From assembly GCA_028284185.1 (NCBI GenBank), contig JANQSG010000019.1:97292-161291 (forward strand): DNA of 64,000 nt, in the 5' to 3' direction. A program made the position numbers and the translations under genes. This stretch comes from Kangiella sp. (GTDB lineage Bacteria; Pseudomonadota; Gammaproteobacteria; Enterobacterales; Kangiellaceae). Positions 1 to 64,000 of this stretch are shown here, one piece after another (the stretch's first letter is position 1; the number at the start of each line of letters is the position of its first letter). The notes below the pieces were generated by a model that searched no databases, had not been told where the DNA came from, and saw only the letters and a program-made list of their open reading frames with translations.

Positions 1-812
1 AGCTGAGTTAAATCCGGTTCCTTAATACTTAATTCCTGTGGTGATTGCGCTAAATTGCAATCCAGCTTAATGGTTGCCAACTCGTAGGAAAGCGGCAACT
101 GCTCTAAAGCCGCACGTAAATTTTCACCAATCTTGCCGCCAACTTTATCCGCATTATCCATCACTCCTTGCAGACTTTCATATTCCGCTAACCATTTAAC
201 CGCAGTTTTGGGGCCACATTTTTCCACTCCAGGAATATTATCCACCTTGTCACCCACCAGCGCTAAATAATCAATGATTTGTTCAGGATTAACTCCGAAT
301 TTTTCGACAACCCTTTCTCGATCAGTAATTGGGTGATTCTTATCCATAGTATTAATTAAGGTCACATGCCCCGTTACCAACTGCGCCATATCCTTATCAC
401 CTGTTGAGATTAAAGTATCAATACCTGCTTTACTGGCTTGATCGGCCAAAGTACCAATCACATCATCCGCTTCTACTCCATCAATCACCAATAATGGCAA
501 GCCCATAGCCTTAACGATCTCATGGATCGGCTGGATCTGGTCACGTAGCTCCTCCGGCATTGGTGGGCGATTGGCTTTATAGTCAGGATAAAGATCATTA
601 CGAAAAGTCTTGCCTTTGGCATCAAATACCACCGCCATATGGGTTGGTTGATATTCATTGAGCAAACTTTTCAACATATTAATGACACCAAATACCGCCC
701 CTGTCATCATGCCTTTGGAGTTAGTCATGCGCTGTAATTGCGGCACATGGAAGGCTCGAAACAGATAAGAGGAACCATCAACCAGAATAAAAGGCGCTTT
801 TTTTTCGGACAT
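1..812 (-). CDS. polA: DNA polymerase I, N-terminal part (cut by window edge)
   Basis: Only the first ~270 codons are present; the gene runs off the left edge. The start is the ATG whose complement lies at 810-812. The translation begins [20 protein letters not shown] and covers the 5'-3' exonuclease (FEN-like) domain. Visible metal-ligand motifs include VVFDAKG, the ADDVIG segment, [10 protein letters not shown] and [10 protein letters not shown], the helix-hairpin-helix region that grips DNA. The 3'-5' exonuclease and polymerase domains would lie outside the window. The protein fills gaps and removes RNA primers during replication and repair. The first 250 bases upstream are non-coding, so it probably has its own promoter there. 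Confidence 0.96.
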
Positions 813-1065
813 TGTAATAATTCTGACAAAAATATTTGTTAGACTAAGTTTAACTCAAGCGGAAGGCAGACAACAGAGCTGATTCTGTGCCCATTGTAGA
901 GCTAACTATTAGCGGAGTCTTATGGAATGAAAAAATAAATAATATTGTTTTATATAACAAAACTTCCTCTGCCAATACTTGAAATTTCTCTTTATAAATT
1001 AAAGGTTTATAAAGAAATTCTGGTATTCTTATGCTTAGAATACGGTAACAATTGGAGATCTTATA

Positions 1066-1444
1066 GTGACTGAGGAAAATCAACAAGTGGTGCTGAATGC
1101 ACTAAAAATCGCAAGTGAAAACTGGAAGGCAGCATTTAATCTCAGGAAATGCTGCAGGCTGTGCATCACAATATGAACCCGATGCAATTATGACAGCCAA
1201 GCCATTCGGCACCTTCAAAGGTACTGAGCAAATTCAGGCATTTTGGCAAAAATTAATTGATGATGGTTTCAGCGATGTTGAATATATCAATCCGGAAATC
1301 AAAGTAATCGATGATAAAAGTGCTGTTTTATCGTCAGGATGGAAAATGAACAAAGCCAAAGGCATTATTAGCAAAGAGCTTTGGGTTTTACAGGACGATG
1401 GCTCTGCAAAATTACGTATAGATGAATTCGAAGCACAAGGATAA
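1066..1444 (+). pseudogene. SnoaL/NTF2-like (DUF4440-type) protein, frameshifted
   Basis: Two adjacent frames together encode one small SnoaL/NTF2-fold protein. Frame one starts at GTG 1066 behind a GGAG motif (about 1054) and reads VTEENQQ...ENWKAAFN. Frame two continues SGNAAGCASQYEPDAIMTAK to the stop at 1444. The junction is near 1140, where one extra base (AATCTCAGG instead of AATTCAGG) separates the frames. The whole span is 379 nt, which is 126 codons plus one base, as expected for a single insertion. NTF2-like proteins of this size are cone-shaped ligand-binding or ketosteroid-isomerase-like folds of varied function. The shift is either a real inactivating mutation or a sequencing error. 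If the gene is broken, a shortened product from GTG 1115 would lack the first helix. Confidence 0.7.
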
Positions 1445-1532
1445 ATCGAGGAAATTAGTTCAAAGAGAATAAGCAAATATTTCTGCTGGTTCTATGATAT
1501 TTTAACCACCAGATGTATCGAATAGGGTAATA

Positions 1533-3173
1533 ATGATAAAACGGCTACAGACAAAACTTCTACGTTCAGAGCTTCTGCGCTCCAAACAATTCTGGGACTT
1601 TTGCATTGTAACCGTTAGCATTATTGTCCTAACTCTTATCTTAACATCCATCGATGGCTTTGAATGGCTAGTTGAGTTCACCCGTACCTACGAGGATTGG
1701 GAACTGGATGAGCTCTTAATTGCCGCACTACTTTCTCCAGCTTTTCTGACCTGGTTTGCCTATCGCCGTTGGCAAGAAGCAAAGCTTGAGGTGGAGAAGC
1801 GTAAAACACGAGAATTCCAACTTGCCGAAACACAAGAACAACTTTCCTATAGTAGTACTCATGATGTATTAACTGGCCTTGTTAATCGGGCATCACTTAC
1901 TGAACATCTGAAAACAACCATGATCGCTTCTAGCGAAACCAAAATGTTGGCGCTGGTTTATATTGATCTGGATGGTTTTAAAAGTATTAATGATTACTAT
2001 GGCCGAGATACAGGCGACCTGCTGCTAATCGCATTAGCGGATCGTATGAAGCGAACTCTCAGAAGTAACGATATTTTGGCACGCTTTGGTGGTGACGAAT
2101 TTGTGGTCATACTGGATTATCTAACAGATACCACAGATGCCCATGTCAGAGTCAAAAGACTCTTGCAGATCATCTCGATACCATTACATTTGGATGATCA
2201 TATTTTCCAAATATCAGCTTGCATGGGGGTAACTTTTTATCCTCAAACGGATACAGACAATGCCGATCGCTTGATCCGCCAAGCCGATCAGGCTTTACAC
2301 CAAGCCAAAATAAAAGGCAAAGGACAGTACCACTGTTTTGATCTTGAACATGATCGCTACACTAGAGACTACCACGCCAATCTGGAAGATATTCACCGCG
2401 GCTTAGATAAGGAAGAGTTTCTTTTCCACTACCAGCCTAAGGTGAATATGCGCACAGGTAAAGTAATTGGTGCAGAAGCTTTAATCCGTTGGCAACATCC
2501 CGATAAAGGGTTGCTGATGCCAGGACAGTTTTTACCTTTAATAGAAGATCATCCTTTATCGATTGAACTGGGTGTTTGGGTCATTAAAGCAGCTTTAGAG
2601 CAAATGAAAAAGTGGCAAATTGCTGGGCAGGATATACCGGTAAGTATTAACATTGGTCCCGACCAGTTGATGCAACCAAACTTTATAGAACATCTACAGA
2701 CATCACTGGATGCTCGGCCAGAACTTAAACCAGAAAACCTCACTCTGGAGGTATTGGAAACCAGCACTATCAAAGATATCAATCATGTCACCAAGATAAT
2801 TCATGGCTGTCAGGCGCTTGGTGTGAAATTTGCTTTGGATGACTTTGGTACTGGTTACTCATCGTTAACTTACCTGAAACGCTTACCAGTGCATCTACTG
2901 AAAATTGATCGCAGTTTTGTCGAAGATATGATTGAGAACCCAGAAGACTTGTCCATCATCAAAGGTATTCTGGCTCTTGCTAACACTTTTGAGCGTCAAG
3001 TCATTGCCGAGGGAGTGGAAACCATAGAGCACGGTCAATATCTGCTGCAAATTGGCTGTGAATTGGCCCAAGGTTATGGTATTGCGCGACCCATGCCAGC
3101 AGAAGCTCTGCCCGACTGGATTAACAACTGGAAACCTGATCCTAGCTGGAAAGAAACTCAATGTATAATCTAA
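1533..3173 (+). CDS. Membrane-bound GGDEF-EAL cyclic-di-GMP enzyme
   Basis: A 546-residue protein. Hydrophobic segments at about 22-40 and 61-77 anchor it in the inner membrane, followed by a short coiled linker. The GGDEF domain carries an intact GGDEF signature (186-190) and an inhibitory-site RxxD (RSND, 177-180) five residues before it, so diguanylate cyclase activity with product inhibition is plausible. The EAL domain follows with EAL at 315-317, the DDFGTGYSS motif near 436-444, KIDRSFV near 457 and EGVE near the end, so phosphodiesterase activity is also possible. Which activity dominates cannot be told from sequence. No periplasmic sensor domain larger than ~20 residues is visible. 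A small membrane-protein gene overlaps its end. Confidence 0.93.
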   Translation: MIKRLQTKLLRSELLRSKQFWDFCIVTVSIIVLTLILTSIDGFEWLVEFTRTYEDWELDELLIAALLSPAFLTWFAYRRWQEAKLEVEKRKTREFQLAETQEQLSYSSTHDVLTGLVNRASLTEHLKTTMIASSETKMLALVYIDLDGFKSINDYYGRDTGDLLLIALADRMKRTLRSNDILARFGGDEFVVILDYLTDTTDAHVRVKRLLQIISIPLHLDDHIFQISACMGVTFYPQTDTDNADRLIRQADQALHQAKIKGKGQYHCFDLEHDRYTRDYHANLEDIHRGLDKEEFLFHYQPKVNMRTGKVIGAEALIRWQHPDKGLLMPGQFLPLIEDHPLSIELGVWVIKAALEQMKKWQIAGQDIPVSINIGPDQLMQPNFIEHLQTSLDARPELKPENLTLEVLETSTIKDINHVTKIIHGCQALGVKFALDDFGTGYSSLTYLKRLPVHLLKIDRSFVEDMIENPEDLSIIKGILALANTFERQVIAEGVETIEHGQYLLQIGCELAQGYGIARPMPAEALPDWINNWKPDPSWKETQCII

Positions 3174-3397
3174 TATTTTTGCCTACCCTGGCTTTGAAGA
3201 CAACTACAATAGGGGCTTTTTTGAGTGGAACAGAAACAATTTGGATTATTTTAATTATAGCCGCAATTAGTATTTTATTTCTTTCTTTATATATAACAAA
3301 TAGGTTAGCAAAAAAGCATAAAAGGAACTGGTATTGGGCCATCTGGATTGGGGCTTTTTTATGCACAATATATGTTGTTTTTTACATGAATTGGTAA
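3161..3397 (+). CDS. Small two-helix membrane protein, unknown
   Basis: A 78-residue ORF whose ATG lies inside the last codons of the GGDEF-EAL gene (13-nt overlap), preceded by a GGAAAG ribosome site. It has two clear hydrophobic helices at about 27-46 and 58-75, separated by a basic stretch (NRLAKKHKRN) that would sit in the cytoplasm. The overlap suggests translational coupling with the cyclic-di-GMP gene. I do not recognise a family. Codon use is ordinary and the ORF is short, so it could be spurious. Confidence 0.5.
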   Translation: MYNLIFLPTLALKTTTIGAFLSGTETIWIILIIAAISILFLSLYITNRLAKKHKRNWYWAIWIGAFLCTIYVVFYMNW

Positions 3398-3551
3398 TCT
3401 ATCGAATTCAAAAATTAATACCCATATTAAGATTAGTTAAACTAACAACCCCTCTCAAAACATTATATAAAATAACCAGAAAGAACGAAGATTATTACTT
3501 TAGCTACCAATCGCTAAAGGTATGCCGCTATAATAAAGTATCGTTGATTAC

Positions 3552-5126
3552 TTGGTCACTACCTTGGCAAAATTCCATCAACTACTCACTAAGTCATTGA
3601 CTGCCGACCTTGAATACCAAAATTATACTCGGCAAGTTGCAAATGCCAGCTACTCTTTTTGTGATCCAATTAAACCTTCTCAGCCTCAATCCATTAGCTA
3701 TGTCAAAGAAGTTGCTGGCTTATTAGGGATCGGTGCAAAAGATGAACTCTCAAAAGAATGGCAGGCCATTTTATCCGGCTCTAAAGTTGCCAATGGCACC
3801 AAGCCTTTTGCCATGCGTTATGGTGGCCATCAGTTTGGTAACTGGGCCGGTCAGTTAGGTGATGGTCGAGCGATTAATTTAGGCAATATTGTCCATGATG
3901 GCCAATCATTAGAGTTGCAGTTAAAAGGTGCAGGACCTACGCCTTATTCACGTGCTGGTGATGGCTTTGCAGTTTTACGGTCTTCGATTCGTGAATATTT
4001 ATGTTCCGAAGCCATGCACCATCTGGGAATCGCTACCACCCGCGCCTTATCCTTAATAACCACTGGCGACTGGGTAACTCGCGATATGTTTTATGACGGT
4101 CATCCCGAACAAGAGCCTGGCGCTGTCGTCTGCCGTGTTGCTCCTTCATTTATTCGCTTTGGTAATTTTCAAATTCACGCGGCTTATCAGGAACTGGATC
4201 TTTTAAAGCAACTAGCTGACTTTACGATTAAAAACTACTTTCCCAATCTGATCGAAAAGTCCATTGATAAGCAAACCTATATTGCCTGGTTTGATACAGT
4301 GTGTCACTTAACGGCCGATATGATCGTGCATTGGCAAAGAGTAGGCTTTGTGCACGGAGTAATGAATACGGACAATATGTCGCTCCATGGACTGACCATT
4401 GACTATGGGCCCTATGGTTTTCTGGATAATTTTGATCCCGATTGGACACCCAACACCACCGATGCTCAAGGCAAACGCTATCGCTATGCCAATCAACCTT
4501 ATATCGCACACTGGAATCTGCTGAAATTGGCGGAAGCCATTTATCCCCTAATAGAAGATGCTAAACCGCTGGAAGCAATACTCAATCAGTTCCCCGATGA
4601 TTACCAAAGCCAATGGCACACCATGATGGCTAATAAACTCGGATTTGATAGAGTTTTGCCATCCGATCAAAAACTATTTACTGACTTGGAAAAACTACTC
4701 ACTTCGGTTGAAACCGATATGACAATTTTTTATCGCGAACTCGCAAAATTTGATGGACAACTGAACTCTGTTTCTACATTACTCAAAGATGCCTATTATC
4801 AGACCGAACCATTGACTAACGAATACCAGCAAGCCAGAAATCAATGGTTTCTAGCCTATATTCAAAGATTAAAACAAAACAGTATTAGCACCTCTGAGAA
4901 AGTCAGGTTAATGAATCGTACCAACCCCAAGTATGTGCTGCGCAATTATTTGACACAAGTAGCGATTGATAAAGCACACCAAAATGACTACTCAGAAATT
5001 GATAAATTGCTGGAAATTATGCGGCAACCCTATGCTGAACAACCCGAATATCAAGATTATTATCAAAAGCGCCCGGAATGGGCGCGGCATAAAGCTGGCT
5101 GCTCCATGTTAAGCTGTAGTTCTTAG
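3552..5126 (+). CDS. selO: Protein adenylyltransferase SelO (YdiU/UPF0061)
   Basis: A pseudokinase-fold enzyme that transfers AMP from ATP to protein hydroxyl groups; in E. coli it acts in the redox stress response. Conserved blocks are MRYGGHQFGNWAGQLGDGRA (about 88-107), LQLKGAGPTPYSRAGDG (about 122-138, holding the nucleotide lysine), and the HGVMNTDNMS...DYGPYGFLD catalytic/metal region. The C terminus ends in GCSMLSCSS, the CxxxxC(U)SS tail typical of SelO. The length of ~520 residues is normal. No in-frame ATG exists before the conserved core. The start is therefore non-ATG: TTG 3552 or TTG 3564, neither with a good Shine-Dalgarno. It converges with the next gene, leaving an 11-bp gap. 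Confidence 0.93.
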   Translation: MVTTLAKFHQLLTKSLTADLEYQNYTRQVANASYSFCDPIKPSQPQSISYVKEVAGLLGIGAKDELSKEWQAILSGSKVANGTKPFAMRYGGHQFGNWAGQLGDGRAINLGNIVHDGQSLELQLKGAGPTPYSRAGDGFAVLRSSIREYLCSEAMHHLGIATTRALSLITTGDWVTRDMFYDGHPEQEPGAVVCRVAPSFIRFGNFQIHAAYQELDLLKQLADFTIKNYFPNLIEKSIDKQTYIAWFDTVCHLTADMIVHWQRVGFVHGVMNTDNMSLHGLTIDYGPYGFLDNFDPDWTPNTTDAQGKRYRYANQPYIAHWNLLKLAEAIYPLIEDAKPLEAILNQFPDDYQSQWHTMMANKLGFDRVLPSDQKLFTDLEKLLTSVETDMTIFYRELAKFDGQLNSVSTLLKDAYYQTEPLTNEYQQARNQWFLAYIQRLKQNSISTSEKVRLMNRTNPKYVLRNYLTQVAIDKAHQNDYSEIDKLLEIMRQPYAEQPEYQDYYQKRPEWARHKAGCSMLSCSS

Positions 5127-5137
5127 CTAACCAGGGA

Positions 5138-6787
5138 CTACTCCTTAATCATTACATTAGTACGGCCACCTTGAGTAATCATCAACTCTTTTTTGGACGT
5201 ATCGAATTTAATTTTAATACCAGCCAAATCAAACTTAAACTCGGTTTCATTTACTGCCGTCAAAGGAAACGCAGATTGACCTGTAGCCTGAGCATACAAA
5301 TCACCTTTTTTCATCATCACCTCAATATCCAAAGGAAAATCATCCGACTTATATAACCCGACATAAGATTTTAAAATATCTTCAGCCACACTAACTTTTG
5401 CTGCCACCTTTTTTATTGACTTATCAATAAAAATATCTGCGCGACCACCTTGCTTAATAACAAACTGTTTGTTCTCAGGGTCAAACTTCATCTCAATGTT
5501 GGCAGCGGCAAACTCAAAAGTATTTTCATCAATGGCAGTTAAAGGAAAGGCCCCTTGACCCGTTGCTTGCGCATAAAGTTTATCCTTCTTGACCATAACC
5601 TTAATCTCTAAAGGGTGAGTATCGCTGGCATAATCGCCTTCATAAATTTTTAATTTATCAATGGACAGTTTAATTTCTTTAAATTCTGGCAACTCAACTT
5701 CCCCACCAAAGGCTGCTTGAGTCATTGTTCTGAAAATTTTGCCTCCATCATAGGCAGTGCCATTAAACAAAGCCGTTATACCTATTTTTTGCTCAGGATA
5801 ATAAATCATATTTGAAGTGAAATTTTCGATACGTCCATTATGCCAATAACCAAAGTATTTTTTATTGTCCAGCTCTAGCTCTCTTTTAAAAATACCATGA
5901 CCAAAGTTATCTTCTTCACTGAGCATGGTTTCCAAAGAGGTTTTAGTAATTAGTTTTCCGTCAAATAATGCTTTAAAGAAACTATTGAGATCTGCGGTGG
6001 TTGAAACTAGCGCGCCAGCTGCATCCGCTACCGACATGTTCCATTGCGGCACCTTTTTCCAACCCTCATTTTTCATATAGGAGAATACTTCATTTTTCTC
6101 AGGTTCGGTTTCCGATTCTAAATAGGTCGCTTTAAGCCCAAGCGGTTTGGCAATTTTTTCTGTCAAAACCTCACCATAATCTTTACCCGCTATTTGTTCT
6201 ATAATATAACCAAGCAATAAAAAGTTACTGTTACTGTATTCACCTTTTTTACCAGGTTCAAAATCTGCCTCAAATTGGCTGATTCGATCAAGCATCGCTT
6301 GATTGGTTTGAGCGCTATTAAAATAAGTCGCAAAATCACCTTGATCGGTATAACTATCAATTCCTGAGTGATGGTTTAACATTTGCTTAATGGTAATTTT
6401 TTTAGCATTCGCTACCTTCGGGAAAAAATTGGAAAGCTTAGTATCCAAAGTGAGCTTGCCGTCATCTATTAATTGAAAAATCAAAACCGAAGTAAAGGTT
6501 TTGGAGATAGAACCTATTTTATAGCGGTAAACTTGATCCGACTCTTTAAGCTTATCACCATCCACAATGATCACTTTTTCATATTCCAGCTGACCATCTT
6601 TATAAATAGCCATCGAACCTGCCAGGCGCTCACTTTGTTTTAAAATTTGGAAGTAGTGCTCTAAATCCTGATAGGTGGTTGCAACCGTTGTGTTAGTAAC
6701 CCCTTTTGTTTTTTTCGGCTTGGCATCACAAGCGTTAATTAACAGCACTGCCGCCAATAAACTGATTAATGCTATTTTGGACTTCAT
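5138..6787 (-). CDS. Serine beta-lactamase-like/penicillin-binding lipoprotein with tandem C-terminal repeats
   Basis: The start is the ATG at 6787, because GGAGGAG lies 6-7 nt upstream and the first residues form a lipoprotein signal (lipobox INAC, Cys20). The open frame extends further upstream but without a ribosome site. The 549-residue product has a class-C beta-lactamase/esterase domain with SxxK (SISK, 93-96), YxN (YSN, 184-186) and HxG (HNG, 316-318). After it come two ~77-residue repeats (about 378-453 and 471-547) sharing LYAQATGQ.AFPLTA. These resemble the DUF3471-type domain often attached to such enzymes. It is probably an outer-membrane-anchored peptidase or esterase acting in the periplasm. 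The substrate is unknown, and antibiotic resistance is not implied. Confidence 0.88.
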   Translation of the reverse strand: MKSKIALISLLAAVLLINACDAKPKKTKGVTNTTVATTYQDLEHYFQILKQSERLAGSMAIYKDGQLEYEKVIIVDGDKLKESDQVYRYKIGSISKTFTSVLIFQLIDDGKLTLDTKLSNFFPKVANAKKITIKQMLNHHSGIDSYTDQGDFATYFNSAQTNQAMLDRISQFEADFEPGKKGEYSNSNFLLLGYIIEQIAGKDYGEVLTEKIAKPLGLKATYLESETEPEKNEVFSYMKNEGWKKVPQWNMSVADAAGALVSTTADLNSFFKALFDGKLITKTSLETMLSEEDNFGHGIFKRELELDNKKYFGYWHNGRIENFTSNMIYYPEQKIGITALFNGTAYDGGKIFRTMTQAAFGGEVELPEFKEIKLSIDKLKIYEGDYASDTHPLEIKVMVKKDKLYAQATGQGAFPLTAIDENTFEFAAANIEMKFDPENKQFVIKQGGRADIFIDKSIKKVAAKVSVAEDILKSYVGLYKSDDFPLDIEVMMKKGDLYAQATGQSAFPLTAVNETEFKFDLAGIKIKFDTSKKELMITQGGRTNVMIKE

Positions 6788-6975
6788 TTGTTGCTCCTCC
6801 ATATTGTCATGACTCCTATTATAACGATTTAACACTAACAATATTCCCAACCATTTGTTGCAAAATAATTCAAACTGACAATCCACCATTATCGGCATAT
6901 AAAAGTAATTTAAACGAGGATTTATTGGATAAATGCCAGGAAATTCAGTATCTTGAGCATGGGGTTTGCTTGGAG

Positions 6976-7180
6976 TTATCCACAAAGCCACAAATTCTGT
7001 GGATAAGTCTGTTATAAAAAATAGATAAGTAGCGGTGAGACAGTTGGTTTTCGTTAAAGAATGATCAATTTATTGTAAGAAAAATGAAATAAATCCTTTT
7101 TATTCAACAATTTATAAAAACAACTAAAAGTTTGTTGTTAGATTATATTTTGTTCACAAGGTATTAAGCGCTGTGGAAAA
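6976..7180 (+). other. Cluster of DnaA-box-like sites in a 433-bp non-coding region
   Basis: The stretch 6788-7220 has no convincing gene. It holds two perfect TTATCCACA boxes in inverted orientation (6976-6984 and, reversed, 6998-7006; 13-nt gap). A reversed TTTTCCACA (7172-7180) also fits the TTWTNCACA consensus, and TTGTTCACA (7150-7158) has one mismatch. The ~140 bp between the two ends is very AT-rich, with one GATC near 7063. Possible roles are a DnaA-binding regulatory site for the downstream TRAP operon, a DnaA-titrating site, or an origin. The inverted pair could also be an operator for another regulator. Confidence 0.5.
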
Positions 7181-7220
7181 GATGGATTGACTAAATCCTA
7201 AACAACAATTTTTTGGCTAA

Positions 7221-7802
7221 ATGACAATGATAGTAAAGCTGTTAAAAGGGCTATTAGTAGCCATAGAAACCATCATAGAATGGTCGGGACGCCTAGTAGC
7301 CTGGCTAAGTCTGCTAATGGTCATGGCGGTAGTCTTGGTCTTGATTTTACGCCACGGCTTTGGACTCAGTGCAATACCCCTAAAAGAGTCAGTCACCTAT
7401 ATGCACGCTTTGGTTTTTATGCTCGGCGCTGCTTATACCCTAAAGCACAATGAGCATGTTCGGGTCGATGTTTTTTATCAGCACTTTTCGCCAAAAAAGA
7501 AAGCTATTGTTGAAATATGTGGCTTTGTCTTTCTAATGATCCCAATGTGCTGGTTTATTTTTCACTATTCTATCAATACGGTTGAGCTGAATTGGGCCCT
7601 TAAAACCGGCTCTAACTCACCGGGCGGTATTCCTTATTTGTATGTTCTTATGGGATTGTTAGCTCTATTGCCGGTTAGCTTATTTTTGCAAGGTCTGGCT
7701 AACAGCCTCAAAAACAGTTTGTTTTTAATGGGCGAAGGCTCAGATCCCAATCCTGATCAGGAGCAACTCCAGCAACTTGAGCAGGAGAGCCGCCATGCTT
7801 GA
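7221..7802 (+). CDS. dctQ: TRAP transporter small permease, DctQ family
   Basis: A 193-residue inner-membrane protein with four hydrophobic helices (about 22-45, 58-80, 98-118 and 143-168) and the DctQ-type loop YTLKHNEHVRVDVFY between helices 2 and 3. DctQ is the small membrane subunit of tripartite ATP-independent periplasmic transporters, which use the sodium gradient. Its last codons overlap the start of the large permease gene. The binding-protein gene lies 1 kb beyond, on the other strand. ATG 7227 is an alternative start. Confidence 0.93.
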   Translation: MTMIVKLLKGLLVAIETIIEWSGRLVAWLSLLMVMAVVLVLILRHGFGLSAIPLKESVTYMHALVFMLGAAYTLKHNEHVRVDVFYQHFSPKKKAIVEICGFVFLMIPMCWFIFHYSINTVELNWALKTGSNSPGGIPYLYVLMGLLALLPVSLFLQGLANSLKNSLFLMGEGSDPNPDQEQLQQLEQESRHA

Positions 7803-9183
7803 GTTATTAATCGACTTTTTACCTTTATTGTTGTTCGCCTGTGTTTGTCTGGTTCTATTGTTTGGCTATCCAGTAGCTATTACCTTAGCTGGCGTGTCCA
7901 TATTATTTGCCGGACTGGGAGTCTGGCTCGGGGTCATTGAGCCAACCCGTTTTCACTTTCTCGGTGGACGCCTGTTTAAAATCATGGAACGCGGCACCCT
8001 GATAGCAGTGCCCTTATTTATCTTTATGGGACTAATGCTAGAGCGCGCCAAGATCGCAGAAGATTTATTAGAGTCTATGGCGACCTTGTTTGGCAAGTTA
8101 CGAGGAGGCATGGGCATTGCTGTGACTTTAGTGGGCATGTTGCTCGCCGCCAGCACCGGCATTGTTGGCGCAACGGTAGTCACTATGGGTTTATTGTCCT
8201 TACCAGCCATGTTAAAGCGCGGCTATCAATCGGAACTTTCCACTGGCGTTATTTGCGCATCAGGCACCCTAGGGCAAATCATTCCGCCTTCAATTGTGCT
8301 GGTTTTGCTGGGTGATGTACTGGCTAACGCCATGACTGAAGCCAAAGGTCAGGGCTTAAAAACCGATCAGGTAGCATCCATTGGCGATCTTTTTATGGGC
8401 GCCATTATTCCAGGAATGCTGCTGGTCATTTCATACATGGCCTATGTGGCCTTTGTCGCCTGGCGTCATCCCGAGCGCGCTCCTGCGATTGAAACGAATG
8501 AATCAATTAATCGAAAAGAGCTTTATTTAACCGCACTGAAAAATTTAAGTATGCCACTGCTTTTAATCGTAGCGGTTTTAGGCTCTATTTTAAAAGGCTA
8601 TGCTACACCAACCGAAGCAGCTGCTATTGGTGCCTTAGGCGCTATTCTTTTAGCGATCTGGCGCAAACAATTTAATCTTGAACGTCTAAAAGACGTGATG
8701 CGTTCAACAGTCAAAACCACCAGTATGGTGTTTCTGATTTTAATTGGTGCCTCAATATTCTCACTGGTCTTCCGGCTGTTGGGCGGCGATGAGATGATCC
8801 ATCATTTCTTTAGCCAATTGCCTGGCGGCCTCTTTACCGCCTTGCTGATCGTTATGATAGTGATGTTTTTATTAGGCTTTATTTTAGACTTTATCGAAAT
8901 TACTTTTGTAATAGTGCCAATCGTTGGCCCTGTGTTATTGCTGATGGGCGCCGATCCGATTTGGCTCGGCGTTTTGATTGCAATTAATTTACAGACTTCT
9001 TTCTTAACCCCGCCTTTTGGTTTTGCCCTCTTTTATTTACGAGGAGTGGCGCCTCCGCAAATCAAAACCCAGCATATTTATCGTGGCGTGATTCCCTTTA
9101 TCGCCATTCAGATCCTGGTGTTAATGTTAATTTCCGCCTGGCCGCAACTCGCCACCTGGTTGCCAGCCATTCTGGAACAATAG
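7795..9183 (+). CDS. dctM: TRAP transporter large permease, DctM family
   Basis: The start is the ATG at 7795, which overlaps the end of dctQ by 8 nt and has CAGGAG about nine bases upstream. The open frame continues a few codons further up but without a better ribosome site. The product is 462 residues with about a dozen hydrophobic segments and the DctM signatures GTLIAVPLFIFMG and GTLGQIIPPSI (near 160-170). It also has TPTEAAAIGA, which is conserved in the family. It forms the transport channel with DctQ. The neighbouring TakP-like binding protein suggests 2-oxo acids or related carboxylates as substrate. Confidence 0.95.
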   Translation: MLELLIDFLPLLLFACVCLVLLFGYPVAITLAGVSILFAGLGVWLGVIEPTRFHFLGGRLFKIMERGTLIAVPLFIFMGLMLERAKIAEDLLESMATLFGKLRGGMGIAVTLVGMLLAASTGIVGATVVTMGLLSLPAMLKRGYQSELSTGVICASGTLGQIIPPSIVLVLLGDVLANAMTEAKGQGLKTDQVASIGDLFMGAIIPGMLLVISYMAYVAFVAWRHPERAPAIETNESINRKELYLTALKNLSMPLLLIVAVLGSILKGYATPTEAAAIGALGAILLAIWRKQFNLERLKDVMRSTVKTTSMVFLILIGASIFSLVFRLLGGDEMIHHFFSQLPGGLFTALLIVMIVMFLLGFILDFIEITFVIVPIVGPVLLLMGADPIWLGVLIAINLQTSFLTPPFGFALFYLRGVAPPQIKTQHIYRGVIPFIAIQILVLMLISAWPQLATWLPAILEQ

Positions 9184-9975
9184 ATGTCACAAGCTCCCAT
9201 AGGCATTTTCGACTCTGGTGTGGGCGGTCTTTCGATTTTAAAAACCATCCAACAGCACTTGCCTAATGAAAATCTACTCTATTTTGCTGACTCTAAATAT
9301 GCGCCCTATGGCCAGTTGGATGAAACCACCTTAAAACAGCGCTGTTTATTTATTGCAGATTTTTTTGTTAAGCGCAAGGCTAAAGCTATGGTCATTGCTT
9401 GCAATACCGCTACTGCTTTGATGGCTGAATGGCTCCGCACCGAATACGATATACCCATTATTGCCATTGAGCCTGCTATCAAGCCAGCCGCAGCTATGAC
9501 CAAAACCAATAGGATCGGCGTCTTTGCCACACAACATACTTTAAACAGTGAACGCTATCGTTCTCTGCTGGAACGCTTCACTGCTGACAAAGAAGTTTAT
9601 GAATCTGCCTGTTTAGGATTTGTTGAACAAGTGGAAAAAGGCGAACTGGATACCTTAAAAACCATCAGCCTAATTGAAAAAAATCTATTACCCATGCTTG
9701 ACCAAAATATTGATACCCTGGTATTAGGTTGCACCCACTATCCTTTTCTATCAGACTCTATCCAGACGGTTGCCGGTAAACAAGCGTTGACCATTGTAGA
9801 TAATGCCGATGCGGTTTGTTTGCAACTCATTCGAGTTTTGGCAGAGCTCCAATTGCTTAATCTAAAACTACATCAAGCTAATTACTATTTTAATAGCGCT
9901 GAACTAGAAGACGATAATCAAGTTATGTCTAATCTTCTCGGCTACACCATTAAAATATTCAGTCTTGAAAAATAA
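9184..9975 (+). CDS. murI: Glutamate racemase
   Basis: Interconverts L- and D-glutamate in the cytoplasm, supplying D-Glu for peptidoglycan. The 263-residue protein begins with GIFDSGVGGLS (the Asp10-Ser11 region). It has both catalytic cysteines, in ACNTATA (Cys73) and LGCTHYPF (Cys183). Its ATG follows the dctM stop codon directly, with no gap, so it is probably translated from the same transcript. Its last 17 bp overlap convergently with a small minus-strand gene. Confidence 0.96.
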   Translation: MSQAPIGIFDSGVGGLSILKTIQQHLPNENLLYFADSKYAPYGQLDETTLKQRCLFIADFFVKRKAKAMVIACNTATALMAEWLRTEYDIPIIAIEPAIKPAAAMTKTNRIGVFATQHTLNSERYRSLLERFTADKEVYESACLGFVEQVEKGELDTLKTISLIEKNLLPMLDQNIDTLVLGCTHYPFLSDSIQTVAGKQALTIVDNADAVCLQLIRVLAELQLLNLKLHQANYYFNSAELEDDNQVMSNLLGYTIKIFSLEK

Positions 9976-10234
9976 CTTGCACAATCGCTACTAACCACAA
10001 AAAGATCAGCAAGGTCTGTATTGTCTTTTCATTTTTCAAAAAGTGGTATCCAAAGCCTTTGCACTCTTCCTTTGGTAATTGTTCTAAATATCGTTCAACC
10101 TGTTGGAACTGCTTACTAGGTAGGAACTCAGGATTTTCTCTAAGCGCAGGCAAAACTCTTTGAGAATGAAAATAAAGTCCTAAGATAATAACAATAGCAA
10201 AACAAATTAAAGTTATTAGAAATAATATAGGCAT
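9959..10234 (-). CDS. Small membrane protein downstream of dctP
   Basis: A 91-residue protein with an N-terminal hydrophobic helix (1-22), a charged middle (residues ~28-68, rich in E, Q and K) and a C-terminal helix (71-88). Its ATG lies one base after the dctP stop codon, so the two genes are almost certainly co-transcribed. The family is not recognised. A role as an accessory to the TRAP system is only suggested by position; it is too short and of the wrong layout for DctQ. The 3' end overlaps murI. Confidence 0.6.
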   Translation of the reverse strand: MPILFLITLICFAIVIILGLYFHSQRVLPALRENPEFLPSKQFQQVERYLEQLPKEECKGFGYHFLKNEKTIQTLLIFLWLVAIVQVIFQD

Positions 10235-10235
10235 A

Positions 10236-11336
10236 TTAACTTCTAGCCGAGTAATAACTTTGTTCAGAGACTTTATGCCATTGACGCGCTTGATCGCGGA
10301 AGCTGATAAAGGAGTTTAAAATTCGTTTATCCAAATCACTCGAAGCTTGTTCTTCTAACATCTCATCGGAAATTTTTGCTAACTCTCGCAATACATCTTC
10401 AGGCAACTCTTTGAGCTGAACACGGTGTTTTTCCACTAGGGTTTTTAGTGCCTGATTATTACGTGCAGTAAAGTCGGCTAACATATCTGCGTTAGCTGCA
10501 CGACAAGCATTAGTTACTACCTGCTGCAAATCTTCAGGTAAAGCTTTATAGGCCTCTTTGTTAATCAAAGCTTCTAAAGTAGTTCCAGGTTCATGCCAAC
10601 CCGGATAGTAATAATATTTAGCTGCCTTAAATAAGCCAAAGGCTAAATCATTATAGGGACCAACCCATTCAGCAGCATCAATGGCACCCGTTTCTAATGA
10701 GGTAAAGACTTCACTACCAGGCATTAATACCGGAATACCACCAGCGCGTTTCCAAACTTCGCCACCAAGTCCCGGAATGCGCATTTTTAAGCCTTTAACA
10801 TCATCCATTGAGTTAATTTCTTTATTAAACCAACCCGCCATTTGCACACCGGTATTACCTGCTGGTTCTGGAATCAAGCCCACTGGTTCATACAATTCAC
10901 GCCAAAGATCCAGACCACCACCATGCAATAGCCAACCATTCATTTCTTGTGCATTTAGGCCAAAAGGCACTGAAGCAAAAAATGGTGCCATTGCCAATTT
11001 GCCACGCCAATAGTAAGCAGCGCCATGTCCCATTTGTGCAGCTCCGATAGCTACCGATTCAAAAACCTGCAACGCTGGAACTAACTCACCAGAACCATAG
11101 ACCTTGACTTGCATTCGTCCACCACTAAGGTCGTTGATCAATTGAGCTAAATACTCAGCACCTTCACCAAGTCCAGCAAAATTCTTCGGCCAAGTAGTAA
11201 CCATAGTCCATTCTATCGGCTTACCACTGAAGCTGGCCGTTTTAGTTTGCTTTTGCTTGGCCTGTTTAGAACACGCGGTTAAACCAGCAACCGCGGCACC
11301 AGCCCCCAATCCTCTAACAAGATCTCTTCTTTTCAT
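10236..11336 (-). CDS. dctP: TRAP substrate-binding protein, TakP-like (2-oxo acid type)
   Basis: The start is set at ATG 11336, giving the twin-arginine signal MKRRDLVRG followed by a lipobox (LTAC, Cys22). The 366-residue protein should be Tat-exported and lipid-anchored. It matches the Rhodobacter TakP type over its length: GAGEYLA, WHGGG-like LLHGGGLDLW, GNTGVQMAGWF, LKMRIPG (substrate arginine), AAEWVGPYND and AKYYYYPGW. TakP binds pyruvate and other 2-oxo acids with sodium. It lies on the opposite strand to dctQM, with murI between, which is an uncommon arrangement. Substrate assignment is by family only. Confidence 0.9.
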   Translation of the reverse strand: MKRRDLVRGLGAGAAVAGLTACSKQAKQKQTKTASFSGKPIEWTMVTTWPKNFAGLGEGAEYLAQLINDLSGGRMQVKVYGSGELVPALQVFESVAIGAAQMGHGAAYYWRGKLAMAPFFASVPFGLNAQEMNGWLLHGGGLDLWRELYEPVGLIPEPAGNTGVQMAGWFNKEINSMDDVKGLKMRIPGLGGEVWKRAGGIPVLMPGSEVFTSLETGAIDAAEWVGPYNDLAFGLFKAAKYYYYPGWHEPGTTLEALINKEAYKALPEDLQQVVTNACRAANADMLADFTARNNQALKTLVEKHRVQLKELPEDVLRELAKISDEMLEEQASSDLDKRILNSFISFRDQARQWHKVSEQSYYSARS

Positions 11337-11439
11337 GAATTCTCTGGTTTTATAAATGCTAAAAACTACTGGCAACAATGTACCTACTATAATAGGCTAT
11401 GGCAACTTTATAACAATAGTGATCATCAAGGGTAGTGAC

Positions 11440-12159
11440 ATGTCCAGCTTTATCAACATTTACGAAAATGCATTGTCGGCAGAATTTTGCCAGCATTGCA
11501 TTGATAAATTTGAACAAAGTTCCAACAAACATCAGGGCCAAACAGGGCATGGGGTCGATAAAATTAAAAAGAACAGTATTGACTTAACTTGTACTAACTA
11601 TCCAGACGAATGGACCGAGGAAATGCAGCACCTACAGAATGTGGTACTACAAGGCATGCTACATTATGTCCGCCAATACCCTTTCCTATTAGCTGGTGCC
11701 GTTTCCTTAATGTATGAAAATCAGAAAGGTGAAATGGAACAACTCAGTTACGTAGATGTGGAAAAGATGGATGACGAGTCACTGGGTAACTTTTTACGTG
11801 CCATTTATCGTTTAGGTTCAGTGAACTTACAAAAATATGAAAAAGGCCGGGGTGGTTATTTTCATTGGCACTCAGAGCATTACCCGCACCCCACCGATCC
11901 ACATCAAGACTCATTACACCGTACTCTAGTCTGGATGTTTTATCTGAATGACGTGGAACAAGGCGGTGAAACCGAATTTTTCTATCAAAACTTAAAAAGC
12001 AAGCCGAAACAAGGCTCATTAGTAATTTTCCCCGGTGGTTTTACTCACACTCATCGCGGCCAAAAACCCGTGTCTAATGATAAGTACATTTTTACCAGCT
12101 GGGTGCTTTATCAAAGAGCACAAGATATGTATGGCGCGCCACCAGCTCCTAAAGAGTAA
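11440..12159 (+). CDS. 2-oxoglutarate/Fe(II) oxygenase, prolyl-4-hydroxylase-like
   Basis: The start is taken at ATG 11440 (MSSFINIYENAL); the open frame extends upstream but overlaps the dctP promoter region. The 239-residue protein has the double-stranded beta-helix core of 2OG-Fe(II) enzymes. Metal ligands are probably HxE in FHWHSEH (His144, Glu146) and a distal His in FTHTHRG (203 or 205). Lys215 in DKYIFTSW is a candidate 2OG contact. LVWMFYLNDVEQGGETEF is the typical central strand block. The substrate is unknown; protein or small-molecule hydroxylation is possible. It is divergent from dctP with a ~100-bp shared promoter region. Confidence 0.85.
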   Translation: MSSFINIYENALSAEFCQHCIDKFEQSSNKHQGQTGHGVDKIKKNSIDLTCTNYPDEWTEEMQHLQNVVLQGMLHYVRQYPFLLAGAVSLMYENQKGEMEQLSYVDVEKMDDESLGNFLRAIYRLGSVNLQKYEKGRGGYFHWHSEHYPHPTDPHQDSLHRTLVWMFYLNDVEQGGETEFFYQNLKSKPKQGSLVIFPGGFTHTHRGQKPVSNDKYIFTSWVLYQRAQDMYGAPPAPKE

Positions 12160-12311
12160 CTCTAATTTAATAAAGTAATCTAGCTAAAAATTTATAAATC
12201 ACTCCAATAGCCTTTTAATACCTTTGGTGCTCATTAAGAGTTCTATTTGCTTTTAAAAGACAAATAGGAGTAATATAAATTTGTAGCTGAAATATATTCA
12301 AGGAGGAAAGA

Positions 12312-13124
12312 ATGAAAGAATTAGCACTAGTCACAATTCATGGAATGGGCAAACATAAGCCTTATTATTTTGCAGATCTGGAAGATAAGCTTAAAAGGAT
12401 GTTAGGCAGGGAAAATTGGGATAAAATTTCTTTTCAAAATGTTCAATATGCCCCCATCCTGCAAGGACCTCAAAATAAGTTATGGAATGATATCATTAGG
12501 AATAAAGATAATGATATCGATGCAACAAAATTAAGAAAGTTTTTTCTATTTGGTTTTGGAGACGCAGGCTCTCTAGAATACAGCGCTCATTCTAAAGATA
12601 AAAAGGAATATTTAGCTGTTCAGGCTGAAATACAAAGTGTTCTTTCTAAGGCTTATCTAGAATTAGGTTCAAATAAAAAGAAGCCAATCATAATTATTGC
12701 CCAATCACTTGGCTGCCAAGTTATATCAAATTATTTATGGGATGCTAGTAAAGGGATTAATATTTTTGAAAAAATGAAAGGAAACAACTCCGATAAAAAT
12801 GATTTTTTAAAGCTTAAATCATTGAGAAAATTAGTTACTACTGGATGTAATATTCCCTTATTTATTTCTGGGCTAAAAACCAGAAAATGCTTTAAAAAAC
12901 CTAATACTAAATTTGAGTGGGATAACTTTTATGATCCTGATGATGTGTTAGGCTGGCCATTAAGACAGCTAGATAAAACTTTTGAATTTATAAATGATTA
13001 CGACATTAATGCGGGAGGCCTTTTAACTTCATGGAACCCTCTTAGTCATGGTCAATATTGGAGTGATAATAGTGTGTTAAGACCTTTATCACAATCCATT
13101 TTGTTTTTACTGGATCAAAAATAA
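12312..13124 (+). CDS. Alpha/beta-hydrolase (lipase-like), unknown substrate
   Basis: A 270-residue cytoplasmic protein starting behind a strong AAGGAGGA ribosome site. The fold is suggested by TIHGMGKH near the N terminus (oxyanion loop), a nucleophile elbow IIAQSLGCQ (Ser132, AxSxG instead of GxSxG), an acid in YDPDDVLGW (208-211) and PLSHGQYW (His246). Base composition is more AT-rich than its neighbours (many AAA, ATA and TTA codons), which hints at later acquisition. It stands alone between two divergently arranged neighbours. Similar proteins are often annotated only as hypothetical. Confidence 0.65.
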   Translation: MKELALVTIHGMGKHKPYYFADLEDKLKRMLGRENWDKISFQNVQYAPILQGPQNKLWNDIIRNKDNDIDATKLRKFFLFGFGDAGSLEYSAHSKDKKEYLAVQAEIQSVLSKAYLELGSNKKKPIIIIAQSLGCQVISNYLWDASKGINIFEKMKGNNSDKNDFLKLKSLRKLVTTGCNIPLFISGLKTRKCFKKPNTKFEWDNFYDPDDVLGWPLRQLDKTFEFINDYDINAGGLLTSWNPLSHGQYWSDNSVLRPLSQSILFLLDQK

Positions 13125-13166
13125 TGATAAACGATTTTCCCCAATAACTTACCTTATGGACATAAA

Positions 13167-13190
13167 AAAGCCCTGCAATCGCAGGGCTTT
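13167..13190 (-). terminator. Rho-independent terminator of the subtilase gene
   Basis: A 10-bp perfect stem (AAAGCCCTGC / GCAGGGCTTT) with a four-base loop (AATC). Read on the minus strand it ends in six Ts just past the protease stop codon. It could also act weakly for the hydrolase gene on the plus strand. Confidence 0.85.
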
Positions 13191-13209
13191 AATTACTTGA
13201 TTAAAAAAA

Positions 13210-15069
13210 TTATGGCGTAGCATTTTCTACATCTGAACATACCGTTGTAGAGTTTTGCTCACATACTTGATAAGCATAAGTAACACCAGCGGTTACATTT
13301 TTATCGTTCCATTTACCATCATTACGAGTTCTGGCAACACGAGAACCATCACGGTAAATATCAACTCTTGAACCATTAGCACCAGACCATCTTACTTTTA
13401 GGTAGCCTTTGCGCGTAGTGCCTGCAAAAGACAAATCAATTGGCGCTGGTCCTGTACCACCATCAGTTACCGTAACCGATTGAGTTGCTGTATCGGTTGC
13501 ACCATCGTCATCAGTAACAGTTAAAGTCACTGAGTAAGTACCTGCACTGCCAAATGTGTGGTTCACTATCGAGCCATTACCACCGAATGACCAACTGTAG
13601 TCGGTGATCGAACCATCTGAATCGCTAGAGCCACTACCATCAAAAGTACAAGCTAAATCAGTACAACTATAAGTAAAGCTAGCATTTGGTGCCTGATTAG
13701 TTGGAGGCGTGCCACCATCAATTGCTGCAATCGCAGCGGCAGCATCAATAATACCAGTGCCACAAATATTGGTATTACAAGTGGAGCCATTCGGAAAAGC
13801 TCGAGCCGAATCTTTTAACGCTTGCTCAATATCATCTGGGGTAGCGTTTGGATTAGTTTCAAACATCAAGGCTGCGGTAGCCGCTACGTGTGGCGCAGCC
13901 ATCGAAGTGCCCTGATAATAAACATAAATATCAGCACCTGGACCTTGAGTACCATCATTCAAAGTTGAAGCAATACCGTCTGAACCACTACCACCAGGTG
14001 CTGCCACATCAATATTAGAACCATAATTAGAATAGGTTGCTCGCTCACCTTGACGGCCAGTTGCAGCAACATTAATCACACCCGGGCAATTACCTGGGCT
14101 ATAATTGGTAGAGTCCGCATTACTATTACCAGCAGCTACCACTACTACTGTACCATTAGCCCGCGCCGTATTAATTGCACTGATTTCCGAATTAGTACAT
14201 GCACCTGAACCACCTAAACTCATGTTAATCACTTTAGCTGGATTTGGATTAGATGGAACCCCTGAAACACTACCACCAGATGCCCATACGATGCCATCGA
14301 CGATATCTGAAGTATAACCACCACATTTGCCTAAAACACGTACCGGAACTACCTTAGCGTTATAAGCAACTCCCGCCACACCAGTACCATTGTTAGTTAC
14401 CGCAGCAACGGTACCAGCAACGTGTGTACCATGCCAGCTAGAGTCTTGTGCTGGGTTGAAACCGCCACACTCGTTAAAAGTTACCCAGTCACCGGGATCC
14501 AAAGCATCGCTATCACGACCATTGCCATCATTCGCTACAAAGCTGTCATTGATCATGTCATAACCGCCAATAATATTGGCCGCCAAATCCACATGAGGAC
14601 GATAACCCGTATCTAAAACCGCTACATTAACACCAGCACCAGTAGCACTATCCCAAGCCGCTTCCAAGTTAATGCCTCCGGTGGCCTCATGGTAGTGCCA
14701 CTGCAAGCTATAGAATTGATCATTGGCTGTAGCAAAAGGCTTTTTAATAGCGTCAATTTCAACAAACTCTACATCTGGATCAGCTGCAATTTGCGCCATT
14801 AAGCGCTTTAATTGTTTGCGCGACTTTTTCTGATTTAACTTAACGATTTGAGCACCATTATGCATAAAACGTCGGTGCTTCATATCCTCGGCAGTACGCG
14901 CTTGTAAACTAACCATAGCGGAATAAGCTGCCTTATTTTTTACTTTTACATGATTTTTGTATTTGATAATCAAACGATCGGAAATGTCTTCAGCTTGTGC
15001 TGATAAACCAAGACCTACAGCCACGGCAACCAAAGCTGGCGTGAAACCCTTCTTGAATGGTGATTTCAT
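13210..15069 (-). CDS. Secreted subtilisin-family serine protease with PKD domain
   Basis: A 619-residue exported protease, start behind AAGGGG. Parts in order: a signal peptide ending AQA (about 26); a propeptide inhibitor-like region (~30-107); a peptidase S8 domain with Asp153 (VLDTGYRP), His213 (SSWHGTHVAG), oxyanion Asn315 (AAGNS) and Ser389 (GTSMAAPH); a PKD domain (~453-535); and an FN3-like tail (~545-619). The PKD and tail probably help binding to insoluble protein or secretion by the type II system. Paired cysteines in the catalytic domain and the PKD suggest disulfides. It is typical of extracellular proteases of marine protein-degrading bacteria. Confidence 0.95.
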   Translation of the reverse strand: MKSPFKKGFTPALVAVAVGLGLSAQAEDISDRLIIKYKNHVKVKNKAAYSAMVSLQARTAEDMKHRRFMHNGAQIVKLNQKKSRKQLKRLMAQIAADPDVEFVEIDAIKKPFATANDQFYSLQWHYHEATGGINLEAAWDSATGAGVNVAVLDTGYRPHVDLAANIIGGYDMINDSFVANDGNGRDSDALDPGDWVTFNECGGFNPAQDSSWHGTHVAGTVAAVTNNGTGVAGVAYNAKVVPVRVLGKCGGYTSDIVDGIVWASGGSVSGVPSNPNPAKVINMSLGGSGACTNSEISAINTARANGTVVVVAAGNSNADSTNYSPGNCPGVINVAATGRQGERATYSNYGSNIDVAAPGGSGSDGIASTLNDGTQGPGADIYVYYQGTSMAAPHVAATAALMFETNPNATPDDIEQALKDSARAFPNGSTCNTNICGTGIIDAAAAIAAIDGGTPPTNQAPNASFTYSCTDLACTFDGSGSSDSDGSITDYSWSFGGNGSIVNHTFGSAGTYSVTLTVTDDDGATDTATQSVTVTDGGTGPAPIDLSFAGTTRKGYLKVRWSGANGSRVDIYRDGSRVARTRNDGKWNDKNVTAGVTYAYQVCEQNSTTVCSDVENATP

Positions 15070-15517
15070 AAACTACCCCTTATAAATTTTTAGATTATAG
15101 AGAATTTAAAGAATTAAACTCCCTGCCCCTTACAGCCCAAGATTACCTTTATTTGGGCTAATACTTTTGTCTTATTTTTTAATAGAAAGTCCTCATTGCT
15201 ATAAGCCACACAGACTTAACTACATAACAATGAGGTCTGACCAGTGTTTTTTATCACACATCGATTTAACCAATTGTATCTAAATGTGTCAATCATTATT
15301 TTTTATAATGGGATATAATAATTTCTATAAATTTTAATTATCAATGACTTAGCAATAATCCAATGTGACAGGTAAAAAAATTATTTATTGGAAAATCAGC
15401 CATTTAAGCCATAAATCGGCCAACTGAACACTGGTCATTTAAATTTTATTTTTGTATGAAAAACAACTAGTTGGAATAGAGAATGGATTTAAAACAAGCT
15501 GCTTTGATATGATTTGA
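15070..15517. other. 448-bp AT-rich intergenic region with inverted repeats
   Basis: No gene is seen. It should carry the promoter of the subtilase. Three inverted repeats are visible: AGCCCAA/TTGGGCT (15134-15140 and 15153-15159), CCTCATTG/CAATGAGG (15191-15198 and 15228-15235), and a perfect 11-bp pair at 15238-15248 and 15427-15437 about 180 bp apart. No open frame or recognised RNA family links them. Confidence 0.5.
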
Positions 15518-17692
15518 TTAATTTATAGCCTCTAGCTTGGCATAAGCTACCATAAGCTTTTTTAGGCCTTCATTTTCAAAGTTGATTTGTACTGAAGCCT
15601 GTGGCCCTTCGCCCTCATAATTAATAATGATTCCTTTACCGAATTTGGGGTGTTTTACCAGTTGTCCTAAGTAAAAGCCTTCGGGGCCTTTTTTACGAAT
15701 AGGGGATTCTTTAACGAAAACCGGCCTTTGAACTTGGGTATTAAGCCTGACTTCACTTAATAATTCTGCAGGGATCTCACGCACAAAACGCGAAACCTGG
15801 GGATAGGTTTCACGACCAAATTGGCGGCGTTTTTCAGCATAGGTCAAATAAAGCTGCTGCATGGCTCGAGTAATGCCTACATAGGCCAAACGCCTTTCTT
15901 CTTCCAGACCGCCTGGCTCATCAATTGACATCTGGTGTGGGAACAGCTTTTCTTCCACCCCAGCAATAAACACCAGGGGAAACTCCAAACCTTTGGCCGA
16001 ATGCAGCGTCATCATTTGTACCGACTCCTGGTATTCTTCTGCCTGGGTTTCACCAGCCTCTAAAGAAGCATGGGATAAGAAAGCGGTCAACTCATCCATG
16101 TCAGGCAATTCTTCAGGAACCATTTCATCGGGATCGAACTCGCGTGCCGCATTGACCAATTCCTGCAAGTTTTCCTTCCGCGCCTGACCTTTTTCGCCCT
16201 TTTCTTTCGAATACATTTCGAGTAAGCCCGAATGCTCGATTACAATCTCGGTTTGTTCGGCCAAGTCTAATTCTTGAGTATCAGAATCTAGCTCATTGAC
16301 CAGGGCGACAAACCCGCTCAAAGCATTTCTTGCTCTTGGTGTTAGCAACTGTTCACTGATCATTTTTTCAGAGGCTTGCCAAAGTGAAATTTGCTTACTT
16401 CTAGCCAATTCACGAATGGCGTCAACAGATTTTTGACCCAAACCACGAGCAGGTTGATTGACCACTCGCTCAAAAGAAGCATCATCATTACGGTTAGTCA
16501 TTAACCGTAGATAAGCCAAAGTATCTTTTACTTCAGCACGCTCGAAAAATCGCAGGCCGCCATAAATTCGATAGGGGATCCCTTTATAAAGCATAGCCTC
16601 TTCCAAAACTCGCGATTGCGCATTAGAACGGTATAAAACTGCAATATCATTGTAACTATGGCCCTGCCCAATCCAATCTTCAATTCTGGCGGCGATAAAA
16701 CGCGCTTCTTCCTGCTCATTAAAAGCTGCGTATAAACAAATTGGCTCACCCTGATTGCCTTGAGTCCATAAATTCTTGCCCATACGATCATTATTATTGG
16801 CAATCACCGCATTGGCCGCTTTTAAAATAGTCGAGGTAGAGCGATAATTTTGTTCAAGCCGCGAAACTTTGCAATCCGGAAAATCATTTTCAAATTGGCG
16901 GATATTTTCGATTTTGGCCCCACGCCAACCATAAATGGATTGATCATCATCACCCACAATGGTGATGCGATTATTATCACTGCATAACATTCGGATCCAG
17001 GCATATTGAATATGATTGGTATCCTGAAACTCATCCACCAAAATATGCTGGAAGCGCTCTTGATAATGCTGTAATAATCTTGGATTCTTGGTCCAAAGCT
17101 CATAAGCACGCAACAGCAACTCGTTGAAGTCCACCAAACCTGCGGTTTTACAAGCCTCTTCATAGGCATAATAAACCTTAATCATGGTGCTAATAAAAAA
17201 ATCACCATGATGGTGAATATCGCCCGGCCTTAATGCTTCATCTTTTTTAGCATTGATATACCATTGAGCCTGCTTTGGCGGCCATTCATTATCATCCAGA
17301 TTCAGTTCTTTCATCACCCGCTTAATAACTCTAAGCTGATCTTGCGAATCCAGAATCTGGAAACCTTCAGGCAAATCTGCATCTTTGTAATGCGCCCTTA
17401 ATAAACGATGGGCAATCGAGTGAAAAGTACCGATCCACATACCTCGTGCCGGCATGGCCAGCATATCTTCAACCCTCCCGCGCATTTCATGCGCCGCTTT
17501 ATTGGTAAAAGTTACCGCCAAAATGGCATGTGGTGAGATATGTTCCACTTGTACCAACCAGGCAATCCGATGCACCAAAACCCGTGTTTTACCCGAACCC
17601 GCACCAGCCAGCACCAGTAAAGCCTTGTTAGGCGCGGTAACTGCTTCTTTTTGTGGATCATTTAAGGATTCGAGTATGCTTGAGGCATCCAT
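15518..17692 (-). CDS. uvrD: DNA helicase II (UvrD)
   Basis: A superfamily-1 3'-5' helicase of 724 residues used in nucleotide excision and mismatch repair. Walker A is AGAGSGKT (Lys35), motif II is LVDEFQDTN (near 218-226), motif III is GDDDQSIYGWRGA, and motif VI is YVGITRAMQ. The C-terminal tail, with the HPKFGKGIIINYEGEG-type Tudor-like fold that binds RNA polymerase, is present. In E. coli uvrD follows yigB; here five genes lie between the two. Confidence 0.96.
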   Translation of the reverse strand: MDASSILESLNDPQKEAVTAPNKALLVLAGAGSGKTRVLVHRIAWLVQVEHISPHAILAVTFTNKAAHEMRGRVEDMLAMPARGMWIGTFHSIAHRLLRAHYKDADLPEGFQILDSQDQLRVIKRVMKELNLDDNEWPPKQAQWYINAKKDEALRPGDIHHHGDFFISTMIKVYYAYEEACKTAGLVDFNELLLRAYELWTKNPRLLQHYQERFQHILVDEFQDTNHIQYAWIRMLCSDNNRITIVGDDDQSIYGWRGAKIENIRQFENDFPDCKVSRLEQNYRSTSTILKAANAVIANNNDRMGKNLWTQGNQGEPICLYAAFNEQEEARFIAARIEDWIGQGHSYNDIAVLYRSNAQSRVLEEAMLYKGIPYRIYGGLRFFERAEVKDTLAYLRLMTNRNDDASFERVVNQPARGLGQKSVDAIRELARSKQISLWQASEKMISEQLLTPRARNALSGFVALVNELDSDTQELDLAEQTEIVIEHSGLLEMYSKEKGEKGQARKENLQELVNAAREFDPDEMVPEELPDMDELTAFLSHASLEAGETQAEEYQESVQMMTLHSAKGLEFPLVFIAGVEEKLFPHQMSIDEPGGLEEERRLAYVGITRAMQQLYLTYAEKRRQFGRETYPQVSRFVREIPAELLSEVRLNTQVQRPVFVKESPIRKKGPEGFYLGQLVKHPKFGKGIIINYEGEGPQASVQINFENEGLKKLMVAYAKLEAIN

Positions 17693-17732
17693 TTAGGTTA
17701 TGCTTATTCAAAATTCAATTGGCAACCATTGT

Positions 17733-18494
17733 ATGAAAAAAGCACTGCAATTTTTACTCTTTTTCGGTTTTATTTTGCTGGCAAGCTGCAAGACCGTTGA
17801 AACCAGCCAAGATCCTGTTACCAATGCTTACCAAACTCAACATCAGCTGGTCAAAGATTCTGGGAAAGCCATCATTGGTTATAAAGCTGGGCTTACCTCG
17901 AAAGCTGGGCAAGCTAAATTGGGGGTTGCTGAGCCAGTGGCAGGGGTTTTATTTAAGGATGGCTTATCGCTTAATCGCCAAGTTTATTTGTTAGAAGACT
18001 ATCAACACTTGATGCTCGAAACTGAAATTGGATTTGTGCTTAATTCAGATGTTACATTGCACCCGCCAACGGTTTTACCACCAAATTTTTTCTTAAATTA
18101 TATTGAATCAGTGGTACCCGTTATCGAACTTCCAGACTTAGCCTACCCAGATATGTCAAAAGTGAATAGCTTAACTTTGATTGAAACCAATGTCGCTTCA
18201 AATCAGATTTTAGTAGGTAAAGGCATAACTTTAAAAGATATATCGCTCAATAAAATAAAAACCCAGCTCAAAAGAAATGGTGAACTGGTTATTCAAGGCC
18301 AAGCTACTGATGCTATGGGCGATCAATTAAAGGCTCTTGAATGGCTTATGTTTACTCTCTATTCCAATGGCTACCAACTGAAAAAAGGTGATATTTTAAT
18401 TACCGGTGCTTTAGGCAAAATGATCCCAGCGGAACGCGGTCAATATGATGCGGATTTTGGTCAGCTTGGCCGCTTAAGTTTTGCAATTCGATAA
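17733..18494 (+). CDS. Lipoprotein of the fumarylacetoacetase/2-keto-4-pentenoate hydratase fold
   Basis: The start is placed at ATG 17733, giving a lipoprotein signal with LASC (Cys19). The remaining ~230 residues match the MhpD/hydratase-decarboxylase branch of the FAH fold: IIGYKAGLTSKAGQ, EPVAGVLF, the metal-ligand LETEIGFVL and GKG...GDILITGALG near the end. Enzymes of this fold act on 2-oxo dienoates in the cytoplasm, so export as a lipoprotein is unusual. It sits 39 bp from uvrD (divergent) and 17 bp before a hydroxyacid dehydrogenase gene, probably in one transcript with it. Enzymatic activity is uncertain. Confidence 0.75.
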   Translation: MKKALQFLLFFGFILLASCKTVETSQDPVTNAYQTQHQLVKDSGKAIIGYKAGLTSKAGQAKLGVAEPVAGVLFKDGLSLNRQVYLLEDYQHLMLETEIGFVLNSDVTLHPPTVLPPNFFLNYIESVVPVIELPDLAYPDMSKVNSLTLIETNVASNQILVGKGITLKDISLNKIKTQLKRNGELVIQGQATDAMGDQLKALEWLMFTLYSNGYQLKKGDILITGALGKMIPAERGQYDADFGQLGRLSFAIR

Positions 18495-18511
18495 TCTTTT
18501 ACGAGGAACTT

Positions 18512-19471
18512 ATGAAAGCAGTTTTATTGGACGCCGATACCCTCGGTAATTGGCAAGGCTCTGCAAGCGATGCCGGCTTTATTGATTTATCACCGATCAA
18601 AAGTTTATTCAGCGATCTGACAGTTTATCCGTTAACCTTGCCTGAGCAACGTTTACAGTATTGTATTAACGCAGAAGTTATTATCACCAATAAAGTAATT
18701 CTTGATCGTGATTTATTAAAACAACTTCCTAAGCTAAAGCTAATCCAACTCACCGCCACTGGCATGAATAATGTAGATCTGGAGGCTTGTCATGAACTTG
18801 GCATTAAGGTTTATAACGTGGAAGACTATTCGACTTTCCCAGTAGCTCAATTGACCTTCCAGTTTATCTTAAACTTTGCCACTCGAACTATTGAACATAA
18901 TGCGTTAACTAAATCAGGTGCCTGGCAGCAAAGCCGTATTTTCACCTTAACCAACTACCCAACTATTGAAATTGCAGGTAAAAACTTATTACTTATTGGA
19001 CAAGGAAATATCGGAAAAAAAGTCGCAGCAATGGCACAGGCTTTTGAGATGAATGTGGCCTTTGGACAATTAGCTAATCGCCCTAAAAGGGATAACCAGA
19101 TTTCATTGGCTAAAGCCATTCCACAGGCAGATTTTATCAGCCTGCACTGTCCATTATCAAAAGAGACCCAGCAATTGGTTAATGCTGATTTCCTGCAAAA
19201 GATGAAACCAACAGCTTACCTGATCAATACTGCACGCGGGCCTATTATTGACGAGCAGGCTCTAGCAGAGGCATTGCACAATCGACAAATCGCTGGAGCA
19301 GCGCTCGATGTTTTATCTCAAGAGCCGCCAATAACTGACAACCCATTACTCGCTCCATCTTTAACCAACCTGATAATTACGCCACATATTGCCTGGGCCA
19401 GTCAGGAAGCTAAAGCACGCCTGGTTACAAAAATGGCTCAGCAAATTAGAGCTTTTATTGCACAGGGCTAG
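18512..19471 (+). CDS. D-2-hydroxyacid dehydrogenase (hydroxypyruvate reductase-like)
   Basis: A 319-residue NAD(P)-dependent enzyme reducing 2-oxo acids to D-2-hydroxy acids; closest in length and motifs to glycerate dehydrogenase/HprA. The Rossmann motif is IGQGNIG (162-168), with catalytic Arg242 (NTARGPI), Glu271 (SQEPP) and His292 (TPHIAWAS). It has an ACGAGGA-like ribosome site and follows the FAH-fold lipoprotein gene. Its last 17 bp overlap the convergent YHS gene. Confidence 0.88.
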   Translation: MKAVLLDADTLGNWQGSASDAGFIDLSPIKSLFSDLTVYPLTLPEQRLQYCINAEVIITNKVILDRDLLKQLPKLKLIQLTATGMNNVDLEACHELGIKVYNVEDYSTFPVAQLTFQFILNFATRTIEHNALTKSGAWQQSRIFTLTNYPTIEIAGKNLLLIGQGNIGKKVAAMAQAFEMNVAFGQLANRPKRDNQISLAKAIPQADFISLHCPLSKETQQLVNADFLQKMKPTAYLINTARGPIIDEQALAEALHNRQIAGAALDVLSQEPPITDNPLLAPSLTNLIITPHIAWASQEAKARLVTKMAQQIRAFIAQG

Positions 19472-19967
19472 GCTCGAGTTCAATAGCTTCTTCTTGAACT
19501 TCCTCAGCTTTTGGCGCTGGCGCTTCGTTAAAAGTTTCAACCAGATGATTCGTCCAGAAGTTATCTGCTCTTTCAATAAGATCAGTTTGTTCTTCTCTCC
19601 AAACCACTCGGGTTTTAGGGCTGTAATTTAAATAAAGCTTATCATCAATAATGGTCCAGGCTTTCGGATCAATTTTTAAAAAACGATTGTCCGACATAGC
19701 CTTAGCACAATAACCACCATATTGCGGTACATACTTTTCAGGATTGGCTTTGAATAAGTCTCGGTTTTCTTCAGAAGCAAAGCGCCACTTAGCACCTTTA
19801 TATTTATAGGTAATTTTCTTATTACCTCGAACCGCATCTGCTTGGGTAAAATAGGCCACCGGATCATAACCACGAATGGCTCCGGAATAACGCCCTTGAT
19901 AAATCCGATCTTTTGCCAAAATTTGTATCGAAAAGACGATCAATAGCAAACCAAAAATATACTTCAT
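19455..19967 (-). CDS. Exported YHS-domain protein, copy 1
   Basis: A 170-residue protein with a signal peptide (cleavage likely after LA near residue 18), then a YHS domain. Visible motifs are GYDPVAYF, WRFASEENRDLFKANPEKYVPQYGGYCAKAMS and a Pro/Glu-rich tail. YHS domains are small, sometimes metal-binding modules. Periplasmic versions of this type are frequent next to redox or metal genes, but their function is unknown. It is a tandem paralogue of the gene just upstream and has the longer C-terminal tail of the two. Confidence 0.82.
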   Translation of the reverse strand: MKYIFGLLLIVFSIQILAKDRIYQGRYSGAIRGYDPVAYFTQADAVRGNKKITYKYKGAKWRFASEENRDLFKANPEKYVPQYGGYCAKAMSDNRFLKIDPKAWTIIDDKLYLNYSPKTRVVWREEQTDLIERADNFWTNHLVETFNEAPAPKAEEVQEEAIELEPSPVQ

Positions 19968-20039
19968 TGTTTTTCTCCAACGGATACAAGTAATTATCAG
20001 AGCAGTTACAAAAGACTTTGTTACAAGCCTTTTGTAAAT

Positions 20040-20489
20040 TTATTCTGCGCTATGTTTTTGCCAATAAGCCTGCCAATTGGCATCAGCTTCCTGGATAAAC
20101 TTATCCTTTTCTTTTAACCAGTGACCCTGCACCGATTTACTATAATTTAAGTACAACTTGCCACTTTCGATATGCCAGGCTTCACCATCAATCGACACAA
20201 AGCGGTTATCCGACATGGCATAGGCACAATAGCCGCCATATTCAGGAATATACTTTTCTGGATTTTCGATAAACAACTTTTTATTTTCTTCAGAGGCAAA
20301 ACGCCATTTAGCACCTTGATATTCATAGGTAATTTTCTTGCTACCTTTAACAGCTTTAGCTTCTGTAAAATAGGCAACCGCATCATAACCATCGATGGCT
20401 CCGCCGAAGAAACTGGAATAAATTGGATCTTCTGCCGCCCATAAAGATGTTGAAAAAAACAAACTGAAAATTAAGATTAACTTTTTCAT
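20040..20489 (-). CDS. Exported YHS-domain protein, copy 2
   Basis: A 149-residue (or 151 from ATG 20495) paralogue of the neighbouring YHS gene, sharing GYDAVAYFTEA, WRFASEEN and PEYGGYCAYAMSDNRF. The signal peptide ends SLWA/AED. The two genes are 72 bp apart on one strand and probably arose by tandem duplication; the copies have diverged most at their C termini. The choice between the two start codons (MTMKK or MKK) is open. Confidence 0.82.
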   Translation of the reverse strand: MKKLILIFSLFFSTSLWAAEDPIYSSFFGGAIDGYDAVAYFTEAKAVKGSKKITYEYQGAKWRFASEENKKLFIENPEKYIPEYGGYCAYAMSDNRFVSIDGEAWHIESGKLYLNYSKSVQGHWLKEKDKFIQEADANWQAYWQKHSAE

Positions 20490-20548
20490 AGTCATAACTA
20501 ATAAATTAATAATGATTAATAGAGTTGATTAAAACTGGATTGTTACAA

Positions 20549-21205
20549 CTAGATACTTAATAGTTGATCAATTTGTCTGGTATTAAAGTGCAAAGAAGCA
20601 ACCATAGCACTGGTAGCACTCATAATATCCGTTTCATGGCTATCACCAATATGCACCAGTTCATCAATAGCTATTTGATAATCATCTAACAGCTTATTCA
20701 GCATTTCTGGTGAGGGCTTAGCGCGACCATCTATTCCAGCAATCAGGTGTCGGTCAAAATACTTATCCAAGCCTATTTTGTATAAATTGGAATTGCCATT
20801 GCTGGTAGCCACCAAAGTGTATTTTTTCTTTAAGTGCTGCAAAACCTCAATGGTGATTGCAGGAATCTGGATTTGATTACGCCAATGATAAAATATTGCA
20901 AAAGCAGGGTTAATCAGCGATAAGTCACCTTGAGTTTCCTGTAGCATTTGCCGTATAACCGCTTTGCGCAACACAGTCATATTCTCAAATACCGGATCTT
21001 TTTGTTGCTGTAGTTGATGAGCAATCCGCTCCATGCTATCTACAGTAAAGTGATTTTTTACTGGTGGATGTTGTTTGGTTAAAAAACTTAATAGCGCTTT
21101 TTGGCAGCGCTCAATAATTCCCGAGTTATCCCATAAAGTATCATCCAAATCGAAACTGATAACTTTAATCTTTGACCAGTCAATGGCATTTATATCACCA
21201 GTCAT
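20549..21205 (-). CDS. yigB: HAD-family phosphatase, YigB type
   Basis: A 218-residue haloacid-dehalogenase-fold phosphatase. Motif I is SFDLDDTLWDN (Asp19, Asp21), motif II VATSNGN, motif III the lysine in KPSPEM, and motif IV HIGDSHETDI. E. coli YigB dephosphorylates FMN and the riboflavin-pathway intermediate 5-amino-6-(5-phosphoribitylamino)uracil. The assignment rests on the fold plus the position after dapF-DUF484, where yigB usually stands. The usual xerC between DUF484 and yigB is absent. Confidence 0.82.
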   Translation of the reverse strand: MTGDINAIDWSKIKVISFDLDDTLWDNSGIIERCQKALLSFLTKQHPPVKNHFTVDSMERIAHQLQQQKDPVFENMTVLRKAVIRQMLQETQGDLSLINPAFAIFYHWRNQIQIPAITIEVLQHLKKKYTLVATSNGNSNLYKIGLDKYFDRHLIAGIDGRAKPSPEMLNKLLDDYQIAIDELVHIGDSHETDIMSATSAMVASLHFNTRQIDQLLSI

Positions 21206-21283
21206 GACTTTTTCTTTTTAACCCCTGGATGAGCAACAGCATAGATCTTGCTGCATCATTTACACAAAAAGCCAGCACAGTTT

Positions 21284-21961
21284 TTAATCAAGGCATCGCA
21301 CCATGCAAGACTGGGTTACATCACCAATCAAGCGTAAGAACAAAGTTCCCAAATCGGCGGTAAACAAATTGGCATCCCTGCTACCCAAAGCGATAACACC
21401 TAACTCGGCACCATCGCCTAAAGGAATTAAAGCATAAGATTGGATGCTTTTTTCACCATCAAACAGCTGTACGGTACTGTCTGTGACACGGCCACAAACC
21501 GGCTCTTGAGTAATGAATTTTTGATCAGACAATTGCTGCACGGTTAAACAATCACTGTAATTTACATGATTCAGGGTGCCATTAGGATCAAACAACCAAA
21601 TCTGACAAGCGTCCAATGCAAAGTCATTGATCATTTTATCTTTTAAGGTATCAACTAATTCCTGCTTGGAACGGGCATAAATTAAAGCCACCGTCATTTC
21701 GGTAGCTTTATAAAGCAAATTACTGTTTTCAGTAGCTGTTTTCATCAGATCACTGAGCTGATTTTTAAGGTTCTTTTCGCGATCACGCAAATTTAGAATT
21801 TGTTTTTCCACTAAAGAAACCGAACCATAAACATTATGATTCAAATCCATGCCAAGGAGCAGCTCACTATGGCGATCAAAAAAGTCAGGATTTTGTTGCA
21901 AATACTCAACAATTTTCTGCTCGATAATTGCGCTTTTTGTTGGTTGTATTTTCGTATTCAT
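21284..21961 (-). CDS. DUF484 (YigA-like, GAF-fold) protein
   Basis: A 225-residue cytoplasmic protein starting with the family hallmark of a short helical region (EYLQQNPDFFDRHSELL), then a coiled coil (~45-75) and a GAF-like domain. Its ATG overlaps the dapF stop codon (ATGA), so it is translated with dapF. The family almost always follows dapF in gammaproteobacteria. Its molecular function is not established. Confidence 0.9.
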   Translation of the reverse strand: MNTKIQPTKSAIIEQKIVEYLQQNPDFFDRHSELLLGMDLNHNVYGSVSLVEKQILNLRDREKNLKNQLSDLMKTATENSNLLYKATEMTVALIYARSKQELVDTLKDKMINDFALDACQIWLFDPNGTLNHVNYSDCLTVQQLSDQKFITQEPVCGRVTDSTVQLFDGEKSIQSYALIPLGDGAELGVIALGSRDANLFTADLGTLFLRLIGDVTQSCMVRCLD

Positions 21962-22800
21962 AACTCGATTTGCCCTTCAAATACCCACTTCGCCGGTCCG
22001 GTCATGGAAACCCGATCTTGATCCTGATTGGTTTGCCCTGACCATTCGATCCACAGACTACCACCTGGCAAAGAGACTTTCACCCGTTTTTCCGTTAGTT
22101 GCTGTAAACGGCTCACCACCATTGCCGCACAGGCTCCGCTACCGCAGGCCAAAGTTTCACCAACACCTCGTTCAAAAACCCTTAATTTAATATGCTCACG
22201 ATCTATAATTTGCATAAAACCTACATTGGTCTGTTCCGGAAAATAACTGTGCTGACTCATGGCACGACCAATTTTATGCACTGGCGCCTTGTCAATATCA
22301 TCAACCTTTATCACACAATGAGGATTACCCATGGATAAAGCACCAACCTGATAGCGCAACCCCTCTACTTCGAGACTGTAGCTGATAGATTTCTGAGCAT
22401 AGCGTAAGGGTATCTGTTCAGGTTCAAAACGTGGCATTCCCATATTGATGGTCACCAAACCATTATCCTCTAAAACCGCTTGCATGGTCGCAGTGCTGGT
22501 GGATAGTTGCAATTCCCTCTTCCAGCTCAAACCTCGTTGCCGCACATATTTAGCCACACAACGCGCACCATTACCACAATGCCCTGATTCACTGCCATCC
22601 GCGTTAAAAATCTTAAAGTGAAAATCAGTGTTCGGATGCTGAGGTGCTTCAATCAATAAAAGCTGGTCAAAGCCTATACCAAAGTTACGGTTACTCAATC
22701 GAGCAACTTGCTCCCTGTTTAAATAAACTGACTGATTGATACCATCAAGCACCACGAAATCATTTCCCAGTCCATGCATTTTACTAAAATGTAGTAACAT
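21958..22800 (-). CDS. dapF: Diaminopimelate epimerase
   Basis: A 280-residue, cofactor-independent epimerase making meso-diaminopimelate for lysine and peptidoglycan. Both catalytic cysteines are present: Cys75 in GHCGNGARC and Cys219 in TLACGSGAC. The start codon overlaps the lptM stop (TAATG), and the stop overlaps the DUF484 start, giving a tightly coupled lptM-dapF-DUF484 unit as in E. coli and relatives. Confidence 0.97.
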   Translation of the reverse strand: MLLHFSKMHGLGNDFVVLDGINQSVYLNREQVARLSNRNFGIGFDQLLLIEAPQHPNTDFHFKIFNADGSESGHCGNGARCVAKYVRQRGLSWKRELQLSTSTATMQAVLEDNGLVTINMGMPRFEPEQIPLRYAQKSISYSLEVEGLRYQVGALSMGNPHCVIKVDDIDKAPVHKIGRAMSQHSYFPEQTNVGFMQIIDREHIKLRVFERGVGETLACGSGACAAMVVSRLQQLTEKRVKVSLPGGSLWIEWSGQTNQDQDRVSMTGPAKWVFEGQIEL

Positions 22801-22931
22801 TAGAGACCACCTCGCATAGTGGCTGCTGGCTCTTGATCGGGATGACGTAATGGGCCTTTTTGTCCGCAGGCCGATAGCACCAGACCCAACGCCAAAATAG
22901 CCAATATAAGTTTTATTTTGCGTTTAAGCAT
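22800..22931 (-). CDS. lptM: LPS assembly lipoprotein LptM (YifL)
   Basis: A 43-codon gene. The product has a lipoprotein signal ending LSAC (Cys22) directly followed by the diagnostic CGQKGPL motif of LptM/YifL. In E. coli this small outer-membrane lipoprotein binds the LptD-LptE translocon and helps its oxidative maturation. Its stop overlaps the dapF start by one base (TAATG). The divergent cyaY start is 132 bp away, which is the classic gammaproteobacterial arrangement. Confidence 0.9.
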   Translation of the reverse strand: MLKRKIKLILAILALGLVLSACGQKGPLRHPDQEPAATMRGGL

Positions 22932-23063
22932 TAAAGACTATGATTTTCATGAAAAAGTCCCAATATCTTGCATGAGCTTGGCTTTATCTGCAAGATAAGT
23001 TTACAATCTGAGGCAGTTAGCGAGCAGACATTAAGCGCTTCCTGATCTCAGGTCAAAAATACC

Positions 23064-23399
23064 ATGAATAACCGTGAATTTAACGACAAAATTGAACAGA
23101 CTTTACTCGCCATAGAAGAGGCGATTGAGGATTTGATCCAACAAACCGATATGGACCTGGATTATGAAACCAGCGCTGGGATCTTGACCATCAGCTTAGG
23201 CACTGCTGGCAAACTGATCCTTAACCGTCAAGCGCCCGTCAAACAGTTGTGGCTGGCAGCAAAAAGCGGGGGCTACCATCTGGATTGGATCGATGGCGAC
23301 TGGCAAACGGATCGGGATGGTGAAAAACTGGGGGTATTATTGAACCGAGTCTTTACCGAACAAACTGGCGTTGATGCTAACTTTCAACTCGAATACTAA
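23064..23399 (+). CDS. cyaY: Iron-sulfur assembly frataxin-like protein CyaY
   Basis: A 111-residue bacterial frataxin. Acidic residues in the first helix (IEEAIEDL...TDMDLDY) form the iron-binding ridge. GILTISLGTAGKLILNRQAPVKQLWLAAKSGGYHLDW is the frataxin beta-sheet, including the conserved NRQ and the tryptophan. It regulates cluster assembly by IscS. It is divergent from lptM, as in E. coli. Confidence 0.95.
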   Translation: MNNREFNDKIEQTLLAIEEAIEDLIQQTDMDLDYETSAGILTISLGTAGKLILNRQAPVKQLWLAAKSGGYHLDWIDGDWQTDRDGEKLGVLLNRVFTEQTGVDANFQLEY

Positions 23400-23422
23400 C
23401 AATCAACATCAAGGTCAATAAT

Positions 23423-24097
23423 ATGTCTGACAATGAATTACTGCCCTGCGTCACCATAGAACCTTCCTCAGAACACAAAGCCAGCATTATTTGGTTACAC
23501 GGCCTGGGAGCCGACGGTCACGACTTTGAACCTATAGTACCAGAATTAAGATTAAATCCTGAACTGGGCGTACGTTTTATTTTCCCCCACGCTCCAGTAA
23601 TGCCCGTTACCATTAACAACGGTTATCCCATGCGCGCCTGGTATGACATTCGCAATGCCGATCTATCGCAAAGAGAGGATGAGACTGGGGTACGCCGATC
23701 AGCCGATCAAATTATGCATCTGCTCCAAGCAGAATTAGATAAAGGCATTGCCGCAGATAAGATCCTGCTAGCAGGTTTTTCACAAGGCGGTGCTGTAACC
23801 TTGCACTTGGCCACCCGCTTAAACTTTAAAATTGGCGGCATTATCGCCCTTTCAACTTACTTAACCGTTACCGAAAAGCTTAGTGCTGAAAAAACCAAGG
23901 CAAACCTGAATACCCCGATATTTATGGCACATGGTTCGCAGGATCCCGTGGTACCCATGCAAAGAGCTCAATCCAGCGCCAAACTGCTAACCGAAAATGG
24001 TTACCAGATTTTGTGGCAGGATTATCCGATGCCACATGCAGTTTGCCCTCCTGAAATTGCCGCCATCAGTCAATACATTCAACAGCAACTGGCCTAG
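23423..24097 (+). CDS. Phospholipase/carboxylesterase (EstB/acyl-protein thioesterase fold)
   Basis: A 224-residue alpha/beta hydrolase of the phospholipase/carboxylesterase family. The triad is Ser120 (LLAGFSQGG), Asp174 (HGSQDPVVP) and His205 (PMPHAVCP). WLHGLGADGHDF forms the oxyanion loop. It is 23 bp downstream of cyaY and may share its transcript. The protein is cytoplasmic and hydrolyses short-chain esters or possibly acyl-thioesters; the physiological substrate is unknown. Confidence 0.9.
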   Translation: MSDNELLPCVTIEPSSEHKASIIWLHGLGADGHDFEPIVPELRLNPELGVRFIFPHAPVMPVTINNGYPMRAWYDIRNADLSQREDETGVRRSADQIMHLLQAELDKGIAADKILLAGFSQGGAVTLHLATRLNFKIGGIIALSTYLTVTEKLSAEKTKANLNTPIFMAHGSQDPVVPMQRAQSSAKLLTENGYQILWQDYPMPHAVCPPEIAAISQYIQQQLA

Positions 24098-24182
24098 AAT
24101 TTAGTAATCAGGAACCTTTACCCATTCCTGGCAACATTTGATTTTATTGGCTTTTTTCTTCAATTTAGGCGACTATTAGCCT

Positions 24183-25211
24183 ATGAAAAATGAAGTGCCA
24201 CAAATGTCACAGCTGCCGGATTTTTGCCGTGCCAGCATTTTATACCTGACCATTATTGCCTGTGTACTATTGGCTTTTCTAATGGCTTTTATGGCTAATA
24301 ATTGGCGCTTTAATTTTTGGTATAATTTTTCCAGCTTTGCTTTATTTAATTTGTGGACCGCACTGAGCAGTATCGGCATCTTGTGCCTGATTAAAAAGCA
24401 TTTTGCAAAGTTAAGCCTACAGAAATTTTCTTTACTGGCGGTTGTCATCACCACTAGTATCAGCTTGATATTTAGCTTGCTTTTGCTGCTTTATTTGGCC
24501 GAACCACTAAGCTTCTGGAACCTGTTTCGTAATGCTGCTATTGCCTTTATCGTTAGCAGTATTTTCTTTCGTTATTATTACTTGCAACAAAATAGCCTGC
24601 TACAAATACAAGCCGAAGCCGAAGCCAGAGTACAAGCACTACAATCGAGGATCCGCCCACATTTTTTATTTAATAGCCTGAATACTTTAGCCAATTTAGC
24701 GGCTCAAGATCCTGAAAGAACCGAAGAATCTATTCTTGATTTGGCAGATATCTTTCGCGCCAGTATGCAACGCTCAGACAAACTAATTGCTTTTGTGGAA
24801 GAAAAAAATCTTTGTAATCAATATTTAAAGCTGGAACAACAGCGTTTAGGTGACAAACTAAAAGTCGAATGGCAAACCGATACCATTAACGAGCAGCTGC
24901 CCTTTCCACCATTGTTATTACAGCCAATTATCGAAAATGCAGTTTATCACGGTGTACAAAATCGTAAAGACGGTGGCACTATTCTAATAAAAGGCATTAG
25001 CACCAGAAACCACATTCAATTAGAGATCACCAATCCCTTACCGCATACAACAACCTCGATGCACAAGGGCAATTCTTTGGCTTTAAATAATATTCGCCAA
25101 CGTCTGGAAGTGTTGTATCAGGATCGAGCTAAATTGAACTATCATAGTTCTGGTGATACCTTTTACTGTATCTTAAAGATCCCCAAACGACTTGCCATTG
25201 AGTTTGAATAG
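24183..25211 (+). CDS. algZ: LytS/AlgZ-type sensor histidine kinase
   Basis: A 342-residue inner-membrane kinase with four hydrophobic helices (about 17-37, 47-70, 84-105, 115-133) and no large periplasmic domain. The phosphoacceptor is His160 in RIRPHFLFNSLN, followed by the N box QPIIENAVYHG. The family (PF06580) lacks the classical G boxes. It is directly upstream of a LytTR response regulator and of hemC, the same order as algZ-algR-hemC in Pseudomonas. The signal is unknown. The start could also be ATG 24204. Confidence 0.87.
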   Translation: MKNEVPQMSQLPDFCRASILYLTIIACVLLAFLMAFMANNWRFNFWYNFSSFALFNLWTALSSIGILCLIKKHFAKLSLQKFSLLAVVITTSISLIFSLLLLLYLAEPLSFWNLFRNAAIAFIVSSIFFRYYYLQQNSLLQIQAEAEARVQALQSRIRPHFLFNSLNTLANLAAQDPERTEESILDLADIFRASMQRSDKLIAFVEEKNLCNQYLKLEQQRLGDKLKVEWQTDTINEQLPFPPLLLQPIIENAVYHGVQNRKDGGTILIKGISTRNHIQLEITNPLPHTTTSMHKGNSLALNNIRQRLEVLYQDRAKLNYHSSGDTFYCILKIPKRLAIEFE

Positions 25212-25216
25212 TCAAG

Positions 25217-25921
25217 ATGGAAAATCAATTAAAACTGACTGCTTTAATCGTGGATGATGAAAAACCCGCAAGGGATCGCTTAAAGCGTTTGCTTGCATCG
25301 ATCAATGTGATTGAATTGATTGGGCAAGCTGAAAATGCTGAAGAGGCAATGGAGCTCATCAAGAATTATCAGCCCGCATTAGTTTTTTTGGACATCTCGA
25401 TGCCCGCCATGAATGGTATTCAACTGGCCAATTGGCTACAACAGCAGAACTTTAGCAGTCAGGTGATCTTTACCACTGCTTATGACGAATATGCTTTAGA
25501 AGCTTTTGAAGTTAACGCCAAAGATTATTTATTAAAACCCATTCGCAGTGAGCGTCTGGTTGCTGCTATTAAAAAATTCCTGCCCAAGCAAAACCAGCAA
25601 CCATTTATTGTATTAAAAGACGCTTCCAGCACCCATAAAGTTGCTCTTGCTGATATCATTTATCTGCATGCTGATCATAAATACACAGAGGTGCATTTAA
25701 CTAATAAAAAATATTTAACCACTGATAGCCTGAAAGAATTTGAGCAGAAATACCCGAACCTTTTTATGCGGATCCACCGCTCAACCCTAATTAATAAACA
25801 CTTTTTATTGGGTATTGAAAACAAACAAGATGCGATGCACGTCATTTTAAAAGAGATTGATGCCAAACCGAAAGTCAGCCGCCGCCACCAGTCCGAGTTA
25901 CGAAAACACCTTAAAACCTGA
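25217..25921 (+). CDS. algR: LytTR-family response regulator, AlgR-like
   Basis: A 234-residue regulator with an N-terminal receiver (acidic DDE at 13-15, phosphoacceptor Asp59 in FLDISMP, conserved Lys in LLKPI). The C-terminal LytTR DNA-binding domain (~130-234) contains YLHADHKYTEVHL and RIHRSTLIN. The partner kinase gene is six bases upstream. In Pseudomonas AlgR controls alginate, twitching and virulence genes; targets here are unknown. Confidence 0.9.
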   Translation: MENQLKLTALIVDDEKPARDRLKRLLASINVIELIGQAENAEEAMELIKNYQPALVFLDISMPAMNGIQLANWLQQQNFSSQVIFTTAYDEYALEAFEVNAKDYLLKPIRSERLVAAIKKFLPKQNQQPFIVLKDASSTHKVALADIIYLHADHKYTEVHLTNKKYLTTDSLKEFEQKYPNLFMRIHRSTLINKHFLLGIENKQDAMHVILKEIDAKPKVSRRHQSELRKHLKT

Positions 25922-26019
25922 ATCAAATAAGCAGCCATACAGTTTTAGCGACTTGCTGACTTCTATGATAAAATTGCCACACTAAAAGTGATTATAAATA
26001 TTTTAACAACAATCTATTC

Positions 26020-26973
26020 ATGAGTATTTCTACTTTGCGTATTGCCACTCGCCAAAGCCCTTTAGCCCTTTGGCAAGCCGAATACGTTCAATCTCGGTTA
26101 CAGCAACTTTATCCTGAGCTGGTTGTTGAACTGGTTCCCATGACTACTCAGGGTGATAAGATTCTGGGCACGCCTTTAACTAAAATTGGTGGTAAAGGTT
26201 TGTTTGTCAAAGAATTGGAACAGGCCATGCTTGATGGCCGCGCCGATATTGCAGTTCATTCCATGAAAGATGTGCCTTATCGCTTTCCTGACGGGCTGGC
26301 ATTGAAAGTCATTTGTGAGCGCGAAGATCCCACCGATGCTTTTGTCTCCAACCGTTATCATGATCTCGATGCTCTACCTGTAGGCGCTATCGTCGGTACT
26401 TCCAGTATGCGCCGTAAAATTCAGTTGCTCACATTAAGGCCCGATCTAAAAATTAAGGATCTCAGAGGCAATGTAGGTACCCGTTTGTCTAAACTTGACA
26501 ATGGCGATTATGATGCCATTATTCTGGCTTCCGCTGGACTTAAACGACTTGCATTAACAGGCCGTATCGCCAGTCAAATCACACCCGAACAAATGCTGCC
26601 AGCCCCAGGCCAGGGCGCAGTAGGCATCGAAGCACGTGCAAATGATCCGGAGCTGGATATTTTGTTAGCGCCACTTTGCGATCCCGACAGCCAATTAAGA
26701 GTGCTGGCAGAAAGACGTATTACCGAAACGCTGGAAGCTTCTTGCCAGGTACCGGTAGCGGCTTTTGCCACTATCGATCAGGAGCAATTAACCCTTAAAG
26801 CTCTGGTCGGTTCGCAACAAACCATAATCACTGCCAATGCTGAAGGCCATAAAAAAGATGCCATTGCCATTGGCAACCGGGTGGCCGAACAACTTATAAA
26901 ACAAGGCGCGCTAGAATTGATACAAACGGCTATGGTAGCAAACGGCTCTGTAGATAAATCGCTAAATGGCTAA
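26020..26973 (+). CDS. hemC: Hydroxymethylbilane synthase
   Basis: A 317-residue porphobilinogen deaminase that joins four porphobilinogens in tetrapyrrole synthesis. It has the catalytic Asp84 (SMKDVP), the phosphate-binding arginines (TSSMRR) and Cys242 (EASCQVP), which binds the dipyrromethane cofactor. It overlaps hemD by eight bases, so the two are translated together. Its own promoter may lie in the 98-bp gap after algR. Confidence 0.97.
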
Positions 26974-29071
26974 ACAAGGCTTTTTAACCATTATTACCAG
27001 GCCTCAGCCCTACGCTGAGAAATTAGCACAGCTATTAAACAAGCACGACTTTAAAACGATCAGCAAGCCACTGATCGATTTTACCGCCAATGCTCACTTT
27101 TCTTCAGCAACGATCACAAAAAATCTGGAGCAGTTCGATGGCCTTATTTTTATCAGCCAGCAAGCGGTTCTTTTTTTTATTACGCAGCTCTCAGAGTCAC
27201 AAAAAGCCAATTTATCCAATAAAATCCTGATTGCCGTTGGCCGGGCCACTCAAAAGCTACTGTCAGAATATGGCTTTGAATCACTGCTGCCGGAAACCTT
27301 TGATAGTGAAGGGATTTTGGCTTTAATTCATGAACTTGATGGGCAGTCAGCAATACAAAAACTGTTACTGGTTCGAGGCAATAAAGGCCGTAAGTTATTA
27401 GAGCAAAAACTCAGCCAAAGCTACTCATTGCATATCGCTGAAGTCTACCAGCGTATTGGTATAGCTCAGCAGTTCCCACCGCTGGATAACAACGAACCCA
27501 TGGCCATTATTGTGACCAGCGAACAATTGCTGAACCTGAGCCTGCATCAAATTGACTTGCAAGAGACCAAATCTTTGCAAACTTCTGCAAAATCTTTACG
27601 CCAGCAGATTGCCTTTATTTGTGCAAGTCGCAGAATTAGTGACAAGGCTGCACAATTAGGGCTGACAAATTGCTATACTGCTAACAGTGCTGGCGATGAG
27701 GATCTATTGGAAGCCTGCCTTGACTGGCGTCAACAACATGATCATCAACATAAATTTGCAGTAACACCCATTGAACAGAGTAAAACAATGAGCGAACAGG
27801 AAAATCACGACAACGAATTAATCGAAGCTTTAGAGCTGGAAGACGATCAGCCATCAAACCAACATGGTGATGCCAAACCAAAAAAGAAATCCCTTTTACC
27901 CAAATTGATTTTATGGCTGATCATTTTAACAGCTCTGGGCTATGGCGCTTATTGGCTTTGGCAAAATTTTGCTGCCAGTGAAACCGAACCAACTAGTGGT
28001 GAAATCGATCGCTTAGTAATCCTGGAAAAAACCATTAAGCAGCAAAATCAGCAAATTGAACAGCTTTTGGCCATTCAATCGAAACAATCAAACCAGGCTC
28101 AACAATTAGAAAAAGAATTCCATCAACAAGTAACAGCCTTACAGCAACAGCTAATCACCAGCCAACGCAAGTTTCAATCCTTAAGTGCCGATGCAGCTAC
28201 TCAGGCCAAAGACTGGCAAATTGCTGAGGCCGAATACCTAATTCGACAAGCCGCACAAAAACTCCATTATTCCGATGATATTGGCTCCATAGTGGCTTTG
28301 TTGGAAACCGCTGATCAACAAATTCTAGCCACAGGCGATTCCAACTTTTTGGCTTTAAGACGCGCTATTAGCAATGATATTAGCCAGATTAAATCCGTCG
28401 GCTCTCTGGATATTGATGGGATCTTGGTAAAACTGGATAGTGCGCAAGAACTGGTTCCTCAACTGGAACTGGCCAGCGTAAAACTGGATAGCCCCGTTAT
28501 TGAAAGCACTGAAGAGATAGAAACCGATCCCAGCGCCTGGCAAACTTTTAAAAACAATATCCGCAATACCTTTAGTGATTACTATAAAATTCATCACTAT
28601 GAACAAGCGGTTAAACCTTTTATTAATCCACAACAAGCCAGCTTATTGGAACAAAACCTTTTGCTGAATTTAAAAATGGCACAACTGGCAGCTTTGCGCC
28701 ATCAACAATCAGCCTATGATACCGCCTTACAGGAAGTGATTGCCTGGATCAAAGAGTTTTATGTAACCAATTCAGTTTCTAATACTCTGCTGGAACAACT
28801 AAATTTAGCAGTACAAGCCAAAGTTGCCATAAAGTTGCCCACACATTTAAATTCTTTACGGCTTATTAAAGACAATCATCAAGAACGTTTACAACAATGG
28901 CTACAATCCCCGACTCTTGAACAGGCTCCAACTAATGAAGCCGCACAAGAGGAGTTGGACTTGGGACAGAGCGGCGATATCAATCAAAAAATTCAAGAAT
29001 CATTACAACGACTGAACAATGAAGCCGAAACTTCCGAGAAAAAATCAAACGATGACGGAGCAGAGCAATGA
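26966..29071 (+). CDS. hemDX: Fused uroporphyrinogen-III synthase HemD and membrane protein HemX
   Basis: One 701-codon frame carries two proteins usually encoded separately. Residues 1-~265 are HemD (cyclises hydroxymethylbilane to uroporphyrinogen III), with the typical weakly conserved halves and VRGNKGR near 135. Residues ~275-701 are HemX: an acidic leader, one transmembrane helix (near 313-332), a long coiled coil and a mostly helical periplasmic domain. HemX's role is unclear; it probably scaffolds haem enzymes. There is no stop between the parts. An in-frame ATG at 27788 could give separate HemX, but no good ribosome site precedes it. Confidence 0.9.
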
Positions 29072-30246
29072 AGTTCCGCTGGTATGTCATTACAGGTATT
29101 TTTATCGGCCTCTTGTCGGTTCCTTTTATTCGCCATGTCAAAGGTTCCACTTATATTGTATTTGAAAAAACTGCCATCGAATTTCAGAACTATTTTGCAG
29201 TAACAGCATTGGTTATTGCGTTTTTGGTTCTATGGTTTGGCTGGTTATTAATTCGTTATCTGTTAACTACCAGTAACAAAACTTTAGGTTGGTTTGGCGG
29301 CCGAAGATCCATAAAAGCTCGCCAACAAACCATTGATGGTATGATTGCCTTGTCCGAAGGGCATTGGAAAACAGCACAAACTTTATTGGTGAAAAGTGCC
29401 AATAGCAATGATACCCGGTTGATCAATTATCTCGGAGCAGCCCGCGCCGCACAGCAGCAAGGCGATTTGGCTAAACGTGATGAATTTTTGAAATTAGCCG
29501 CACAATCCGAGCCCGACGCACAAATGGCGGTTGGCTTGACTCAGGTTGAATTACAACTGGAGAGCCAGCAATATGAAAGTGCTTTAGCCAGCTTAAAACA
29601 CCTTAAATCCATTAATGCCAATCATCCTTTTGTCTTAAAACTTTTGCAAAAAGCCTATAGCAAACTGGAAGATTGGAAATCCTTGATTGGCATAATACCC
29701 AAGCTTAAAAAACACCAGGTATTTAGTGAGCAAGAGCTTTTTGATATAGAAAAAATGGCTTGGCTGAATCGACTCCGTCGGGCTCAAAACAAGGGTTTTG
29801 AAAAGATGGAAACTTTATGGTCAGAAGTTCCTAAAAACCTAAAAAAGCAGCCTGAAATAGCTTTAATTTACAGCCAAACATTAGCCCAACATGAAAAAAA
29901 TGAATCTGCTGAAAACTTAATCCAGCAAACGTTAAAGTCAAACTGGGATATTGCATTAGTTGAGTTGTACGGCAATATTAAAACCGACAACCCCAATAAA
30001 CAGCTCGCCAATGCTGAGCAGTGGTTAAAATCTCAGCCTAGCGATGAAAAATTACTAATAGCTCTTGGTAAACTCTCGTTAAATGCCCAACTCTGGGGTA
30101 AAGCCAAAACTTATCTGGAGCAGAGCATAGAGATCAAACCAACAGCTGAAGCTTACCTTTATCTGGCTAAAACTTTTGAACAACTAGGACACCCTATTAA
30201 CGCACAAGAAGCTTACCAAAAAGGCTTAAAGTTATCGGTTGAATAA
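29068..30246 (+). CDS. hemY: HemY, TPR-containing haem-biosynthesis-associated membrane protein
   Basis: A 392-residue protein overlapping the hemDX stop (ATGA). Two N-terminal membrane helices (about 7-22 and 43-68) with the HemY hallmark WFGGRRSIKAR are followed by TPR-like helical repeats up to the C terminus. Proteobacterial HemY is not the oxidase of the same name in Firmicutes; it is an accessory whose biochemical role is unsettled. It is the last gene of the algZ-algR-hemC-hemDX-hemY series and is followed by a terminator. Confidence 0.92.
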   Translation: MKFRWYVITGIFIGLLSVPFIRHVKGSTYIVFEKTAIEFQNYFAVTALVIAFLVLWFGWLLIRYLLTTSNKTLGWFGGRRSIKARQQTIDGMIALSEGHWKTAQTLLVKSANSNDTRLINYLGAARAAQQQGDLAKRDEFLKLAAQSEPDAQMAVGLTQVELQLESQQYESALASLKHLKSINANHPFVLKLLQKAYSKLEDWKSLIGIIPKLKKHQVFSEQELFDIEKMAWLNRLRRAQNKGFEKMETLWSEVPKNLKKQPEIALIYSQTLAQHEKNESAENLIQQTLKSNWDIALVELYGNIKTDNPNKQLANAEQWLKSQPSDEKLLIALGKLSLNAQLWGKAKTYLEQSIEIKPTAEAYLYLAKTFEQLGHPINAQEAYQKGLKLSVE

Positions 30247-30248
30247 AA

Positions 30249-30270
30249 AAGCGGATCAAATGATCCGCTT
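30249..30270. terminator. Bidirectional terminator between hemY and slipin genes
   Basis: A 10-bp perfect stem AAGCGGATCA/TGATCCGCTT with a two-base loop, flanked by an A-run on the left and a T-rich stretch on the right. It lies between two convergent genes and overlaps the slipin stop codon. Confidence 0.8.
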
Positions 30271-31420
30271 AATTAATTTTATCAGAAATAGAAACCAAGC
30301 CGTTTAAAACTCCATTTAATCCATCATAAACATTAATTTTGTCTACTTTTTGAGTAACCTTTTCCAAAGTTTCTAATTCTTTTAACCGCATCAATGTAGT
30401 GTTGTTTTCCATCATTTTAGCAGTGTTGTACAAAGATCTCGTTGCGGCAGTCTCTTCTCTCCGCTTAATCAAGTTTGCTTCAGCAGCTTTTTGCGCTTGC
30501 ACCACTTGATTTAAGATCTCTTTCATCTCACCAGGCAAAATAATATCTTTAACCCCTACATTTTTTACGCTAACACCATACTCTTTCACAACGTTTTGAA
30601 TATCTTTTTCAATCACACTGTTCAAAGTACTCTTATCAGTTAACAACTCATCCAAAGACTTTGTTCCAACCGCTTCTCTTAAAGCTAATTGCATGGTTTT
30701 GTATACAAAATCCATTGCATCGCTAACCTTAGTCACTAGGGTCATAACATCCTCAACTTGATAATTAGCACTTAAGTTAATTCTCAAGCTGACTCTGTCT
30801 TTGGTTAAGATCTCTTGTCCTGATACTTCAATGTTCTGTAATTTCATATCCATAATCTTTACAGAAACATTTTGGTTATATCTCCAGTAACCATAAGTTC
30901 CAGTATCTAAGATCTGCATTACTTTTCCGTTAATAGTTAACAAACCCTTTTCCTGAGTTCCAACTTGAGCCAAGTAAATAGCATCTTGCAACTTTCTTAC
31001 CAATCCTAACTTAGCATTGCCTTGCATTAAGCTGATCACTTTCTTGCTGACTTGTTTGTCTTCTGTTAAATCATACTTTTCTACTTTCAAAGCCTGATTA
31101 GTCTTCCAATAAGTAGCATATGCGCCAGTTTCTAATACTTCGAATAATTTATTATCCACATAGATCAAAGCCACTTCTTGATCAGAAATTTCTACCACTT
31201 CAACCAAATCAGATAATTTATCTGTATATTGAGACATCAAATATTTATTTTTAACATGCTCAAATTTGATATCAGTGATGTCGTATCTATCAACTACGAC
31301 TTCATCAATTAAACTGGTGATCCAGTACTGACCAGCAGTCAAGACTCTATCTAAGTTCTTATTTCTATACACCAATACTCTTTCGTTATCGGCAACTTTA
31401 ATTTTGTTAATTCCTAACAT
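30269..31420 (-). CDS. Slipin-family SPFH/band-7 protein
   Basis: The preferred start is ATG 31420, seven bases after AGGAG. The adjacent ATG 31423 and a longer frame to 31525 (behind AAGGA) are alternatives. The 383-residue product starts MLGINKIKVADNERVLVYRN and has band-7/SPFH features: VSLRINLSANYQVED, TMQLALREAVGTKSLDELLTDK and GVSVKNVGVKDIILPGEMKEILNQVVQAQKAAEANLIKRREETAATRSLYNTAKM, the helical coiled-coil tail. Repeated GxY/GQYW-type segments precede the SPFH core. Slipins form membrane-associated oligomers. Bacterial slipin genes occur in RtcR/RtcB-type RNA-repair neighbourhoods, though no such partner is in this window. It is the last gene of the tRNA/attenuator locus upstream. Confidence 0.87.
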   Translation of the reverse strand: MLGINKIKVADNERVLVYRNKNLDRVLTAGQYWITSLIDEVVVDRYDITDIKFEHVKNKYLMSQYTDKLSDLVEVVEISDQEVALIYVDNKLFEVLETGAYATYWKTNQALKVEKYDLTEDKQVSKKVISLMQGNAKLGLVRKLQDAIYLAQVGTQEKGLLTINGKVMQILDTGTYGYWRYNQNVSVKIMDMKLQNIEVSGQEILTKDRVSLRINLSANYQVEDVMTLVTKVSDAMDFVYKTMQLALREAVGTKSLDELLTDKSTLNSVIEKDIQNVVKEYGVSVKNVGVKDIILPGEMKEILNQVVQAQKAAEANLIKRREETAATRSLYNTAKMMENNTTLMRLKELETLEKVTQKVDKINVYDGLNGVLNGLVSISDKIN

Positions 31421-31674
31421 CATATTTCTCCTTGCTGTTATTGAAATTATTAATGGCGAGGTGCCTGCCTTAATAAACTGGTATTGCAGTTTATGATAAT
31501 TCAGAATCCATAGGCTGTTCGACATACTGTCTAATCCTTTTTTTATTATTTTTCCTGCTCCATTTCATACATTCTATGGTTCGGAAACTATCACATTGAC
31601 TTAATACTCATTTATCGAGACTGATGTCTAAAGTTCTTTATCAGCAACCTTATCCATCGACACCTCTATTGTTT

Positions 31675-31727
31675 ACATAGTGGGGACTTGAACCCCAGGC
31701 TTTCGCCTTTACCGCTTTGTCACCCTA
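31675..31727 (-). pseudogene. tRNA-like fragment lacking an anticodon arm
   Basis: Read on the minus strand, a partly paired acceptor (TAGGGTG with CACTATG), a D-arm-like AAAGCGGTAAAGGC and a perfect T arm (GGGG, loop TTCAAGT, CCCC) are present in 53 nt. No anticodon stem-loop lies between the D and T parts. The D region recalls Gln-type tRNAs, but identity cannot be assigned. It may be a deletion remnant or a small tRNA-mimic RNA. Confidence 0.5.
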
Positions 31728-31733
31728 AGACAA

Positions 31734-31812
31734 TGGTTATCTTTGGTCGGAGTCGAACCGACAACACACAGATTATGAGTCTGCCGCTCTATCCACTTGA
31801 GCTACAAAGTGC
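31734..31812 (-). tRNA. tRNA-Met-like (CAT) with defective acceptor stem
   Basis: The minus strand gives D stem GCTC/GAGC, anticodon stem GCAGA/TCTGT with loop CTCATAA (anticodon CAT) and T arm GTCGG-TTCGACT-CCGAC, all well paired. The acceptor is abnormal: 5' GCACTTTG faces 3' CAAAGATAACCA, so only five pairs form and the end next to CCA is unpaired. Its 5' end nearly copies the tRNA-Asn below but with an extra T. CCA is encoded. It is either a decayed tRNA or a tRNA mimic that would not be charged normally. Confidence 0.55.
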
Positions 31813-31814
31813 AT

Positions 31815-31831
31815 CTGGATTCGCAGTCCAG
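31815..31831 (-). other. Isolated anticodon-arm-like hairpin
   Basis: On the minus strand, CTGGA-CTGCGAA-TCCAG forms a perfect 5-bp stem with a 7-nt loop having T33 and A37, as in anticodon arms (anticodon GCG, Arg). No matching D, T or acceptor arms were found around it. It lies three bases upstream of the tRNA-Met-like sequence. Confidence 0.35.
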
Positions 31832-31935
31832 TTCTTAGCAATCAATAATCTTGGTACACAGTAAAGCAAAGCTCCTGCGCCAGCCTGCATCAGATACAGA
31901 GCCGCTAATCATATTGACTATCTAAGTCGTTTATC

Positions 31936-31957
31936 GAATTGAGTAATTACTCAATTC
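31936..31957. repeat. 22-bp perfect palindrome inside the tRNA array
   Basis: The 22 bases read identically on both strands; the left arm is GAATTGAGTAA. It lies 7 bp beyond the CCA end of the Lys-type sequence. As RNA it would form a strong hairpin, perhaps a processing or pausing signal; as DNA it could be an operator. Confidence 0.6.
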
Positions 31958-31963
31958 AAAATT

Positions 31964-32055
31964 TGGTGCGTCTGGTAGGGATCGAACCCCTGCTCTTGTA
32001 GAGAGTAACCCTCCGGTTAAAAGCCGGATGCTCTAGCCAATTGAGCCACAAACGC
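31964..32055 (-). tRNA. Aberrant tRNA-Lys-like (TTT) with long variable region
   Basis: On the minus strand the acceptor GCGTTTG/CAGACGC pairs fully (one G-T), D stem GCTC/GAGC and anticodon stem TCCGG/CCGGA pair perfectly, and the loop CTTTTAA gives anticodon TTT (Lys). CCA is encoded. The variable region is about 20 nt with a CTCT/AGAG mini-stem, which real tRNA-Lys does not have, and the T stem (AGGGG with CCTAC) pairs at only two or three positions. The sequence totals 92 nt. Either an insertion has damaged a tRNA or it is a selected mimic. Confidence 0.6.
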
Positions 32056-32065
32056 TTCTTATTTT

Positions 32066-32140
32066 TGGCGCACCTGATAAGATTCGAACTTATGACTAAC
32101 TGGTTAACAGCCAGCTGCTCTACCACTGAGCTACAAGTGC
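32066..32140 (-). tRNA. tRNA-Asn (GTT)
   Basis: A complete 75-nt cloverleaf: acceptor GCACTTG/CAGGTGC (one G-T), D stem GCTC/GAGC, anticodon stem GCTGG/CCAGT with loop CTGTTAA (anticodon GTT), five-base variable loop, T arm ATAAG-TTCGAAT-CTTAT, discriminator G and encoded CCA. Discriminator G fits Asn. The acceptor stem differs from the usual bacterial TCC-type Asn tRNA, so this is probably an extra, divergent isoacceptor and not the main one. It begins 9 nt after the SEC-C gene ends. Confidence 0.8.
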
Positions 32141-32149
32141 ATTTATTTC

Positions 32150-32348
32150 TTATCGGCAGTAATAATCTCGTCTACTACCATCATATCTTCCCGTCTTCAT
32201 ACAACAGTTCTTAAAAACTCCTCCATGAACCGCAAGGACAAGGATCATTCCGCCCTAATTTTTCGTGCAATTCTTTATCTCCGTGTACCACCCTCACGCC
32301 TTTCTTTACTTGCGTTTCTGAAGGGAATCCCTTTCTACGTTTACTCAT
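32150..32348 (-). CDS. Small SEC-C zinc-motif protein, requires +1 frameshift
   Basis: The zero frame starts at ATG 32348 and stops at TAA 32213-32211 after 45 codons, ending [13 protein letters not shown]. The +1 frame continues directly with [12 protein letters not shown]... to TAA 32152-32150. Together they make a 65-residue protein with a full SEC-C zinc site: Cys37, Cys39, Cys48 and Cys49 (CxC...CC). The zero-frame product lacks the last two ligands. The junction reads GGAGG AGT TTT TAA G: a Shine-Dalgarno-like GGAGG three bases before a slippery Phe codon and a stop, the layout of the prfB shift site. The alternative is a one-base error or mutation in the T5 run. It has no good ribosome site and probably depends on the short peptide just upstream. 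Confidence 0.75.
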
Positions 32349-32352
32349 TACT

Positions 32353-32388
32353 TCAAAAGGAGTAATTCAATTTATTTTTTATTTTCAT
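32353..32388 (-). CDS. 11-residue upstream peptide with strong Shine-Dalgarno
   Basis: ATG 32388 is preceded by GGAGGTGA (32399-32392), an eight-base match to the 16S rRNA tail, five bases away. The frame reads [11 protein letters not shown] and stops only 4 nt before the SEC-C ATG. This layout suggests that ribosomes finishing the peptide reinitiate on the SEC-C gene, which has no good site of its own. The sequence itself resembles no known leader. Confidence 0.6.
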
Positions 32389-32412
32389 AAGTCACCTCCA
32401 TCTAGGAATAAA

Positions 32413-32466
32413 AAAACCCTGTTAAACTTTTGCCTAACAGGGTTTTATCCTGAGAGGCACTAGCCT
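32413..32466 (-). promoter_or_regulatory. Transcription attenuator 2 (terminator with competing hairpin)
   Basis: Read on the minus strand, segment 1:2 is the hairpin GGGAGGC/GCCTCTC with loop TAGT (near 32468-32451). Terminator 3:4 is a 12-bp perfect stem (AAAACCCTGTTA/TAACAGGGTTTT, 32446-32435 with 32424-32413) followed by seven Ts. The strand GCCTCTCAGG (32458-32449) can pair with CCTGTTAGGC (32441-32432) at eight of ten positions. That pairing would disrupt both hairpins and act as antiterminator. It follows the stop of the 48-codon ORF by about 20 nt. Confidence 0.75.
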
Positions 32467-32484
32467 CCCATAACAAGAGACCGC

Positions 32485-32631
32485 TTAAAATTCTGTGCTA
32501 TATTTTTCATCCATATTTCTTTCAATGATCGCATCCACTTGTGCATACTTGATAAAGACAGACGGGTGCACTGTTTCACCTACATTACGCAGCGAATAAT
32601 TCAAAACCAAATATTCTATAAATGTTTTCAT
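32485..32631 (-). CDS. 48-residue ORF between the two attenuators
   Basis: ATG 32631 to TAA 32487-32485, beginning MKTFIEYLVLNYSL and ending DEKYSTEF. It is preceded by a weak GGGA site. I recognise no family. It sits between attenuator 1 and attenuator 2, the same relation the 20-codon leader has to attenuator 1, so it may act as a long leader peptide, a real small protein, or both. It has no transmembrane segment and no cysteine or tryptophan. Confidence 0.5.
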   Translation of the reverse strand: MKTFIEYLVLNYSLRNVGETVHPSVFIKYAQVDAIIERNMDEKYSTEF

Positions 32632-32649
32632 AATTTTAATTTCCCAATA

Positions 32650-32719
32650 AAAAACCCCGAGAGCTTTACCTTTCGGGGTTTTTCTTATTCCGAAAGGCGC
32701 TTATATAGTAGCGCCTTTC
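32650..32719 (-). promoter_or_regulatory. Transcription attenuator 1 (terminator with competing hairpin)
   Basis: On the minus strand, hairpin 1:2 is a 10-bp perfect stem GAAAGGCGCT/AGCGCCTTTC (32719-32710 with 32701-32692). Terminator 3:4 is an 11-bp perfect stem AAAAACCCCGA/TCGGGGTTTTT (32683-32673 with 32660-32650) with a T6 run. The strand CCTTTCGG (32697-32690), in the arm of hairpin 1:2, is exactly complementary over eight bases to CCGAAAGG (32676-32669) in the terminator arm and loop. This gives a mutually exclusive antiterminator. A 20-codon leader ends 18 nt upstream, as in amino-acid operon attenuators. Confidence 0.85.
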
Positions 32720-32737
32720 TAAATCTATAGGCGCACG

Positions 32738-32800
32738 CTATGCTGGAGTTATCTCCCAGTTTTTATTCATTAGTTGATGTAAATCAAAATAGCGTTTCAT
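32738..32800 (-). CDS. 20-residue leader peptide of attenuator 1
   Basis: ATG 32800 to TAG 32740-32738. The site upstream is weak (GAGA). There is no run of one codon type. Instead the 20 residues include 16 different amino acids (all except Cys, Gly, Ser and Val), with single Trp, His, Arg, Tyr and Phe codons. If it controls attenuator 1, it would sense general translation or many tRNAs and not one amino acid. Position (18 nt before hairpin 1:2) and length fit a leader. Confidence 0.6.
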   Translation of the reverse strand: MKRYFDLHQLMNKNWEITPA

Positions 32801-32852
32801 TTTATTTCTCGTAAAAAATTTAGATTGCAAATCTCTTTTTGTGTGGCGGAGA

Positions 32853-32880
32853 ATGATACTCTACAAAAAAATAAAGTCAA
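32853..32880 (-). promoter_or_regulatory. Sigma70-type promoter of the attenuator/tRNA/slipin locus
   Basis: On the minus strand TTGACT (32880-32875) and TATCAT (32858-32853) are separated by 16 bp of AT-rich sequence. Transcription would start near 32846, about 46 nt before the leader peptide. The region after the -10 (CTCCGCC) is GC-rich, as in stable-RNA promoters under stringent control. It overlaps the last codons of the zinc-ribbon gene upstream. No sigma54 (-24/-12) site was seen. Confidence 0.7.
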
Positions 32881-33074
32881 ATATTTTTTATATTTATTTG
32901 CAAATTATTTTCTGACTCCTTTTCCTCAACTAAAACCTCTTTAAAACCACATTCGACACATTCACGCACTGGCTTTTCATCTTCTCGATAAAAAACCAGG
33001 ACATCTTGTTGGCCACAAACTGAGCATCTTGCTCCAGCAATAAATTGTTTTTTAATTTGCTTATCGTGCATCAT
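32877..33074 (-). CDS. YheV-like (DUF2387) zinc-ribbon protein
   Basis: A 65-residue protein with FIAGARCSVCGQQD and RECVECGF, two CxxC pairs forming a small zinc ribbon as in E. coli YheV. YheV function is not established. Its last residues overlap the -35 region of the attenuator-locus promoter. It is divergent from the NhaC-type antiporter gene, with start codons about 55 bp apart. Confidence 0.85.
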   Translation of the reverse strand: MMHDKQIKKQFIAGARCSVCGQQDVLVFYREDEKPVRECVECGFKEVLVEEKESENNLQINIKNI

Positions 33075-33130
33075 TGTATTTCGAATGGCTTTGTTTTATG
33101 GTTTAGCTAACTGAACAAATAAAAGATTCT

Positions 33131-34498
33131 ATGTCCTGGTTAAGCGCTGATTGGTTAACAATTCTCCCGCCCATTTTAGCAATTATATTGGCCATCTGGA
33201 AACGCCAAGTTATTCTGGCTTTAGTGGTTGCCATTTTTTCTGCAGAACTGATTTTGATTGGTGGCAATCCTATTACTGCTTTTTCACAGATGGTGGAAAG
33301 AGTTGTTGGCGTCTTTGAAAGCAACTATTCAACCCGTGTATTAATGTTCAGTTTATTGATCGGTGCTTTAATCCAGTTGATCAAAATCTCTGGCGGGGTT
33401 GCCGCACTGGTGGAATGGTTAACCCGTAAACATTATGTCAATAATCAGCGCAAAGCTGGCCTGTTACCTGCGGTTTTAGGATCAAGTATTTTTATTGATA
33501 CCAATATGAGCGTGCTAACCGCCGGAGTTTCATCACAAAGTTTATTCGACCGCTTTAATATGAGCCGTGCTCGTTTGGCTTATATTATTGACTCTACTTG
33601 TGCTCCAATTAGTGTTCTGATCCTGCTTAATGGTTGGGGAGCAGCCATTTTGGCGGAAGTGATGAAAACAGAAGTGGCTAATGCTAATTCTGTGGTCATT
33701 GGCAGTATTCCGTTAAACTTTTATGCCTTGATCACTTTGGTCGTGGTTTTCTATACGGTTATCTCAACCAAAGTTTACGGCCCTATGAAATCTTCAGAAA
33801 CCCTAGCGGCTTCTAATAACTCAATGCAATTGGAAGCGGCCACAAAAAAAAGATACATGCTCATACCGTTAGTCTTTATGGTGGTTAGTATTCTGGTTTT
33901 TATGTACTTCACTGGTGATGGCGATTTGCGCAATGGCTCTGGCTCAAAATCTGTTTTATGGTCTGTGATCTTGTCTATCGTGCTAAGTTTTTTATTATTA
34001 AGATTTGATGCTAAAAAGCCGACCACCGAACTGGTGGAAGAATCCTTTAAAGGCATGGGAAAATTATTGCCGCTGGTGACCTTAGTACTGCTGGCTTTTG
34101 CATTATCCTCATCCATGAAAGCGCTGGGTACGGGGGAATTTGTCGCCAGCGCCATTGGTGAATGGTTGCCTAACTGGTCGATCCCAGCTCTAATTTTTAT
34201 CCTGGCTGGCTTTATTGCTTTTACCACCGGAACTTCCTGGGGCACTTTTGGTATATTAATCCCGATTGCTATGCCCATTGCTGTTAATTTAGGCATCGAT
34301 CCGAGTTTATTATTAGGTGCAGTATTAGGCGGAGCGGTATTTGGCGATCATGCTTCACCTATTTCTGACACCACCGTAATATCCTCATTAGCCGCGGGTT
34401 GTGATCTATTGGAGCATGTTAAAACCCAATTGCCCTACGCACTGTTTGCCGGTGGAGTTACTATTATTTTCTACTTGATTGCGGGCTTTATAGGTTAA
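33131..34498 (+). CDS. NhaC-family Na+/H+ antiporter
   Basis: A 455-residue inner-membrane protein with about 11 hydrophobic segments. Family blocks include SSIFIDTNMSVLTAG, DSTCAPISVLILLNGWGA, FTTGTSWGTFGILIPIAMPI and GAVFGDHASPISDTTVISSLAAGCD. The last two are near-diagnostic for the NhaC/ArsB-like superfamily branch. Members exchange sodium for protons or, in some cases, carry amino or organic acids; the substrate here is not certain. It is followed after 3 bp by aroE, so both may share a transcript. Confidence 0.9.
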   Translation: MSWLSADWLTILPPILAIILAIWKRQVILALVVAIFSAELILIGGNPITAFSQMVERVVGVFESNYSTRVLMFSLLIGALIQLIKISGGVAALVEWLTRKHYVNNQRKAGLLPAVLGSSIFIDTNMSVLTAGVSSQSLFDRFNMSRARLAYIIDSTCAPISVLILLNGWGAAILAEVMKTEVANANSVVIGSIPLNFYALITLVVVFYTVISTKVYGPMKSSETLAASNNSMQLEAATKKRYMLIPLVFMVVSILVFMYFTGDGDLRNGSGSKSVLWSVILSIVLSFLLLRFDAKKPTTELVEESFKGMGKLLPLVTLVLLAFALSSSMKALGTGEFVASAIGEWLPNWSIPALIFILAGFIAFTTGTSWGTFGILIPIAMPIAVNLGIDPSLLLGAVLGGAVFGDHASPISDTTVISSLAAGCDLLEHVKTQLPYALFAGGVTIIFYLIAGFIG

Positions 34499-34501
34499 GT
34501 T

Positions 34502-35278
34502 ATGACACAAAAACTACGTTATGGGGTCATCGGCAATCCTATTTCACATAGCCTTTCGCCACAACTACATCAACAATTTGCTACCCAGTTTAAGCTGCCA
34601 ATCAGCTATGGAAAAATTTGTGCTAGCCCAAAAGGCTTTAACCGTGTCTTAAATGACTTTTTTGAATCAGGTGGTAAAGGCCTGAATGTCACTGCGCCTT
34701 TTAAACTGCAAGCATTGGATTATGCCCATATCATTACGCAAAGAGCTGAAAATGCCAATAGCGTGAATACCCTAGTTATGACCAAAGAAGGTATTCTTGG
34801 CGATAGCACCGATGGTATGGGATTTCTTCGTGATCTCTATAACAAGCAACTTGATTTTAATAACAAGCGAGCTGTGTTGCTTGGTGCTGGTGGCGTTGCT
34901 CGTTGCATTGCCTCCGCACTACTGCTTGATGGTTTTGAAGTCTATTTAATTAATCGCACCCAATCCAAAGCAGAGCAATTGGCCAATGATTTATCCCATC
35001 TGGGCAAAATTAAAATTTATCAACAAGAAGATCATATCGATCTGGTAGTTAATTCGGTGAGCAAAAATGCAGAACAATATCTGGCAGATATTTATTTTGA
35101 TCTGGATGCCAAAGCTTATGATTTAAACTATGGCGTGAAAGCTGAAAGTTTTATCCAGGCCACTAAAGAATTTACCACTCAACAATTTACTGGCTTGGGC
35201 ATGTTAATAGGACAAGGGGCAGAATCTTTTAGTTTATGGACAGGGAAATATCCCAATACCGATAATATTATTTTATAA
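34502..35278 (+). CDS. aroE: Shikimate dehydrogenase (NADP+)
   Basis: A 258-residue enzyme reducing 3-dehydroshikimate in aromatic amino acid synthesis. The substrate site is GNPISHSLSP (14-20 region) and NVTAPFK (Lys68), with Asp104 in GDSTDGMGF. The dinucleotide motif is GAGGVAR (128-134) and NRT follows for NADP. The conserved Gly-Met-Gly before the C-terminal helix (GLGMLIGQGAESF) is present. Slightly shorter than E. coli AroE (272), within family range. Confidence 0.95.
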   Translation: MTQKLRYGVIGNPISHSLSPQLHQQFATQFKLPISYGKICASPKGFNRVLNDFFESGGKGLNVTAPFKLQALDYAHIITQRAENANSVNTLVMTKEGILGDSTDGMGFLRDLYNKQLDFNNKRAVLLGAGGVARCIASALLLDGFEVYLINRTQSKAEQLANDLSHLGKIKIYQQEDHIDLVVNSVSKNAEQYLADIYFDLDAKAYDLNYGVKAESFIQATKEFTTQQFTGLGMLIGQGAESFSLWTGKYPNTDNIIL

Positions 35279-35299
35279 AGACAAATAAAACCAAGATTC

Positions 35300-36025
35300 C
35301 TAAAATAACTGCTTTATTTTATACAGCAACATTTGCAAAGAAACACTTATTTTATACAGCTCTCGCTTAATTTTATTCTTTAGAGTTTTCTTGCGTTTCC
35401 TTCTATTTTCTATAGTCGATTGGTTTTCTTCAGGATTAGCAATAAGATTCGGTCTTAGCTCAATACAATCGACTCCATGTAAAAAAGACATTTCAATATA
35501 ATTATCAACTGGCCATAACCATTTATTGCTATTTGCTATCAGCTTTTTACAAGCTCCAGGAGTAAGTGCATATCCTTGTGCTCCCAATGGCAAATTATAA
35601 TACTGAACCAGCTCAAATCCTTCATTTAATGTTTCTCTGGCTCTGTGTTTTTTTTCAAATGTAGATCTAAATTTAATTAAACTGTATTGGTTGGTTAACT
35701 TTGGGATCAGCTCTTTGACTGCCCACTCAAATTGATTGGTTAAGACAATATCATCTTCTAAAATAATGATAGACTCATTCAACGCTACGGCTTTCTGCCA
35801 TAATTTATAATGACTTGCAAAAACGGCTGTTTCCGTATCCAGCATTGGCCTGCCTGTTTTTGTTTCTGATAATACAGGTGCTGCTTGTTCAAATTTTTGG
35901 TGTTCTTTATTATAGCCATTTACTGCTGGAAAAAATTGATAGTCTAAATTCAGCGGCGCCAACTGCTTGATCATGGATTCTTTTCTGTCTTTCGATTGTA
36001 GTAGACTGATAACGTAGATTTTCAT
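35300..36025 (-). CDS. Glycosyltransferase family 25 (LPS-type)
   Basis: A 241-residue cytoplasmic enzyme starting KIYVISLLQSKDRKESM, the GT25 N-terminal signature. It has ILEDDIVL (EDD metal motif near 90) and LPLGAQGYALTPGACKKLI. GT25 members add galactose or similar sugars to lipooligosaccharide. The C terminus is very basic and ends in a hydrophobic helix that may contact the membrane. It overlaps the upstream VOC gene by one base. Confidence 0.85.
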   Translation of the reverse strand: MKIYVISLLQSKDRKESMIKQLAPLNLDYQFFPAVNGYNKEHQKFEQAAPVLSETKTGRPMLDTETAVFASHYKLWQKAVALNESIIILEDDIVLTNQFEWAVKELIPKLTNQYSLIKFRSTFEKKHRARETLNEGFELVQYYNLPLGAQGYALTPGACKKLIANSNKWLWPVDNYIEMSFLHGVDCIELRPNLIANPEENQSTIENRRKRKKTLKNKIKRELYKISVSLQMLLYKIKQLF

Positions 36026-36432
36026 TATTTTAATGACTCTACAATCGGCGGATGATGGATCATCTGTACTCGATTACCATCCGGATCAGCACAATAAAAA
36101 CTGGTCGCGCCATCGCGATGTAATCTTGGTTTGGTAAAAATTTCTACCTTATTGAATTTAAAAAATTCATACCACTCGTAAACTTCATCGGCGGTACTCA
36201 TAATAAAACCCAAGTGATCCAACTTTTGACCACCACTGGTATCTAAATCTTCTTGTTGGCGGTGTAGCGCCAGATTGTCATGACCTTTTGAGGTTAAATA
36301 CACATTATCTTTATCTGGCCGCCATTCCACTTCCATGCCAATTAATTCAACATAAAAATGTTCGGTAGCTTCAAACTTTTCCACAAACAAGGCCAAATGG
36401 CGCATTCCTAAATGGTTATCAGGTCTTTTCAA
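36025..36432 (-). CDS. VOC-family (glyoxalase/dioxygenase fold) protein
   Basis: A 135-residue vicinal-oxygen-chelate protein with HLALFVEKFEATEHFYVELIGMEV and LDHLGFIM...FYCADPDGNRVQMIHHP. Candidate metal ligands are His12, a central His (HLGF) and a Glu/Gln near the end. Substrate unknown. It precedes the GT25 gene with one-base overlap and follows the OsmC gene by 21 bp on the same strand. Confidence 0.85.
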   Translation of the reverse strand: MKRPDNHLGMRHLALFVEKFEATEHFYVELIGMEVEWRPDKDNVYLTSKGHDNLALHRQQEDLDTSGGQKLDHLGFIMSTADEVYEWYEFFKFNKVEIFTKPRLHRDGATSFYCADPDGNRVQMIHHPPIVESLK

Positions 36433-36453
36433 GGTTATTTCTCTCTTAAATTT

Positions 36454-36852
36454 TTAAACCGGAACTATTTCAAAACTAGTACTGACGGGCATTTTTTTAT
36501 CCAAAGAATGCATCACTGAGCAATACTTCTCTACCGATAAATCAACCGCTTTTTTCACTTGCTTTACGGATAAATCCTTACCCGAAACCACAAAATGCAA
36601 CTTAAGGCTGGTAAAACGTCTTGGTGGCTCATCGGCCCGCCCACCTGTTAACTTGCAGCGACAACCACAAATTTGTTGACGCGACTTTTGCATAATCATC
36701 ACCACATCTATCGAAGCACAGGCACCCACTGACATCAGCAGGTTTTCCATTGGCGATACATAATCGCCATCACCACCGAATTGTACCCGCTGGCCTTGTT
36801 CGTTAGCGCCAACAAAGTTCATGCCTTCCAGCCAATCAATCGTTACTTTCAT
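36454..36852 (-). CDS. OsmC/Ohr-family protein
   Basis: A 132-residue protein with the OsmC fold. Cysteines are in SVGACASIDVVMI and in QQICGCRCKL, and EKYCSVMHSL is near the C terminus (the usual second Cys). OsmC-like proteins reduce organic peroxides, but many family members such as YhfA have no proven activity; the SP(M)EN start of the core (VSPMENLLMSVGACAS) resembles the YhfA branch. E. coli yhfA also lies next to crp, as here (divergent from crp). That supports the YhfA assignment. Confidence 0.87.
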   Translation of the reverse strand: MKVTIDWLEGMNFVGANEQGQRVQFGGDGDYVSPMENLLMSVGACASIDVVMIMQKSRQQICGCRCKLTGGRADEPPRRFTSLKLHFVVSGKDLSVKQVKKAVDLSVEKYCSVMHSLDKKMPVSTSFEIVPV

Positions 36853-36984
36853 CTTTTTATCACCAATTAGTCGTTTTGTGACCCAGTTACTACCTTCATA
36901 AATTATAGTTTAATCGGAAATTTGCTTTTGGTCAGGTAGAAGATTAGTATTTAGGGCATAAATCGGACAATTTAGGATACTTAA

Positions 36985-37620
36985 ATGCCATTACCTTTTC
37001 ATTTGGCTCAAGACGAAACCATCTTAGGTTTTTTGGATCACTGCCAAAGAAGACGATTTCCTGCGAAAAGCACTTTAATTTATGCTGGCGACTCTTCTAA
37101 TACCCTCTATTTCTTACTAGAAGGCTCAGTTTCAGTTTTGATTGAAGACGACGAAGGTCGTGAGTTGGTATTGGCTTATTTAAATCCAGGGGATTTCTTT
37201 GGTGAAATGGGCTTATTTACCGATGAGCATGATCGCACCGCCTGGGTGCGCACCAAAACCGAGTGTGAAGTCGCAGAGATCAGCTATGATCGCTTCCGCC
37301 AGGTCACACGTGAAAATCCGGATATTCTGTTCAAGCTCTCTACTCAACTGGCCGTGCGCCTGCAAAAAACCAGCCGCAAGGTTGGCGATTTAGCCTTCCT
37401 AGATGTCACTGGTCGAGTAGCCCATGCCCTGCTGGAGCTGGCCAAAGAACCCGATGCCATGACTCACCCGGATGGTATGCAAATTAAAATTACCCGCCAG
37501 GAGCTTAGCCGTATCGTCGGCTGTTCGCGTGAAATGGTCGGGCGAGTATTAAAAGCACTAGAAGAACAAGGCCATATTTACGTTAAAGGTAAAACCATGG
37601 TGATTTTTGGCGCAAGGTGA
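36985..37620 (+). CDS. crp: cAMP receptor protein (CRP/Vfr)
   Basis: A 211-residue global regulator. The cyclic-nucleotide domain has [10 protein letters not shown] and [16 protein letters not shown] (cAMP phosphate and adenine contacts). The C-terminal helix-turn-helix is [30 protein letters not shown], with the Arg/Glu/Arg reading residues of CRP. Length and sequence are close to E. coli CRP and Pseudomonas Vfr. It is divergent from the OsmC/YhfA gene, the same pairing as in enterobacteria, and followed by a clear terminator at 37736-37764. Confidence 0.96.
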
Positions 37621-37630
37621 TATTTATCTC

Positions 37631-37726
37631 ATCCTGACGAAGGCGACTTTTTTGGGAGTGCCTGCGGCGCAGGGTCTATTGAGTCTTGTTATCAATTATA
37701 AGATTCCAGCTTTCGCTGGAATGACA
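37631..37726. repeat. REP-like short intergenic repeat
   Basis: A ~95-bp segment holding two short hairpins, CCTGC-GGC-GCAGG (37661-37673) and ATTCCAGC-TTTC-GCTGGAAT (37703-37722), with the CATCCTGACGAAGG and GGAATGACAA edges. Such 'ATTCC..GGAATGAC' units are typical dispersed palindromic repeats of many gammaproteobacteria. Only one copy is seen in the window, so repeat status is inferred from resemblance. Confidence 0.5.
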
Positions 37727-37735
37727 ACACTTTTT

Positions 37736-37764
37736 AAAGCCTGAGTTAATCTCAGGCTTTTTTA
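37736..37764 (+). terminator. Rho-independent terminator after crp
   Basis: A 10-bp perfect stem AAAGCCTGAG/CTCAGGCTTT with loop TTAAT and a seven-T tail on the plus strand. Confidence 0.85.
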
Positions 37765-37854
37765 TAGCCCTAAGATTTTGTTCCTTTTATTCTGCTGATA
37801 AGCTTGGCTTTCTAAATCTAATAAAATTCAGATTTTTATTCTTAGGCAAGGCTT

Positions 37855-37911
37855 TAATAATTTTAAAATGACGATTTTACTCTAGTAAATGAGGAGCTTT
37901 TAAAATTATTA
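37855..37911. repeat. Structured repeat, copy A (14-bp arms around a conserved core)
   Basis: Perfect 14-bp inverted arms (TAATAATTTTAAAA / TTTTAAAATTATTA) flank a 29-nt core that contains TTTACT-CT-AGTAAA, itself a small hairpin. The same core (GATTTTACTCTAGTAAATGA) recurs at 57004-57030 with arms of different sequence but equal complementarity. The region is non-coding. Confidence 0.6.
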
Positions 37912-37941
37912 GTAACGAAGCATAAGGATAAAAAGATAATT

Positions 37942-38850
37942 TTATCCTCTTAAAAAATTTCTTAGGATCTGATGCCCATATTCCGAAAGTATCGACTCCG
38001 GATGAAACTGTACGCCTTCCATCGGTAAATTTTTATGGCGAATCCCCATAATATACTCCAAGTCGCCATTGGTATCTTGTGTCCAAGCAGTGATCTCAAA
38101 TTCTTTTGGCAGAGTATTGGCTTTAACAATCAGCGAATGGTAACGAGTAGCTTTAAAAGGACTGGGCAAATTTTTAAAGACTCCCTGGCCATTATGATAA
38201 ATATTGGAAGTTTTACCATGCATCACTTGCTCGGCTCGAACCACATCACCACCATACACCTGCGCCATAGCCTGATGCCCAAGACAAACGCCTAAAATGG
38301 GTTTTTTATTAGCGAAGTGAGTTATCACTTCCAAACAAACACCTGATTTATCAGGAGTGCATGGCCCTGGGGAAATAACAATATAATCTGGATTCAGGGT
38401 TTCAATTTGCTTGATTGTGATCTCATCATTACGCTTAATGATAAGTTCCAAGCCCGCTTTACTATTAGATTCTTGCTCCATTTCAAGGCCGATTTCACCA
38501 AAATACTGCACCAAGTTATAGGTAAAAGAATCGTAATTATCGATCATCAAAAGACGTTTTTTTGTATTTTTTGATGGCTTGGAAATTTCTGGATTAGTAC
38601 CCACCTGACCGATGATTAAACTGGCGATTGCGGCAATAAAAGCCACCAGCCACATCAGGAAGAAGGCCAGATGATTTTCGATAAACCCTTTGGAACCCTG
38701 ATAGCTTTCCCTAAACGAACAAAAATCGGTTTGGTAATTAAAACTACCGCCCTGCTCCAAACAATGCGCTATGGCTACTTGATCATTAAGGTAATGAACA
38801 ATAATGCCTAAAGTTAATAATATGGCCAGCAGCCAAACCAGTTTGCGCAT
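37942..38850 (-). CDS. Membrane-anchored type-1 glutamine amidotransferase (PabA/TrpG-like)
   Basis: A 302-residue protein. Residues 1-~85 form an added domain with two hydrophobic helices (5-20 and 62-80) around a Cys-containing loop (CLEQGG...DFCSF). From ~99 on it is a full PabA/TrpG glutaminase: [22 protein letters not shown], nucleophile Cys189 (GVCLGHQ), and His283/Glu285 (VQFHPES). Such enzymes supply ammonia to aminodeoxychorismate or anthranilate synthase and normally start at MIDNYDS. An internal ATG (residue 102) lacks a ribosome site, so the fusion is probably real. No synthase partner is nearby; it sits next to rpe. Confidence 0.85.
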
Positions 38851-38868
38851 TTGTATTCGATAAACGCC

Positions 38869-39540
38869 TTAGCAACAGACCTTAGCATTTTGCTTCATCT
38901 GGCTAATGATGGCTTTATAATCACTGCTATTAAAGATGGCAGAGCCAGCAACAAAGGTATCAACTCCACAAGCAGCTATTTCGCCAATATTATCCACCTT
39001 AACGCCACCATCAATTTCCAGGCGAATGTCATAACCTGACTCATCTATCAGTTGGCGTACTTTTTTGGCTTTTTGCAAAGCCGAGGAAATAAATTTCTGC
39101 CCACCAAATCCTGGATTGACCGACATTAACAGGATCAAATCCAGCCTATCCATCACATATTCCAGACAATCCAGCGATGTTGCCGGATTCAAGACTACAC
39201 CGGCTTTACAACCATGTTCCTTAATCAAACCGATGGTACGATCCAAATGCTCGGTGGCTTCAGGGTGAAAACTGATATAAGTAGCTCCTGCTTTGGCAAA
39301 ATCCGGGATAATTCGATCCACCGGTTTTACCATCAAATGCACATCAATTGGCGCCGTGATACCGTAATCGCGCAACGCCTGACAAACCATCGGGCCAATG
39401 GTTAGATTTGGCACATAATGGTTATCCATCACATCGAAATGTACCCAATCTGCTCCCGCCTTCAGCACACTATCAACTTCTTCACCCAAGCGGGCAAAAT
39501 CGGCAGATAAAATCGAAGGGACAATAAGAATGTCTTTCAT
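38869..39540 (-). CDS. rpe: Ribulose-phosphate 3-epimerase
   Basis: A 223-residue TIM-barrel enzyme of the pentose phosphate pathway, converting ribulose-5-P to xylulose-5-P. It has [14 protein letters not shown], the catalytic Asp in [32 protein letters not shown] and the final-strand DGGVK. Length is standard. It precedes the membrane amidotransferase gene by 18 bp on the same strand, so the two are likely co-transcribed. In E. coli rpe lies in the dam-rpe-gph-trpS group, not present here. Confidence 0.95.
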
Positions 39541-39633
39541 AAAATTCCCGACTAATAGTAATTGATGTAAACGTTAGTTGCATTGTACCCAATGGCCTGC
39601 CGAGATAACAGTGGAGAGTGGTGCCTACAACTT

Positions 39634-40770
39634 CTAATGACGCATATGATCGATGCGCTCAAACAAAAAACCTAAAATCAGCACCATAATAAGATTAGTT
39701 ACGTCGGGGGTTTTGCCAACAATAAATAACTGTAAACTACTGATAATTAAAGCAATTATTAACATAATGGCGATCGATAAACGAAAACTTTTTAACCAGC
39801 GAGCTATGCCATAGCCCAAACATGAAAGTAACAGGGAATATTCCAGAAGATTGCTTAAATGATACCAGGTACTGCCGCCTAGAAAGTCCTTGAACGGCAC
39901 CCATTGAATAGCATTCGGCACTTGTTCGGCACCTAACCACTGCCAGGGCACCAGTGCTTGCCATACCAATAGAGTCAAGGCACCAAGACTGATCAGCCAA
40001 AGCTGTATTTTTTCTGATAGCCCACGATATATCACTAAAGCCAACGGCACCGCAGTAATTTCACTCCAACCGAGCTGACTGTGAAACATGGAAAGCTTGA
40101 TCACCATAATAAAAATTGCCAGAGCCAATAAAATACCTGAATGATAATTACGCCCCATCACACGTCCAAAGCTGAAATAAAAAATCAGCCAAAAAAGCAA
40201 AAAGGTTAACCACAATTGCCATTGCCAACCACTTTGGTAAACGGTTTCGATGCCAATGCCAATCTGTTTGGCCTCAAAGACAGGAATATAAGGGAAAAAA
40301 GCCCAGCCCAGCCACAAGATTAACACCAATAAGGCCGGAGTCAGCTGAAATTGGAACTGCTGTGGGATCAGGCGTCGAACCCTTTGGCTATTGGTATAGG
40401 CCGCCATTGAAATACCCAGCAAGATGCCGATACTATTAACCAAAGCATCAGCAGCGTGCGGCACTCTTGATGGCAGGAAAAACTGCAACAGCTGCAACAA
40501 TAAAGCGTAGCCAACTCCTATTAAGATCAGACATAATGCAGATAAAATTGGATATTTGCGGTTATCTTGTTGAATGTTTAAAGCGCCAATAAAACCAAAA
40601 GGGATAAACAGCAAGATATTGGCGATCAAGTCGCTACGAATGGTTCTTTGTTCCCAATTACCAAGCCAGGCCAATAAATCCTGCGGTAATTGGCGTGATA
40701 GATCAAAGTTAAAAGGATACAAAGAGCCGTAGCCAATCAGCACAATAACGATGATCCAGATTAAGCGCAT
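39634..40770 (-). CDS. VanZ-like membrane protein
   Basis: The start is set at ATG 40770 (AAGGAT upstream). The 378-residue product has about ten hydrophobic helices. The first half carries VanZ features (LFIPFGFIGALN and FLPSRVPHAADALVNSIGILLG). VanZ proteins are poorly understood membrane factors; the founding member confers low-level teicoplanin resistance. Many copies lie in exopolysaccharide/exosortase loci. Here the divergent neighbours are the exosortase-linked ligase and decarboxylase genes, which supports that association. Confidence 0.8.
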   Translation of the reverse strand: MRLIWIIVIVLIGYGSLYPFNFDLSRQLPQDLLAWLGNWEQRTIRSDLIANILLFIPFGFIGALNIQQDNRKYPILSALCLILIGVGYALLLQLLQFFLPSRVPHAADALVNSIGILLGISMAAYTNSQRVRRLIPQQFQFQLTPALLVLILWLGWAFFPYIPVFEAKQIGIGIETVYQSGWQWQLWLTFLLFWLIFYFSFGRVMGRNYHSGILLALAIFIMVIKLSMFHSQLGWSEITAVPLALVIYRGLSEKIQLWLISLGALTLLVWQALVPWQWLGAEQVPNAIQWVPFKDFLGGSTWYHLSNLLEYSLLLSCLGYGIARWLKSFRLSIAIMLIIALIISSLQLFIVGKTPDVTNLIMVLILGFLFERIDHMRH

Positions 40771-40899
40771 AGCTGTTCTATCCTTATTTTTTATGCAACT
40801 TCTTTTACACAATTTTTTAGCGTTTGTGCCCAGAAAGCTGACGCAACTGTTTGAAAAAGCTACAATATCAGCTCACTTGATAATGATAAATAATATCGA

Positions 40900-42468
40900 A
40901 TGTATTGCCAGCTTGATCAGATTTTAACGCAAACTGCTTTGCAGTTTCCGCAAAAAATTGCCCTGGATGATAATAAACAGCAAGCCAGCTATCAACAATT
41001 GGAGCAAATGGTCAGCCAATTGGCGGATCAATTGATCAGCTTGAGGCTAACCTCAGGCTGCCGCATCGGTATCTATTTGCCCAAACAAATCGAGGCAGTG
41101 GTAAGCAAGTTAGCCGCCAGTCGCGCAGGTCTGGTATTTGTGCCGATTAATCCATTATTGAAGCCCCACCAAGTCAGCTATATTTTAAATGATTGTAATG
41201 TAGAACTGTTAGTGACCAGTGGTCCCAGAGCCAAACAGTTAAATGATATTTATTGCGACAGTCCTGACTTAAAACATCTACTACTGATCGATGATAAGTT
41301 TGATTCTGAGTCTATAGAATTAAATACCTATCAATGGGATCAATTGTTCGATAAACAAAATGAATTTCAAACCAGAAGCCGCATCGATCAAGATCTGGCC
41401 GCGATTCTTTATACTTCAGGCTCTACTGGCAAGCCGAAAGGAGTCTGTCTTTCACACCGTAATCTGATTGCCGGTGCGCAAAGCGTTAGTCATTATCTGG
41501 AAAATACCTGTGATGATGTGATCCTGGCCGTTCTACCTTTAAGTTTTGATTATGGCTTGAGTCAGATAACCACCGGATTATTAGCCGGCGCTAAAGTGGT
41601 GTTGATGGAATACCTGTTACCGCGCGATGTAATCCGGCAAGTGGAAAAACATCAAGCAACTGGACTGGCGGCGGTACCACCATTATGGTTTCAGCTGGCA
41701 CAACTCGAATGGCCTGAAGCCACTAAAAAAACTCTGCGTTACTTCACCAATAGCGGCGGTGCTATGCCCAAAGCCACCTTACAAGCCTTACGCAAGCAGC
41801 TACCAAAAACTAAGCCCTTTCTGATGTATGGTTTAACCGAAGCCTTTCGTTCTACCTATTTAGATCCAGGAGAAATTGATCAGCGACCGGATTCGATTGG
41901 CAAGGCCATTCCGAACGCAAAAATTTTAGTCTGCCGACCTGATGGTAGTGAATGTGATGCCGGTGAAGCTGGCGAACTGGTGCATCGCGGCGTACACGTT
42001 AGTTTAGGTTATTGGAATGCACCGGAAAAAACCTCCATCCGCTTTAAACCCATTGGTGATACGGCCAATTATCTAACCGAGCTGGCGGTTTGGTCAGGCG
42101 ATCAAGTGACGCGTGATAAAGATGACTTTTTATATTTTATTGGTCGTGCCGACGATATGATAAAATGTTCTGGTTACCGCATTAGCCCCAGTGAATTGGA
42201 AGATAGTTTGTTTCTGCTGGATGGAATTAAAGAAGTAGCAGCACTTGGTATTGTTGACGATCAATTGGGGCAGGCAGTGGCTTTAATTATCAAGGCAGAG
42301 TCGGAACTGAATGCAGATGCTATCCGAAAATATTGCATGAAACAATTGCCTAATTATATGCAACCAAAGTACATTGAATTGGTCGAAAAGTTACCACGCA
42401 ATCCAAATGGCAAAATTGATCGCACTGAGCTAAAGAATCAATACCAAAGTTTGGCGAACACACAATAA
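40900..42468 (+). CDS. AMP-forming acyl-CoA ligase, exosortase-A-associated type
   Basis: A 522-residue adenylate-forming enzyme. It has the A3 motif LYTSGSTGKPKGV (about 168-180), MYGLTEAFRSTYLDP (A5), SGDQVTRDKDDFLYFIGRADDMIK (A7-A8) and PRNPNGKIDR with the catalytic Lys near the C terminus. The sequence resembles the ligases that accompany exosortase-A/PEP-CTERM loci, where they pair with a PLP decarboxylase. Only one base separates it from that decarboxylase gene. The acid it activates is unknown. No exosortase, acyl-carrier protein or PEP-CTERM protein is in the window. Confidence 0.85.
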   Translation: MYCQLDQILTQTALQFPQKIALDDNKQQASYQQLEQMVSQLADQLISLRLTSGCRIGIYLPKQIEAVVSKLAASRAGLVFVPINPLLKPHQVSYILNDCNVELLVTSGPRAKQLNDIYCDSPDLKHLLLIDDKFDSESIELNTYQWDQLFDKQNEFQTRSRIDQDLAAILYTSGSTGKPKGVCLSHRNLIAGAQSVSHYLENTCDDVILAVLPLSFDYGLSQITTGLLAGAKVVLMEYLLPRDVIRQVEKHQATGLAAVPPLWFQLAQLEWPEATKKTLRYFTNSGGAMPKATLQALRKQLPKTKPFLMYGLTEAFRSTYLDPGEIDQRPDSIGKAIPNAKILVCRPDGSECDAGEAGELVHRGVHVSLGYWNAPEKTSIRFKPIGDTANYLTELAVWSGDQVTRDKDDFLYFIGRADDMIKCSGYRISPSELEDSLFLLDGIKEVAALGIVDDQLGQAVALIIKAESELNADAIRKYCMKQLPNYMQPKYIELVEKLPRNPNGKIDRTELKNQYQSLANTQ

Positions 42469-42469
42469 T

Positions 42470-43717
42470 ATGAGCAATAAAGCTACTAACAAAAAAGTGA
42501 TAACACACGCACCTATGGAGCAGTTTGCTACGCTTAATGGCGAGTTAAGTGTTGCCGGTAAAACTATTAGCGAAATTGCGGCTATTGCTGGGCAAACGCC
42601 TTTTTACCTCTATTCGAAAGCCATCATTGACGAAAATATTAAGCGTCTGCGCCAACAGTTTCCACAAGTCAGCTTGCATTATGCGATTAAAGCCAATCCT
42701 ATGCCGCAACTGGTTTCTTACGTTGCCAATCAGATGGATGGCTTGGATGTTGCTTCAGGCAAAGAATTAAAAATTGCCTTAGCTTCGAGCATCAAAGCTA
42801 AAGACATCAGCTTTGCCGGCCCAGGGAAAAGTGAGCAAGAACTCGCCATGGCCATCGCCAGCGGTATTAGTATTAACATTGAATCGTTAACGGAGCTTGA
42901 GCGTATCCAGGAAATTGCGTCCAACGTTAATAAGACAGCCGCTATTGCCATTCGGATTAATCCCGACTTTGAATTGAAATCATCAGGCATGAAGATGGGC
43001 GGCGGTTCGCAACAGTTTGGAATTGATGTTGAGCAACTTGATCCTGTCTTTGAGCTATTACAAGATGATGCCTTGAGCCTTAAAGGATTGCATATTTTTA
43101 CCGGCTCACAAAACCTGAATCCCGATGCTATTATTGCCGCCCATGATAATATTTTTGCGCTGGTCAAACGCTTAAGAGAAAAATACCACTTCCAGATTGA
43201 TCACTTGAATATCGGTGGTGGCTTGGGCATTCCTTATTTCCCTGGTGATAAGCATTTGGAATTATCCCCTATTGCCGATAACTTAAATCGCTTATTCAAA
43301 GACTATGCTCAACTGGTCAATAGCTGTGAAATTATTTTAGAACTTGGTCGTTATATTGTGGGCAATGCCGGTCTTTATATTTGTCAGGTAACCGATAAAA
43401 AAATATCGCGCGACAAAACTTATCTGGTTTGTAATGGCGGTTTGCATCACCACTTAGCAGCTTCCGGAAACTTTGGACAAGTGATCCGTAAAAATTATCC
43501 AGTTGCCATAGCCAATAAAATGGATGCTTTAGAGAAAGAACTGGTTAATTTGGTAGGACCCTTATGTACCCCACTAGATATATTAGCCAGCAAGATGAAA
43601 CTTGCCAAAGCCGAAATTGGCGATTTGGTGGCGATTTATCAATCTGGAGCTTATGGCTTTAGTGCAAGCCCCAGAGACTTTTTAAGTCATCCTGAGCCCT
43701 TAGAATTATTATTATAA
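42470..43717 (+). CDS. PLP-dependent decarboxylase (LysA/ODC fold), exosortase-A-associated type
   Basis: A 415-residue alanine-racemase-fold decarboxylase. The PLP lysine is Lys74 in LHYAIKANPMPQL; HIFTGSQNL, IGGGLGIPYF (phosphate loop), ELGRYIVG and the CxxPLD-like GPLCTPLDILAS at the dimer active site are present. The family contains diaminopimelate and ornithine decarboxylases, but this branch travels with the ligase just upstream. Together they probably make and load a modified amine or amino-acid unit; the substrate is unknown. A GAGATT site precedes the next gene, plsB. Confidence 0.87.
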   Translation: MSNKATNKKVITHAPMEQFATLNGELSVAGKTISEIAAIAGQTPFYLYSKAIIDENIKRLRQQFPQVSLHYAIKANPMPQLVSYVANQMDGLDVASGKELKIALASSIKAKDISFAGPGKSEQELAMAIASGISINIESLTELERIQEIASNVNKTAAIAIRINPDFELKSSGMKMGGGSQQFGIDVEQLDPVFELLQDDALSLKGLHIFTGSQNLNPDAIIAAHDNIFALVKRLREKYHFQIDHLNIGGGLGIPYFPGDKHLELSPIADNLNRLFKDYAQLVNSCEIILELGRYIVGNAGLYICQVTDKKISRDKTYLVCNGGLHHHLAASGNFGQVIRKNYPVAIANKMDALEKELVNLVGPLCTPLDILASKMKLAKAEIGDLVAIYQSGAYGFSASPRDFLSHPEPLELLL

Positions 43718-43727
43718 GAGATTATTT

Positions 43728-46238
43728 ATGTCTATTGCCGATTCCATCAGCCGCTTTGCTTTATCTCTTTTTAAAGCGCCACTGCATTGGCTGGTGAAAG
43801 CACACCATGTGCCTAACGATCCCAAACAAGAACTTAACTTAAATAAGAACGATAAACTGATTTATGTTTTAAGGACTAAATCAATTTCTTCGATTGCCAT
43901 TTTAAAACGCCAAAGCAAAATGCTGGATTTACCTTTGGCTCATTATTATCATGATAATGAAGTACCTGACTCCGGTTCCTGCTTATTTATTAATAACAGA
44001 CCCAAATGGCTGAGTGACCGGCGCAAACTAACCGCTCACAAAACTGCTTTTAAACAACTACTCGAAGCGCAAAAACACAATCCTGAAGAAGATTACAAAT
44101 TGGTACCCGTTTCCATTTATTGGGGCAGAAACCCTGGCAAGGAAAAATCTTTCTTTCGCTACCTGATGTCCAATCTGGAAGAAACTGGTCGTTTGGGAAA
44201 GTTACTGATCATTCTATTTTTAGGTCGTCAGTGTTTTATTCAATACGGCAAGCCAATCCGGCTAAATTCAAATGCTATTGATCTGGAACAGGACCCGACC
44301 AAAACCGCACATAAACTTTCACGGATTTTGCGGGTTTATTTTAATCGCCATTGGGTTGCAGTAATGGGACCACGCAGCGAAAATCGCCGTGCTCTGATCA
44401 GCGGCATTGTTAATTCTTCACCAGTACAACAAGTGATTGTGGAAGAAGCGGCCCGCACTAATAAAAGCATGGCCAAGGTGCGTAAAGATGCTGAAAAATA
44501 CGTTAAAGAAATTGCTGCCAACTACAGCCCCCGAACCGTCAGGTTTTTGTCAAACTCTTTAACACGACTCTGGAATAAAATTTATTCGGGAATTGAAGTA
44601 AACAATATCAAACAGGTGCGTGAACTGGCCCAGGATCATGAATTGATTTATGTGCCTTGCCATCGCAGTCATACGGATTATTTGTTGCTGTCTTATCAGC
44701 TCTATCACGAAGGCCTGGCACCACCACATATTGCCGCTGGTATTAACCTGAATTTCTGGCCGATTGGACCGATTTTACGCAAAGGCGGCGCTTTTTTCCT
44801 ACGCAGAACCTTCAAAGGTAATAAAGTTTATACCGCCGTATTTAATGAATATTTGTATCGTTTGTTAAACAAAGGCACCCCGGTAGAATATTTTCAGGAA
44901 GGTGGTCGTAGCCGGACCGGTCGTTTGCTTTCACCCAAAACTGGCATGCTGGGCATGACGGTGCAAGGCATGTTGCGCGGTGTGCGCAAACCTATAATCT
45001 TTATTCCGGTATATATTGGCTATGAAAAAATGTTTGAAGGCAAAAGCTATGTGGGAGAACTGCGCGGTCAAGCCAAAAAGCAAGAATCCTTTGGCCAACT
45101 GCTTGGCGTTCGTAAAGCCCTTAAACGTTTTTATGGCAAGGTCTATTTAAACTTTGGCGAGCCACTCAGACTCACTGACTATTTAGATGAGCGGGTTGCT
45201 GACTGGCGCCAATATCAAAACAGCGAACAAAAACCTGATTGGCTGAATCAACAAATGCTGCACCTGGGTGATGAAATTAATCGCCGTATTAACGCTTGTG
45301 TCAGCATTAATAGCGTTTCCTTGGTTAGTATGGCTTTACTCGGAACGCCCAGGCAGGCTATGGATAAAGGCGAGTTGATTACTCAACTGGATGCACTGTT
45401 AGCCTTTGCCAAAGCAGCGCCTTATAGCCGTTATACCAACATTTGCGAAGAATCCGGTAAAGATCTGGTGGAAACCACAATTAAACTGGGCATGGCCTAT
45501 GAAACCAGCGACCCCGCAGGCAACGTCATTTCTATCGAAGGCGATGAACGGGTGCTATCGACTTATTACAGCAATAATATTTTGCACTTGTTTGCTATTC
45601 CTTCTCTAATTGCTTCACTATTTCAGCGGCATAATCATATTGCCAAAGAAAAGATTTTTGAATATATCGAAACCTTCTATCCTTTCTTGCAAAAAGAACT
45701 CTATATTCACTGGAATCGTGAAACCTTAAAGGATCGCGTCAATACCTTATTAAAAACCATGCTGGATCAGGGTTTGCTCAATATGGGCAGCAAAAATTAT
45801 TGTGTGCCCCATTCGGATACACCACAGTGGATCCGCTTGATGTCATTGGCCGAAGTGATTCAGCCTGCACTGCAACGTTACGCCATCAGCTTAACCTTAC
45901 TTGAGAGCATAGACGAAAACACCTCTATTCGTCGAGTAGAACTCGAGCAGGAGAGTCAAAAACTGGCGCAACGCATTTCTGCACTTTATGGCATCAACGC
46001 TCCAGAATTTTCTGATAAGAATTTGTTTAAAAACCAAATTAAGGTACTTAAAGAAGAAGGTTATATTCATCATAGAGAAGGATATGGCATTAAACCTACC
46101 GACAAATCTGATGAACTTTACCGAAAAATTTTGAATGTACTCAGCATTCCAGTGCAACAAGGCCTGCAGCTAGCGGCACGCAGCTTGAAAACGTCTAAAA
46201 CTGAAGTTAAAAAAGAGCCGCTTCAAGAAAACCAGTAG
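43728..46238 (+). CDS. plsB: Glycerol-3-phosphate 1-O-acyltransferase
   Basis: An 836-residue inner-membrane-associated enzyme that makes lysophosphatidic acid, the first step of phospholipid synthesis. Motif I is PCHRSHTDYLLL (His312), motif II is GGAFFLRRTFKGN, motif III is EYFQEGGRSRTGRLL and motif IV is IFIPVYIGYEK. Length is typical of E. coli PlsB (807). It follows the decarboxylase gene by ten bases. Its last 16 bp overlap the convergent ubiA gene. Confidence 0.97.
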   Translation: MSIADSISRFALSLFKAPLHWLVKAHHVPNDPKQELNLNKNDKLIYVLRTKSISSIAILKRQSKMLDLPLAHYYHDNEVPDSGSCLFINNRPKWLSDRRKLTAHKTAFKQLLEAQKHNPEEDYKLVPVSIYWGRNPGKEKSFFRYLMSNLEETGRLGKLLIILFLGRQCFIQYGKPIRLNSNAIDLEQDPTKTAHKLSRILRVYFNRHWVAVMGPRSENRRALISGIVNSSPVQQVIVEEAARTNKSMAKVRKDAEKYVKEIAANYSPRTVRFLSNSLTRLWNKIYSGIEVNNIKQVRELAQDHELIYVPCHRSHTDYLLLSYQLYHEGLAPPHIAAGINLNFWPIGPILRKGGAFFLRRTFKGNKVYTAVFNEYLYRLLNKGTPVEYFQEGGRSRTGRLLSPKTGMLGMTVQGMLRGVRKPIIFIPVYIGYEKMFEGKSYVGELRGQAKKQESFGQLLGVRKALKRFYGKVYLNFGEPLRLTDYLDERVADWRQYQNSEQKPDWLNQQMLHLGDEINRRINACVSINSVSLVSMALLGTPRQAMDKGELITQLDALLAFAKAAPYSRYTNICEESGKDLVETTIKLGMAYETSDPAGNVISIEGDERVLSTYYSNNILHLFAIPSLIASLFQRHNHIAKEKIFEYIETFYPFLQKELYIHWNRETLKDRVNTLLKTMLDQGLLNMGSKNYCVPHSDTPQWIRLMSLAEVIQPALQRYAISLTLLESIDENTSIRRVELEQESQKLAQRISALYGINAPEFSDKNLFKNQIKVLKEEGYIHHREGYGIKPTDKSDELYRKILNVLSIPVQQGLQLAARSLKTSKTEVKKEPLQENQ

Positions 46239-47083
46239 TGAGCGAATATACCGACAAAAATAGCCATGCCCACATAATTATTATTTAAAAAGGCTTTAAA
46301 ATATCGTTCAGGTTTTCGGCTGCGACACAAATAAAGTTGCACCGCACTGATCGCCAAAGCAAGCGTCCAACCAATATAATAATATAGACCCAGTTCTAAC
46401 TGCCGGCCCAATAAAAACATTCCAGTTAAAAATAAACCTTGTATTGCAGTAACTAGAACCAGATCCGCTTCACCAAATAAGATAGCGGTGGATTTTAAGC
46501 CCAATTTTATATCATCATCCCGATCCACCATGCCGTATAAAGTATCGTAGGCCAGAACCCATAGCAGAGTAGAAACATAAATCATCCAGCTGATCAAAGG
46601 CACCTGATTTTGCACTGCAGCAAATGCCATTGGGATAGCCCAGGCAAAAGCAGCACCTAGTACCATTTGCGGGAAATAAGTATAGCGCTTCATAAAAGGA
46701 TAAAAGGAAGCTAATAATGCTGCAATAAAGCTCAGTTTAATGGTTAAACTATTAAGCGTTAACACCAGGCCAAAAGCGATTGTTATTAATACAAAAAATA
46801 AAATTAAAGCACTTTTACTACTAATTTTGTTTTGCGCCAATGGCCTTTGTTTGGTTCTCTTCACGTGTGCATCAAAATCCCTGTCAGCATAATCATTAAT
46901 AATACAACCCGCTGAACGCATAATAATCACGCCCAATACAAAAACCAATAGCGTCCAATGTTCAGGCATCCCCTCTGCCGCAATCCACAAAGCCCATAAG
47001 GTTGGCCATAGCAACAGTAAAATGCCAATAGGCTTATCAAAACGCATCAACTGCGCGTAATATTTTAAATTTGAAATTTTCAT
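46223..47083 (-). CDS. ubiA: 4-hydroxybenzoate polyprenyltransferase
   Basis: A 286-residue inner-membrane protein with about eight helices that attaches the polyprenyl chain to 4-hydroxybenzoate in ubiquinone synthesis. The two Asp-rich motifs are INDYADRDFD (62-71) and DTLYGMVDRDDD (179-190), which bind the magnesium-pyrophosphate. It overlaps ubiC by one base. Confidence 0.97.
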   Translation of the reverse strand: MKISNLKYYAQLMRFDKPIGILLLLWPTLWALWIAAEGMPEHWTLLVFVLGVIIMRSAGCIINDYADRDFDAHVKRTKQRPLAQNKISSKSALILFFVLITIAFGLVLTLNSLTIKLSFIAALLASFYPFMKRYTYFPQMVLGAAFAWAIPMAFAAVQNQVPLISWMIYVSTLLWVLAYDTLYGMVDRDDDIKLGLKSTAILFGEADLVLVTAIQGLFLTGMFLLGRQLELGLYYYIGWTLALAISAVQLYLCRSRKPERYFKAFLNNNYVGMAIFVGIFAHYWFS

Positions 47084-47643
47084 TATTTATATAAGGGTGA
47101 TGCCGGTAGAAAAACCTCTGATACCAATAAAGATAAATTTTCTGCTTGTTTATTTTGCCATAAAGAGCGCCTTGCCCATAGAAAATCCACACCATCCAAT
47201 GCTATATGCTTTCCTGAGCTTTGAGACAAACGGTGCCTCGGCTTTAGCTGCCTGACTTGTAAAAACTGTCGATGCAAATCCTCATTGGAAAATAAAATAC
47301 TACCCAAAGGTTTATTACCGAGCGACTGAAGCAGAGGCGCCGCCATTTGCGGCACAATGGTTCTAGCAAAAACCCAAGGCGCTTCAGAACCATAAAGCAA
47401 CACCTCGCGAATCATGGCTGATTCATCACTAGCCAAGCCTAAAGCCTTGCTTTCACTAAATTCCGGAACAGCCTGCGTTTCTTGCAAAACCTTTAATTGA
47501 ATGCTTTGCTGAATGGTCACCTGCAGTTTTTCCGTTAAAGAGCCAAACTCCAACAACCATTCAGCAACCGAATAAGGAAGCTCCTTAATCAAATTATCTG
47601 TTGCTGCTTGCCAATTGTCCCAATTAGTTGTCTTTTTGTTCAA
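47083..47643 (-). CDS. ubiC: Chorismate lyase
   Basis: A 186-residue soluble enzyme releasing pyruvate from chorismate to give 4-hydroxybenzoate for UbiA. Family marks are ESAMIREVLLYGSEAPWVFARTIVP and PLGSILFSNEDLHR, then ARRSLW near the end (conserved Arg for product binding). The gene lies directly upstream of ubiA as in E. coli. Confidence 0.93.
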   Translation of the reverse strand: MNKKTTNWDNWQAATDNLIKELPYSVAEWLLEFGSLTEKLQVTIQQSIQLKVLQETQAVPEFSESKALGLASDESAMIREVLLYGSEAPWVFARTIVPQMAAPLLQSLGNKPLGSILFSNEDLHRQFLQVRQLKPRHRLSQSSGKHIALDGVDFLWARRSLWQNKQAENLSLLVSEVFLPASPLYK

Positions 47644-47723
47644 GTTGTGACCTTTTCGACTTTGAAATTTACGAGGCTTGATATATCGTGACTAAATCAT
47701 ACAAAATTTATATTGAGTATCCT

Positions 47724-47966
47724 ATGAGTTTAGCGGTTGTAGCAACTTTTCCAAATACCATGTTGGCATATATAGCCAAAGGCTTGCTTGAAACCAATGG
47801 TATTACCGCCACCATATTGCATGAGCAATTTCACTCAACTTACTCTTTTGCCTTAGGAGAAATCCCCTTAATGGTTGCAGAAGAATCCGTCGAGACTGCT
47901 TATCAGCTACTTAATCAATCTTTTGACTATCAAGAGTCTGACTTGAATCCGGCTTCCACCGGTTGA
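47724..47966 (+). CDS. DUF2007-type small protein
   Basis: An 80-residue protein (MSLAVVATFPNTMLAYIAKGLL...) matching the DUF2007 'putative signal transducing' fold: a short beta-alpha-beta unit beginning VATFPN and containing LETNGITATI. A GTG at 47688 would add 12 residues; ATG 47724 fits family starts better, though its ribosome site is weak. It is divergent from ubiC and its last 37 bp overlap the end of glpE on the other strand. Function unknown. Confidence 0.75.
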   Translation: MSLAVVATFPNTMLAYIAKGLLETNGITATILHEQFHSTYSFALGEIPLMVAEESVETAYQLLNQSFDYQESDLNPASTG

Positions 47967-48259
47967 GACAACTTCCAGACTTCAAAACCACCATCCATAC
48001 TGTAAACTTCGCTAAAACCCTGTGCTGAAAAATATTGCGCCGCTGGCTGGCTGCTATGACCATGATAGCAAACCACAATTAAAGGCTCTTGTTTTGAGGT
48101 TGACTCCATAAAATCAGCCACATTCTGATTATTAATATTTTGTGCATCCGGCATATGCCCCGCAGCAAAAGATTGGGGATCACGAATATCAACAATTGAT
48201 ACTTTCTGTTGCTCAATCAATTTTGCGGTATCAAGGATATTTATGCGTTTAAACGACAT
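47930..48259 (-). CDS. glpE: Thiosulfate sulfurtransferase GlpE
   Basis: A 109-residue single-domain rhodanese. It has IVDIRDPQSFAAGHMPDA, nucleophile Cys64 in VVCYHGHSSQPAAQYF and YSMDGGFEVW. This closely parallels E. coli GlpE, which moves sulfur from thiosulfate to cyanide or thiols in the cytoplasm. It overlaps the glpG stop by eleven bases and forms a glpG-glpE pair as in E. coli, but without glpR or glpD here. Confidence 0.93.
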   Translation of the reverse strand: MSFKRINILDTAKLIEQQKVSIVDIRDPQSFAAGHMPDAQNINNQNVADFMESTSKQEPLIVVCYHGHSSQPAAQYFSAQGFSEVYSMDGGFEVWKLSQPVEAGFKSDS

Positions 48260-48884
48260 GCAATTTTCTTTTCTTCGCGGTTACATAACCGATAATGGCA
48301 CCAATAATTAAACCACCTAAATGTGCAGCATTGGCAATAGGCCCAAGCAAACCGGTAAATCCAAGCACTAACCAAATCAACATAAACTGCATGATGGCAT
48401 TATTAAGCTGTATCGGGAAAGCTGGCTCAAAATGCTTTCTGACAAATAAGAAACCGAGCAGGCCATAAACGACACCAGACATGCCACCAAACACCCGATA
48501 ATCTGCAAAAACTTCACCATACATCAGCAGATTTGTCACATATTGAATGACATTTGCACCGATACCGATGACTAAAATTAATACTATCAAAAATTTAGGT
48601 GAAAGCCTTTTTTCAATCGAACCGCCTAAATCCCAAAGCCACATCATATTAAATAGCAGGTGGATCGGCAGACCACCAATTTTAAAGTGAATAAAGGCAG
48701 GGGTTAATAACCGCCAGATTTCACCGTTAAGAATTTTATCTTTATTAAAGGTCAGCAAATGAGTCAACGAATCTTGTTGGGTGCTACCTTGATTGGTGAC
48801 CAAATAAATCAGGATACACAATACAACAGTACCAATGGTAACTTTGCCTGCCCGATTAAAAAATTGTTGCCAATCAAATGCCAT
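48249..48884 (-). CDS. glpG: Rhomboid intramembrane serine protease (GlpG-like)
   Basis: A 211-residue membrane protease with six hydrophobic helices. The catalytic dyad is Ser136 (GGMSGVVYG) and His188 (ANAAHLGG); HLLFNMMWLW (His75, Asn79) forms the oxyanion region. It lacks the ~85-residue cytoplasmic domain of E. coli GlpG. Substrates unknown. Upstream of glpE and downstream of the GNAT gene by one base. Confidence 0.92.
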   Translation of the reverse strand: MAFDWQQFFNRAGKVTIGTVVLCILIYLVTNQGSTQQDSLTHLLTFNKDKILNGEIWRLLTPAFIHFKIGGLPIHLLFNMMWLWDLGGSIEKRLSPKFLIVLILVIGIGANVIQYVTNLLMYGEVFADYRVFGGMSGVVYGLLGFLFVRKHFEPAFPIQLNNAIMQFMLIWLVLGFTGLLGPIANAAHLGGLIIGAIIGYVTAKKRKLHVV

Positions 48885-48885
48885 C

Positions 48886-49323
48886 TTATTTTTTACGCAC
48901 CATTTTTATATGCTCAATTCCATCCTCTAAATAAATTTCCGAAGCTACCTCGAAGCCAAAATCATGATAGAAATCACGCAGATAGGCTTGCGCCGAGATA
49001 GTAATTTTTTTATGAAACTTCTGATCGCAAAATTCAATCGCTTGCTGCATTAACTGACGACCAAAACCACTACCACGAATTGAATCGCAACAACAAACTC
49101 GACCAATAGAAGCATCGCCTTGATATTGCTCTAAAGCTTCGAATAACCTTATATAACCAACCAGTTTTAAATCTTGATAAGCCAGCAAATGATATGCCTG
49201 CTGATCCAAACCATCCAGATCCTGATAGGGACAATCCTGTTCGACTGAAAATACCGCAAGCCGCAGCTGAATAATGTCATACAGCTCCTGTTTTGATAGC
49301 TCTTGCCATTTTCTCCAGTACAA
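48886..49323 (-). CDS. GNAT acetyltransferase, ElaA-like
   Basis: A 145-residue N-acetyltransferase. The N terminus LSKQELYDIIQLRLAVFSVEQDCPYQDLDGLDQQAYHLL is the ElaA signature; IGRVCCCDSIRGSGFGRQLM is the acetyl-CoA loop (R/QxxGxG/A). A run of three cysteines in that loop is unusual. Substrate unknown. Possibly in one transcript with glpG-glpE. Confidence 0.87.
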   Translation of the reverse strand: MYWRKWQELSKQELYDIIQLRLAVFSVEQDCPYQDLDGLDQQAYHLLAYQDLKLVGYIRLFEALEQYQGDASIGRVCCCDSIRGSGFGRQLMQQAIEFCDQKFHKKITISAQAYLRDFYHDFGFEVASEIYLEDGIEHIKMVRKK

Positions 49324-49346
49324 TTTTAAATCCCTTTATTCAATGA

Positions 49347-50372
49347 TTAATCCCAACTTAAAACCACTTTACCCGACTGACCACTGGCCATGATTTCAAA
49401 GCCTTGCTTAAAATCATCAACCTCAAAACGGTGCGTGATGATTGGCGAAATGTCTAAGCCTGACTGCAACATGGCGATCATTTTGTACCAGGTTTCATAC
49501 ATTTCACGACCATAAATTCCTTTTAAAATTAACCCCTTAAAAATAATTTGATTCCAGTCAATTGCCATATCATTAGCTGGAATTCCCAACATGGCAATTT
49601 TACCGCCATGATTCATGGTCTTTAACATAGACTGAAAAGCTACTGGAACCCCTGACATTTCAAGACCCACATCAAAGCCTTCTTTCATACCGATTTCGGC
49701 CATTACATCCTCAAGCTTTTCCTGACTTACGTTAACAGTACGAGTAGCACCCATTTTTTTGGCCAGAGCCAATCGATAATCATTAATATCAGTAATGACT
49801 ATATGACGCGCACCCACATGCCTGGCAATTGCCACCGCCATAATACCAATAGGGCCAGCACCGGTGATCAATACATCTTCACCCACCAGATCAAAGGATA
49901 AAGCGGTATGAGCAGCATTACCAAAAGGGTCAAGGATGGAGGCCAGCTCATCAGAAATATCATCCGGAATCTTATAAGCATTTTCAGCAGGAATCACCAA
50001 ATAGTCACCAAAAGCCCCTGGGCGATCCACACCAACACCAACCGTATTACGGCATAAATGGCGGCGCCCAGCACGACAATTACGACAAAAGCCACAGGTA
50101 ATATGACCTTCACCAGATACCCGGTCACCAACCTTAAAACTGCTTACTTCCTGGCCAATTTCCTCAATGATTCCTACGTACTCATGGCCTACTGTCATAG
50201 GTACCGGAATGGTATTTTGTGCCCATTCATCCCAATGATAAATGTGCATATCAGTACCGCAAATGGCGGTTTTTTTAATTTTGATTAACACATCATTATG
50301 ACCTAACTGCGGTTTAGGCTGATCGACCATCCAAATGCCTTTTTCGGCTTTGGCTTTGCTTAAGGTTTTCAT
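49347..50372 (-). CDS. tdh: L-threonine 3-dehydrogenase
   Basis: A 341-residue zinc-dependent NAD enzyme oxidising threonine to 2-amino-3-ketobutyrate. Catalytic-zinc Cys38 (AICGTD), VGHEYVGII, the structural-zinc set [15 protein letters not shown] and the GAGPIG dinucleotide motif are all intact. Downstream of kbl by 22 bp, the standard kbl-tdh operon of threonine catabolism. Confidence 0.97.
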
Positions 50373-50394
50373 CTGTTTAACTCCTTAAGAGACT

Positions 50395-51591
50395 CTAAAT
50401 AATCACACCCAACTCACGCCCCACTTTTTCAAAGGCAGCTACTGCGCGATCAATATGCTCTTTATCGTGTGCCGCCGACATTTGGGTACGAATTCTGGCC
50501 TGGCCTTTTGGTACCACCGGAAAAGAAAAGCCGACCACATAAATACCTTCTTCCAGCATTTTATCGGCAAACCTGGAAGCCAACGAAGCATCGCCTAACA
50601 TCACCGGAATAATCGGATGTTCACCAGGTACCAACTCAAAACCTAATGCCGTCATTTTTTCGCGGAAATACTCGCTGTTGCTACGTAATTTTTGCCGTAA
50701 ATCATCACTGGCCTCTAGCATATCCAAGACTTTCAAGCTGGCCGAAGCTATTACTGGTGCCAAGGTATTGGAAAATAAATACGGGCGAGAGCGCTGACGC
50801 AACCATTCCACAATTTCTTTACTGGCAGAAGTATAACCACCAGAAGCACCACCCAAAGCTTTACCTAAGGTTCCAGTGATAATATCCACACGCCCCATCA
50901 CATCGCAAAATTCGTGCGAACCTTTACCTTTTTCACCAATAAAACCTACCGCATGAGAATCATCCACCATCACTAAGGCATTATATTTATCGGCTAAATC
51001 ACACACAGATTTCAGATCGGCAATAATGCCGTCCATCGAAAAAACACCGTCAGTCACGATCAATTTATAACGCGCTCCATCAGCATCAGCTTGTTGTAAT
51101 TGTTTTTCCAATTCCGCCATATCGTTATTGGCATAGCGATAACGCTTGGCCTTACATAACCGCACCCCATCAATAATTGAAGCATGGTTTAAAGCATCCG
51201 AAATTACCGCATCCTCAGCCGTCAATAATGTTTCAAACAAACCGCCATTAGCATCGAAGCAAGAGGAATACAAAATGGTATCTTCCATGCCCAGGAAGTT
51301 ACTAATACGGTACTCAAGCTCTTTATGTACTGTTTGAGTACCGCAGATAAAACGCACCGATGCCATACCGTAACCAAACTCGTCTAAAGCTTTCTGGCCA
51401 GCCTCAATCAATTCTGGTGCATTAGCTAAGCCTAAGTAGTTATTGGCACAAAAATTTAACACGTCCTGACCGCTGGTAACGTGAATATCTGCTGCCTGCT
51501 GTGAATCAATCACTCGCTCGGATTTATAAAGACCAGCTTCTTTGACTTCATCGATTTGAGATTGGATATGGGCATTAAAATTTGGATTCAT
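50395..51591 (-). CDS. kbl: 2-amino-3-ketobutyrate coenzyme A ligase
   Basis: A 398-residue PLP enzyme that splits 2-amino-3-ketobutyrate with CoA into glycine and acetyl-CoA. It has [30 protein letters not shown] and the PLP lysine in [10 protein letters not shown]. First gene of the kbl-tdh pair; the 93-bp region upstream probably holds the promoter. Confidence 0.97.
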
Positions 51592-51684
51592 ACGTTGGTG
51601 CCTTTTGAATTAAATCAGCAATAAAATTGCCTGTTATTCTAGCATCAAATAACATCAAATATTAGTTTAAAGATTAGACTTCGG

Positions 51685-52338
51685 CTAAGCCTTTGTCTTG
51701 ACCATCATTAAATATTGAGAAACCAATACCGCCAAAATAGCACCTATAACGGTTGCAATGAGATAAAGCCATAAGTGCTCTAAATTGCCAGAAACCACTG
51801 CTGGTGCAATAGAACGTGCCGGATTCATCGAAGCATTAGTAACAGGGCCTGCAAACATAGCTGCAAGACCAACGGTAGTACCAATCGCAGCACCAGCCAT
51901 TAGACCTTTTTCTTTAGCACCAAAAGCCACCTGCATAATTACAAACATCAGGATAAAAGTCAGAATTAATTCAATAACTAAGGCTTTTTCAGCGGTTACG
52001 GTCGGAATGGTCGCACCTAAGGTTTGATGTTGTGGAAATAACCAAGCCAAAATCAATGAAGCGCTAAAAGCGCCAGCTAATTGGCTTATAATATAAGGTG
52101 TAGCTTCCTTAACTGGAAAACGTTTAGCCACAACAAAACCTATGGTCACTGCTGGGTTAAGATGAGCCCCTGAAATATCACCAATAGAATAAATCACTGC
52201 TGCAACAATCATGCCCCAGGTTAAGGCCACCCCCACATGAGTAATAGCACCACCCGATACATCATTAATGATCATGGCACCGGTACCCGCAAAGATCAGC
52301 ATAAAGGTGCCAAGATATTCAGCAATATAGTTGCGCAT
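51685..52338 (-). CDS. Aquaporin/MIP-family channel
   Basis: A 217-residue channel with six membrane helices and both NPA boxes: HLNPAVT (Asn61-Ala63) and SMNPARS (Asn172-Ala174, followed by the selectivity Arg175). It carries water or small solutes across the inner membrane. The residues around the second NPA do not settle whether it is a water-only or a glycerol-type channel. Alone in orientation with a short spacer to the PH-domain genes. Confidence 0.9.
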   Translation of the reverse strand: MRNYIAEYLGTFMLIFAGTGAMIINDVSGGAITHVGVALTWGMIVAAVIYSIGDISGAHLNPAVTIGFVVAKRFPVKEATPYIISQLAGAFSASLILAWLFPQHQTLGATIPTVTAEKALVIELILTFILMFVIMQVAFGAKEKGLMAGAAIGTTVGLAAMFAGPVTNASMNPARSIAPAVVSGNLEHLWLYLIATVIGAILAVLVSQYLMMVKTKA

Positions 52339-52395
52339 TTTGGATAAATCGCTTTTAAAATTTAGAGCAAGTGTGCCAGATTTTAATCTATTGCT

Positions 52396-53880
52396 CTACC
52401 ATTCAAATTCAATATTCTTAATTCGGCTGGAGATAAACTGATAAACTCTTTCTGCGTCCTGATAATTCAAATAGGGAATATCGATATGATGAGCACCAAT
52501 AGCTGCACCGGCAGTATCCAGCTCGACACCAGCCATTTTATGGCGGCGATCAAATAAGCTTTCCTTAATCCGTGCAGTTTGTACCTTAGGCAAAGGCACA
52601 TAGGTTTCTTTCCTGAAAATAACACCACTTTTAAAGGCCACCATATCTTCTGATAAATAATAACCAGCGTTTTTTACATACCATTTGGCATAAATCACCG
52701 ACCAGACAGCAGCCAAGCCCAGATTGATAGCATACAACCAAACCGAATAGACCGTTAAAATTAAAAGGACTGCTGACCAGATTAATAGTGAAATTTTAAA
52801 CATCCGCCGCCAGGCTCTTGGTTCAATTAAAATCCACTGAACTTCACTCCAGTCCTGTTGACGCTGTATTTCCGACAAAAATTCCTCTCGGCGATCAGCA
52901 ATCAACAGTGGAGCCACATGCTTCATGGTAATACCTTGTTGATCCGTATTAACTCCGCCTGCAGTTTCAATGGTCACACCAATTCGATCAAACATTCGAT
53001 GTAATAAGGAATTATGCACCGTTATGGTTTGAATTCTGGATAATGGAATGGTTGCCTGCAAACGTGTCAGCAACCCCATAGTCGCTAACAACTTATCTTT
53101 CTTTTCCTGTAAATTAAAACCATGAAACTTAAACCAGGCCATACCAATGGACAGAGTCCATAAAAAAGCCATAGCTAGTATAAATAATAAAAAGCTGACA
53201 ACTATAGTCGAAATAACAGAGGTATCAGGAGCAATAGACTGAACGCCATCACTAACATAAGTGACCCCTTGCTCGATTAATGGCTTAAAGTTACCTGGTT
53301 TATCATCATCAATAAACTGGCTGGCAAAACCGAAAAACAAAGCAACAGCTATTAGGCCTTTATTAGATATAATTCCATAACGAACAATTTCAGCAAAGTT
53401 TAAACTCAAAATAGAATCACTTGATTGAGTGCTTTCCGTTTTTTCTGCATTTTCTTCTGCAACTTCCTGATGAATCCGATTCTGAATTTCTTTAACTGCC
53501 GCTAAATCCACCACATTGATAATCGCTTCAGGTTTACCACCAGAAGCCGATTCTAACTGCACTTTAGCAACGCCAAATAGTCGGTGAAGAGGACCTTGAA
53601 TTAAATTTAGATTCTGAATTTTGTCGTATTTAACCTGGCGCAAGTTACGAAAAATAATGCCTTCTTTGACCCGAATTTGTGAATCTTCCAACCAGTAACG
53701 ATAAAAACGGTATTGCACGATCGATATTAGACTCACTACAGCAGCACCACCTAACGCATACAGCTCCCAGGAACTGGAGCGAGAACCTAAAACAGCGATT
53801 AAAGCCGGAAAAATTAATTTTTTAATGTTATCCCAAAGAATAAACAATGGAGATACTTTATGCAGCTTGTGCTCTTCCAT
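52396..53880 (-). CDS. PH-domain membrane protein, YdbT-like
   Basis: A 494-residue protein with three bacterial PH (bPH2) domains, each following a pair of membrane helices (hydrophobic near 18-55, 170-195, 215-250 and 365-400). Repeated signatures are KYDKIQNLNLIQGPLHRLFG, IPLSRIQTITVHNSLLHRMF and VPLPKVQTARIKESLFDRRH. E. coli YdbT is the counterpart. Function unknown, perhaps membrane-stress related. The gene is coupled to the YdbS-like gene 12 bp upstream. Confidence 0.85.
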   Translation of the reverse strand: MEEHKLHKVSPLFILWDNIKKLIFPALIAVLGSRSSSWELYALGGAAVVSLISIVQYRFYRYWLEDSQIRVKEGIIFRNLRQVKYDKIQNLNLIQGPLHRLFGVAKVQLESASGGKPEAIINVVDLAAVKEIQNRIHQEVAEENAEKTESTQSSDSILSLNFAEIVRYGIISNKGLIAVALFFGFASQFIDDDKPGNFKPLIEQGVTYVSDGVQSIAPDTSVISTIVVSFLLFILAMAFLWTLSIGMAWFKFHGFNLQEKKDKLLATMGLLTRLQATIPLSRIQTITVHNSLLHRMFDRIGVTIETAGGVNTDQQGITMKHVAPLLIADRREEFLSEIQRQQDWSEVQWILIEPRAWRRMFKISLLIWSAVLLILTVYSVWLYAINLGLAAVWSVIYAKWYVKNAGYYLSEDMVAFKSGVIFRKETYVPLPKVQTARIKESLFDRRHKMAGVELDTAGAAIGAHHIDIPYLNYQDAERVYQFISSRIKNIEFEW

Positions 53881-53892
53881 AACTGCTACGAC

Positions 53893-54375
53893 CTAAACGG
53901 CGTCAGCCTGATCCTGATCGATCAATTGATCGCGAAGTGAATTTGCAGTTTCTAATTCGATACCACCTAAAGTTACCGAAGCATCACGAGTCCCAGCAGT
54001 ATGTACTATTAATTTTGCCAGATTAAATCGACGCTCCAGAGGGCCTTGCGCAACATCTGTATGCTGTACACGATTTTGTGGTACTAAAACTCTTTTTCTC
54101 CAGAAAACTCCTTTCTGAATGTATAAGCCTTCTTCACTCATCCACCAGCGACAATATTGATATTGCTTTTTAGACCAAAAAAATCCAAATAAGAAAAATA
54201 GAATAGATACGACCAACATAATTAATAATGGATACCAATTACCACTGTTTATCACAGCAACTATACCGACAATAACAGGAATAATACTAAATATTCCAAA
54301 AATGATTCGAGCAACTGTAATAGATTTTGGACTTAGTTTATTAGCATGTTCAGGAATCTTCTCTAGTAACCCCAT
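53893..54375 (-). CDS. PH-domain membrane protein, YdbS-like
   Basis: A 160-residue protein with two N-terminal membrane helices (about 22-45 and 50-70) and one bPH2 domain carrying VPQNRVQHTDVAQGPLERRFNLAKLIVHTAG. It forms a ydbS-ydbT pair with the next gene. Function unknown. Confidence 0.87.
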   Translation of the reverse strand: MGLLEKIPEHANKLSPKSITVARIIFGIFSIIPVIVGIVAVINSGNWYPLLIMLVVSILFFLFGFFWSKKQYQYCRWWMSEEGLYIQKGVFWRKRVLVPQNRVQHTDVAQGPLERRFNLAKLIVHTAGTRDASVTLGGIELETANSLRDQLIDQDQADAV

Positions 54376-54658
54376 AATTATTATTCACATCTTTCGCTTT
54401 TAATTTTCATTATAGTCAAATCTTGATTTTCTAGCTATGATCTCTTGTTACAATCTGTTAACCACCAATATTATAAATATTTTAAAAAATAACCCTTTTT
54501 CTTGCCTATCTCGTTTATACCCCTACACCTATAACTGCATCAGTTTATCAGCTCTTATAGCCCACCTTTTAATCGCTTCTCAAAAAATTAATACCTCCAT
54601 GCAAACTATTCTTGCGGTAATCATTGCTTCAATTATTGTGTAGATATTATCGTTTGCT
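54376..54658. other. AT-rich intergenic region, nothing recognised
   Basis: About 280 bp between the divergently placed PH-domain and (in the same strand sense) thiamine genes. A 68-codon plus-strand frame (54437-54643) has no family match, ribosome site or clear start. No hairpin with a T-run was seen. Confidence 0.5.
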
Positions 54659-56146
54659 TTAAACATTAGTACCTACTATGCCTTTTGAAATAAGTTGCAA
54701 CATTTGTTTCGTTACCATTTCAGGATCATTTGCTTGGATTATCGCAGAAATCATTGCAATACCGGAAGCGTCGGTAGCAGCTACTTCGGTAATTCTTTCC
54801 AAATTAATGCCACCAATCGCCACCCAGGGATATTCATTCATAGTATTTATCCAATAGGATAAATTTTCCGTGCCATGCGGGATCCAGGGCATAATTTTAG
54901 AATCCGTATGATAAACCGGACCACAGGCCAAATAACTTGGTTCAATAGCATGAGCTCGCGCAACCTCATAATAACAATGAGTGCTTATTCCCAAGCGTAA
55001 ACCTGCTTTACTAATAGCTTTTAGATCTGCAGTATCCAAATCTTCTTGGCCAAGGTGAACACCATAAGCTTTATGTTTAATGGCTAGCTGCCAATAGTCA
55101 TTGATAAATAATCTTGCCTGGTATTGCCCAGCTATTTTAATAGCACGAATAATTTCTTGCTCTAATGCCTCGCCATCTAAATCCTTGACTCGCAACTGTA
55201 TGGTGCTAATTCCAAGTGGTAACAATCTTTCTAACCAATCCGCACTATCAACTACTGGATATAAACCTAATGCTTTATCGCCACAATCAGGAAAGTTATA
55301 AAAGCTTTGTGCAAAGCTTTTACTCAAAGTTGGCATATATTTTTGTTTGGCTGGCCAGGATAATGGCTTTAATGGGCCTTTGCCTTTGCCCACTCGATAA
55401 CCATTTTCTATCGCTTGGTTGATCTGCATTTTACCAATTACAATCGCATCTTTCAGTGAATAATTTAACGTCCAGGCAGCTGCAATGGATGCTGCTAATA
55501 CACAGCCTGTGCCACGAGTATTATCAAAGTGCAAACGCTCGCTTGTTAGCCAAAAAGACTCTTCATCATTACAAAAATAATCGGCACAAAAATCTTCATC
55601 GGCATGCCCACCTTTTACCAATACTGCTTTAACACCAGCGGATAAAATATCATCCACCGCAAATTCAATATCACTTAAGCCTGTTATTTTACGTTGTGTT
55701 AAAAGTTCCAATTCAGGAATATTAGGCGTTAATAAATCAATGCTATCAAATAAGGTCTTAAGTAATCTCTGAGCTTTTTGATCCATCAACTCTTTGCCGG
55801 AAGAGCTAACCATAACCGGATCAACAATTAGCTTGCCTTGATATTCCTTGAGAAATTCTTTTAAAGCTTCGATCGCATCAACACTGGGTAACAAACCCAC
55901 TTTAATGGCACTGGCCGGTAAATCATCTTTTAGCGCATCAAATTGAGATTGGATTTGTTTTTCAGTAAGCGGATTAATCGCCATAACGGTTTTTGAATTT
56001 TGCGCCGTTACCGCTGTTGTGATCATACAGGGATGAACCCCTAACGCTTCAATTGCACGAATATCAGCAACCTGTCCTGCCAGCCCAGAACAATCTGAGC
56101 CGGCAACTGACCATACAATGGGTTTATCTTTTCGGGAATGATTCAT
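54659..56146 (-). CDS. thiDE: Fused HMP(-P) kinase ThiD and thiamine-phosphate synthase ThiE
   Basis: One 495-residue protein. The N-terminal half (~1-265) is ThiD (SDCSGLAGQ, DPVMVSSSGKEL, LTPNIPELELL and DNTRGTGCVLAASIAA), which phosphorylates hydroxymethylpyrimidine. The C-terminal half (~297-490) is ThiE (IQLRVKD, FINDYWQLA, HLGQEDLD, GISTHCY, CGPVYHTDSK and AIGGINLERI), which couples it to the thiazole. Each part has its catalytic motifs. Last gene of the thiamine operon. Confidence 0.94.
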   Translation of the reverse strand: MNHSRKDKPIVWSVAGSDCSGLAGQVADIRAIEALGVHPCMITTAVTAQNSKTVMAINPLTEKQIQSQFDALKDDLPASAIKVGLLPSVDAIEALKEFLKEYQGKLIVDPVMVSSSGKELMDQKAQRLLKTLFDSIDLLTPNIPELELLTQRKITGLSDIEFAVDDILSAGVKAVLVKGGHADEDFCADYFCNDEESFWLTSERLHFDNTRGTGCVLAASIAAAWTLNYSLKDAIVIGKMQINQAIENGYRVGKGKGPLKPLSWPAKQKYMPTLSKSFAQSFYNFPDCGDKALGLYPVVDSADWLERLLPLGISTIQLRVKDLDGEALEQEIIRAIKIAGQYQARLFINDYWQLAIKHKAYGVHLGQEDLDTADLKAISKAGLRLGISTHCYYEVARAHAIEPSYLACGPVYHTDSKIMPWIPHGTENLSYWINTMNEYPWVAIGGINLERITEVAATDASGIAMISAIIQANDPEMVTKQMLQLISKGIVGTNV

Positions 56147-56161
56147 TGTTGTTTTCGCAGC

Positions 56162-56932
56162 TTATTCATTATGCCAAAAAGGTGTACCAACCACGGGGGT
56201 GCTGGGCTTAGCTAAATCGCGCTCTGGAATGGCTCCTGCTTTATAGGCATTACGACCCGCTGTAACTGCATCTTTAAATGCAGCAGCCATCAATATAGGA
56301 TCTTCTGCCTGTGCAATAGCAGTATTTAATAATACGGCGTCATAGCCCATTTCCATGGCTTGTGCCGCATGTGAAGGCAAACCTAATCCCGCATCAATGA
56401 CCATAGGTACATCAGGCAAACGCTCTCTTAAAGTTTGCAAAGCATAAGGATCGGTTAGACCACGTCCAGTACCAATCGGCGCTCCCCAGGGCATTAAAAT
56501 ATTGCAACCTGTATCCAGTAGTTTTTGGCATAACACCAAATCATCAGTGCAATAAGGAAACACTTCAAAACCACGGCTGGTTAATTCTTTAGCCGCTTCT
56601 ACCAACTGAAAAGGATCGGGCTGCAAATTATAATCATCACCGATCACTTCCAGTTTAATCCAATTGGTCTGAAAAAGTTCACGTGCCATTTCCGCAGTAG
56701 TTATTGCCTCTTTGCTAGAATGGCAACCCGCAGTATTCGGTAACCAATGACAATTTAATTGATTAATTTGCTGCCAGAAATTTTCACCACCCTGCCCCTG
56801 GCGACGCACCGAAACAGTAATCACTTGTGACTCTGAGGCTTTTAAGGCATCCAGCATAATCTGCGGCGACGGATAAAGCGCCGTACCGACAAAAAGCCTA
56901 CTGGAAATTTCTTTACCACCGATTCTCAACAT
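56162..56932 (-). CDS. thiG: Thiazole synthase
   Basis: A 256-residue TIM-barrel enzyme building the thiazole ring from deoxyxylulose phosphate, dehydroglycine and ThiS-thiocarboxylate. It has [12 protein letters not shown], the imine-forming lysine in [22 protein letters not shown] and [30 protein letters not shown]. 15 bp before thiDE. The 142-bp gap to thiS carries a structured repeat. Confidence 0.95.
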
Positions 56933-56993
56933 TTACTAATACTCTTAACTTTTTATTAGAGCTTCTTGGCTAAATATTTTCGAGGCAATTGGA

Positions 56994-57040
56994 TATTTTT
57001 TATCAGGATTTTACTCTAGTAAATGACGCAATAAAAAATA
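56994..57040. repeat. Structured repeat, copy B, inside the thi operon
   Basis: Perfect 10-bp arms (TATTTTTTAT / ATAAAAAATA) flank a 27-nt core sharing GATTTTACTCTAGTAAATGA with copy A at 37855-37911. The core again contains the TTTACT-CT-AGTAAA mini-hairpin. It lies between thiS and thiG, where it would form a stem-loop in the operon mRNA. Confidence 0.6.
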
Positions 57041-57074
57041 ACAATTAACAAAGAAAATATAACGTCAAGACGCT

Positions 57075-57287
57075 CTAACCGCCTTGCATGGGCAAAACAA
57101 TTTCTACCTGATCCTGTTCTTTCAAGTAAGTTTCACTATAAATTGATCTTGGCACAAACTGCATATTCACTGCCACTGCAAAATTTTCTTGTGACAAATG
57201 TCCTTCAGATTTATACCATTCTATGAATTTGCTGATGCTTAAGTTTTCAGCAACATCAAAGGTTTGATCATTAACTATTAACTGCAT
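57075..57287 (-). CDS. thiS: Sulfur carrier protein ThiS
   Basis: A ~70-residue ubiquitin-fold protein ending in the essential Gly-Gly (LPMQGG), which is adenylated and thiocarboxylated to deliver sulfur to ThiG. The start is taken as ATG 57287 (MQLIVNDQTF); ATG 57299 would add four residues. Either start lies inside the end of thiO, so translation is coupled. No thiF or thiI is in the window. Confidence 0.93.
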   Translation of the reverse strand: MQLIVNDQTFDVAENLSISKFIEWYKSEGHLSQENFAVAVNMQFVPRSIYSETYLKEQDQVEIVLPMQGG

Positions 57288-58314
57288 ATTGTTTCTCATG
57301 CTCAGTTAAGGCTTGAAATTGTGTTATCGCTTTTTCGACTAGTGCTGGCGCTAATAAAATGCCATGCCGATAGAGCCCATTGATTTGCCCAAAGCCCTGT
57401 TCAACCTTTACCAATGGCAAATTGTCCGGCAAGGCAGGACGGCAATTAACCACCGACTTAATAATTCGTGCTTCTCCAAAACCTTTGTGCACACTATAGG
57501 CTGCTGATAACAACTCCAAACTCGAGCGCACTGATAAAGGACTAGAATCTTCTGACTCAATTTCTGTGGCACCAATAATATAAATATTATCAGGGCGCGG
57601 CACTATATAGATTCGATAACGCGGGTGCATTAGGCGTGTTAAATGTTCTATGTTTACATCAGGTGCTTTTAACCATAACAGCTCGCCACGCACGCCTCGT
57701 AAAGGTAGATCCTGTTTAGCGCCTAACCCTCGACAATCAAATACCCAATCAAAGCTATATTCCTGTTGCTCAGTTACAACTCTATTGGCTTCAATATTTT
57801 TAACCAAACAATTATCAAGCCATTGCGCTTGAGATAATTCTTGCTGCAAAGCTTTCATTAAAGCGATTGGATCAATTTGTCCTTCATTGGATAAATACAG
57901 GCCATCACCAAGTTGCTTAAGTTCTTGCTCTTTTTCACCAACGGCAATTGCTTCCACATACCCTGAATCAGCACCCAGCTTGCGCTTAATCACATTTTTA
58001 AAATGCTGCAACTCAACCTTGTCATTGTTATGTGCGGTCACTAATGAACCAATTTGTTTGAAAAAAACAGTTTGCGGTAACTCTTGCAACCATTGTGGGT
58101 AAAGTTGCATTGAGCAACAACCCAACTCAAAAATAGCGGCTTCCGCCATTTCCAGTTCAGCCAGTGGTGATAAAATTCCTGCCGCAGCAAAAGAACAGGC
58201 AGCTTGACTATTACGCTCTTCTTTATCAAAGATAGTAATCTTATGACCCAGCTTTTGTAATCGCCAGGCCAACATACGTCCAGCGATTCCTGCTCCTACA
58301 ATAGCTATTTGCAT
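57271..58314 (-). CDS. thiO: Glycine oxidase ThiO
   Basis: A 347-residue FAD-dependent oxidase that converts glycine to dehydroglycine for ThiG. The FAD motif is IVGAGIAGRMLAWRLQKLG; AACSFAAAGILSP, RGVRGELLWL and YRHGILLAPALVE near the C terminus fit the family. It follows thiC by eight bases. An oxygen-dependent route to thiazole is implied. Confidence 0.92.
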   Translation of the reverse strand: MQIAIVGAGIAGRMLAWRLQKLGHKITIFDKEERNSQAACSFAAAGILSPLAELEMAEAAIFELGCCSMQLYPQWLQELPQTVFFKQIGSLVTAHNNDKVELQHFKNVIKRKLGADSGYVEAIAVGEKEQELKQLGDGLYLSNEGQIDPIALMKALQQELSQAQWLDNCLVKNIEANRVVTEQQEYSFDWVFDCRGLGAKQDLPLRGVRGELLWLKAPDVNIEHLTRLMHPRYRIYIVPRPDNIYIIGATEIESEDSSPLSVRSSLELLSAAYSVHKGFGEARIIKSVVNCRPALPDNLPLVKVEQGFGQINGLYRHGILLAPALVEKAITQFQALTEHEKQYAVNS

Positions 58315-58322
58315 TTTGCTGA

Positions 58323-60424
<2,102 letters not shown>

Positions 60425-60454
60425 TCAGGCTTATTATACATTTTTATAGCAGAT

Positions 60455-60478
60455 AAAAAAATGGCGACTTTCGTCGCC
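60455..60478 (-). terminator. Rho-independent terminator after the DUF4870 gene
   Basis: On the minus strand GGCGAC-GAAA-GTCGCC forms a 6-bp stem with a stable GAAA tetraloop, followed by A and seven Ts. It lies ~55 bp past the DUF4870 stop codon and just upstream of the riboswitch. Confidence 0.8.
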
Positions 60479-60533
60479 TGGGGTATGTAAAGAGTAGCTT
60501 TTATAATTATCGTTATTAGGGGTTTATGACTAA

Positions 60534-61043
60534 TTATTGAATCAGTTTTAGTGAGAATGGGTATTTATAGACACCGCCTTCACTGGCCTTAATCGCAGCC
60601 AAAATAGTTACGATAAAGTGGAATATGATTAGGCCAAACAAAATTGGAATACCAATCAAAATTATGCACAAGATCAAGGCGATACAGTAAGCAATAAACA
60701 TGCTGATATTAAAGTTTAGAGCTTCTTTACCGTTTTCAGCGACCAATGGCATATCTTCTTTCTTCAGCAACCAGACCACCAGTGGTCCCAAAATCATGCC
60801 AATCACCGGAATTAGCGGCACCATAGCTACAAAGGCTGCTAAATGGGCAAACATAGACCAGCTTTTTTCATCGCTGCTGGCCGCTTCTGCCCCTAGCACT
60901 TCAGCCTCACCCTCAATTACTCTTTCCTGAGTAGTGTTTTCCTGTTCAGAATTCGACTCTGTTTCTGTCGTTACTTCCTCAGCTTTTTCCACCTTTTCAG
61001 ATTCGGCTTTAGGAGCTTTGGTCTTTTTAGTTTCATCTGTCAT
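60534..61043 (-). CDS. DUF4870 membrane protein
   Basis: A 169-residue protein with a long acidic, Glu/Lys/Thr-rich disordered N terminus (1-~58) and the DUF4870 domain: SWSMFAHLAAF, a double hydrophobic helix, KEDMPLVAENGKEALNFNIS and a final helix pair. Three to four membrane helices in all. The family (Tic20-like fold) has unknown function. Confidence 0.88.
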   Translation of the reverse strand: MTDETKKTKAPKAESEKVEKAEEVTTETESNSEQENTTQERVIEGEAEVLGAEAASSDEKSWSMFAHLAAFVAMVPLIPVIGMILGPLVVWLLKKEDMPLVAENGKEALNFNISMFIAYCIALILCIILIGIPILFGLIIFHFIVTILAAIKASEGGVYKYPFSLKLIQ

Positions 61044-61362
61044 GCGCTTTATCTTTCCCCGCGTTTTCTAACATTTACTAACTTAGGGCTTTAGATTAGC
61101 AAGAAAAGATGTTTCTGAATGTAACCAAGAGTGCTGAAAAATGACGATGAAATCCTGCTGCCATTTTATGATGGATAACTACTGTAACCTCTTGTTTTTA
61201 TTAGCTTATTTTGAAAAGATTTGATTTGATTAAAAATCATCCAGTTGAGTTAAAGCAAGAGATGTCACTCTAACCTATTGATTTTATTGATAATAATTAA
61301 TTAAAATTATTTAGTGAACACTATTTGTAGAACAAAATGCGATAACTATTTGTTTTTATTGA
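61044..61362. other. AT-rich intergenic region, nothing recognised
   Basis: About 320 bp with no supportable ORF or RNA. It should contain the promoter for the DUF4870 gene. Two short CTATTTGT-like direct repeats (about 61319 and 61346) are visible; no strong hairpin. Confidence 0.45.
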
Positions 61363-61788
61363 TTATTTCTGCATGATCTCCAGCGCCGCACCAATTACAA
61401 CACCATTTTTGGCATAGTCTTGATGATCGTTGGTGTTTAAAGTGACTTTGATCTGGTGTTTACCGACAGACAAAGCGGAAATATGCCGCCAATGGGCATA
61501 TAAACGACCAATTTTCTTGCCATCAATATACAAATGGGCATGACCCTTGCCCATTTGATGAGGTTGATTGACTTGATCAGGAGCAAATTCAAAGTTTTCA
61601 GTAATAATTTGCAAATTCCAACCCGATTTAGCATCCGGCTGTAGCTTTATCTTAATCGCTGGTATATTTTCCAGCCCAGAAACATCCAACTGTTGATGCT
61701 GATGATGGCTGTGCTGATGAGTACCTTTCTCAGCCCAAAGGTTATAACTAAAAAACGAAATAATTAAAGTAAAAGCTAATGTTTTCAT
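61363..61788 (-). CDS. Exported histidine-rich small protein
   Basis: A 141-residue protein with a signal peptide (cleavage after NLWA near 19). Next comes a His/Gln cluster (HQHSHHQHQQ, 24-33), then a beta-rich domain with GKGHAHLYIDGKKIGRLYAHWRHISAL and QIKVTLNTNDHQDY. The HAHLY..G segment resembles periplasmic domains found near copper or cupredoxin genes, so metal binding is possible. I cannot name the family with certainty. Genes on the same strand (GFA-type, propeller) follow upstream. Confidence 0.6.
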   Translation of the reverse strand: MKTLAFTLIISFFSYNLWAEKGTHQHSHHQHQQLDVSGLENIPAIKIKLQPDAKSGWNLQIITENFEFAPDQVNQPHQMGKGHAHLYIDGKKIGRLYAHWRHISALSVGKHQIKVTLNTNDHQDYAKNGVVIGAALEIMQK

Positions 61789-61798
61789 GGATAATTTT

Positions 61799-62182
61799 TT
61801 AAGTTAGATGTTTTAGTTGTTCCACTGATGCTTCCCAGTTTTGTCCATCAAACTGTTCTATAACTACTGCATTTTGATCTATATCAAGGCAGCGAACATT
61901 AACACTAACGCCATCAGGATTACTACGTGGAACATAAAAAGACTTTATACCACAAGTTTTACAAAAATAATGTTGAGCCACTTTGCTATTAAATTGGTAG
62001 TTATTTAAATTATTCTGGCCTTGCAATAATCGAAACTGGTTTTTGGGAACAATTAAATGAATAAAACCAATCCTTTGGCATATAGAACAATTGCATGATT
62101 GAGCCACAAAATTTTCAGCAGCATCAACTTCAAACCTGATGGCACCGCAATGACAATCGCCTCGATAGGTTTTAAGTTCCAC
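61799..62182 (-). CDS. GFA/CENP-V-fold zinc protein
   Basis: A 127-residue protein of the glutathione-dependent formaldehyde-activating (Gfa) fold, with GDCHCGAIRFEV, CNCSICQRIG and FCKTCGIKSF, the three cysteine groups that bind two zincs. Members are usually of unknown activity; formaldehyde metabolism should not be assumed. 10 bp before the His-rich gene. Confidence 0.88.
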   Translation of the reverse strand: MELKTYRGDCHCGAIRFEVDAAENFVAQSCNCSICQRIGFIHLIVPKNQFRLLQGQNNLNNYQFNSKVAQHYFCKTCGIKSFYVPRSNPDGVSVNVRCLDIDQNAVVIEQFDGQNWEASVEQLKHLT

Positions 62183-62235
62183 TTTTTTATCCTTTTCTAT
62201 ATGGCATTATTACTCAGAAGCTGCGACAAACAAAC

Positions 62236-63165
62236 CTACTCAATAGGTGCAAACAAAGGACGCCAGGCACCATTATAAGATTCATCTTCTGTGGCGATAC
62301 TCATATAGCTATCAGGAACAGCTGCAGACGGTCCGGCTATTGATTCAATTTTAAATCCATCGATAACCCAATAGGCCTTTTTCGAATTTACCGCTGATAT
62401 TGGTGTAATTTCTGACTGGCCTGATACCGATGCGGCCTGATATATAAGCGATCTAAAAGGACCTTCATCTCCAGCATCCTCTGTCGCCACAGCCCATATA
62501 ATACCATTTTGATCCAGATAGAGATCGGAAATACTTCTTTTAGCTTGTGTATTATTCCAAGTACCAGGAGCAACAATTTCAACAGACTTATCCAGATATT
62601 CCTGCCATGACAATTGGCTATGAGCATAATCCAGCACACCAATATAAAGACGACCATTTCTATAGGATGAACTGCCCCCTCTTTCGCCTAAAATAACAAA
62701 AGTTGTATTGCCTTTTTTTAGACACACCATGCCTTCAAAATTATTCCCAGCAATCTTTTCACCATCCATAATTTTAGGAAGATGAAACACATTTTTAACC
62801 AATGCACCACTGGCACCTATTTCGATATGAAATATTCGACCAAACTTTCCTTTGCTATACCTGGCTTCTGCAAGCAAAAATTCATTGCTTTTATTAGGGA
62901 TCCGACAAATGGACTCCAGATCATTGGCCTGACCATCAGGATGTTTCCAGTTGGCAATATTGAGTGGCGAAAATACTGGTTTATCATCTTCCACCGTTCT
63001 AAGAATCCCCATTCGATAACCATCATGACGCACTTTTTTATCAGTAACGATCAAATAGGAATTAGCATCCATTTGCTCCATTCCGCTAAAACCTATGACG
63101 GAAGCTGAAACAGACTGAGAATAAACAAATAAAAAAATGACCTTAAATAAAGTTAAGGCTCTCAT
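62236..63165 (-). CDS. Exported beta-propeller-like protein (phytase-like/SdiA-regulated type)
   Basis: A 309-residue protein with a signal peptide (to ~22) and a repeated beta pattern. DLESICRIPNKSNEFLLAEARY and NNFEGMVCLKKGNTTFVILGERGG resemble the blades of esterase-like phytase and SdiA-regulated propellers, whose E and D residues bind calcium. No catalytic assignment can be made. It is probably periplasmic or secreted. Confidence 0.5.
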   Translation of the reverse strand: MRALTLFKVIFLFVYSQSVSASVIGFSGMEQMDANSYLIVTDKKVRHDGYRMGILRTVEDDKPVFSPLNIANWKHPDGQANDLESICRIPNKSNEFLLAEARYSKGKFGRIFHIEIGASGALVKNVFHLPKIMDGEKIAGNNFEGMVCLKKGNTTFVILGERGGSSSYRNGRLYIGVLDYAHSQLSWQEYLDKSVEIVAPGTWNNTQAKRSISDLYLDQNGIIWAVATEDAGDEGPFRSLIYQAASVSGQSEITPISAVNSKKAYWVIDGFKIESIAGPSAAVPDSYMSIATEDESYNGAWRPLFAPIE

Positions 63166-63346
63166 GACTTTCCCTCGTAAACTAAAAGTAGCTTAATGCT
63201 AACATATCTTCCTATAAAAGCACTTGTTGTTTCCCGTTTAAACTTTGTTTTTATTCCTTTAGATTATAAAAATGATTGGTTGAAATTTATATGACTATAT
63301 TTGATTTCAGCGCACCATCGAGACTGCAAATCAGCTTCTAATTTCA

Positions 63347-63991
63347 CTAGACCTGCAACGCATTCTCACGATGTTGATGCAGAAACTCTAGCAGTGCATG
63401 ATATTCATCCGGTAACTCCAGGCTAGCAAAACGATCACGAAGATAACTGCAAATCTCTGGATCGTTATCACATAACTCATCCCCATCCTCTTCCCTACAT
63501 ACTTGATAGCCATTTAACAGACCAAAAAATCGACGCACACTGTCCTGGCCTTGGTAAATAAGTTCTTCTTCCTCACTCATCTCATAATCCAGATACGCAT
63601 CATGGTCCATCCTTAGTCCAAAATAACCACTCTCGCTGAAGAAACTTTCGCGAATCAAGGGGATCATAGAGAACCAATAGTCAAGTGTAATCAGGATCAT
63701 ACCCGGTGCAAAACCGGTATGTGGTAGAAACAGATAGCCCTGTAGATAGCGCATCAGTTCAGCAAACATGATATTCGGGTCCAGTGCCTTCTGTGGGCAC
63801 CATCTATCGTTTCCGAATACCTGCGGAAATGAAATTTGTGTCTGAAATATCTTTCCAAATATTCGGTCGAATAATACCTTGTTGATACCCGGGTCACACA
63901 GACCTTTTCCATTCCCGCTATAAAGATCGCTCAACGGCGCCCAGAAAAAATTGTCTCGTACTGGCTCTTCAAACCTATGCCGGCGCGGCAT
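63347..63991 (-). CDS. Unknown protein, possibly cut by the window edge
   Basis: An ORF of 214 codons from ATG 63991. The frame stays open to the edge at 64000, so the true start may lie outside. The C-terminal half is very acidic (YEMSEEEELIYQGQ, REEDGDELCDNDPE) and ends in a helical segment. Tyr, Phe and Trp are frequent and there is no signal peptide or membrane helix. No family is recognised. Confidence 0.6.
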   Translation of the reverse strand: MPRRHRFEEPVRDNFFWAPLSDLYSGNGKGLCDPGINKVLFDRIFGKIFQTQISFPQVFGNDRWCPQKALDPNIMFAELMRYLQGYLFLPHTGFAPGMILITLDYWFSMIPLIRESFFSESGYFGLRMDHDAYLDYEMSEEEELIYQGQDSVRRFFGLLNGYQVCREEDGDELCDNDPEICSYLRDRFASLELPDEYHALLEFLHQHRENALQV

Positions 63992-64000
63992 CCTTGATTC

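Follow-up and report, generated by a model that had tools for sequence, protein, structure and literature searches.

A Kangiella slipin operon with tandem predicted leader-peptide attenuators, a candidate double-frameshift SEC-C gene and a conserved tRNA-like RNA

The slipin locus described here lies in a 64,000-nucleotide stretch of a Kangiella sp. contig (JANQSG010000019.1, hereafter the window) and, judged by comparison of 59 loci (L096 being a duplicate of L019), it is a Kangiella-like member of a slipin operon found in many Gammaproteobacteria. The same comparison places attenuators, two candidate +1 frameshift sites, a covarying RNA module and tRNA-like domains with varied anticodon loops upstream of slipin. 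In tRNA damage, the tRNA-mimic RNA likely acts either as a bait or as a partner of slipin, and the locus as a whole is likely an emergency kit against such damage, since a tRNA-like RNA beside slipin lies behind two switches predicted to open when translation falters. We tentatively favor, at somewhat less than even confidence, a reading in which the attenuators of this RtcB-free operon open on translation failure and the tRNA-mimic RNA acts as a cleavable bait coupled to slipin. Cells attacked by tRNA-cutting toxins need to detect the damage, and the operon joins several possible gauges (leader read-through, two frameshift sites and cleavage of tRNA-mimic loops), each of which can be tested with reporters.

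Every part named in the initial annotation, from the promoter to the end of slipin at position 30269, was found where it had been placed (Table 1), and the tRNA-Lys and one tRNA-like domain, which its parts list had left out, are added here. Promoters scoring 11–12/12 stand ahead of the leaders in six related loci (L004, L009, L011, L012, L017 and L026), and the nine other scored loci, the window apart, reach 7–10/12. The slipin carries a Band_7 domain (PF01145, 112.4 bits against a cut-off of 23.6), and its most likely start is an ATG preceded by AAGGAG, since the matching stretch further upstream holds stop codons in relatives.

Table 1. Features of the slipin locus in the window.
Feature	Positions	Strand	Basis
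Sigma-70-type promoter TTGACT-N16-TATCAT, 10/12	32853..32880	-	promoter scoring
Leader peptide 1, 20 codons, MKRYFDLHQLMNKNWEITPA	32738..32800	-	ORF; similar in L004, L005
Attenuator 1: segment 1 (32729-32734), arms 2 and 3, antiterminator 3:4, terminator 32649-32684	32649..32740	-	
Leader peptide 2, 48 codons	32485..32631	-	ORF
Attenuator 2, terminator 32413-32446	32413..32487	-	
SEC-C gene part 1, 11-codon peptide behind GGAGGTGA; candidate +1 shift site 1 TCC TTT TGA	32353..32388	-	
SEC-C gene parts 2 and 3	32150..32348	-	ORF 32348-32211; candidate +1 shift site 2 TTT TAA at 32216-32211
tRNA-Asn(GUU), CCA encoded	32066..32140	-	
tRNA-Lys(UUU), 92 nt	31964..32055	-	
Two-hairpin 5' module of conserved RNA (model R1)	31852..31909	-	
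tRNA-like domain, called tRNA-Met(CAT), anticodon loop CTCATAA	31738..31811	-	
Second elbow-like piece: GGTAA, small hairpin, second T-arm	31681..31713	-	
3' domain, possible closing helix GAGGTGTC (31659-31666) with GGCACCTC (31458-31465); shortly before slipin ribosome site	31458..31666	-	suggestive
Slipin (Band_7/SPFH) gene, likely start ~31420	30269..31420	-	
Terminator-like hairpin past slipin; matches on both strands	30249..30270	-	

Both leader ORFs end on a five-segment transcription attenuator, and the same design holds in all 20 attenuators examined, which come from 17 loci and include 6 from Kangiella. Relative to the first base of the leader stop codon, the start of segment 1 falls within −1 to +10 nt in 20/20 cases, the stop codon of leader 1 in the window sitting just 5' of segment 1. 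The counterparts of leader peptide 2 have 38 codons in L004 and 43 in L005 and differ in sequence. A scan that overlooked some known attenuators recognized them in 17 of the 59 loci; outside the 20 stand L099 and L106 (each scanned with a leader candidate plus a terminator), L008, L066, L097 and L098 (terminator, no leader candidate), L029 (whose long ORF is unrelated), L013 and L096, the duplicate.

Folded at equilibrium, 20/20 attenuators form the terminator whether or not a ribosome occupies the stop codon, and still do so with arm 2 held away; 0/20 behave like a switch. The switch must thus rest on the order of folding. When the transcript is folded as it grows, segments 1 and 2 pair when the transcript extends no further than arm 2, and 3:4 pairs before the 3' arm of the terminator exists, both in 20/20. 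Against single-base shuffles, 1:2 is significant (p < 0.05) in 18/20 and 3:4 in 19/20, with combined p-values over 11 of 4e-11 and 2e-12, respectively; for attenuator 2 in the window, the 1:2 pairing alone is non-significant (p = 0.33 and 0.083). If 3:4 is scored simply as an uninterrupted duplex, significance is reached in some loci only (combined p = 3.5e-4 over 10). A leader ORF, mutually exclusive hairpins and a terminator that recur together in relatives are what is expected of a leader-peptide attenuator, and the predicted layout fits translation sensing. A ribosome at the leader stop codon would mask segment 1, so that arms 2 and 3 pair, the terminator forms and the operon stays off; with no ribosome there, 1:2 would form first, arm 3 would pair with the 5' arm of the terminator and RNA polymerase would read on. 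The amino-acid richness of the leaders was also considered as a gauge of all tRNAs and was dropped, enrichment for varied amino acids being seen in 2/17 leaders at p < 0.05.

Downstream of attenuator 2, the 11-codon peptide had been annotated as a separate item; its position holds, and a further +1 shift can join it to the SEC-C frame, so that the two together resemble a single gene translated via two +1 shifts. The gene is present in 8 of the 59 loci. Site 1 reads TCC TTT (T/C)GA in 8/8 of them, a +1 shift there joins the two frames in 8/8, and a +1 shift at site 2 is required in 8/8. Shift 1 is dispensable in 7/8, where an inner ATG is present, and the read-through product P0001 counted from that ATG has 65 aa; in P0007, a single-frame homolog, both joints lie in frame. 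The stop codon is replaced by a sense codon in part of the set (CGA at site 1 in 4/8, CAA at site 2 in 3/8), and a Shine-Dalgarno-like GGAGGAG is confined to site 2 in the three loci from Kangiella. Sequencing error is an unlikely source of the frameshift because the same site recurs in 8/8 loci. A recurring slip codon, a following stop or slow codon and a predicted product joined across frames are present, as at prfB-type sites, and shifting is predicted; it would tie SEC-C output to slow decoding of the following codon. We offer this small gene as a bacterial candidate for double programmed +1 shifting.

The several aberrant tRNA-like sequences of the initial annotation are present, and by comparison some of them are domains of one conserved RNA, which consists 5' of slipin of a two-hairpin module followed by one, two or three tRNA look-alikes whose anticodon loops differ. 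In the module 98.6% of cells are paired, 9/13 pairs have changed on both sides, the covariation score is 0.656 (0.222 when shuffled, at most 0.121 when slid), and RNAalifold recovers the identical structure unaided. A scan of 369 genomes places 11/11 matches at E ≤ 1e-4 (≥ 32 bits) 0.4–1.5 kb upstream of slipin, and in a phylum sample of 398 genomes 5/5 such matches (one being that of the window itself) adjoin a slipin relative, two of them outside the class; together, 15/15 significant matches (11 plus 4 further) lie beside slipin. Among class-scan matches below 26 bits, G303 and G363 are at slipin loci, and no slipin was found in the stretch examined for L144, L146–L149, L151 and L152. At the gathering cut-off, the window matches no Rfam family besides tRNA and, distantly, the TPP riboswitch, and the module of five relatives matches no other family at E ≤ 1. 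Support for a helix closing the RNA next to slipin is weak and no more than suggestive: p = 0.065 for the window itself, and a combined p of 0.003 over 16 loci chosen by us, most of which are non-significant singly. The covariance model and 52 homologous loci are provided for this poorly known RNA.

Of the 57 eligible loci, 52 retain a tRNA-like domain upstream of slipin, and 8 of these 52 carry two or more tandem copies with differing loops. The D-loop and T-loop signature is kept, and CCA follows the acceptor immediately in 12/62 domains (18 when a shift of up to 2 bases is allowed). The domain at 31738-31811 has 5/7 acceptor pairs and a CCA two bases late, differing from the full acceptor and placed CCA of the 25 other tRNAs listed for the same genome, features that speak against a functional tRNA. 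Among the 62 anticodon loops, 41 have 7 nt, 18 have 5–6 nt and 1 has 8 nt, with 19 distinct triplets. The loop does not seem to be a freely variable bait, since U36 is present in 33/41 loops, and this counts against the bait model; U33 is absent from 13/41.

The initial annotation linked slipins with RNA-repair neighborhoods, and the comparison bears this out for the present family. The RNA and slipin recur as a pair, at roughly 41–48% slipin identity and across two classes, and the recurrence, including that of the attenuators and the SEC-C gene, exceeds chance. Within Kangiella, slipin is found in 3 of 20 genomes. Relatives variously add RtcB, RtcR, RtcA, RlaP or tRNA arrays: tblastn of the flanks examined gives RtcB in 33, RtcR in 18, RtcA in 13 and RlaP in 11 of the 59 loci. 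In the 369-genome sample, RtcB occurs in 20/22 genomes with slipin vs. 107/347 without (Fisher, 2e-8). The absence of these partners here also stands, with 0 matches for RtcB in the genome itself, no RtcR within the 16 kb of the window examined and no Ro/TROVE in the genome; Ro/TROVE is likewise lacking in 32/34 slipin genomes, the other two giving partial matches.

Under the favored reading, putative anticodon nucleases would cut the tRNA-like loops, making the RNA both bait and damage gauge for slipin; RtcB and RtcA, where present, would mend the cut RNA, and extra tRNA genes would replace lost isoacceptors. That the slipin operon responds to tRNA damage or to stalling is what we infer, as the initial annotation did. 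An unlikely alternative, which nevertheless deserves weight, is that the RNA serves slipin as a scaffold partner, its tRNA-like fold bound at the membrane in the manner of Ro and Y RNA and gathering damaged tRNAs for repair, with a loop that is merely less constrained. The RNA and slipin remain neighbors while RtcB, RtcR and RtcA move or are absent, the elbow signature is retained, and Burroughs and Aravind reportedly predicted in 2016 a tRNA-like RNA associated with Band-7 proteins in RNA repair loci, which we take to be probably this RNA; yet loop positions 36–38 are constrained, and a scaffold needs no tandem copies with differing loops. Somewhat less probable is a sensor in which one to three mimics with diversifying loops in the slipin mRNA leader directly report anticodon-nuclease attack, while the attenuators and the double-shift gene read the same damage via the ribosome; on this view the operon would be an alarm with several gauges for translation failure, working without RtcB in Kangiella.

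More doubtful again is the idea that the RNA acts as a free decoy, sequestering anticodon nucleases independently of slipin expression. It draws on the same loop and CCA evidence as the bait, and the cited passages of PMC7790460 suggest a competitive-inhibitor role for the tRNA-like domain of YrlA, yet such a decoy could leave slipin, and every significant module match adjoins one. That the operon chiefly supplies back-up tRNAs, the tRNA-like domains being decayed tRNA genes, appears improbable. As described in the cited part of PMC10272220, the TrcR regulon of Anabaena unites the trn operon, rtcB and a slipin gene. The window has a tRNA-Asn whose body differs from that of tRNA-Asn elsewhere in the genome and a tRNA-Lys that an insert in its variable region makes longer than the 77-nt tRNA-Lys of L004 and L005, and ARAGORN finds further tRNAs in 19/59 loci (16 plus the window, L004 and L005), with 13 at L062, 12 at L103 and 7 at L026. 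Against this reading, the tRNA-like domain is kept almost throughout, and 40/59 loci have no further tRNA in the flanks examined. The remnant of a phage tRNA array beside an unrelated slipin, raised in the initial annotation, is hardly credible: phages commonly carry tRNA clusters, yet a scan of viral contigs with two short patterns gave no slipin relative, and the conserved pair spans two classes.

The suggestion that no such operon had been described is not supported as worded. Since a Band-7-linked tRNA-like RNA has reportedly been predicted in print, the RNA type is to be regarded as already known. Among the papers that our searches listed, we found no title or abstract describing the slipin-linked RNA, its attenuators, the double shift or the loop diversity of the tRNA-like RNA. 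A slipin-type (SPFH) gene inside an rtc locus has also been published, PaFlo8 of P. aeruginosa, according to the cited section of PMC13086221.

Compared with RtcR-controlled rtcBA operons, in which RtcR responds to damaged tRNAs (PMC7790460, in the portion cited), slipin relatives sit with RtcB, RtcA, RtcR and RlaP and with sigma-54-like sites (in 10/18 RtcR loci and 0/41 others), whereas the Kangiella window has leader-peptide attenuators, a sigma-70-like promoter and neither RtcR nor, in the whole genome, RtcB, and so does not classify as an RtcB/RtcR repair operon by RtcB or by RtcR/sigma-54. With YrlA and Ro/Rsr the locus shares a tRNA-mimicking RNA with a tRNA-like domain in an RNA repair operon; it differs in the missing Rfam match and in the general lack of a Ro partner, and identity with Y RNA was rejected on these grounds. 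In prfB (RF2), a +1 slip takes place on a U-rich codon ahead of a stop or slow codon, and the SEC-C sites are built alike, whereas here two sites lie in one small gene and sense codons sometimes replace the stop. The trp and his attenuators combine a leader ORF, alternative hairpins and an intrinsic terminator, all of which the slipin-operon leaders share; unlike them, the slipin-operon type has five segments and no run of a single amino acid, and a ribosome covering segment 1 from the stop codon would favor termination.

All of the parts named in the initial annotation were found on the minus strand between the promoter and the end of the slipin gene. The tRNA-Asn and tRNA-Lys of the window carry CCA, and their bodies are unlike the copies elsewhere in the same genome.

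Features of the slipin operon and of the window around it
Feature	Position	Strand	Basis or remark
Promoter, TTGACT-N16-TATCAT	32880-32853	minus	sequence
tRNA-Asn	32140-32066	minus	ARAGORN + Rfam
tRNA-Lys	32055-31964	minus	ARAGORN + Rfam
Two-hairpin module	31909-31852	minus	recurs upstream of slipin
tRNA-like element, anticodon CAT	31811-31738	minus	ARAGORN + Rfam
Slipin gene	end at 30269	minus	Band_7 domain present
YheV-like zinc ribbon ORF	32877-33074		end overlaps operon promoter
TPP riboswitch	60304-60430	minus	

We compared 59 slipin loci. A search of the genome collection supplied 27, a second search, over 61 genomes, 11, and a class sample of 369 genomes 20, and the window completes the set; L096 duplicates L019, which leaves 58 distinct loci. 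Two further hits of the 61-genome search, G010 and G017, both from the window's genus, were omitted because they were taken to be L005 and L004 again, which was checked exactly for L004 only. These latter loci, from uncultured Kangiella, are the closest relatives in the genome collection (88% slipin identity for L004, 84% for L005). Slipin occurs in 3 of 20 genomes of the genus and in 22 of the 369 in the class sample; in genome G024 (L042/L069) the slipin reading frame is 530 aa long and contains an additional partial match to the N-terminal part.

The conserved RNA upstream of slipin begins with a module of two hairpins. An alignment of 22 sequences has 98.6% of its cells paired and changes on both sides in 9 of 13 pairs, with a covariation score of 0.656 vs. 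0.222 when shuffled and no higher than 0.121 when partners are slid, and RNAalifold recovers the identical 13 pairs unaided. The covariance model of this module (R1) reaches at least 32 bits in 36 of the 59 sources, 22 of these being training members, and nine others score 18–25 bits where the module is expected; the remaining sources are truncated, have diverged or lack the module. At E<=1e-4, all 11 hits in the class sample sit 0.4–1.5 kb upstream of slipin, the module being missed or lower-scoring in the other 11 slipin genomes, and all five hits among 398 genomes sampled from the phylum adjoin a slipin relative. One of these five is the window's own; the four new ones have a relative at 28–45% identity, two hits fall outside the class, and ARAGORN calls tRNAs between module and slipin relative. 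Rfam gave no family except tRNA at the conserved RNA. In L018, L021, L022, L025 and L093, a minihelix formed of a tRNA acceptor stem and T-arm lies just upstream of the module.

Upstream sequence suffices in 57 loci, L096 and L023 being excluded. Of these, 52 show at least one recognisable tRNA-like domain within 720 nt upstream, 8 of them two or more, some abutting; none was recognised in L029, L097, L104, L111 and L112. After removal of five rows (L029, which is a Bacteroidetes locus, a misparse in L101 and three true tRNA-Asn genes), 62 domains were counted. CCA directly follows the acceptor stem in 12 of these, or in 18 if a shift within the next five bases is allowed, the simple parser having misplaced this stem in at least L062. 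The anticodon loop measures 7 nt in 41 domains; 10 domains have a 6-nt loop, 8 a 5-nt loop and one an 8-nt loop, and two gave no stem. The 41 seven-base loops hold 19 triplets and lack U33 in 13 cases. Positions 33–35 vary, and the 3' side is kept (U36 in 33/41, A37 in 39/41, A38 in 36/41); U36-A37 is the t6A context. By these sequence counts, most of the domains are not ordinary tRNA genes, with constraint nevertheless on the loop's 3' side.

Genes of RNA repair recur in the flanks, where tblastn places RtcB at no fewer than 33 of the 59 loci, RtcR at 18, RtcA at 13, RlaP at 11 and an XRE-like regulator at 9, all lower bounds as contig ends cut many flanks. Pfam confirms representatives, the XRE-like one weakly (HTH_31, E=0.005, below cut-off). 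Across the class sample, RtcB is present anywhere in the genome in 20/22 cases with slipin vs. 107/347 without; the two exceptions are genome G412 and the window's own, where RtcB has no match. Of the 18 RtcR loci, 10 carry sigma-54-like sites in the 1.1 kb upstream of slipin, vs. 0 of 41 others. A conserved 315-aa protein without Pfam match lies near RtcB in 8/59 loci (L022:7302-8249 and relatives), and ARAGORN calls tRNA arrays near slipin in L062 (13), L103 (12), L026 (7) and L104 (5).

The tandem attenuators first described in the window were confirmed as pairs of leader ORF and intrinsic terminator, two in tandem in Kangiella, and such pairs were recognised in 17 of the 59 loci by a scan that missed several plain to the eye. 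The same incomplete scan gave one terminator (L066) and no leader among the 18 RtcR loci. Sequences vary from one lineage to the next, yet in all 20 attenuators tested over the 17 loci the stretch from the leader stop (offset −1 to +10) complements the 5' arm of the pre-terminator hairpin (combined p=1.4e-12 over 10). Folding in synthesis order gives, in 20/20, segment 1 with arm 2 (p<0.05 against shuffles in 18/20; combined p=4e-11 over 11) and then the antiterminator, arm 3 with the terminator 5' arm (19/20; combined p=2e-12 over 11; as a contiguous duplex, combined p=3.5e-4 over 10). Equilibrium folding favours the terminator in every state tested. The layout suggests that a ribosome completing the leader would turn the operon off, and that one absent or stalled early would leave it on. 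In 10 of the 17 loci (L007, L009, L011, L012, L018, L019, L021, L022, L025 and L105), the leader peptides differ in sequence and share an MT-stop ending.

The SEC-C gene, present in 8/59 loci, was proposed to need a +1 shift, and this is borne out at its second site: in all eight, the zinc-binding end is reached from the SEC-C frame only via +1 at TTT (T/C)AA. Upstream, a short ORF behind GGAGG (without ATG in L021) stops in 8/8 at TCC TTT (T/C)GA, where +1 could join the SEC-C frame; this first shift is not strictly required in seven loci because of an inner ATG, absent in L026. Single-frame relatives occur elsewhere (1959 matches, the best 120 examined), and in one, P0007, both joints are in frame. 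Programmed +1 shifting is the likely reading of the gene's sequence.

Taken together, these features fit an operon responding to failing translation and holding a tRNA-imitating RNA tied to slipin. Our main explanation, held tentatively and at somewhat under an even chance, is that Kangiella has an attenuator-gated, RtcB-free slipin operon whose tRNA mimic would act as cleavable bait coupled to slipin; confidence is reduced because no more than 17/59 loci gave recognisable attenuators and 7/8 loci with the SEC-C gene can do without the first shift. The RNA might instead be a pure scaffold, a partner of slipin, which we favour slightly less than coupled bait because tandem copies carry different loops. 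A free decoy independent of slipin is likewise slightly less favoured, since the RNA was not found apart from slipin among the significant module hits of the two genome samples.

Earlier work describes an RtcR operon that responds to damaged tRNAs and a suggested competitive-inhibitor role for the tRNA-like domain of YrlA (PMC7790460), as well as an Anabaena regulon that includes a tRNA operon together with rtcB and a slipin gene and whose repression is lifted by translation inhibitors (PMC10272220). In the literature searched, neither the covariation of the module nor the loop statistics were described, and the same goes for the attenuators, the two frameshifts and a form without RtcB. Burroughs and Aravind reportedly predicted in 2016 that Band-7 proteins have a cognate tRNA-like RNA.
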